Assembly: GCA_938083015.1 (NCBI GenBank)
Contig: CALKCX010000001.1
Location: 1-34,987 of the forward strand
Direction: 5' to 3'
Length of the DNA: 34,987 bases
From: an uncultured Microcaldota archaeon
GTDB lineage: Archaea > Micrarchaeota > Micrarchaeia > Anstonellales > J096
Part shown: in pieces, positions 1-34,987 of the stretch
How the letters are laid out: each line of letters begins with the position of its first letter
Numbering within the stretch: position 1 is the stretch's first letter
Translations under genes and position numbers: made by a program
Notes under the pieces: model-generated
What the model was told of the DNA's origin: nothing
The model's database searches: none
The model's input: only the letters and a program-made list of their open reading frames with translations

Positions 1-435
1 CGATTTCTTATGTTCTAAATTAGATACATCAAATAAGAATTTAAGATCATCTATTTCTATTTCCATGTTTTTAAACAATCTATCTGTTTTTACGTAATAT
101 AACATATGCGTTTTATAGAATAGAATTACGTCTTTATCATCCGTATATATCTTTTCATAGATATCATTATGATGAGGTGTAAATCTAAAGTATATTGAAC
201 CACTTTCTGAAAAGTATCTAGAAAAGAACGTATATAGTTTATCGAAGAATTCTTCTCTAAATTCAGGAAAAGGACTTAAAGAATTTTCAATATCTTTTTT
301 CAAATACGGCAATATGCCTTTTTCAAAGTATTTCGTTTTTATCTTCATCAAATTTATATACCCGGACTCTCCTTCAATCTTTTCACCTATAAACAAGTTT
401 TTCAATATTTCATAAAACTTATCTTCTTTTGTCAT
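1..435 (-). CDS. Partial N-terminus of a type III-like site-specific DNA methyltransferase (Mod-like), truncated by the window edge
   Basis: My own reverse-strand translation from ATG at 435 is open to base 1: MTKEDKFYEILKNLFIGEKIEGESGYINLMKIKTKYFEKGILPYLKKDIENSLSPFPEFREEFFDKLYTFFSRYFSESGSIYFRFTPHHNDIYEKIYTDDKDVILFYKTHMLYYVKTDRLFKNMEIEIDDLKFLFDVSNLEHKKS. The segment FFxRYFSESGSIYFRFTP...YEKIYTDDKDVxLFxKTHMLYYVKTDRLF resembles the N-terminal region of type III-like Mod methyltransferases. Catalytic motifs lie outside the window. Confidence 0.6.
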   Translation of the reverse strand, partial: MTKEDKFYEILKNLFIGEKIEGESGYINLMKIKTKYFEKGILPYLKKDIENSLSPFPEFREEFFDKLYTFFSRYFSESGSIYFRFTPHHNDIYEKIYTDDKDVILFYKTHMLYYVKTDRLFKNMEIEIDDLKFLFDVSNLEHKKS

Positions 436-539
436 AAGTTTTTAATCTAATTTAAGAATTTAAAGATTTACATGCTAACATTTAGCTAACGTTTTAAAAT
501 ATTTCTCTAGATATATATTGAAATCTGTGGGTGGAATAG

Positions 540-1445
540 ATGACTGATATTAGAAGACCAAGAAGAGGTTCTCTTGGAGTTAGACCAAGAAAGAGGGCCA
601 ATAGTATAATATATAAATTTGACTATTGGCAAGGGGACCGTGATATACTTGGGTTTATCGGCTATAAAGTAGGAATGGTATCTTTATCTTATAAAACTAC
701 TGTAAATAAAACAGCTGTAACCGAAGTTAGTTGCGGTACAGTATTAGAAGTGCCCCCTATTAGAGTATACGGTATAAGATATTATCTTAATAATAAAACA
801 ATAGATGTTTTAACTGATAATCAAGATATGTTAAAAGATCTCTCTATTAAAAGATTAAAAGCTAAAAGCGAGATAAATTTAAATAATGTAAAAGATGTAA
901 GATTATTAGTATATTCAAAACCTTCTGAAACATCTGGTGTAGAGATAAATCATATTATAAGATTAGAATTAGGTATTGGGGGAAATGTTAAAAATAAGAT
1001 TGAGAAAGCTAAAAGCTATTTAGGTAAAACAATAAGTTTTAAAGATATATTTAAAGTCGGGGATATCGTAGATGTAGGTGCAGTGACTAAGGGGAAAGGT
1101 TGGCAAGGTGAAATAAAGAGATTTGGAATAGCAAGACAGAGAAGAAAAGCTACTGGTAAGATAAGACATGTAGGTACTCTTGGTCCTTGGCATCCTCATT
1201 ATGTTATGTATTACGTACCTAGAGCAGGACAAACTGGATTTCACAATAGAGTTGAATTGAATAAGCAGATATTAGTAATAGATAAAGGTTTACCTATTAA
1301 GTTCGATAATTACGGTATAGTTAAATCAGAATATGTTATATTACATGGTAGTATTCCTGGACCTGTAAAAAGACCAGTATCTATAAGAATTGCAGTAAGA
1401 CCAAAACAGGTCAAAGAAATGAAGGATATTAAGGTGATATTATGA
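540..1445 (+). CDS. rpl3: 50S ribosomal protein L3 (uL3)
   Basis: Archaeal L3-like sequence (RRGSLGVRPRKRA; VDVGAVTKGKGWQGEIKRFGIARQ; GTLGPWHPHYV) at the head of an S10-type operon. Confidence 0.97.
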   Translation: MTDIRRPRRGSLGVRPRKRANSIIYKFDYWQGDRDILGFIGYKVGMVSLSYKTTVNKTAVTEVSCGTVLEVPPIRVYGIRYYLNNKTIDVLTDNQDMLKDLSIKRLKAKSEINLNNVKDVRLLVYSKPSETSGVEINHIIRLELGIGGNVKNKIEKAKSYLGKTISFKDIFKVGDIVDVGAVTKGKGWQGEIKRFGIARQRRKATGKIRHVGTLGPWHPHYVMYYVPRAGQTGFHNRVELNKQILVIDKGLPIKFDNYGIVKSEYVILHGSIPGPVKRPVSIRIAVRPKQVKEMKDIKVIL

Positions 1446-2167
1446 ATATAAACATATATAATCTTGAAGGAAAAGTAGAATCTTCTATTGAAATTCCTTT
1501 AAATATAGATATTAGATATGATGTAATAAGAAGAGCTGTATTAAGTGAAGAAAGCAAAACATATCAACCTAAGGGCAATTACAGATGGGCAGGAATGGAT
1601 ACATCTGCTAAGTTTGTAGGTAGAGAAGGAATATATAGATCTTTGAAAGATCAAGGACAGGCAAGATTGCCTAGAGAATTATTAGGTGGTGGCAGATACG
1701 GAAGAGTAAGAATAGTACCTCATTCAGTAAAAGGTAGAAGAGCACACCCTCCAAAACCTGAGAAGATAATAGAAGAGAAGATAAATAAAAAAGAATGGAA
1801 TATGGCTTTATTACATTCTATATTTGGAGCAAATCTATTCGTAGTTAAAGATTTAGAAAAATTAAACAAAACAAAAGATGGTGTTGTTTTATTAGAGAAA
1901 TTCGTAAAATTGGATGTTTATAGAAAGAGAATAACAGGTGTAAGAAGAAAGAGAAAGAATAGAGCTTATAAAGAACCTATAAGGGCCACAGTAGTTACTA
2001 AATCAGAAGTAAAAGGATTTTCAAATATAGCTGGTGTAAGATATAATACGATAGATAAATTACAGGTTAAAGATATAGCTCCAGGAGGTGAAATTAAAGG
2101 TAGAAATTTGATAATATCATACGATGCTTTCTTAGATTTAATGTCAAAATTAGGGGTGAAGTTATGA
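1442..2167 (+). CDS. rpl4: 50S ribosomal protein L4 (uL4/L1e)
   Basis: L4-like sequence (QGQARLPRELLGGGRYGRVRIVPHSVKGRRAHPPKPEK); 4-nt overlap with L3 in canonical order. Confidence 0.96.
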   Translation: MNINIYNLEGKVESSIEIPLNIDIRYDVIRRAVLSEESKTYQPKGNYRWAGMDTSAKFVGREGIYRSLKDQGQARLPRELLGGGRYGRVRIVPHSVKGRRAHPPKPEKIIEEKINKKEWNMALLHSIFGANLFVVKDLEKLNKTKDGVVLLEKFVKLDVYRKRITGVRRKRKNRAYKEPIRATVVTKSEVKGFSNIAGVRYNTIDKLQVKDIAPGGEIKGRNLIISYDAFLDLMSKLGVKL

Positions 2168-2406
2168 TAGTAGATGTGTTAAAAACAGAGAAAGCTATGA
2201 ATGATTTGTTAAACAATAAACTATACTTAATCGTAGATCTTAAAGCTACTAAACCGGATATAAAGAAATTTATAGAGGAAACATTTAAGGTAAAAGTATT
2301 ATCTGTTAGAACACATATAAATATGAAAGGTCAAAAAATAGCTATTGTAAAGATTGATAAATCCTATAATGCTCAGGAAATTTACGATAAATTATCTGTA
2401 GGGTGA
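2164..2406 (+). CDS. rpl23: 50S ribosomal protein L23 (uL23)
   Basis: Short L23-like protein (VLKTEKAMNDLLNNKLYLIVDLKATKPDIKKFIEETFKVKVLSVRTHI) between L4 and L2. Confidence 0.95.
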   Translation: MIVDVLKTEKAMNDLLNNKLYLIVDLKATKPDIKKFIEETFKVKVLSVRTHINMKGQKIAIVKIDKSYNAQEIYDKLSVG

Positions 2407-3128
2407 AACATATGGGAAAAAGATTGAAACAACAGGTAAGGGGTAAGGGAACTGGTAGATATAAATTACCTGATACTATTACAAAGTATAAAATAGGATT
2501 GCCTAAAATAGATGAAATGACCATAGGAGAAGTAATTGATATTATCGATGACCCTGTTAGAACAGCAGTATTAGCACAAATTAAATATGAAAACAATACT
2601 TTTTATGTACCTGCAACAGAAGGATTGTATATAGGTAAACAGATTGAGATAAATGGTAAAAATCCTAAGATAGGAAATATTCTAAAATTAGAGAATATAC
2701 CAGATGGATACTATATATGTTGTGTAGAGAAAACCAAAATGGATGGTGGCAAATTCATAAGAACTGCAGGTGGATATGGTATAATACTGTCTAGAGATGA
2801 GAAAGGAGTATATGTAAAATTACCTAGTAGAAAAATAGTAGTATTGCCTAAAGATGCAAGAGCTATAATAGGAGTAGTAGCAGGAGGAGGATATAAAGAA
2901 AAGCCTCTTGTTAAAGCTGGTAACGCATACTTTAGATATAGAAAATTGCACAGATTATGGCCTAGAAACAGAGGTGTTAAAATGTCTCCTTATGATCATC
3001 CTCATGGAGGTAAACAACACCATGAAGGTAAAAGTACTACTGTATCTAGAAATGCAGCTCCAGGACAGAAAGTAGGACATCTTGCTGCTAGATCTACTGG
3101 TAGAAAGAAAGCTAAAATTGATACTTAG
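2403..3128 (+). CDS. rpl2: 50S ribosomal protein L2 (uL2); internal ATG at 2412 (MGKRLKQQ) is the likelier start
   Basis: Strong L2 signatures: MGKRLKQQVRGKGTG; MSPYDHPHGGKQHHEGKSTTVSRNAAPGQKVGHLAARSTGR. Confidence 0.98.
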   Translation: MKHMGKRLKQQVRGKGTGRYKLPDTITKYKIGLPKIDEMTIGEVIDIIDDPVRTAVLAQIKYENNTFYVPATEGLYIGKQIEINGKNPKIGNILKLENIPDGYYICCVEKTKMDGGKFIRTAGGYGIILSRDEKGVYVKLPSRKIVVLPKDARAIIGVVAGGGYKEKPLVKAGNAYFRYRKLHRLWPRNRGVKMSPYDHPHGGKQHHEGKSTTVSRNAAPGQKVGHLAARSTGRKKAKIDT

Positions 3129-3136
3129 GTGATAAT

Positions 3137-3550
3137 ATGTATCAATATCAACCAAATTTAAGAAAAGGATACGATGAAAATATATCAAAACTTAGTTTAG
3201 AAGAGACTTTATCTATATTAAAAAGTAGAGCTAGAAGGGCCCTTAAAAGAGCAATGGAAGGAAAGAATATTGAGTATAAACAATTAATTCTAAAGGTAAG
3301 GAAGATGAAGAAGAATCCAAAGAAGTTAGCAGAAGGAATAAAAACACATTGTAGAGAAGCAGTTATATTACCAGAATGGTTAGGTTTGAAGTTTTTAGTA
3401 TACAATGGTAAAGAATGGAAACCTGTAGAGATAACATTGGATAAAATAGGACATAGATTAGGTGAGTTTTCATTTACTGTAAAATTCGAGAAACATGCTG
3501 GACCTGGTATAGGTGCTACTAGAGGTAGTAAATTCATAGCTATGAAGTGA
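3137..3550 (+). CDS. rps19: 30S ribosomal protein S19 (uS19)
   Basis: S19 signatures (IKTHCREAVILPEWLGLKFLVYNGKEW; KIGHRLGEFSFT; PGIGATRGSKF). Confidence 0.96.
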   Translation: MYQYQPNLRKGYDENISKLSLEETLSILKSRARRALKRAMEGKNIEYKQLILKVRKMKKNPKKLAEGIKTHCREAVILPEWLGLKFLVYNGKEWKPVEITLDKIGHRLGEFSFTVKFEKHAGPGIGATRGSKFIAMK

Positions 3551-3978
3551 TTAATATGAAGACTGCTAAAGCTTCTATTGAAAACGTAGATGTCTCTTAT
3601 AAAGATTTAGTAGAAATTGCCCGATATATAAAATATAAATCGGTAGATCAAGCAGAGAGTATATTGAAAAAGGTAATACTAGGGGAAATGTTTATTCCAT
3701 ATAGAACATATAATAGGAAACTTGGACATAGAAAAGGAGGTGTAAAAGGCAGATATCCTAAGAAAGGAGCTAAGGTAATGCTTAAGTTGCTTAAATCCTG
3801 TATGGCAAATGCAAGACAACTAGGAATGAATGTAGATAAGTTAAAAATAATTAATATAGCTGCAAATAAAAGCAGAATATATTATAGAATACAACCTAAG
3901 GGCAAACCATACAGGCATAGATATGTATTGGCCAGAGCTGAGATTATACTGGGTGAGAATGATGAAAAACAAGAATAA
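3547..3978 (+). CDS. rpl22: 50S ribosomal protein L22 (uL22); ATG at 3556 is a plausible start
   Basis: L22-like sequence (RKLGHRKGGVKGRYPKKGAKVMLKLLKSCMANARQLGM; RAEIILGE) after S19. Confidence 0.95.
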   Translation: MINMKTAKASIENVDVSYKDLVEIARYIKYKSVDQAESILKKVILGEMFIPYRTYNRKLGHRKGGVKGRYPKKGAKVMLKLLKSCMANARQLGMNVDKLKIINIAANKSRIYYRIQPKGKPYRHRYVLARAEIILGENDEKQE

Positions 3979-4621
3979 TGAGGATCTTAAGACTAAGTTT
4001 TTCATAACTAATAAAGTATCTGAAATTGTGCTTACAGAGAGTTTAGGGAAGATGTTGAAAGATGCAGGTGTAGTTGTAATAAACCTTAGAGCTAATATGT
4101 TACCAAAGGGCATAAAGATAATGCTAGAATATTTTCCTATAAATCGAGAGTTTTCAATGAAAGAAGAATTGATAGCTAAGATAAAATCTTATCTTAAAGA
4201 GAATTTTAATCTTGAAGATGAGTTGATGATTGAAGTATGGAAAACTAAAAACCCTGTACTTGAACCTGCAGTAATAGCAGCATTTATAGAAGAAGCTTTA
4301 AAGACCAATAAACCTATAAGAAAGATATTGTATAATTATCTATACAGGGCAAAACAGAATGGAGCAATTGGTGGTGAAATATATATTAAGGGGAAACTAG
4401 GGGCAAGAGGTGCTAAGGCCAAGAAGATCAAAGCTTATTTTGGATTTATACCTAAAGCAGGAGATCTTAGAAAATATGTTAAGGCCATAAAGTATCAGGC
4501 AGTAACTAAGGCCGGCGTAGTAGGCGTAGGTGTAATGATAACTCCACCTGAAGTAGAACCTTATTTAAAACCTAATCAAAAGGTCAAAGATGAAGTAAAG
4601 ATAGAACCTGAAGAAGAATGA
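3959..4621 (+). CDS. rps3: 30S ribosomal protein S3 (uS3); ORF track extends to 3923, but ATG at 3959 or 3962 is more plausible
   Basis: S3-like KH region (FFITNKVSEIVLTESLGKMLKDAGVVVINLRANMLPKGIKIMLEY) and C-terminal domain (GGEIYIKGKLGARGAKAKKIKAYFGFIPKAGD) after L22. Confidence 0.94.
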   Translation: MMKNKNNEDLKTKFFITNKVSEIVLTESLGKMLKDAGVVVINLRANMLPKGIKIMLEYFPINREFSMKEELIAKIKSYLKENFNLEDELMIEVWKTKNPVLEPAVIAAFIEEALKTNKPIRKILYNYLYRAKQNGAIGGEIYIKGKLGARGAKAKKIKAYFGFIPKAGDLRKYVKAIKYQAVTKAGVVGVGVMITPPEVEPYLKPNQKVKDEVKIEPEEE

Positions 4622-4625
4622 TAAG

Positions 4626-4636
4626 ATTTTTAAATA
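4626..4636 (+). promoter_or_regulatory. Putative archaeal TATA box upstream of rpl29
   Basis: Sequence gatttttaaat about 25-30 nt upstream of the L29 ATG, in the S3-L29 gap. Confidence 0.45.
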
Positions 4637-4658
4637 GTATTTTAGATAATAAAATAAT

Positions 4659-4826
4659 ATGAAGATAAGTGAATTAAGACAGAAAAGTAGTGAAGAGCTA
4701 ATATCTATAGAGAGAGATCTAAGAATTCTGAAGATTAAGACAGATAGAATGAAGAGAAGAGAAGTTAGAAAAGCAATAGCTAGAGTGTTAACAGTTTTAA
4801 GAGAAAGGGGAATCAAGATTGGTTAA
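4659..4826 (+). CDS. rpl29: 50S ribosomal protein L29 (uL29), 55 aa, absent from the supplied ORF track
   Basis: Translated from sequence: MKISELRQKSSEELISIERDLRILKIKTDRMKRREVRKAIARVLTVLRERGIKIG*. The MKxxELRxxSxEEL...RRxIARVLTVLRERG pattern and its position between S3 and SUI1 fit L29. Confidence 0.93.
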   Translation: MKISELRQKSSEELISIERDLRILKIKTDRMKRREVRKAIARVLTVLRERGIKIG

Positions 4827-5106
4827 AATTCCTGGATTTGATAACGATATAGATTTTGAAAAAGAAGATTTATCGCTTAGGATAAAGATATACACAGAAA
4901 CGTCTAAGTTTAATAAACTTGTAACAGTAGTAGAAGGAATTAAAGAGAATAGAGAAGAAGTAGCTAAATACTTAAAAAAGAGACTTGCATGTGGAGGTAC
5001 TATAAGAGATGACGGCGTAATCATTTTACAAGGAGATCATAAGAGAAAAGTAGTAGAACTATTGAAACAATTTGGATATAAAGAACAACAGTTTGAGCTT
5101 CTCTAA
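4819..5106 (+). CDS. sui1: Translation initiation factor SUI1/eIF1 homolog (TTG start)
   Basis: SUI1-like sequence (LVTVVEGIKENREEVAKYLKKRLACGGTIRDDGVIILQGDHKRKVVELLKQFGY), overlapping L29 by 8 nt. Confidence 0.93.
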   Translation: MVKIPGFDNDIDFEKEDLSLRIKIYTETSKFNKLVTVVEGIKENREEVAKYLKKRLACGGTIRDDGVIILQGDHKRKVVELLKQFGYKEQQFELL

Positions 5107-6821
5107 TCTATTTTCTTATATAATCTAATACTATTATTGGCGTATATTAAATCATAACCAGGAGGGGCCTCAAATTTGTTATAGTTTCTAAAATCTATTA
5201 AAGCTACTTTAAATGTTCTTATGTAATTTTCTCTTATACTAGGATCTAGATAGGCATCTGCAGTTATGTAATCAATATTATTGACTTTTAATATATCTTC
5301 GCAACCTATACACATAAGAGGGTCTACGATAAAAATAGGGTATTCTCTACTATTTAGACTTTCTCCTTTATATATTTTCTGTATTAGATTATTATCTATT
5401 TTATACTCTGTAATTAGAAATAGTCCTATATCGAATAATATGTATTTTACATTGTATTTTTCTAATAAGGTTTTTCTCAATTCTGAATTATTTGAATATA
5501 GCATAATGGCAGCGTCTAGATCTCTGTTTGATAAGTTCATAAATGGAAGATGAAAAGACTGTGCCCATCTAGAGGTAACCACATTAGTACCTGTATAGGC
5601 ATTGATAAGAAAAGACAATGGTTTATTTGATAATACTACTCCAGGGTCAGAATTGATAATATCTATTACATTTTTAATTTCTGAAATGTTATAAATACTA
5701 TTATTGTAATTTTTCAAAATTTCAAATCTAGAATAGAACGCATTGTAACTGTTTAATACTATAGGTATGAGTATTAATAATAACATCCAGGATTTAATAG
5801 ATTTGTCATATCTTAAAGCTACTCCGAATATCAAAGCAGGAGTTATGACAAGGTTGATTGTGTAATTAGGTAACATATTTATACCGAATAGTTTATCAGT
5901 TAAAGGGGCCAATATTATCAATAAGCTTATTATGAGTATCCAGATATCTACTGCGTTTAGATTTCTATTCTTATATAGAAGATAAACATATGATACGAGA
6001 AAGATTATAGTTAAAGTATTTATTAAATATTGAGGAAGATAGATAAGGTATATGTAATCTATTGCCTCTATTTTAGACATATCTGGAAAATCGATTTTTA
6101 ATCTTGGAAACAATTCAAAATCTAATCTAGATATTATGGTAAATGATAATATTATTAATACGGATAATGGCAATATGTTTTTATCTATCAATTGAATAGG
6201 TCTTTGATATTCTTTATAGTATATTATAGATATGATCACAAATAGACCGATTGTTACAAATAATATATTATGGGATAATAACGATATTAATAACGCCCAA
6301 GCATAGTTTTTCTTATATACTAAGTAAATTGTAATTGGAGCTATTATTGGTATGACCATTTCCGTGTATTTTAATATTACGACTGAAAACTGTAAAACAA
6401 ATATATGAGATATCAATGCTAATAGCGGATTATTCGATATTTTCAATATAACTAAAAACCACACTATACTCATAAATATAAGTATAGACGATACTATTTT
6501 CATTGCATTTATAGCTTCTATATTTAGAATTTTGATAAAAGGTAATACTAATAAGCTGTATATAGGATTATACGAGAAAACCTTACCTTGATAATAATGA
6601 TTACCTATGATATCAAGTGTTTTGTTCATATAATGAATTTGCCCTAGTTGAGCGTATAGATCACCGCCAATTAAATAAGAGGGAAGTTCTTGAAATGTCG
6701 ATAATTTATTATAAGATTGATATGAATAAAAGAGAGATATTAAGATGGATAAAAATAAGTATAATGATGTTTTATCTTTAAGTATTGAATAAACAGAAGT
6801 TATGGTTTTAATCTTCTCCAC
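5103..6821 (-). CDS. Large polytopic membrane protein, possibly a GT-C-type glycosyltransferase-like protein
   Basis: 572 aa with many hydrophobic helices, a large C-terminal soluble domain, and an acidic first-loop motif (YLIGGDLYAQLGQIHYM) reminiscent of GT-C enzymes. Function not established. Confidence 0.55.
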   Translation of the reverse strand: MEKIKTITSVYSILKDKTSLYLFLSILISLFYSYQSYNKLSTFQELPSYLIGGDLYAQLGQIHYMNKTLDIIGNHYYQGKVFSYNPIYSLLVLPFIKILNIEAINAMKIVSSILIFMSIVWFLVILKISNNPLLALISHIFVLQFSVVILKYTEMVIPIIAPITIYLVYKKNYAWALLISLLSHNILFVTIGLFVIISIIYYKEYQRPIQLIDKNILPLSVLIILSFTIISRLDFELFPRLKIDFPDMSKIEAIDYIYLIYLPQYLINTLTIIFLVSYVYLLYKNRNLNAVDIWILIISLLIILAPLTDKLFGINMLPNYTINLVITPALIFGVALRYDKSIKSWMLLLILIPIVLNSYNAFYSRFEILKNYNNSIYNISEIKNVIDIINSDPGVVLSNKPLSFLINAYTGTNVVTSRWAQSFHLPFMNLSNRDLDAAIMLYSNNSELRKTLLEKYNVKYILFDIGLFLITEYKIDNNLIQKIYKGESLNSREYPIFIVDPLMCIGCEDILKVNNIDYITADAYLDPSIRENYIRTFKVALIDFRNYNKFEAPPGYDLIYANNSIRLYKKID

Positions 6822-7801
6822 CCGTCGTCATTGTAATAATCAATCCAATTTTCAGATATCACCATTAATATCTTCTTTGGTTCGTATCTACATTTTGGAG
6901 AATTACATATTGTTAGATCTTTACCTAATTCTCCTAATACTTCTCCTGTTAAAGGATCCAATACATAACCTGATTTTATATCATTATAAGAACTAATGTT
7001 TATAGGTGATAATGCCACTCCACAATGACCAGATTGTTTGTAATTAAAGCATACTACTACTATATCGTATATTTCTAATCTTCCTAACATATGCGTCATA
7101 TATCCATCTTTTGATACATTTTCATAGATTATGTATTTAAAATACGGTGCATCTAAAAGCGGTGCAGGTTTCATACTTTCTAAAAACATTTTTTCTGGTA
7201 ATGAGTTTAATAAAGCTTTTAAAGCAAGGGCATGAGATTTACAATCACCATAACCTTGTTCCATCATCTTTTTCAAGCTATTAAATTGATCTATTCTATT
7301 ATTATAACCGTATATTTTTCTTGTCAAATGTACAGCACATGGTATTCTAAAGGTAAGACCATAAGAGCATTCTGCAATTATCTGCTCTTTAAGGGCCTTA
7401 TCATAGAATTCTGAATTCTCTCTAAACCATTTTGATAAATTCTTAAACATCTCCCATTCAGATGAAGAAGTATTTTGTTTAGATATGTTTTTATATTGCT
7501 CTATCAATAGCTTATGCTCTTCTAATAGCTTAGAATAAGAATTATTTATTGTTTCGTATTCTTTACTTAAATTCTGGTATTTTTCATTTTGTTTTTGTAG
7601 AATGTTTAACGTATTTATAAGAGTTTCATTCATTTTTTGCAACTTATTATTCATGTTTTTAATCGTTTCTTCTAATAAGCTTATTTCTATATCTTTTTCT
7701 TCTAAGATTTGATTAACTTGTTCTAATCTTATGTAAAGATATGAAGCTAATATTGTGACTACTATCAACAATATTAATGATACTATCAACCTAATGTCCA
7801 T
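6800..7801 (-). CDS. N-terminally membrane-anchored coiled-coil protein with a transglutaminase-like domain
   Basis: N-terminal TM (IRLIVSLILLIVVTILASYLYI), long coiled coil, then a putative Cys-His-Asp core (GYGDCKSHALALKALL; GYMTHMLGRLEIYDIVV; GYVLDPLTGEV). Confidence 0.75.
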   Translation of the reverse strand: MDIRLIVSLILLIVVTILASYLYIRLEQVNQILEEKDIEISLLEETIKNMNNKLQKMNETLINTLNILQKQNEKYQNLSKEYETINNSYSKLLEEHKLLIEQYKNISKQNTSSSEWEMFKNLSKWFRENSEFYDKALKEQIIAECSYGLTFRIPCAVHLTRKIYGYNNRIDQFNSLKKMMEQGYGDCKSHALALKALLNSLPEKMFLESMKPAPLLDAPYFKYIIYENVSKDGYMTHMLGRLEIYDIVVVCFNYKQSGHCGVALSPINISSYNDIKSGYVLDPLTGEVLGELGKDLTICNSPKCRYEPKKILMVISENWIDYYNDDGWRRLKP

Positions 7802-7834
7802 ATATATAAGATAAAAACTTTTTTATATAAAACT

Positions 7835-8992
7835 ATGGAAATAACAATTGATATTCATTTACATGGTAAGTACTCTAGAGCGACTTCTCCATATCTTAAT
7901 CCAGAAACTATAGCACAGGCAGCTAAGATTAAGGGAATTGATGTTATTGGCACAGGAGATTTTACTCATCCTCTATGGATAGATTTGTTTAAAAATCTTG
8001 AAGAAAGAGATGGATTATTATATGGTTATGGTAGTAGATTTATGCTTAGTGTAGAGGTAAACAATGTTTTTGAATACATGGGCAGACAACTTAATATACA
8101 TAATGTAATATTAACGAATTCTCTAGAATCAGCTTATCAAATATTAGATGTGTTGAAAAAATACGGTGATCTATCAAAAGATGGTAGACCTAATCTTAAA
8201 ATATCTATGATGGAAATGATGGATATACTTAAAGGTTTAAATAGAAAGACAGAAGTATTCGCTGCCCATATATGGACACCGTGGTTTTCAATACTTGGTG
8301 CAAGAAATGGGTTAAGAGAAATAAAAGAAGTTATCGATGATAGATTATTGGCCGTTGAAACTGGTTTAAGTGCAGATCCTAATATGACAGCTATGACATC
8401 TGCAGGTGATTTTCCAATAATATCTAATTCTGATGCCCATAGCTTAGATAATATAGGTCGAGAAGCTACTAGACTTGATGTTGACGATATTAGTTATGAT
8501 TCTATAATAAATGCAATTAGATCAAAAAGAATAGTTAAAACTTATGAATTCTATCCACAAGAAGGAAAATATTATTATGATGGACATAGATCATGTAATA
8601 TTCGTGTTCATCCTAATCAAAACAATATATGTAAAGTCTGTGGAAAGAAGTTAACAATAGGTGTATTGCATAGAGTAATCGATTTAAAAGACGGAAAAAC
8701 TAGACCTGTGCATAAATTTCAATATATAATTCCTATAAAGCAGATACTTAATTACGTTATGAATTCTAATAAAATTGAAACGTATTACAAAGCTTTAATA
8801 GATCGGTATGGAAATGAATTAAGCATATATGATAATTTTACTAAAGAAGATCTTTACAATATACTTGGAAAATATGGAGAGGATGTGTATAGAATATTAA
8901 AAGGAGACATAATATGGGAACCTGGATACGATGGGGTATACGGTGTATTTAGATTAAAAAATGATAAAATAATAGAACAATTGAAGAGCTAA
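7835..8992 (+). CDS. PHP-domain nuclease, Endonuclease Q (EndoQ)-like
   Basis: PHP motifs (DIHLHGKYSRATSP; VIGTGDFTHP; AAHIWTPWFSILGARNGL; ISNSDAHS) and a putative Zn motif HRSCNIRVHPNQNNICKVCGKKLTIGVLHRV, matching the EndoQ architecture. Confidence 0.85.
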   Translation: MEITIDIHLHGKYSRATSPYLNPETIAQAAKIKGIDVIGTGDFTHPLWIDLFKNLEERDGLLYGYGSRFMLSVEVNNVFEYMGRQLNIHNVILTNSLESAYQILDVLKKYGDLSKDGRPNLKISMMEMMDILKGLNRKTEVFAAHIWTPWFSILGARNGLREIKEVIDDRLLAVETGLSADPNMTAMTSAGDFPIISNSDAHSLDNIGREATRLDVDDISYDSIINAIRSKRIVKTYEFYPQEGKYYYDGHRSCNIRVHPNQNNICKVCGKKLTIGVLHRVIDLKDGKTRPVHKFQYIIPIKQILNYVMNSNKIETYYKALIDRYGNELSIYDNFTKEDLYNILGKYGEDVYRILKGDIIWEPGYDGVYGVFRLKNDKIIEQLKS

Positions 8993-9347
8993 TATACGTT
9001 TGGGCAGCTGTAGGAATGATATTTTTATAAAACATAGTCGTAATAACTATCAATACTATATAAGATATAAGATATATTGTAAGAGATAATAATGAATGCT
9101 CTGGTAATAATGTTATTGAATTGGCCAGATGTATATAATCATCATATTCCAATATTTTAGATCTAAATAATGAGAATAATTCGTATACTAAGGCGACGGT
9201 AAAAAACGTTATCAACCATACTATATGGTTTCCTAACATCAATGTTTGAATTGCAATTATTAATGCAATTAATGGAAAAGATTTAACATAACGTAAATCG
9301 TAATAGATAAAAAGCAATATTGAAATGAATAAAATATATTCGATCAT
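8949..9347 (-). CDS. Small polytopic membrane protein, unknown function
   Basis: 132-aa hydrophobic ORF with several predicted TMs. Its end overlaps dcd-like gene start at 9344, and its 3' end overlaps the EndoQ-like gene convergently. Confidence 0.6.
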   Translation of the reverse strand: MIEYILFISILLFIYYDLRYVKSFPLIALIIAIQTLMLGNHIVWLITFFTVALVYELFSLFRSKILEYDDYIHLANSITLLPEHSLLSLTIYLISYIVLIVITTMFYKNIIPTAAQTYISSSIVLLFYHFLI

Positions 9348-9820
9348 TCTTTATATATACCTTTGTATTCACCTAACTTAGTTCTATTTCTAAACAATAC
9401 AATTTGTCCTACTTTAGCATTCCTATAAATCTCTAAACCACTAGGGTTGATAACATGTAATAATAATTCAGGATGTCCTCTATAACCTGGATCAAATAAA
9501 CCAGAATATATTGTGGCCCCATTTCTAATTAAACTACTTCTAGGAAAAAATATACCTATAGTTCGATTATCCAAATTTATAAGTTCATTTATTTTTATCT
9601 TATAACAACCAGGGGCCAAGTGTAAATAATCGTCTTCCCATTTTAATTCTATATTTTCAGCTAGTTTTCTATTAGTATTATCAAAATCTAAGGCCCCGTA
9701 TGATATGAAAGTATATATTTGTTTTAAAGTTAAATCTATACCAGCTTGTTGAATTTGCTTATTAGCATCGATATACTTAGATATTATCTTGTCTATAGCA
9801 TGTTGCGGTGGGATTATCAT
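9344..9820 (-). CDS. dCTP deaminase / dUTPase family protein
   Basis: Trimeric dUTPase/DCD core: QQAGIDLTLKQIY; IGIFFPRSSLIRNGATIYSGLFDPGYRGHPELLLHV; NAKVGQIVLFR. I could not separate dcd from dut by eye. Confidence 0.85.
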   Translation of the reverse strand: MIIPPQHAIDKIISKYIDANKQIQQAGIDLTLKQIYTFISYGALDFDNTNRKLAENIELKWEDDYLHLAPGCYKIKINELINLDNRTIGIFFPRSSLIRNGATIYSGLFDPGYRGHPELLLHVINPSGLEIYRNAKVGQIVLFRNRTKLGEYKGIYKE

Positions 9821-9872
9821 AATTTTAAGTTTAGAATAAAGTTTAAAAAGATAATAGTATATGAATAATTAG

Positions 9873-10058
9873 GTGGGCGTAATGAACCTATTGCCTAATA
9901 AAAAACCTGACGATAAAAACAAACCAGAAGACGAGAAAAAAAGAAGACCAGAAGAAGACGAAGAAGAAGAGTGGGATGAGGAAGAAGAAGAGTGGGATGA
10001 AGATTGGGACGAGGAATGGGATGAGGAAGAAGATTGGGAAGAAGAGGAAGAGGAATAA
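9873..10058 (+). CDS. Small, extremely acidic Trp/Asp/Glu low-complexity protein; ATG at 9882 is the likelier start
   Basis: C-terminus is EEDEEEEWDEEEEEWDEDWDEEWDEEEDWEEEEEE. A possible ribosome-binding site (aggtgg) precedes ATG 9882, and the stop abuts the next ATG (taaatg). Confidence 0.7.
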   Translation: MGVMNLLPNKKPDDKNKPEDEKKRRPEEDEEEEWDEEEEEWDEDWDEEWDEEEDWEEEEEE

Positions 10059-10556
10059 ATGAGGTTCTACTTTTCATATTTTTACGAATTTCTCACAAAC
10101 GGTTTAATCCCATCTATATTTGGATTGATAATATTCTTTTTACCTGATATTGCATATTTATTTGTTGATTCGTTGAAAAACATATCTCTTCTTGAACCTA
10201 TATATATGGGCGATGGAAATCTAGTGTTTAGAATTATAGGAATTATAATAATATTGCTAGCTATTATATATAGCTATCTTAAATTCAAATTTAGTTTTCT
10301 CGATCTAGCAGATGATTATCTTTATTATGAAGAAGGAGTAATTGCAAAAGTTAGAAAAAAGATACCTTATAAGAGTATTACAGATATACAATTAAAAAGA
10401 GGTATTTTTGAAACTTTACTTGGTATGGATGCAATATACATAAACACGGCCGGTAAAGCAGATTACGAGTTAATAATAAAAGGTGTAAGTATAGAACACG
10501 GCGATATTATATTTCAGAAACTTAAAAATAAGCTTTTCAATAAGGATAAGTCATGA
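10059..10556 (+). CDS. Membrane protein with bacterial-type PH (bPH2/DUF304-like) domain
   Basis: Two hydrophobic segments followed by DDYLYYEEGVIAKVRKKIPYKSITDIQLKRGIFETLLGMDAIYINTAG, typical of bPH2 domains. Confidence 0.75.
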   Translation: MRFYFSYFYEFLTNGLIPSIFGLIIFFLPDIAYLFVDSLKNISLLEPIYMGDGNLVFRIIGIIIILLAIIYSYLKFKFSFLDLADDYLYYEEGVIAKVRKKIPYKSITDIQLKRGIFETLLGMDAIYINTAGKADYELIIKGVSIEHGDIIFQKLKNKLFNKDKS

Positions 10557-11062
10557 GAATAGGTATAACAGGTGTGCCTGGTAGTGGTAAGACTACATTG
10601 GCCAAAGATTTAGCTAAACTATACCATTTGCCTTATATATCTATAAATGATGTTGTAAAGAAACATAATCTTGGAGAAGAAGTAGATATAAATAAATTAG
10701 ATAAGATAATTCGAAGAATTGTAAAAGATATGAATGGATTTGTAATAGAAGGACATTTATTAGTAGAAATTGATATAAATTTAGATATTTTAATATTATT
10801 AAGAGCGTCTTATAGAGCTTTATTGAGAAGATATAGAAAAAGGAAATATCCAGATTGGAAGATATGGGAAAACATTGCAGCAGAGATATTGGATTATTTT
10901 CCAATTAATCTAAAAAATAAGAATTACATAGAGATAAATACAACTGGGTTAAATAGAAGACAATTGTTAAAGAAAGTTTTAAAATCCATAGAAGAGAAAC
11001 AAGGTGATGTTGTAAATTGGAAAGACGATATGATAAGTTTAATAAATAGGGGAAAGATATAA
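10553..11062 (+). CDS. Adenylate kinase AK6/Fap7/hCINAP-like NTPase
   Basis: Walker A (GITGVPGSGKTTLAKDLA), followed by GFVIEGHLL, LRASYRALLRRYRKRKYPDWKIWENIAAEILD. Confidence 0.85.
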   Translation: MRIGITGVPGSGKTTLAKDLAKLYHLPYISINDVVKKHNLGEEVDINKLDKIIRRIVKDMNGFVIEGHLLVEIDINLDILILLRASYRALLRRYRKRKYPDWKIWENIAAEILDYFPINLKNKNYIEINTTGLNRRQLLKKVLKSIEEKQGDVVNWKDDMISLINRGKI

Positions 11063-11102
11063 GTTTTAAAAATTATTCTTATCTATATAATTGTGATTTG
11101 TA

Positions 11103-11609
11103 ATGGATAGCAGAGAGGAGCTTGAGAAGATCATCAAAGAGAAAAACGAATTAAGAAGTTATTTAAAACAGATCGAAGAAAACTTGACTTATCTTACTAA
11201 AGAAAGAGAATATCTAGAACCTAATGTACAGAAATATAAAGAGCTTAGATTAGGGGAATTGATGAATAGAAGAAAAAAGATAGAGTATTTGATGATTACA
11301 CAGGCCAAAAGTGCTAAAGCTGAAAAGAAGTATCTTGAAAAACTAGTTAGTATTGAGAGAAAGATCAAAGAGAATGCCCCTCTGTTAGAAGCTTATAGAA
11401 GATATAGCAATGTAATTAAGCAAATAGAGTTGTTAACTAAGCAAAAACAAGAGATGGAAACTAAGATAGAAGAGTTAGATAATAGAATAAACGAGATGAT
11501 TAAAAGTATGAAGACTAATAAAAGACCTAAACCTAAGAGTAAAGAAAAGCAAGAAGTCTCTGAACAGGCCCCTAAGAAAGACTATATATCTCTTGAAGAT
11601 CTACTTTAG
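11103..11609 (+). CDS. Coiled-coil protein, unknown function
   Basis: 168 aa, strongly charged heptad-like sequence; a TATA-like run (taagttttaaaaa) precedes it. Confidence 0.7.
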   Translation: MDSREELEKIIKEKNELRSYLKQIEENLTYLTKEREYLEPNVQKYKELRLGELMNRRKKIEYLMITQAKSAKAEKKYLEKLVSIERKIKENAPLLEAYRRYSNVIKQIELLTKQKQEMETKIEELDNRINEMIKSMKTNKRPKPKSKEKQEVSEQAPKKDYISLEDLL

Positions 11610-11649
11610 CGAAATGTTTAAAAATATAAATATAGATAGATAAAAGGGG

Positions 11650-12060
11650 GTGTCTTACATGGCGACTGATGTTGATACCAAAAGAATGTTAGCTTACATA
11701 ATAGATGTCTTAATATTGATGACAATAACTACAGTAGTTTATGTATTCATGTTTGCAATAATAGGGGTCATTATAATGATAATACCTTTCTTGTCTCCTA
11801 TTTTTACACTTTTCTCATTTTTGATAGCATTAGCAATACCATTTCTCTATTTCTATCTACTCGATTCTAGAGGTGGCACATTAGGACATAGGATAATGAA
11901 GATTAGAAGTAACGCTAATACGGCCCCTAACTCTAAGAGAATAATAAGGAATATTCTAAAGTCATTCTTTGTAATTCCAATTATAATATTCATAGTCAAG
12001 ATAGTTTCTAATAGATGGATACACGATGAGTTCTCTGGTATAACAGTACAGGAAATTTAA
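11650..12060 (+). CDS. RDD family membrane protein; ATG at 11659 (MATDVDTKR) is the likelier start
   Basis: TKRMLAYIIDVLILM and DSRGGTLGHRIMKIR with intervening TMs match the RDD pattern. Confidence 0.8.
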   Translation: MSYMATDVDTKRMLAYIIDVLILMTITTVVYVFMFAIIGVIIMIIPFLSPIFTLFSFLIALAIPFLYFYLLDSRGGTLGHRIMKIRSNANTAPNSKRIIRNILKSFFVIPIIIFIVKIVSNRWIHDEFSGITVQEI

Positions 12061-12118
12061 TATAATTTATAAACTTCTTCTGTTGATTTTTTAAATATTT
12101 CTTAATATTTGATCAAGT

Positions 12119-13282
12119 ATGAGAAGAGTTGCAATTATAGGTATAGGTATAACTAAGTTTGGAGAACATTGGGATAAGGGAATAAGAGAATTGGCATTAG
12201 AAGCAGGAATAAAAGCAATAGCTGATGCTGGATTAGAAGGAGAAAAGATAGATGCTGGGTATGTTGGTAACATGGCAGCAGGTAGTTTTGCTCTTCAAGA
12301 ACATCTTGGTGCAATGCTTGCAGATCATCTTGGTTTAAACCCTATTCCTGTTGTAAAGGTAGAAGCAGCATGTGCTTCAGGTGCAGTAGCATTTAGACAA
12401 GCTTATATGGCAGTAGCATCAGGTATACACGATATCGTAGTAGCTGGTGGTGTAGAGAAGATGACAGATCTAGATACAGAAACTGTGACCAAAATACTAA
12501 GTGCAGCAGGTGATCAAGAATGGGAAGCATTTCAAGGAGCTACTTTTCCTTCATTATACGCACTTATGATGAGATCTTATATGTTAAAATATGGGGCCAC
12601 TGAAGAGGATTTTGCATACGTAGCTGTTAAAAATCATAGACATGCTAAAAATGTAGAGTATGCACAATTTAGAAATGAAATTACTTTAGAACAAGTTATG
12701 GAATCGAAATATGTAGCAGAACCTATAAAAGTATTAGATTCTTCTCCTATATCAGATGGAGCGGCAGCAGTTATACTTACATCTTTAGATCAAGCTTATT
12801 CATATACATCAGAACCTATAGAGGTATTGGCCTCTAGTCAAGCAACAGATACAATAGCTTTACATGATAGAGAAGATTTAAGTTATGTCAAAGCTACAGA
12901 GATTGCAGCAACTAAAGCTTATAAACAGGCAAATATTACACCTACACATATAGATTTGGCAGAAGTACACGATGCTTTTACTATAGGTGAAGTTATGGCA
13001 ATAGAGGCCTTAGGATTCTTTGAAAGAGGAGAAGGGTATAAGGCCGCTAGAGAAGGATGGTCAACATATGGTGGTAAAATCGTGATAAACCCAAGTGGAG
13101 GACTAAAAGGAGCTGGTCATCCTGTCGGAGCTACAGGTATAAAACAAATATATGAAATAGTATTACAGCTTAGAGGTAAAGCAGGATCTAGACAGGTAAA
13201 GAATGCAACCTATGGGTTAGCTAACAATGTCGGGGGCAGTGGTGCAACATCCGTAGTTACTATATTGGGCAAAGTATATTAA
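12119..13282 (+). CDS. Archaeal-type thiolase (acetyl-CoA C-acetyltransferase-like)
   Basis: Thiolase motifs: GITKFGEHWDKGIRELA; VEAACASGAVAFRQAYMAVASG; VHDAFTIGEVMAIEALGF; NPSGGLKGAGHPVGATGIKQIYEI; NVGGSGATSVVTIL. Confidence 0.95.
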   Translation: MRRVAIIGIGITKFGEHWDKGIRELALEAGIKAIADAGLEGEKIDAGYVGNMAAGSFALQEHLGAMLADHLGLNPIPVVKVEAACASGAVAFRQAYMAVASGIHDIVVAGGVEKMTDLDTETVTKILSAAGDQEWEAFQGATFPSLYALMMRSYMLKYGATEEDFAYVAVKNHRHAKNVEYAQFRNEITLEQVMESKYVAEPIKVLDSSPISDGAAAVILTSLDQAYSYTSEPIEVLASSQATDTIALHDREDLSYVKATEIAATKAYKQANITPTHIDLAEVHDAFTIGEVMAIEALGFFERGEGYKAAREGWSTYGGKIVINPSGGLKGAGHPVGATGIKQIYEIVLQLRGKAGSRQVKNATYGLANNVGGSGATSVVTILGKVY

Positions 13283-13283
13283 T

Positions 13284-13292
13284 GTTTTTAAA
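13284..13292 (+). promoter_or_regulatory. Putative TATA box upstream of rpoK
   Basis: gtttttaaac-type element about 25-30 nt before ATG 13315, leaving little or no 5' leader. Confidence 0.45.
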
Positions 13293-13314
13293 CTTTTTTT
13301 AATAATATAAAAGT

Positions 13315-13473
13315 ATGAATAAGTTTGTGAAAGCAAGAATAATAGGAGCGAGGGCATTGCAATTATCATGTGGTGCAGAACCTAATATAGATGCGAATGT
13401 AAAAGATACTATAGAATTAAGCTATATGGAATTTAAAAACGGAATTATCCCTATAGAGGTCAGAAAGAGATGA
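13315..13473 (+). CDS. rpoK: DNA-directed RNA polymerase subunit K (Rpo6/RpoK, omega homolog), 52 aa, absent from the supplied ORF track
   Basis: Translated from sequence: MNKFVKARIIGARALQLSCGAEPNIDANVKDTIELSYMEFKNGIIPIEVRKR*. The KARIIGARALQLxxGA and EFKxGIIPIEVRR motifs match archaeal RpoK. Confidence 0.93.
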   Translation: MNKFVKARIIGARALQLSCGAEPNIDANVKDTIELSYMEFKNGIIPIEVRKR

Positions 13474-14306
13474 GATGGATTCTAGGTCTTGTAGTATTGC
13501 TTATTTTATTTTCTGGATGTATAGATACTGGTCAATCGAAGGTTTGTAGTATAGATGCAGATTGTAAAACTTATCAGCAATGTGTAAACGGTACATGTAC
13601 TCTTAGGCCTGGATCATGTGAAGGTGATAAAGATTGTCAATTCTATGAACTATGTGATAGACGAGAGAATAGATGTGTTGTTAGAGAAGGATTTTGTGTA
13701 AATAACAATCAATGTAAGATTTACCAATTTTGTAATCTAACTACGAAAAGATGTCAATCTATTCCAGGATTCTGTGATAAAAATAATGACTGTGATAGTT
13801 GGCAACAATGTGATACTAAAATAAATAGATGTGTACCAAAACCTGGTTATTGTTTAGAAGATAAGAATTGTAGATCTTGGGAAAAATGTAATAATTTCAA
13901 TAGATGTGAACCATTACCTGGTAGATGTAATGTTGATCAAGATTGTAAAAGTTACGAATATTGTGATAAGAGAAATAATAAGTGTACTCCTAAACCTGGT
14001 TATTGTAATGTACACGGCGATTGTGATGAAAAATGGCAATACTGTGGAAATGATAATACATGTAAACCTTTATTTGGAAGATGCAATACTGATTCGGACT
14101 GTGCTGAATGGGAGATATGTAATAAATTTAAGAAAACATGTGAACTTGCACCAAATAGATGTTTAACTAATCAGCATTGTAAAGATTGGCAATACTGCGA
14201 TTCATTTAATGATAAGATGTGTAAACCTTTGCCTGGTAGATGTGACAGGCAAGAGGATTGCCCTAAAGGACAGATATGCGATACGACGACACACAGATGC
14301 AGGTAA
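13470..14306 (+). CDS. Secreted Cys-rich repeat lipoprotein (about ten four-Cys modules)
   Basis: Signal peptide with lipobox (MRWILGLVVLLILFSGCIDTG), then about ten repeats of roughly 25 aa, C-x(5)-C-x(5)-C-x(5-8)-C...PG[YRF], up to the stop. Confidence 0.85.
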   Translation: MRWILGLVVLLILFSGCIDTGQSKVCSIDADCKTYQQCVNGTCTLRPGSCEGDKDCQFYELCDRRENRCVVREGFCVNNNQCKIYQFCNLTTKRCQSIPGFCDKNNDCDSWQQCDTKINRCVPKPGYCLEDKNCRSWEKCNNFNRCEPLPGRCNVDQDCKSYEYCDKRNNKCTPKPGYCNVHGDCDEKWQYCGNDNTCKPLFGRCNTDSDCAEWEICNKFKKTCELAPNRCLTNQHCKDWQYCDSFNDKMCKPLPGRCDRQEDCPKGQICDTTTHRCR

Positions 14307-14767
14307 AGGTATTAAACAGAAAGCATATTGATGAAGTAGTTCAGTTTTTAGAAGAAGTCAAAGATCTAGAATTAGGAGACGATGAAGTATCAGAGATAAA
14401 AGATATATTAATAGAAGGGTATAGTTTTGGAGTATATTCAGAAAGAGATTTACACGGAATATGTCTAATGTACGAAGTAAGTTTTGATGGAATACAGATA
14501 TTGTTTGATGAAGAACCAAATGCATTATCCGCAGAACCTCATATTGATTATAAATACGAATACTTAGAAAACTTAGAGAATACGATGTTTAAAGCTATAG
14601 ATAGGATTGTTACTGAAAATGAATTTAACTATGTTGTAATACAGATGTCTAAAACAATAAGAGAAATAAGAGATAATCCGAGAGATTTAACTAAAGCTTT
14701 GATTAAAGCAGGTTATAGATTTATCGAATCACCTGATGATGTAACAATAGGTTTTAAAGAGTATTAA
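14297..14767 (+). CDS. Conserved-looking hypothetical acidic protein (ORF track start 14276; ATG 14297 preferred)
   Basis: Coding ORF (MQVKVLNRKHIDEVVQFLEEVKDLELGDDEVSEIKD...) overlapping the lipoprotein stop. A distant acetyltransferase-like fold is possible but unproven. Confidence 0.65.
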   Translation: MQVKVLNRKHIDEVVQFLEEVKDLELGDDEVSEIKDILIEGYSFGVYSERDLHGICLMYEVSFDGIQILFDEEPNALSAEPHIDYKYEYLENLENTMFKAIDRIVTENEFNYVVIQMSKTIREIRDNPRDLTKALIKAGYRFIESPDDVTIGFKEY

Positions 14768-14979
14768 AATAGTTTTATAGATAGATGTCTTACTTTACTA
14801 TTCTTAAACATTTTTCTATTCTCAGAATCACTCCAACATTTTTTACATATTTTTATTTTCTTAACAGCTATGTTTTTCACATTTTTAATAGCTTTAATAT
14901 CATTTAGAGATACTATCTTACCACAGTAATTACACATCTCGGCCTTAGCTACGATTTCCCCATCCGAAGTCTTTATCAT
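14764..14979 (-). CDS. Small zinc-ribbon-like protein
   Basis: 71 aa with paired CNYC and CKKC knuckles. Confidence 0.6.
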   Translation of the reverse strand: MIKTSDGEIVAKAEMCNYCGKIVSLNDIKAIKNVKNIAVKKIKICKKCWSDSENRKMFKNSKVRHLSIKLF

Positions 14980-15011
14980 AGCTTTTATAATCTATAAAAA
15001 GATTTTTATTA

Positions 15012-16616
15012 TTAACACGTAAATATGTATTTATCTTTGTCTTTAATTACATAACCTATTCCTATTAAGAATAATCTTTCTTTAGATAGGTGTTCTTCAT
15101 CAATATATCCTTCTATAATATCAAGAGATTCGGGATTGACCTCTTCATCAGCTAATAACAGTTCTTTAGGTATTATTACCTTTATCTTTACAGGTTTTTT
15201 TGCCCAATCTACAACTGGTAAATCATTTGCTTGTCCATAATAGTATACATCGCCCACTTTTTTTACAACTCCTATACCTTTAAGATTTAACACATCTGCA
15301 AGTTCACGCTTATCCACATATATAGTTCCTTCCCAATAGATGTTTTTCCCATCTTTCTGTTTTAGAAGTTTTAAATTAATAGGAATTGGATCTTTGAAAA
15401 ATGTTATCTTATCTATTCTTCTTAGTTTCTTTTCCATTATCTCTCTATTTATATCTAAAAGCATTTTCCATTCTACTATTGTTTCTTGCTTACCTGGTCC
15501 AAATCTGCTTACAAACTCTTTAATAGCATCTTTTAGTATACCTCTTCTTCTTAAAGCTTTAATAGTAGCTAGTCTTGGATCATCCCACCCATCTACGATA
15601 TTTTTTTCTACTAGCTCTCTAATCTTCCTTTTTGATGTAGATGTACCTTTAATCTCTAATCTAGAGAAATGTATCAATACTATATCTCTTAATCCTAGAT
15701 CTCTTAGAATAGAATGGTATAGCTCTGTTCTAAGCTCATATTCTTTAGATCTTAAAGCATGTGTAACAAGTTCTATACTGTCTAATATAGGTGTGGCAAA
15801 ATCGTATGTTGGCCAGAATTTATATTTATTACCATGTATATAATGAGGATGTTCTACTACTCTAAACATTACAGGATCTCGCATAGTAGTATTATGAGAA
15901 GAGAGATCGCCTTTGTATAAAGCAACTACTTCTCCTTCTTTGTATTCACCATTTATAGCAGATCTAAACATGTCTAAATTTTCTTCTATAGAATTGTTTC
16001 TATCTTTAGTAGGTATTCCTGTTTTTCTCATCTCAGATATCTGTTCTTGAGAGCTATTAGTTAAATACATCTTATCTAAGCTTATAAGCTTCTCTGCGTA
16101 TTCATATAATATATCCATATAGGAAGATGAATGGGTGATTTTTGAATACTTTGCTCCTAACCATTCGATATCTTCTAACATGGCCTGTTCATACTCTTTA
16201 GAACATTTCTCTGGATTGGTATCGTCAAATCTTATTATCAATTCTCCTCGATATCGTTCTAAATATAGTATGTTTAACATTAGCGATTTTGCATGACCTA
16301 TATGCATATAACCTGAAGGTTCGGGCGCAAATCTTAATACAATATATTGGGGATCATCTGGTAATTTAAATCTCTTTTCTTCTCTTAAATATCTTTGATA
16401 ATCGTATTGATAAAATTCTTTTTCAACTTCACCAATATCCATACTGTTTACATTTTCTACTATTTTGCTTACAATAGGTATTATCTCTTTTACTTTAACT
16501 TTTAATTCAGGATGTTCATATAGTATCCATCCTATTACAGACTTTAAATCAGCTTTTCCATATTCCAACCTGTTTTTCAACACCTGTTTTCTAAAATCAT
16601 TATAATAATCTTCCAT
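15012..16616 (-). CDS. gltX: Glutamyl-tRNA synthetase (archaeal/eukaryotic type)
   Basis: Class I motifs: LRFAPEPSGYMHIGHAKSLMLN; LIIRFDDTNPEKCSKEYEQAMLEDIEWLG; IKGTSTSKRKIRELV; GWDDPRLATIKALRRRGI. Confidence 0.95.
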   Translation of the reverse strand: MEDYYNDFRKQVLKNRLEYGKADLKSVIGWILYEHPELKVKVKEIIPIVSKIVENVNSMDIGEVEKEFYQYDYQRYLREEKRFKLPDDPQYIVLRFAPEPSGYMHIGHAKSLMLNILYLERYRGELIIRFDDTNPEKCSKEYEQAMLEDIEWLGAKYSKITHSSSYMDILYEYAEKLISLDKMYLTNSSQEQISEMRKTGIPTKDRNNSIEENLDMFRSAINGEYKEGEVVALYKGDLSSHNTTMRDPVMFRVVEHPHYIHGNKYKFWPTYDFATPILDSIELVTHALRSKEYELRTELYHSILRDLGLRDIVLIHFSRLEIKGTSTSKRKIRELVEKNIVDGWDDPRLATIKALRRRGILKDAIKEFVSRFGPGKQETIVEWKMLLDINREIMEKKLRRIDKITFFKDPIPINLKLLKQKDGKNIYWEGTIYVDKRELADVLNLKGIGVVKKVGDVYYYGQANDLPVVDWAKKPVKIKVIIPKELLLADEEVNPESLDIIEGYIDEEHLSKERLFLIGIGYVIKDKDKYIFTC

Positions 16617-16637
16617 GTTTTGATTACAATATTATAT

Positions 16638-17459
16638 TTAAAAATTCAGCTCTTCGTATAATTTGTTTTTTTCATCTTTATGTAATGACATACACGAGTA
16701 TATTACTAATTTTATCAACATCATTGCCTGCTCATTAGTATAAAAAGCTAACAATGTTAAATAGGTATCTTTAATATAATCTATTAACTTATTTTTATTT
16801 TCATCTATTTTACGCTGTATAGAAGGTAGATGTGTTTTATTTATCAATTTTCTCAATTCTATAATTTTTCTATCTAAAAAGAATATTTCAAGGAATTTTG
16901 ATCTAATGGATTTAGGTAATAACAGAGGATTATAACCTAATGGAAAATAAGACATGTCTATTATTGTATTTGCCAATTCCGGGGTATATGGTATTTCGTT
17001 TTCTATTGCAAATATCAAGGCCTGTACTTTCATTATGTTATCCTCAATATTATCGTCTATTATCGTATTTATAACATTTTTTATAATCTCTTTTTCAATT
17101 ATCTTACCTTTTGATCTAAAGTAATCGTAAATTAAATATACCAATGGGTCGTATTCACCATAAGCATATGGTTGAAGATTACTTAATAATACTTCCACGT
17201 ATTCTTTTAATTCTTCGCTTTGATTAATTCTCTCTAATAAGACTGCTGCTTCTTGAAATGTAATTCTTAATTCTACTAACAATTGTATAGCATTGTTTAT
17301 ATACCTGTTATCGAGATATCTTTGAAATAGCTTAATATACAATATGGCCATGGATAGTTTATCTTCTTCAGTTAAATGTTTAGATTTTTTAAATGAATAT
17401 TCGGCTAATTGTAAATAACCATTCGCGTATAATACTTTTGCCGCTATATTGTATATCAT
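16638..17459 (-). CDS. Alpha-helical (TPR-like?) protein of unknown function, downstream of the Rad50-like gene
   Basis: 273-aa helix-rich ORF with a 4-nt overlap with the Rad50-like gene; no recognised catalytic motif. Confidence 0.65.
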   Translation of the reverse strand: MIYNIAAKVLYANGYLQLAEYSFKKSKHLTEEDKLSMAILYIKLFQRYLDNRYINNAIQLLVELRITFQEAAVLLERINQSEELKEYVEVLLSNLQPYAYGEYDPLVYLIYDYFRSKGKIIEKEIIKNVINTIIDDNIEDNIMKVQALIFAIENEIPYTPELANTIIDMSYFPLGYNPLLLPKSIRSKFLEIFFLDRKIIELRKLINKTHLPSIQRKIDENKNKLIDYIKDTYLTLLAFYTNEQAMMLIKLVIYSCMSLHKDEKNKLYEELNF

Positions 17460-19672
17460 CTTATCACCGTATAATTAATAGATAAATCTCTACTTCTCTC
17501 TCTATCTAACCATATCTGTTGATTCCAATTTACCCCTAATTTTAATCTATCGTCATGGGTAATTATTATAAATTGATCTATTGATTCCATAGCAAGTTTA
17601 TTTATATTATCTATTAAATTATCTATTGAGAGATCGTCTAGATTATGAGTAGGTTCGTCTAATATTATTACTCTTAATTTCTTTGATATTATATCTAATA
17701 TACCTAATCTCATCGCTAAAGCATATACTGTTTTCTCTCCCCCGCTCATTCTATCTACGCTAACTAATTTATCACCTGTCTTAATAGTTAATTCATAACC
17801 TTCTTCATTTACAACTATCTTTGGATCCCCGTATATTTTACCATAATAAAGACTATTCCAATACTTTTCTAAATTCATGTTCAATACATCTATCAACCTT
17901 GCCCTACTTTTTACCATAAGATCTTTCATTTTACTATTTATTTCATCAAGATCTTTCCACAAAGCTCTTTTCAATTCTAGATTTTTTTCTCCTTGTTCTA
18001 ATTCTTCTAAATAAGGTAATAGCTCTTTTTTATCTCTTATACGAGCATTAATTGACGATTTTATCTGTTCTATAGTTACTATTATGTTTTCTATACTACT
18101 TCTCAATGAGGATAGTTCAGAATTAACATTTAAAAATTCTTGATCTATATTTTTTAGTCTTTCTAACTCTTGAAGCAATGCGGTTAAATAAGCTTCTTTA
18201 TTTTTCAATTCTTCTTTATATTTATCAACTTTAGCTTCAATTTCCTTTTTTCTATCTAATTTTCTCTCTATTTCAATTAGCTGTTGTTGCTCGTTTTTTA
18301 GCAATTCTTCGTCATCTAATTTCTGATTAATTATATTGTTAATCTCTTCTACTTTTTGTCTATGATCTTCTATAGAAGTATTCAATGAATTTATATTCTT
18401 TTTATTATCTTCTAAGAGTTGATTTAATTCTTTTAATTCTTTTTCCATGTTATTTAATGTTTTCTCCATATTAGTTTTAACATAATTTATAATATAAGCT
18501 AAGATGATAACAAAGAGTATTGACAGAATACCTATGTTAAATAACAATATTGCCAATATGATAAGAGGTATTCCTAATATTGTTTTGTTTAATAAATCAA
18601 TCTTCTGTCTTTGTTTATTTATCTCTTGCTTATAATTTTCTATTCTATAATTAATATCTTTATTCTTCTCTTCCATTATCTTTATTTGGCCGATCATCTC
18701 TTGTATTTTAAGCTCTATATCTCTTTTCTGATCTTTTAGGTTATCATTTATTCTCTTTTTTTCCTCTATCTCTTTTAATTTTTGTCCAATTTCTTCTAAT
18801 TTAATTCTAATCTGTTCTTTATCTAAATCTATGTTATAAGTTTTCAACTCATCTTCTAATCTTTTTATCTCATCTCTTAATTGAGCTATAGTTCCCTTGT
18901 TGATATCGTACTCGGTCTTATATTTTTTATGTTCATTATACTTCTTTGATATCTCTGGAAGTTTTTGTTTTAAAGCAATTTCTCTTTGTTCTCTATCTTT
19001 CAAAATTTTTTCGTATTTATCCAATTTCTCTTTCAATACTTTCAATTCCTCTTCTATATTCATTAATCTCTGTTGATATCTTTTTTTAATTTCTATCAAA
19101 ACTGCCATATTCTCTTTAATTTCTTTATCTATTGCTTTCATCATAATTGTTATCCTATCTATTCTAGTTTGATGTTGTTCTATACCAAATATCGTATCTA
19201 AATAAGTCTTTAGTTCCTTAGGTCTTAAATTCAATATTTTATATATACCATCTTGGGCACCGTATAGGACTTTTAAGAATATATCTCTTTGTATACCTAG
19301 CATTTTCTCTACTTCTTTAGATATTTCATCATTATTCCTTGTCTTAAGTTTATCATCTATATATAAGCTACTCTCTTCTCCTTTATTACCAGCGTATATA
19401 TTTCTTTTAATATTCACCTTTCTATTTTGAACAATGAATTCAACTTCTATATTCGCCGATTTAGCTCCATCTCTAATGAAGTCCTTTTTATTAGTCTTAG
19501 CTATTGATCTATAACTATCTGTTATTGAACCAAATAATCCATAAAGTATACCTTCTATTATACTAGTTTTACCAGATCCGTTTTTACCAAATATCAATAT
19601 TTTGCCTTTGTTAAAAGATACTTCTGTATTTTTATGAGACATCCAATTAGATAAGTTAACTCTTGTAATCAT
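17456..19672 (-). CDS. Rad50/SMC-like ATPase with a central transmembrane-like hairpin in place of the zinc hook
   Basis: N-terminal NLSNWMSHKNTEVSF...GKNGSGKTSIIEGILYGLFG (Walker A); coiled coils; C-terminal DRMSGGEKTVYALAMRLGIL (signature), RVIILDEPTHNLDD (Walker B), FIIITHDDRL. No Cys residues. Central hydrophobic segment ILGIPLIILAILLFNIGILSILFVIILAYIINYV. Confidence 0.92.
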   Translation of the reverse strand: MITRVNLSNWMSHKNTEVSFNKGKILIFGKNGSGKTSIIEGILYGLFGSITDSYRSIAKTNKKDFIRDGAKSANIEVEFIVQNRKVNIKRNIYAGNKGEESSLYIDDKLKTRNNDEISKEVEKMLGIQRDIFLKVLYGAQDGIYKILNLRPKELKTYLDTIFGIEQHQTRIDRITIMMKAIDKEIKENMAVLIEIKKRYQQRLMNIEEELKVLKEKLDKYEKILKDREQREIALKQKLPEISKKYNEHKKYKTEYDINKGTIAQLRDEIKRLEDELKTYNIDLDKEQIRIKLEEIGQKLKEIEEKKRINDNLKDQKRDIELKIQEMIGQIKIMEEKNKDINYRIENYKQEINKQRQKIDLLNKTILGIPLIILAILLFNIGILSILFVIILAYIINYVKTNMEKTLNNMEKELKELNQLLEDNKKNINSLNTSIEDHRQKVEEINNIINQKLDDEELLKNEQQQLIEIERKLDRKKEIEAKVDKYKEELKNKEAYLTALLQELERLKNIDQEFLNVNSELSSLRSSIENIIVTIEQIKSSINARIRDKKELLPYLEELEQGEKNLELKRALWKDLDEINSKMKDLMVKSRARLIDVLNMNLEKYWNSLYYGKIYGDPKIVVNEEGYELTIKTGDKLVSVDRMSGGEKTVYALAMRLGILDIISKKLRVIILDEPTHNLDDLSIDNLIDNINKLAMESIDQFIIITHDDRLKLGVNWNQQIWLDRERSRDLSINYTVIR

Positions 19673-20406
19673 ATTCTTCTAATAGATAACGTAAATTTAT
19701 TAAAATATAGATTTGCCCCCAATATTATTAAGAATGGTAAGAATAAGAATACGTTTATCAATAGCATTAACCATCTTATAACTTCAAGAGGTAACACGAT
19801 GTTTATCAAGAATATCGTAATTAAATTAGCTAAAGTAGCAATTATTCCATAGATTAGCGGGTATATTAATAATTCTTTTCTAAACAGATATATTTTTTTT
19901 ATGGCCTTTTCAAAATTCACTTCTTCTATGACAATTGCATAAGGTATTAAAATTAAAATATAGCTTATTAAGAATATTATAATTGATAAAACCCAGCTAT
20001 CAAAAGAGTAAACATAACCGTATATTGATATAGATAATTGTAAAAGGAACCAGAATATGAAAAACATGTATACTTCTGGTAAACTATGTTTTATGTTTTT
20101 TATAAAAGCTTCTTTTGGTATCTGTTCAGTTCTATATTCTTTTGTTGCCAATGTCAATACTACAAATACTAAGCTATAGATAAACATTGTAATTAAATAA
20201 AATAAAATTATTAAAAACATTTGAAATAAGTCTATTTCGGTTAGTTTAGAAATCCTTATAAATATGCCGAATGTTGACAGGTAAATATATTCTGGCAATA
20301 GATGTAATAATAAGGCAGATGTTACTAGAAGGATAAATCCTACGATTAATACTAAATCTAAAGATTGTAAATACACATCTATGCTACTCTTAAGTTCGTA
20401 GATCAT
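19669..20406 (-). CDS. Polytopic membrane protein of unknown function, first gene of the Rad50-like operon
   Basis: 245 aa with about six hydrophobic segments; 4-nt overlap with the Rad50-like gene. Confidence 0.7.
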   Translation of the reverse strand: MIYELKSSIDVYLQSLDLVLIVGFILLVTSALLLHLLPEYIYLSTFGIFIRISKLTEIDLFQMFLIILFYLITMFIYSLVFVVLTLATKEYRTEQIPKEAFIKNIKHSLPEVYMFFIFWFLLQLSISIYGYVYSFDSWVLSIIIFLISYILILIPYAIVIEEVNFEKAIKKIYLFRKELLIYPLIYGIIATLANLITIFLINIVLPLEVIRWLMLLINVFLFLPFLIILGANLYFNKFTLSIRRI

Positions 20407-20450
20407 ATATATATTTAAATATTCCTTATTTAAAAAAACATGGTGGTGTT

Positions 20451-21116
20451 ATGACACAATTGTTAGATCAAAATACAAGAGATGCAATAAAAAAATACCT
20501 AGCTGGTATGGAAAGTCCTGTAAAATTATTGGTAATTACAGATAATCGCTCTCCAAATTGTACGTATTGTAATGATATAAAAATGCTTTTCAAAGAATTG
20601 TCTGAACTTGATCTGGAGATGTTACAGATAGAATTAATAGATGGATGGAGAGAAGAATTTGAGAAAAATTATGGTATAAGATTTGAACACGTACCTGCAA
20701 TTGTATTTTTAAATGATAACGTAAAAGGCAAAATCGTCTACAGAGGTATTCCAGCAGATCAAGAATTTGGAGTATTTTTAGAAACTATATTAGAATTGTC
20801 ATTAGGACATGTACATCTTAGAGATGAAGATGTAGAAAGAATAAAGAAGATTGATAAGAATGTCGATATTAATGTATATGTTACTCCTTCATGTCCTTAT
20901 TGTCCAGCAGCAGTAGCATCAGCTTATTCTATAGCAATGCTTAACCCCAATATAAAGGCATATGCAGTTGAATCTGTAGAATTTCAAGTAGAGAGTAATG
21001 AAAATAAAATTAGAGCAGTCCCAACTGTTATTATAAAGACAGATAAGAAAACTGTAAGATTTGAAGGGGCATTGCCCATTGACGTATTTATAAGTAAAAT
21101 CGAATCTGCATTATAA
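20451..21116 (+). CDS. Protein disulfide oxidoreductase (double thioredoxin-fold, PDO-like)
   Basis: Two redox motifs in tandem thioredoxin-like halves: SPNCTYCNDIKMLF and TPSCPYCPAAVASAYS; cis-Pro-like EHVPAIVFL and IRAVPTVII. Confidence 0.9.
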   Translation: MTQLLDQNTRDAIKKYLAGMESPVKLLVITDNRSPNCTYCNDIKMLFKELSELDLEMLQIELIDGWREEFEKNYGIRFEHVPAIVFLNDNVKGKIVYRGIPADQEFGVFLETILELSLGHVHLRDEDVERIKKIDKNVDINVYVTPSCPYCPAAVASAYSIAMLNPNIKAYAVESVEFQVESNENKIRAVPTVIIKTDKKTVRFEGALPIDVFISKIESAL

Positions 21117-21117
21117 C

Positions 21118-22155
21118 ATGGATGTAGATTCGAAATTAGAGTTGATAAAGCGAAGACCTACTGAAGAGTTAATAAACATAGAATTAATAAAAGAAAAACT
21201 AGAGACAGGAGAGAAGATTAAACATTATATAGGTTTTGAGATATCTGGATTAATACATTTAGGTACTTTATCTACATTACTTAAAGTTAAAGATCTTAAA
21301 GAAGCAGGAGTAGATGTTAACATATTTATAGCTGATTATCACAGTTGGATAAATAAAAAATTTGGAGGAAATTTAGAGACAATAAGAAAAGTGGCCAATC
21401 AATATTTTATGCCGTTTATTCAAACATTAGGTATAGATTCTAATTATATAATGGCCTCTGATATATATGACAATGATTACTGGGCAATGGTGATAAAGAT
21501 AGGAAATAACAGTACTGTAAATAGAGTTAGGAGAACTTTAACTATTATGGGCAGAGAAGATTCTGATAGTAATCCTGTGTCTTATTTTATATACCCTCTA
21601 ATGCAGACAGCAGATATATTTAAGTTGGAAGTAGATATAGCTCATGCAGGAATGGATCAGAGAAAGGTACATATGCTTGCCATAGATGTAGCTGATAAAA
21701 TAGGTATGAAGAAACCTATGTGTTTACATACTCATCTATTACCAGCTTTAGATTACGATGGTCGTATGGATATTATTGATGCTAAGATGAGTAAAAGTAA
21801 AGAAAAAGGAGCTATATTTATACATGATAGCGAACAAGAGATAAGAGAAAAGATAAGATCTTCATACGCCCCTGCTAGACAGCTTGAAAATAACGTTGCC
21901 TATGATATATTGAAATGGGTGATAATTAGAAAAGATGATCAAGAATTTACTATTCAAAGAGATTCTAAGTATGGGGGCGATATTACAATTACATTACCAG
22001 AATTTGAAAACGCATATATCAAAGGTGAGATTCATCCAATTGATTTGAAGAATTTTGTAAGTGATAAACTAATAGAGATGTTAGCACCTGCTAGAAAACT
22101 TAGCGAATCTAAACGAGAATTAATTGATTTTATAAGAACCTCTAGAACAAGATAA
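21118..22155 (+). CDS. tyrS: Tyrosyl-tRNA synthetase (archaeal type)
   Basis: IGFEISGLIHLGTL (HIGH-like), YPLMQTADIFKLEVDIAHAGMDQRKVHMLA, KMSKSKEKGAIFIHDSEQEIREKI. Confidence 0.93.
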   Translation: MDVDSKLELIKRRPTEELINIELIKEKLETGEKIKHYIGFEISGLIHLGTLSTLLKVKDLKEAGVDVNIFIADYHSWINKKFGGNLETIRKVANQYFMPFIQTLGIDSNYIMASDIYDNDYWAMVIKIGNNSTVNRVRRTLTIMGREDSDSNPVSYFIYPLMQTADIFKLEVDIAHAGMDQRKVHMLAIDVADKIGMKKPMCLHTHLLPALDYDGRMDIIDAKMSKSKEKGAIFIHDSEQEIREKIRSSYAPARQLENNVAYDILKWVIIRKDDQEFTIQRDSKYGGDITITLPEFENAYIKGEIHPIDLKNFVSDKLIEMLAPARKLSESKRELIDFIRTSRTR

Positions 22156-22188
22156 ACCTTTTAAACATAATCTATAATAGAATAAAAC

Positions 22189-22587
22189 ATGCATGTTAAT
22201 GAATCTGATCCTAAAGTATTAATAGCTAAACTTGCTGATAGATTGAAAAAAGAATTACCTAAACCAGATTGGGTAGATTATGTAAAGGCCGGAGTTTACG
22301 CAGAAAGACCTCCTGAGCAAGAAGATTTCTGGTGGATTAGAGCAGCATCTATAATGCGAAAACTATATCTTGATGGTGCTATTGGAGTAAGTAGACTTAG
22401 AAGATTATATGGAAGACGTAAAAAGAGAGGAGTAAAACCAGAACATAGGGCAAAGGCAGGGGGAAAGATTATAAGAAGTATATTACAAGGATTGGAAAAA
22501 CTAGGATATGTGGAGAAGAGTAAAAAAGGTAGAATATTAAGTTCTAAAGGAAGATCTCTTTTAGACCAGGTTGCTAAAGAGATATGA
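22189..22587 (+). CDS. rps19e: 30S ribosomal protein S19e
   Basis: S19e-like: PDWVDYVKAGVYAERPPEQEDFWWIRAASIMRKLYLDGAIGVSRLRRLYGRRKKRGVKPEH. Confidence 0.95.
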   Translation: MHVNESDPKVLIAKLADRLKKELPKPDWVDYVKAGVYAERPPEQEDFWWIRAASIMRKLYLDGAIGVSRLRRLYGRRKKRGVKPEHRAKAGGKIIRSILQGLEKLGYVEKSKKGRILSSKGRSLLDQVAKEI

Positions 22588-22841
22588 CAGAGGAACCAGA
22601 TGAATTTGAAAAAGACGATAAATTAAAGAGAACTCTTAGATTAATACTTACACCAGAAGCGTATTCTAGATTAATGAATGTTAAAATCGCCAATCCAGAA
22701 TTATTTCAACAAGCAGTTAATACAGTTATTAACATATATTCTAGATATGGAAAAACGATAGATGAAGCACAATTGTTAAAAATATTGAAACAATTAAAAG
22801 GAGATGAAGGAGGGGGAGAGATAATTATAAAAAGAAAATGA
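22584..22841 (+). CDS. PDCD5-family DNA-binding protein
   Basis: LRLILTPEAYSRLMNVKIANPELFQQAVNTVINI...LLKILKQL; typically follows S19e in archaea. Confidence 0.85.
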   Translation: MTEEPDEFEKDDKLKRTLRLILTPEAYSRLMNVKIANPELFQQAVNTVINIYSRYGKTIDEAQLLKILKQLKGDEGGGEIIIKRK

Positions 22842-22842
22842 T

Positions 22843-22853
22843 CTATTTAAAAA
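22843..22853 (+). promoter_or_regulatory. Putative TATA box for the six-gene membrane cluster
   Basis: ctatttaaaaa about 25-30 nt before ATG 22876, immediately after the PDCD5 stop. Confidence 0.4.
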
Positions 22854-22875
22854 AGTTAATCGATATATTAATAGA

Positions 22876-24390
22876 ATGGGATTAGTACAGATTATACTGA
22901 ATAATACAGACATACTGGCATTGGGACTTGGTATAGGCCTGTCAGTAGCCTTAATAATATATTTTTACAATCTAATATTTAAGAAAGATCAGGCAAAGGT
23001 AAGTGAAACTATAAAAGATGTGGCAATTGTAATATTTTATATTATCGTATTATTCGTATTAGACAGTATATATAATGTCATGCTTGCCAATTGGTTAGGT
23101 TTATCTACAGTACCACCTGGTACTAATTTAAGATTAGCAGAAGCTGTAATATACAAAGACATAGATAAGTTTAGAGAGAGCTTAATGTACGTATACTTGG
23201 CCGATTTTATATTAAACTTATTTGGATCTTTTCATGTTCATATACATACTGCTTTAAATCCTGAGATGTCTTTGTTACCAGGTTCATCGATATTTAAACG
23301 TCTAGCAAATGCAACTGCCACATTGCTATCTGATAAAGCTGCTTTAGATCCGTATAAAAGTGAGACCGATTTAAATATATTTTCTGTATTCTTATCGCCT
23401 ATGCAAATGCTATATACTGCTTCTTATGGTATGTTTCTAATATTAGTATATAAATACGTTAAACTTACAATTATAACTTATCTTCCTATGATTATGTCTA
23501 TATTTGTTCCATTAGGTCTGTTATTGGTATTCTTACCTATTACTAGAAAAGTAGGTATGACAATACTGGGCTTAGCTGTTACTCTTTACTATCTATTCCC
23601 CGTATTTATAATATACGCGGATACTGTTTTGAGAAATATGCCAGATCTTGATTATAGATATATATCATCTTATATATCTCCTACTATAGTAGAATTTCTC
23701 GATAGATCTTCTTCTCCTCAAAATCCTTCTCAGCTAATAGGGTATAAATATGCTTTTATAGAGAGAGAAAAGCAATATAGTATGCAAAATATAAATCAAA
23801 TTGTTTCTGATAATAATTCAATAGCTGATAGTCAAAAGGAAACAATTGGCACAATATACTTGTATTCTTTTGTTGATGCTCAATCTATATGTGAAAACAA
23901 TGTTGATGATGAAATATGTAGAGAATATGAAACTGTAAACATAGGTAGTTTTAGATCTGAAAACTCTTTAGCACCTGTAGCATCTTTAGGGGGCAATATT
24001 TTGAAATTTGCTGCCTTAGCAAGAACTAGTGCAGCTATTAAAGAAGTATTGCAATCATCTTATGTTGTTGCAGTAACAAATCCAGTATTGCTTTTATTAA
24101 GAAACATAGCTAATATTGCTATAAACATAGCAATATCCACGATATATATTACGCAGATAATGCCTATTCCTGGAGTATCCCAGTTAATATACGGTGCTTT
24201 GAATATTCCGTTTATTCCATTTTTGATTTTCAAGACAATATTAGAAGTATTGATAATCGTATATAAAAACATTCTATATGGATCAATAACGATATTTTTA
24301 GATATATTCTTAATAATAACAGGTTATAGAGCTGTTGCTTCTATAATAGGAGCAGAACAAAGAATACTAGGTTTAGAGAAGGTGTTATAA
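22876..24390 (+). CDS. Paralogous polytopic membrane protein 1 of 6
   Basis: 504 aa; N-terminal TM-linker-TM; LLVFLPITRKVGMTILGLAVTLYYLFPVF; C-terminus ILGLEKVL. Confidence 0.85.
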   Translation: MGLVQIILNNTDILALGLGIGLSVALIIYFYNLIFKKDQAKVSETIKDVAIVIFYIIVLFVLDSIYNVMLANWLGLSTVPPGTNLRLAEAVIYKDIDKFRESLMYVYLADFILNLFGSFHVHIHTALNPEMSLLPGSSIFKRLANATATLLSDKAALDPYKSETDLNIFSVFLSPMQMLYTASYGMFLILVYKYVKLTIITYLPMIMSIFVPLGLLLVFLPITRKVGMTILGLAVTLYYLFPVFIIYADTVLRNMPDLDYRYISSYISPTIVEFLDRSSSPQNPSQLIGYKYAFIEREKQYSMQNINQIVSDNNSIADSQKETIGTIYLYSFVDAQSICENNVDDEICREYETVNIGSFRSENSLAPVASLGGNILKFAALARTSAAIKEVLQSSYVVAVTNPVLLLLRNIANIAINIAISTIYITQIMPIPGVSQLIYGALNIPFIPFLIFKTILEVLIIVYKNILYGSITIFLDIFLIITGYRAVASIIGAEQRILGLEKVL

Positions 24391-25466
24391 TGTTACCAAT
24401 CTTCAATACTCTAATATTAACATTAATCGGTATTGTTATAGCTTACATAATACTATTGTATCTTCTATCTAGATTGAGCAATAATGAAGAATTGAAAAAT
24501 AATTATAAGATAGAGATGCAACAATTGTTACTTAGTGTATTTCTATTTATAGGAATACAGGCCATTGCCAATATAGTAAATCTTTTTTACAATACATATA
24601 CTCAAGGTTTTGATTTATTCGATTATATATCAATACAATTGACTTTAATGCTTAGAAATCTTCATGAATTTGCAGCTCATCTTACATTGACAGCTACTTT
24701 AATGAAGATGTTTGGAGAATTTACAAATATAGGTTATCCTCATGGTAATTTTGGATCGGCAAAATTAGTAGCATACCCAGGAGTAGATATTTTATCATCA
24801 GTTACATTTCAAATTAGAGATTTAATGTTTATAGCTACTGGTGGATTAGTAGCACAATCTATATTAATGGATGTTATAAAGACGTTATCTTTAACATTGT
24901 TATTACCAATAGGTATTGTTCTTAGAATATTACCTATATTTAGACAGTTTGGTAATGAATTAATAGGTTTATCCGTATCTTTATATATAATCATGCCTCT
25001 TATATACGCTGTATTTTTCCAGACTATGATAGATTTAGCAAGCTATAGAGGGGGGTTTATCGAGAGATTCACAGCTTATTATTTAATGTTATCCGATAGC
25101 GATCCTACTATGCTAGCACCAGATAAGATGTTTGTAAAAATACAGAATAATACCAGTATAATGAATACGGCCAATGTTATAATGGATTATGCCGATAATC
25201 AATATTTTAAAGATATTAATAGTGAACTTGAAGGTAAAACTTCAAATCCAGATAAATTGTATAGGATGTTTGAATTGTACATGTCAACATCTCTTGTAAA
25301 AGCAGGTTATGTACTTGGACTTCCTATATCTTTTTTATTCGTATTTGGCCTATATATATACGCAGCAGGATTTTTAGTATTTGCATTTGGTCTACCTGGA
25401 TTTGCACTAGCAATAACATTGACAGCTGCTAAAAGTATAAGAGACTCTTTAGAGAGGTTGACTTAA
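24390..25466 (+). CDS. Paralogous polytopic membrane protein 2 of 6
   Basis: 358 aa; TAATG overlap with gene 1; VLRILPIFRQFGNELIGLSVSLYIIMPLI; C-terminus IRDSLERLT. Confidence 0.85.
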   Translation: MLPIFNTLILTLIGIVIAYIILLYLLSRLSNNEELKNNYKIEMQQLLLSVFLFIGIQAIANIVNLFYNTYTQGFDLFDYISIQLTLMLRNLHEFAAHLTLTATLMKMFGEFTNIGYPHGNFGSAKLVAYPGVDILSSVTFQIRDLMFIATGGLVAQSILMDVIKTLSLTLLLPIGIVLRILPIFRQFGNELIGLSVSLYIIMPLIYAVFFQTMIDLASYRGGFIERFTAYYLMLSDSDPTMLAPDKMFVKIQNNTSIMNTANVIMDYADNQYFKDINSELEGKTSNPDKLYRMFELYMSTSLVKAGYVLGLPISFLFVFGLYIYAAGFLVFAFGLPGFALAITLTAAKSIRDSLERLT

Positions 25467-25467
25467 T

Positions 25468-26664
25468 ATGCATCCTATTATACAATTGGTTATTCCGATT
25501 ATAATCATCTCGATAATAATATACGTCATTGCACAGTTATTAGCTAGAATACTAAACAAGCCCGATATAGTAATGTATGTAAACATGGAGCTTCTAAACA
25601 TAATGATCTTTTTAATACTTTTAATAATCATACTTTTCTTAATAGATAATATTGTATACTTATCAGTATTAACTTTAAATCCTGATGCTGAAAACGAAGT
25701 TTGTAAGGCAAACAACATACCTAATTATAGATGTCACATAGTTATTTCTGGTTACTTTCTTGAATCTATACTTAGAGAGCTTACCGATTATTATATTCAG
25801 TTAAATTCAATGGTTATGGTAAATAATTTCTTTAAGTATATGGGGGGTGTAAAAGGTATACAGGGTGACAAGTATATAAAAATACAGTTTAATCCCCTTG
25901 TGTATATCGTAGATGGTTATCTAGAGCCTATAATTAGACAAACCCAGACTATGCTGCAATTCGTATTGGCCCAATTTATAATATTATGGTATATCACTTC
26001 TCCACAATTCTTTATTGGCTTTTTAACATTCGGCGTTATATTAAGAGTATTTGCACCTACTAAAACAGCTGGTGGTCTAATTATTGCATTGATAATAGGT
26101 TTATATTACGTATTTCCTATGGCCTATGTATTATTAGATGTACATTATAGATACGCATACGATGGTACATATGGGTTTAATAAAATCAATACTTTTAGAG
26201 TTACTGAACATCTATTTTCTATATTTGGTCTACCATCTGGTCTTGATAAGGCCATTAATTCTATAACAGGATTTATAGATAAATATAAGGATACGCAAAA
26301 CATACCTGTTAATGAGGCAGAAGAAAGAATAGGAGGTATTGCAGCTACTTTATCACAATTATCTTCAGTAGCATCTATATTGTTAAAAGCAGCTGTTATG
26401 GTATCTTTTATGGTTAGTTACCAATTAATATCTATGTTTCCAGTAGCTACTTTAGGTTATGGTTTACTTATTGATATGGTCCCTTCTATTAAGAATAATA
26501 TCGTGAATATACCTGTTCTTCTTCTTAATATATATACGGAATTCTTTTTGATATTTGGTGTTTTAATATATATTGCATTAATAAGTACTGTGGCATTTGT
26601 AAAAACTTTATCTCCTATTCTGGGTGGTGACGTTGAAATTGCTGGTATTACTCGTATTATTTAG
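25468..26664 (+). CDS. Paralogous polytopic membrane protein 3 of 6
   Basis: 398 aa; ILRVFAPTKTAGGLIIALIIGLYYVFPMA; C-terminus VEIAGITRII; Cys pair (ENEVCKANNIPNYRCHI) after TM2. Confidence 0.85.
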   Translation: MHPIIQLVIPIIIISIIIYVIAQLLARILNKPDIVMYVNMELLNIMIFLILLIIILFLIDNIVYLSVLTLNPDAENEVCKANNIPNYRCHIVISGYFLESILRELTDYYIQLNSMVMVNNFFKYMGGVKGIQGDKYIKIQFNPLVYIVDGYLEPIIRQTQTMLQFVLAQFIILWYITSPQFFIGFLTFGVILRVFAPTKTAGGLIIALIIGLYYVFPMAYVLLDVHYRYAYDGTYGFNKINTFRVTEHLFSIFGLPSGLDKAINSITGFIDKYKDTQNIPVNEAEERIGGIAATLSQLSSVASILLKAAVMVSFMVSYQLISMFPVATLGYGLLIDMVPSIKNNIVNIPVLLLNIYTEFFLIFGVLIYIALISTVAFVKTLSPILGGDVEIAGITRII

Positions 26665-27898
26665 TATATTATGGGCCAATTCATGTGATAACAATGGGTT
26701 TATTGATGAGACTTGTATAGAACAAGAAGTATTCGGTAAACCTGATGAAACTGTTATCAATAATATGATTAAAAAAATCTTTATTACTGCTAGAAATGCT
26801 ACAATAGGGTGGATAGATAATGTAATAGTAAACATGATAGGTCCTTTTACTGTCTGTAAAAACCCTTCTCCTATTAATATTGGTAATTTATTATCAACAG
26901 TAGCAACAATAATCATTATATCTTTTCTCTTAGTATTATTACTTCATTATATATATACTATGTTTAATACCTCTAGTAAATTCTCTATATTAGATGAGCT
27001 CGCTAATGGAATAATTACGCTATTATCTATTATAATAATAGCTGTCGTATTAAATTATTATGCTGTCAATAGTATATTTATCTATGCTAAAACATATGTT
27101 GTAGATGTGATGGTGAATTTCTCATTCTTTACCATGTTGTTAAAAACTATTGAAACAATGTTATTTGCATTGGCCAATATTGTATTACCTCTTGGACCAG
27201 CTGATGCTCGTGGTATATTCTCTATATCTTTCTCTCAACTGTTTTCAATAGTATTTAAATCTCTAGATGTGATTAAAACAATATTCTCAACAAGTATATT
27301 AGAATACGTATTTAAATTATTCTTACTATGTATAGGACCAAAAGTAATATTAGAAGTAATCTTACCTATAGCTGCATTACTTAGAGCATTTTACTTTACC
27401 AGACCAGGAGGAAATATGTTATTAGGCCTATCTATCGCCTTTATCGTAATATATCCTTTGATTATATACATATATTATAACATATATCAACATATCTCGA
27501 TAATATGGAATGTTTATTTTGCAGAATCAGCTTATAGGATGATTTCTGGAATAGCAATAGGATTAGTATTTGTACTTACTCCTTTAGCTGTTAAGGCCTT
27601 AGTTGTTACATCTTTTAATAAAATAGCAGATGTGGCAAATATAGGTAATATAATAAATGCGATAAATCAGAATGCCCAGACTTTACAATTTTTAGGTTTA
27701 AACATCGGGGGCATTATATCAATATTGCAATTTGTACCAGCTTTATACTTTTTAGTATTCGGGTATTTACAATTGGCATTGATAGCAGCATTGATATTAG
27801 GACCTCTTGCTTTATATCTTACAGTATCTCTTACAGGTCAAATTAGTAAAGCTTTAGGTACTGAAATAAACATAGCTGCTTTATCTAGGTTGATATAA
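26624..27898 (+). CDS. Paralogous polytopic membrane protein 4 of 6, with N-terminal signal-like segment and Cys-containing ectodomain
   Basis: Starts within the gene 3 C-terminus (GTG 26624 or TTG 26633 with upstream ggtgg); KLLVLLVLFSILWANSCDNNGFIDETC; LLRAFYFTRPGGNMLLGLSIAFIVIYPLI; C-terminus INIAALSRLI. Confidence 0.85.
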   Translation: MVTLKLLVLLVLFSILWANSCDNNGFIDETCIEQEVFGKPDETVINNMIKKIFITARNATIGWIDNVIVNMIGPFTVCKNPSPINIGNLLSTVATIIIISFLLVLLLHYIYTMFNTSSKFSILDELANGIITLLSIIIIAVVLNYYAVNSIFIYAKTYVVDVMVNFSFFTMLLKTIETMLFALANIVLPLGPADARGIFSISFSQLFSIVFKSLDVIKTIFSTSILEYVFKLFLLCIGPKVILEVILPIAALLRAFYFTRPGGNMLLGLSIAFIVIYPLIIYIYYNIYQHISIIWNVYFAESAYRMISGIAIGLVFVLTPLAVKALVVTSFNKIADVANIGNIINAINQNAQTLQFLGLNIGGIISILQFVPALYFLVFGYLQLALIAALILGPLALYLTVSLTGQISKALGTEINIAALSRLI

Positions 27899-27899
27899 T

Positions 27900-29291
27900 A
27901 TGATAGGTATTGACAATATTAATGGTACAAACATTGAAGATAATGTAAATTCTATGATAAACTTTATGATAAATCAGATATCAGTAACTTGTACAGACCC
28001 TATACAAGAGAGATGTGATTATGAATCTAAAGATATGACAAGTATATATCAAAACATTAAATCCAATATGGGAATATTGAAGACAGTTCATCAATCTATA
28101 ATAGATGCAATAGCTAAGATGATCGATTATCTTTATAGAACTACTACAGGTCAAGGAGATATGTTCGGAGACAGATATTGTTCTAGTTTAAACTTCAATT
28201 ACATAACCTCTGTTATCGGATTAGGTATCTTCTTAATATTAAGTTATCTATTAATAGAATTCGTAGCTAGGATAATAGGTAATAACAAATATCAGGCATT
28301 AGCTAGAAAAGAGATAGCAGATATATTAATATTATTACCTTTATTAATAGCTTTATTGTATTTGCCATGCATGATATATATTGATAATATAAGTATACAT
28401 CAAAGATCTTTATTATATATACATTCGGCAATATTCTCATCTTTCGTATCAATCATACCTTTAACGTATTACGCTGGTACTGTGGCCGCCCATAGTGTAA
28501 GTGTTGTTCAAAATCTAGGTGGAGGTGCTCCTCAAACTGCACCTTTAGCTAGTCAATATTATGAATCTGCTTTAGCATTGACTAGACAGGCCACAACGTT
28601 TTTAGCATTGTCATTTGTATGGGTAAATACATTTACATATCTCTACGATATATTTACTTATGGATTTGTTAGATATCTATTACCAATAGCTATCATATTA
28701 AGATTTATACCTTTTACTAGATCTTTAGGCGGTGGATTATTAGGTTTAATTGTAGCTTCCAATTTATTTATTCCAATAATATTTTCAATAAACTACGAGA
28801 TTATAAAGATGTTTGGTCCAGCATATTTTCATATGGATAATAATAAAGTTACGTTAAAATTCAACCCTTGGATAGAAATGGTATTATCTGTATTTGCCAG
28901 CGTATTCATATTGGCCTTAATAGTAAATCTAACCATGGCATTGAGATTTTTTGGTAATATTAAACACGCTATATCAAGATTTAGAATTTGGCAGACCATT
29001 AGACAAGGATTTAGAAGATTGTTAGGTTCTGTTATAGGTATAGGTGGAGGTGTATCTACTACCAGTATATCTATATTTGCATCAATATCATCTGTGACTA
29101 CTACATCTATTAGATTATTTGCATTTCAAATTCCTCTGTTAATACTAATAGCAATTCTCATCGTATCGGTAATAATATTCAATATATTATTGCCTACCAT
29201 AACATTCTTATTCCTTACATCTACTATTAAATACTTATCAGCTATATTTGGTGAAGAGTTTGATCTTGCAAACTTAACTAGGTTGGTGTAA
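27900..29291 (+). CDS. Paralogous polytopic membrane protein 5 of 6, with Cys-containing N-terminal domain
   Basis: 463 aa; SVTCTDPIQERCDY...GDRYCSS; ILRFIPFTRSLGGGLLGLIVASNLFIPII; C-terminus FDLANLTRLV. Confidence 0.85.
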   Translation: MIGIDNINGTNIEDNVNSMINFMINQISVTCTDPIQERCDYESKDMTSIYQNIKSNMGILKTVHQSIIDAIAKMIDYLYRTTTGQGDMFGDRYCSSLNFNYITSVIGLGIFLILSYLLIEFVARIIGNNKYQALARKEIADILILLPLLIALLYLPCMIYIDNISIHQRSLLYIHSAIFSSFVSIIPLTYYAGTVAAHSVSVVQNLGGGAPQTAPLASQYYESALALTRQATTFLALSFVWVNTFTYLYDIFTYGFVRYLLPIAIILRFIPFTRSLGGGLLGLIVASNLFIPIIFSINYEIIKMFGPAYFHMDNNKVTLKFNPWIEMVLSVFASVFILALIVNLTMALRFFGNIKHAISRFRIWQTIRQGFRRLLGSVIGIGGGVSTTSISIFASISSVTTTSIRLFAFQIPLLILIAILIVSVIIFNILLPTITFLFLTSTIKYLSAIFGEEFDLANLTRLV

Positions 29292-29292
29292 C

Positions 29293-30279
29293 ATGGAGCA
29301 ATATCAAATTGTAGCTATATCAATTGCTATGATTAGTGTAATACTAGCAGTATTACTATATCAAATATCGAAGATATTTAATCTACCAGGATTGAAGAGG
29401 TATTCTGAGATGTTTATATGGGAAGCGTTTTTAACAATACTTTTAGCTTTATTCTTATTCTTAATCTTAGATAAAGTTAATAGCTTTCTTTTTGACGTAT
29501 CTGTAAGTATGTTTAAAACTATAAATCTAGATGTTTCTAATGTTCAACACAAGAGTCCTATGGCATTAGCTAGAGAGGTATTAAGAACATTAATATCTGA
29601 TTGTTATCTAAACATGTACGGTTCTTATTTAATGGCAAGGGCAATTCTTGAATCTATGGGCAGCTCTCTATCAGAAGTAGGAGCAGAGAATACTAAATTA
29701 CCTACTAGTACGGCCGTATATTCAATAATATGGATGAAAGATCTATTGAAGTTATTCCATTTTTTAATATGGACAGGAATGGTAATGCTTAAGATCATGT
29801 ACTTCTTCTCTGCTTATTATCCAGTTTTGATAATGCTCGGCATAATATTAAGAGCTTTTGAACCTACTAAATCAATGGGAGCTTATTTAATTAGTTTAGG
29901 AATTGGATTATTTGTAGTATTTCCATTTGGGTATAATCTGGGGTTAGTAATAAATTATAATGAAATGTTATGTAATATGCCTAGAGAGATTAGAAATAAT
30001 ACTGAAATTGCAACTGGATTTTACAGTATGTTTGAAATAGGTGAAAATGCAAAAAGTTTTGTAGGAGTAGTTACAATGTTAAAGACTTTAACAGATTTTA
30101 CAATAGGTTTATTAGTAGCTCCGCATAAAGTAGTAGAATTAATATACGCTGTAACAGCAGTCACCTTAATAACTCCTCTTATAGCTTTTATAATAGCTTT
30201 GTCTTTCATAAACATATCTACTACTGCATTAGGGGGAAGAATTAGTGAAATCGGAAGAGGTCTGTTTAAGTTAATTTAA
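29293..30279 (+). CDS. Paralogous polytopic membrane protein 6 of 6
   Basis: 328 aa; ILRAFEPTKSMGAYLISLGIGLFVVFPFG; C-terminus ISEIGRGLFKLI. Confidence 0.85.
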   Translation: MEQYQIVAISIAMISVILAVLLYQISKIFNLPGLKRYSEMFIWEAFLTILLALFLFLILDKVNSFLFDVSVSMFKTINLDVSNVQHKSPMALAREVLRTLISDCYLNMYGSYLMARAILESMGSSLSEVGAENTKLPTSTAVYSIIWMKDLLKLFHFLIWTGMVMLKIMYFFSAYYPVLIMLGIILRAFEPTKSMGAYLISLGIGLFVVFPFGYNLGLVINYNEMLCNMPREIRNNTEIATGFYSMFEIGENAKSFVGVVTMLKTLTDFTIGLLVAPHKVVELIYAVTAVTLITPLIAFIIALSFINISTTALGGRISEIGRGLFKLI

Positions 30280-30299
30280 ATCTTTTCATATATTATATT

Positions 30300-31541
30300 A
30301 TGATAGACATAGATATTATTCGTAAAAACATAGATGTTGTTAAGAATAATCTAATAAGAAGAGGTTATTCTGTTGAAATAGTTGAACAACTTTATGATTT
30401 AGATAGGCAATGGAAAAATGTAAAAGAAACATTAGATAATGCTAGAGCTGAGAAGAATAAATTGACTAAAGAGATAGCTAAAAGTAAAAATCCAGAGAAA
30501 ATTGAAAATATAAGAAAACTAAATAAGACAATAGAAGAACTTGAAGAGAAAGAGAAGATATTGAATGAGAAGAGATTAGAATTATGGTATAATATACCAA
30601 ATATCCTTGACCCTACTGTACCTTTTGGTAAAGATGAGAATGATAATGTTGAAATAAGAAGATGGGGGGCCCCTAAAGAGGGAATAGAACATTATAATAT
30701 TGCTGAATTCATGTTTGAACATGGGGCAAAATTAGCTGGTCATAGGTTTACAGTATTAAGAGGTAATTTAGCTAGATTAGAAAGGGCATTGATTAATTAC
30801 ATGGTAGATCTTGCTGTAATGAATGGATATGTTGAAATGTCTGTTCCACATATGGTCAAACCCGAAATACTATTTGGTACTGGACAATTACCGAAATTTG
30901 AATTAGAATTGTATAGATTAGAAAGAGATAACTTATACCTTATACCGACTGCAGAAGTACCTTTGACTAATTTACATAAAGATGAGATATTGGAAGAGAA
31001 TGAATTACCTAAAAATTACGTGGCCTTTACCCCTTGTTATAGAAGAGAAGCAGGGGCCTATGGTAAAGACATAAAAGGATTGATTAGACAACATCAATTC
31101 TATAAAGTTGAGCTTGTTAAAATCACATTACCTGAGAATAGTAATAAAGAACATGAAAAGATGTTAATAGATGCTGAAATGGTACTTAAAGGATTAGAAT
31201 TACCTTATCGTGTTATATTATTATGTTCTGGCGATACTGGTTTTTCATCTGCAAAAACATACGATATAGAGGTATGGATGCCTGGACAAAATAAATACAG
31301 AGAGATAAGTTCTGTAAGTAATTGTACAGATTTTCAATCTAGAAGAATTCCATTGAGATTTAGAAGAGGCAATCAATTAGAATATCCACATACTCTAAAT
31401 GGTTCTGGAGTAGCTGTAGGTAGGGCATTAATAGCTATAATTGAAAATCATTGGGAAGATCGAGGTATAAGAATACCTAAGGCCCTTAGAGATTACGTTA
31501 AAACAGATTATTTAGAACTTAACCTTTTATCACGATCATAG
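30300..31541 (+). CDS. serS: Seryl-tRNA synthetase
   Basis: N-terminal coiled-coil arm, then class II motifs (YLIPTAEVPLTNLHKDEIL; FTPCYRREAGAYGKDIKGLIRQHQFYKVELVKI; TLNGSGVAVGRALIAIIENH). Confidence 0.97.
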   Translation: MIDIDIIRKNIDVVKNNLIRRGYSVEIVEQLYDLDRQWKNVKETLDNARAEKNKLTKEIAKSKNPEKIENIRKLNKTIEELEEKEKILNEKRLELWYNIPNILDPTVPFGKDENDNVEIRRWGAPKEGIEHYNIAEFMFEHGAKLAGHRFTVLRGNLARLERALINYMVDLAVMNGYVEMSVPHMVKPEILFGTGQLPKFELELYRLERDNLYLIPTAEVPLTNLHKDEILEENELPKNYVAFTPCYRREAGAYGKDIKGLIRQHQFYKVELVKITLPENSNKEHEKMLIDAEMVLKGLELPYRVILLCSGDTGFSSAKTYDIEVWMPGQNKYREISSVSNCTDFQSRRIPLRFRRGNQLEYPHTLNGSGVAVGRALIAIIENHWEDRGIRIPKALRDYVKTDYLELNLLSRS

Positions 31542-32907
31542 GTATAAGTCTAGCTATAGGTTTAGATAATCCATTTTTCGTGACCACATCTACTACCTCG
31601 TCTACATTCTTGTAAGCATCTGGGACTTCTTCTACAATTCCTTCTTCAGATCTAGCTTTTAGTATTATACTTTTTTTCAATAAATCCTTTATTATATTCT
31701 CTGCCTTATAATTACTCTTAGCTTTAGTTCTACTCATAGTTCTTCCAGCTCCATGACATGTCGATCCAAAACTTAAATCCATTGATTTACTATTTCCAAT
31801 TAAAAGATAAGAAGCTGTGCCCATAGATCCTGGTATTAATACAGGTTGACCTATATTTCTATAAATAGGTGGTATATCCTGATGATTAGCGGGAAAAGAT
31901 CTAGTAGTTCCTTTTCTATGCACGATTACTTCTTTTAATTCTCCATCTATTTTATGTTTTTCTATTTTAGCTATGTTATGGGCAACATCGTATATTAAGT
32001 CTATATTATCTATTTTGAATACATCGTAAAATGTTTCACGTACTAAATGTGTAAGTATTTGTCTATTTGTAAATGCGAAGTTTACTGCAGCTTTCATAGC
32101 GCCCATATATCTTTGACCTATTTCATTATCAATATAAGTATAGGCAAGATCTTTTTCTGGTATTGATCTATCTTTTCTAATTATTTCTGCTATATAATCA
32201 GAAGCTATCTGATGACCTAATCCTCTTGATCCTGTGTGTATCATTACCATTACCGTATCTTTTTCTATATTGAATATCTTTGCCAATTCTTGATCGTATA
32301 TCTCTTCAACATATTGTACTTCTAGAAAATGATTACCAGAACCAAGACTACCTAATTGATTCTTTCCTCTACCTTTAGCAGTTTTAGATACGTATTCAGG
32401 TATACCTTCCATACTTCCTTTTTCCTCTATTTTATCTAAATCTTGAGAATAAGCATATCCTTTTTCATATGCCCATTTAACCCCAATACTAAGTACTATA
32501 TCTAATTCATCTTCACTTACTCGTATATTTCCTTCTCCTGCTGGAATGTTCTTAAATAATCTATCGGATAATTCTCGAATTTTACTTATTACATCTTTTC
32601 TATTTAAATTAGTATTTAACAATCTAACACCACAGTTTATATCAAAACCTACCCCTCCTGGTGATACTATGTTTTCAAATGCAGCTACTCCGCCTATTGG
32701 AAATCCATATCCTTCATGTGCATCTGGCATTACAGACGGGTAGTTTACTATTGACGGTAATGAAGCTACATTCATAAGTTGTTGCAATGTTTTATCTTCT
32801 TTCATCTTTTTTAATAATCTCTCTGAAGCGAATACATATGCATCTGTTTTCATATTACCTTGCTTAGGAATTTTATAACGATAATCATCAATCTTTTCGA
32901 TAATCAT
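31519..32907 (-). CDS. rtcB: tRNA-splicing ligase RtcB
   Basis: PDAHEGYGFPIGGVAAF; VSPGGVGFDINCGVRLL; LGSLGSGNHFLEVQ; IHTGSRGLGHQIA; SFGSTCHGAGRTMSR. No intein visible. Confidence 0.97.
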   Translation of the reverse strand: MIIEKIDDYRYKIPKQGNMKTDAYVFASERLLKKMKEDKTLQQLMNVASLPSIVNYPSVMPDAHEGYGFPIGGVAAFENIVSPGGVGFDINCGVRLLNTNLNRKDVISKIRELSDRLFKNIPAGEGNIRVSEDELDIVLSIGVKWAYEKGYAYSQDLDKIEEKGSMEGIPEYVSKTAKGRGKNQLGSLGSGNHFLEVQYVEEIYDQELAKIFNIEKDTVMVMIHTGSRGLGHQIASDYIAEIIRKDRSIPEKDLAYTYIDNEIGQRYMGAMKAAVNFAFTNRQILTHLVRETFYDVFKIDNIDLIYDVAHNIAKIEKHKIDGELKEVIVHRKGTTRSFPANHQDIPPIYRNIGQPVLIPGSMGTASYLLIGNSKSMDLSFGSTCHGAGRTMSRTKAKSNYKAENIIKDLLKKSIILKARSEEGIVEEVPDAYKNVDEVVDVVTKNGLSKPIARLIPMIVIKG

Positions 32908-32941
32908 AAACTTTTTATATATTGAAATAGATTTAAAACGT

Positions 32942-33823
32942 ATGATTCTAATTACAGGAGGGAGAGGCTTTATAGGTAGCTATCTATATGATTTTGCTAA
33001 ACAATACGATGATGTTGTTATTATAGATAATCTCTCTAATCCATCTTTTAGATCAAAAAACAACAATATTAATATCGATCTTAGCAATACAATACCTGAT
33101 TTACAAAACATCGATATTATATACCATCTGGCAGCAGATATATCTGTGATAAATAGTATATCAAATCCTAAACATAATTATCAAAACAATGTTATATCTA
33201 CTTTAAACATACTTGAATTGGCAAGAAGATTAGACGCTAAAATCGTGTTTTCTAGTTCAGCAGCAGTATATGCACCATCGAATACAATTATAGATGAAGA
33301 CCATTCTTTATCGCCAATAAGTATATATGGGTTATCAAAACTACATTCTGAGCAATTAATACAAATGTATAATAGATTATATGGTCTTGAATATTGTATA
33401 TTAAGATATTCCAATGTATATGGTTATGGGGCCAAGTTTGGTGTAATTCCAACTTTTATCTCTCGTATGTTAACTAATCAAACTATAGAAATATACGGTG
33501 ACCCTATTAGAGATTTTGTTTATGTAGAAGATGTAGCAATGCTTACATATATAGCTAGATATTATACTGGTATTTATAATCTAAGTACAGGAAAAGGAGT
33601 AAAAATAAGAGATGTTTTCAATATCTTAAGTAATATTTTGAATTATGATAAACCGCCTATTATTAAAGGGCCTAGAATAGGAGAGATAGAGATTAGCATA
33701 TTAGATAATTCTAAATTACTTAAAACATTTGATTTAGATAAAATAGGGTGGAAAGGGTTTGTGAATATAGAAGAAGGTCTAAAGAGAACATTGACTATGT
33801 ATTCTTCTCACCAGCAATTATAA
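32942..33823 (+). CDS. NAD-dependent nucleotide-sugar epimerase/dehydratase
   Basis: Extended SDR motifs: MILITGGRGFIGSYL; IYHLAADISV; SSSAAVYAP; SIYGLSKLHSEQL; LRYSNVYG; RDFVYVEDVA. Confidence 0.93.
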   Translation: MILITGGRGFIGSYLYDFAKQYDDVVIIDNLSNPSFRSKNNNINIDLSNTIPDLQNIDIIYHLAADISVINSISNPKHNYQNNVISTLNILELARRLDAKIVFSSSAAVYAPSNTIIDEDHSLSPISIYGLSKLHSEQLIQMYNRLYGLEYCILRYSNVYGYGAKFGVIPTFISRMLTNQTIEIYGDPIRDFVYVEDVAMLTYIARYYTGIYNLSTGKGVKIRDVFNILSNILNYDKPPIIKGPRIGEIEISILDNSKLLKTFDLDKIGWKGFVNIEEGLKRTLTMYSSHQQL

Positions 33824-34349
33824 ATGCTGTATGATACAATTGCTTATGCTTTGGTTTAAGTATATTTTCATCGACTTCCCATTCTTCTAATATTGATCTT
33901 ATCATATACGTCTTAAAACCTAATTTTTTCAATTCCATATACCCGTCTTTAGCTTGATTAGCATTAGGCAAATAGATTACAAGCCATCTTTCAACGTAAT
34001 TATATACATTTTTTATTACATCGATAAAATCTGGAGAATCGATTAAATATAGATAGGCATGTTTATCAGCTTCTTTACCATCTTTGTTTATTACTTCTAC
34101 ATTGTCAAATGTTTTTAAATTGTATAGAAGATCTTCATATATATCTTGTCTTCTTTCATATACATATAGATGTTTTACTATTCTAGCTAGATAATAACTG
34201 GCGTAACCACTGCCCCCTCCGATTTCTACTACAACATGATCTTTAGATAAAGCAGTAATGCCTATTATTAAACCTATATCTTTAGGTAGAATTACTGCAG
34301 TTCTTCTTTTAAATCTAGATAAGCCTTTGTCTAAGAAGAATTTTCCCAT
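33795..34349 (-). CDS. tRNA (adenine-N1)-methyltransferase, TrmI-like
   Basis: RRTAVILPKDIGLIIGITALSKDHVVVEIGGGSGYASYYLA (SAM-binding), ERRQDIYEDLLYNL, C-terminal HTAFIIAGEK. Confidence 0.78.
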   Translation of the reverse strand: MGKFFLDKGLSRFKRRTAVILPKDIGLIIGITALSKDHVVVEIGGGSGYASYYLARIVKHLYVYERRQDIYEDLLYNLKTFDNVEVINKDGKEADKHAYLYLIDSPDFIDVIKNVYNYVERWLVIYLPNANQAKDGYMELKKLGFKTYMIRSILEEWEVDENILKPKHKQLYHTAFIIAGEKNT

Positions 34350-34456
34350 AATAATATATGGAAGTTTTTATTAAATTTTCATTTCAACGTGTAATCATGT
34401 TAATCTTTTAGTGAAATTATAAATGTTGGTTTTTTGATAAACATCTAAAAAGAGAT

Positions 34457-34468
34457 TAAATTTTTAAA
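34457..34468 (+). promoter_or_regulatory. Putative TATA box upstream of the S-layer-like gene
   Basis: taaatttttaaa in the 155-nt intergenic gap, followed by ggtgat (34494-34499) just before ATG 34505. Confidence 0.5.
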
Positions 34469-34504
34469 CCTTTCTTTTATCTTATTAATCAACGGTGATA
34501 AAAA

Positions 34505-34987
34505 ATGAAAAAGATGACCGTAAAGAAAATGGGAGCTGTTCTTGGAGCAGCTCTTGTGGCCAGCTCTGCATTCGGTGCAGTTTTTTATGACAATACAGAG
34601 TTGGTATCTAACAATGGACAAGTAGTAGCAAAAGTAGTAGTAGGATCTAAAGCACAACCATCAGATGGAGTTGCAGCAGCAAAGATAGCAAGTTATTTAG
34701 CAAGTAGAGCATTCCAGACAAGACAGGTTACTGCACAGATTGAAGGTCAGGCAACATGTACAGTAACCGGAGGCACAGGTGATGCAAGATGTGAAGTAGT
34801 CAATAAGAGCGTAGACTTGACAATAATAATGCCTGGTCTAAGAAGTAATCAAGTAGTACAGATAAATCCTTTAATAGGAGAAACTCTTGATACAGAAGTC
34901 GGAGACAGAGATGCACCAGGTTCTTCAGATAGTTTAAATGTATTAACAAAACTATGGGATGACTATGCACATCCAGATCAAGATCAA
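34505..34987 (+). CDS. Partial S-layer-like protein (5' end only; open at window end), absent from the ORF track
   Basis: Translated: MKKMTVKKMGAVLGAALVASSAFGAVFYDNTELVSNNGQVVAKVVVGSKAQPSDGVAAAKIASYLASRAFQTRQVTAQIEGQATCTV... The signal peptide plus VGSxAxxSDGVAAAxIAxxLA resembles archaeal S-layer N-termini. Confidence 0.8.
   Translation, partial: MKKMTVKKMGAVLGAALVASSAFGAVFYDNTELVSNNGQVVAKVVVGSKAQPSDGVAAAKIASYLASRAFQTRQVTAQIEGQATCTVTGGTGDARCEVVNKSVDLTIIMPGLRSNQVVQINPLIGETLDTEVGDRDAPGSSDSLNVLTKLWDDYAHPDQDQ

Follow-up and report, generated by a model that had tools for sequence, protein, structure and literature searches.

Rickettsiales, host-dependent bacteria, carry a T4SS in which tandem, divergent VirB6 paralogs, some of them hugely extended, share one operon with virB3 and virB4; four virB6 copies are present in Anaplasmataceae and five in Rickettsiaceae (virB6-1 to virB6-4/5) (PMC7648143). 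In the conjugative T4SS of R388 a polytopic protein is likewise encoded together with VirB3 and VirB4, and this VirB6 (TrwI), the product of one gene, forms a homopentamer (PMC9259494). Ced and Ted (CedA/CedB, TedA/TedB) are chromosomal archaeal T4SS derivatives that combine a polytopic CedA channel with a CedB ATPase of the VirB4/HerA type (PMC9905601); each system has one CedA and a CedA1/TedC pilin. Among DPANN archaea, Nanohaloarchaeota encode giant SPEARE proteins, with Ig-like extracellular domains fused to a VirB4 ATPase, for which a T4SS-like role in host contact is proposed (PMC10266531).

The window, by which we mean the whole stretch of 34,987 nucleotides that was analysed (contig CALKCX010000001.1 of assembly GCA_938083015.1, forward strand), comes from an uncultured and probably host-dependent archaeon of the Micrarchaeota/Microcaldota. 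Its genome amounts to 518 kb in 15 contigs and is 84% complete. The nearest named relatives are the Candidatus Micrarchaeota records SKYB44 and JZ-3 (59% identity); NCBI now assigns Fermentimicrarchaeum to the phylum Microcaldota. The window holds a cluster of six genes for polytopic membrane proteins, of which we found no earlier description in the open-access literature. By analogy, its nearest counterpart would be the virB3-virB4-virB6 operon with extended VirB6 proteins of Rickettsiales (PMC7648143). That system is bacterial and has recognisable TrbL/VirB6 domains, other Vir components and four or five copies, whereas Micrarchaeota have six copies with no VirB6 sequence match. Ced and Ted differ in having one CedA instead of six channel-like paralogs, R388 in building its ring from one gene; the part of the Nanohaloarchaeota account considered here does not describe six paralogous channel proteins (PMC10266531).

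The six genes are adjacent on the + strand at 22876-30279 with spacing near zero, as the sequence-only reading of this DNA had reported. The junctions are a 1-nt overlap at A/B, 1-nt gaps at B/C, D/E and E/F, and a 41-nt overlap at C/D. A common layout of TM1, linker and TM2 can be recognised as a hairpin in all six, except that in D and E it sits behind an N-terminal extension of 80-95 aa. The mid-protein motif pointed out earlier can be generalised to G-x3-R-x4-T-[RK]-x2-G-x14-P. In 56 clusters every one of the six positions has retained it, although its first Arg is lost from the position 1 protein of the window. Missed at that stage were a second six-gene cluster of the same genome (see below) and a conserved C-terminal motif, LGG[DE]xxIxGLx[RK]LI; position 2 and its orthologs lack this LGGxxxIxGL motif.

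Table 1. The six clustered genes of the window, with coordinates counted from its first nucleotide
Position (ORF)	Coordinates	Strand	Length	Features	Basis
1 (A)	22876..24390	+	504 aa	Polytopic; central motif GLLLVFLPITRKVGMTILGLAVTLYYLFP, first Arg lost	Family profile (E=1e-43); clade I_1
2 (B)	24390..25466	+	358 aa		ORF, family profile, tree clade
3 (C)	25468..26664	+	398 aa	C-terminal motif best preserved here, LGGDVEIAGITRII	ORF, profile, clade, AF2
4 (D)	26624..27898	+	424 aa	GTG start within the end of position 3	ORF, profile, clade
5 (E)	27900..29291	+	463 aa	N-terminal extension ahead of TM1	ORF, profile, clade
6 (F)	29293..30279	+	328 aa	All-helical AF2 model	ORF, profile, clade

Other genes of the window include a 245 aa polytopic membrane protein without a Pfam or NCBIfam family (19669-20406, – strand), which adjoins rad50, and a two-domain glutaredoxin/thioredoxin-like protein (20451-21116) between Rad50 and a tRNA-synthetase-like gene. 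At 34505-34987 an S-layer-like protein begins, which has a signal peptide (NCBIfam S_layer_MJ, 5e-5, just under the cut-off). A search of the window against Rfam gave no match.

Pairwise BLASTP between the six proteins gave C-F (E=6e-10) and A-B (E=4e-8) as best pairs, most other pairs being weak. Position-specific profiles made from relatives matched one another with 99.92-100% probability (E=1e-35 to 1e-44 over ~300 columns), while four unrelated polytopic families used as controls reached <1% against the same profiles. Because the best BLASTP pairs stand above background and the profile comparison separates the six from the controls, the six ORFs are, by the measure of sequence comparison, true paralogs whose similarity exceeds the hydrophobic background, as had been suspected. 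The family profile marked only ORFs within clusters when run over 352 ORFs, and the iterated profile collected 123 members, all of them in such clusters, from 22 loci that comprise the window and relatives.

The same reading had pointed towards VirB6, TrbL and CedA. A scan of 66 family members (E<=0.1) with the Pfam and NCBIfam profiles revealed no TrbL/VirB6 match. In hhalign comparisons with six plasmid VirB6 and two Sulfolobus TrbL-like proteins the probability stayed below 4%, near the null level, but the two known sets likewise failed to recognise one another (2.3%), which makes this comparison uninformative. AF2 models were mainly helical for position 3 (pLDDT 79.9, pTM 0.70) and position 6 (pLDDT 85.4, pTM 0.80), and neither had a significant Foldseek match. 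For position 6, TrwI/VirB6 ranked 19 and 32 among PDB neighbours with TM-scores of 0.26 and 0.28 (0.28 being the highest listed) at a non-significant E of about 1, and a phage TrbL protein ranked fifth in BFVD with a TM-score of 0.33, the highest among the top viral matches listed and again not significant. The matches listed for position 3 contained no VirB6, only generic helical proteins. The structural resemblance to VirB6/TrbL is suggestive but not significant. Since a VirB6 sequence match was sought and not found, we file the six proteins as working like VirB6 and not as members of the VirB6 family.

Several other identities were considered and set aside. An ordinary transporter family produced no Pfam or NCBIfam match above chance. 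A profile match to flagellin in PDB was single, weak and judged spurious; a CedE match (2.5e-4) was confined to one of the 66 members and was not taken as evidence. PADLOC had no match to the six, and the ATPase described below gave only a generic match to HerA-like models, which lends no support to a role in defence. No relatives of position 3 were found in viral contigs and no match to position 6 in plasmids.

A DUF87 search led to a partner operon on another contig of the same genome (C8, locus L121 in our numbering), unlinked to the six-gene cluster. Its first gene product, of 276 aa, has two TM helices at the N-terminus as well as a soluble domain; after it come an ATPase of 521 aa and proteins of 144, 233 and 794 aa. 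The last of these is membrane-anchored (L121:856-3240) and has homologs of ~790-835 aa in L158, L161, L163 and L199. With DUF87 (PF01935; 59.2 bits, cut-off 23.2, 8e-16) and P-loop_TraG (PF19044; 49.4 bits, cut-off 25.8, 3.5e-13) both above curated cut-offs, the ATPase can be assigned to the VirB4/HerA superfamily. It also matched VirB4 in PDB (4ag5, 5e-11) and the VirB4 CD1110 model (3e-26), the latter over the ATPase domain only and below the equivalog cut-off. Unlike its Ced/Ted counterparts, the Micrarchaeota ATPase lacks the N-terminal half and has a separate two-TM protein upstream. The missing half is probably this 276 aa protein, whose layout appears to resemble VirB3 plus the N-terminal domain of VirB4; database searches with it gave no informative match.

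Proximity to HerA/VirB4-type ATPases had been proposed as a check on the cluster. In Ca. Fermentimicrarchaeum limneticum (CP058998, L199) one strand carries, in this order, the six genes, two copies of the two-TM gene, the ATPase and homologs of the three proteins of 144, 233 and 794 aa. The cluster is contiguous with the two-TM protein and the ATPase also in L194, L201 and L204, which are single-contig genomes, and in L058, L066, L072 and L114. The wider scan found the ATPase away from the cluster at the majority of loci, so that direct linkage is confined to some lineages. The ATPase of the window genome groups with the cluster-linked ATPases in a VirB4 tree (81/99). We discounted the ORFs entered as ATPases for L197 and L205 in that tree, since they proved to be in the wrong frame or not ATPases; L197 has a real VirB4-type ATPase in another frame.

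Across 395 genomes, counts from which are phylogenetically non-independent, the family was present in 269, the two-TM partner in 255 and both in 254, giving 16 disagreements. Fifteen genomes had the family without the partner, four of these being weak matches outside the class and at least one (G195) having a weaker partner beside a solo family member; one had the partner without the family. The two lists of negatives otherwise name the same 19 genomes, and a lineage without either the family or the partner is without the other as well. Thus, operon linkage to a VirB4/CedB-type ATPase and near-identical presence and absence support the secretion direction of the sequence-only reading, while a sequence match to VirB6, TrbL or CedA, which it had considered possible, did not appear. 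Solo family members were detected in L195 (9498-12616), L196, L200, L202, L203 and L206, mostly in genomes that also carry the six-gene cluster. Each lies beside a two-TM protein of its own and a VirB4-like ATPase that is shorter, which suggests that the machine also exists in a single-subunit form.

On balance, we think it probable that the six genes encode the membrane channel or platform of a T4SS/Ced-like translocation machine of Micrarchaeota, an obligate hetero-oligomeric VirB6-like channel. Each protein would act as a VirB6-like polytopic subunit, and one copy of each, side by side, would assemble into a ring of unlike subunits. If the gene count is a guide to stoichiometry, this would most simply be a heterohexamer, although VirB6 of R388 is a homopentamer (PMC9259494). 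A cytoplasmic VirB4/CedB-type ATPase would serve the ring together with the two-TM protein, which may combine a VirB3-like part with the missing N-terminal part of VirB4, and with accessory membrane proteins; in the lineage of the window the ATPase and its partners would be supplied from the other locus, on contig C8. The machine would be expected to carry macromolecules (DNA and/or protein) through the envelope where cells touch, plausibly where the archaeon meets its host. Of the usual T4SS components, we identified neither a VirB2 pilin nor a relaxase or coupling protein.

A ring and VirB4/CedB ATPase of this kind could instead serve import of the Ced/Ted type with no export, the DNA coming from the host or the environment and being used as a source of nucleotides or in repair; we regard this as unlikely but worth keeping in mind. 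The ATPase does match CedB (1e-24) and CedD (4e-20) besides VirB4, and Ced and Ted supply chromosomal archaeal precedents. These scores are, however, far under the equivalog cut-offs (87 bits of 700 for CedB, again over the ATPase domain only, and 72 of 600 for CedD); CedA is one protein, not six, and no CedA1-like pilin was seen in the loci examined.

The second cluster of the same genome (cluster II, the window cluster being cluster I) lies on contig C10 (C10:45000-56692, locus L004) and encodes proteins of about 884-894, 334, 881, 386, 388 and 327 aa. Two members have insertions or extensions of ~500 aa, one member shows Ig-like Pfam matches, and a secreted-looking protein of 700+ aa follows. 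The genome thereby holds twelve family copies in total; a search of it for a thirteenth found none. In other genomes a pair of giant proteins (1294-1920 aa) directly follows cluster II (L155:6142-15032, L045:10673-19770 and L042:10332-19998); where scanned (L045), they had no Pfam matches. In L155 (genome G014) the two giant proteins are followed by the two-TM/ATPase pair.

Such features would also suit a surface-display or adhesion platform, on which the paralogs export large adhesins and hold them in place so that the cell can attach to its host, no conduit into the host being formed. The large inserted domains of cluster II, the 700-1900 aa proteins downstream and the Ig-like matches of one member fit this alternative, as does the host-binding role proposed for the nanohaloarchaeal giant Ig-like proteins with a VirB4 domain (PMC10266531). 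We nonetheless find it distinctly doubtful: clusters of the compact kind I, which lacks a giant partner in the window, are also paired with a VirB4-type ATPase.

Conservation of the cluster elsewhere, another check proposed at the outset, proved extensive. We examined 59 Micrarchaeota clusters separated by >1.3 kb from the nearest contig or locus end, and all 59 have exactly six genes; the set includes loci where the same record was reached twice, so that distinct clusters number nearer fifty. Position-specific profiles confirmed the order 1-2-3-4-5-6 in 54; the other five, from divergent genomes (families f14 and f18), have six genes each at positions that the profiles did not resolve. Apparent clusters of fewer than six genes were due to edge truncation or to an artefact of the overlap filter. 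Neighbouring genes were within 20 nt of each other in 243 of 276 pairs, 104 of which overlap. All 67 loci of a GTDB scan belong to Micrarchaeota, Ca. ainarchaeum, Ca. Burarchaeum or unnamed archaea. Weak matches outside the class (E 5e-10 to 7e-5 in G344, G354, G374 and G394; L173-L176) could be distant relatives in other archaea.

In a tree of 111 proteins, positions I_1 to I_6 each form one clade (SH-aLRT 27, 96, 97, 98, 83 and 95). At positions 2 (92), 5 (96) and 6 (96) the cluster II proteins group with their cluster I counterparts, although at 5 and 6 the grouping does not include L004 and L038, the two clusters with the longest branches; as the tree comes from a short search and has long branches, its deeper joins are tentative. 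Because each cluster I position forms its own clade, the six subunits are, as far as their phylogeny tells, ancient and non-interchangeable. The simplest reading is that the six-gene cassette is ancient and was later duplicated as a unit, its subunits each retaining their identity. A hetero-oligomeric membrane complex, as proposed from the sequence, is the natural reading of paralogs that are ancient, colinear and always together. It is very improbable that the six are separate transporters or sensors kept in one operon by descent: the mirror-tree correlations, being uniform (0.93-0.96) and largely species-tree signal, would allow this, but copy number and order are invariant across very divergent genomes, the cassette was retained after duplication, no transporter family matches and VirB4 linkage is present.

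A fuller version of the preferred reading, that of a T4SS/Ced-like translocation machine, can be offered tentatively, as something we hold possible and not yet probable. A T4SS-like nanomachine may be present in most Micrarchaeota orders, its pore an obligate heterohexamer of six paralogs that was once a ring of identical subunits, still represented by the solo paralog with its own VirB4. Duplication of the cassette in several lineages may then have produced two specialised machines, one of them with giant surface domains, which together form a symbiont-host conduit.

How DPANN archaea exchange material with their hosts is a long-standing open question, for which the six-gene cluster provides concrete, conserved candidate genes; a host-contact role for the complex is plausible. 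The genes are present in genomes from cultivated co-cultures, putatively those of Mancarchaeum Mia14 (L194) and Micrarchaeum harzensis (L204), and they lead to a testable prediction, a mixed ring of six subunits. If true, this would show with unusual clarity how a homomeric channel can become an obligate heteromer, much as Rickettsiales offer a parallel in their tandem VirB6 paralogs.
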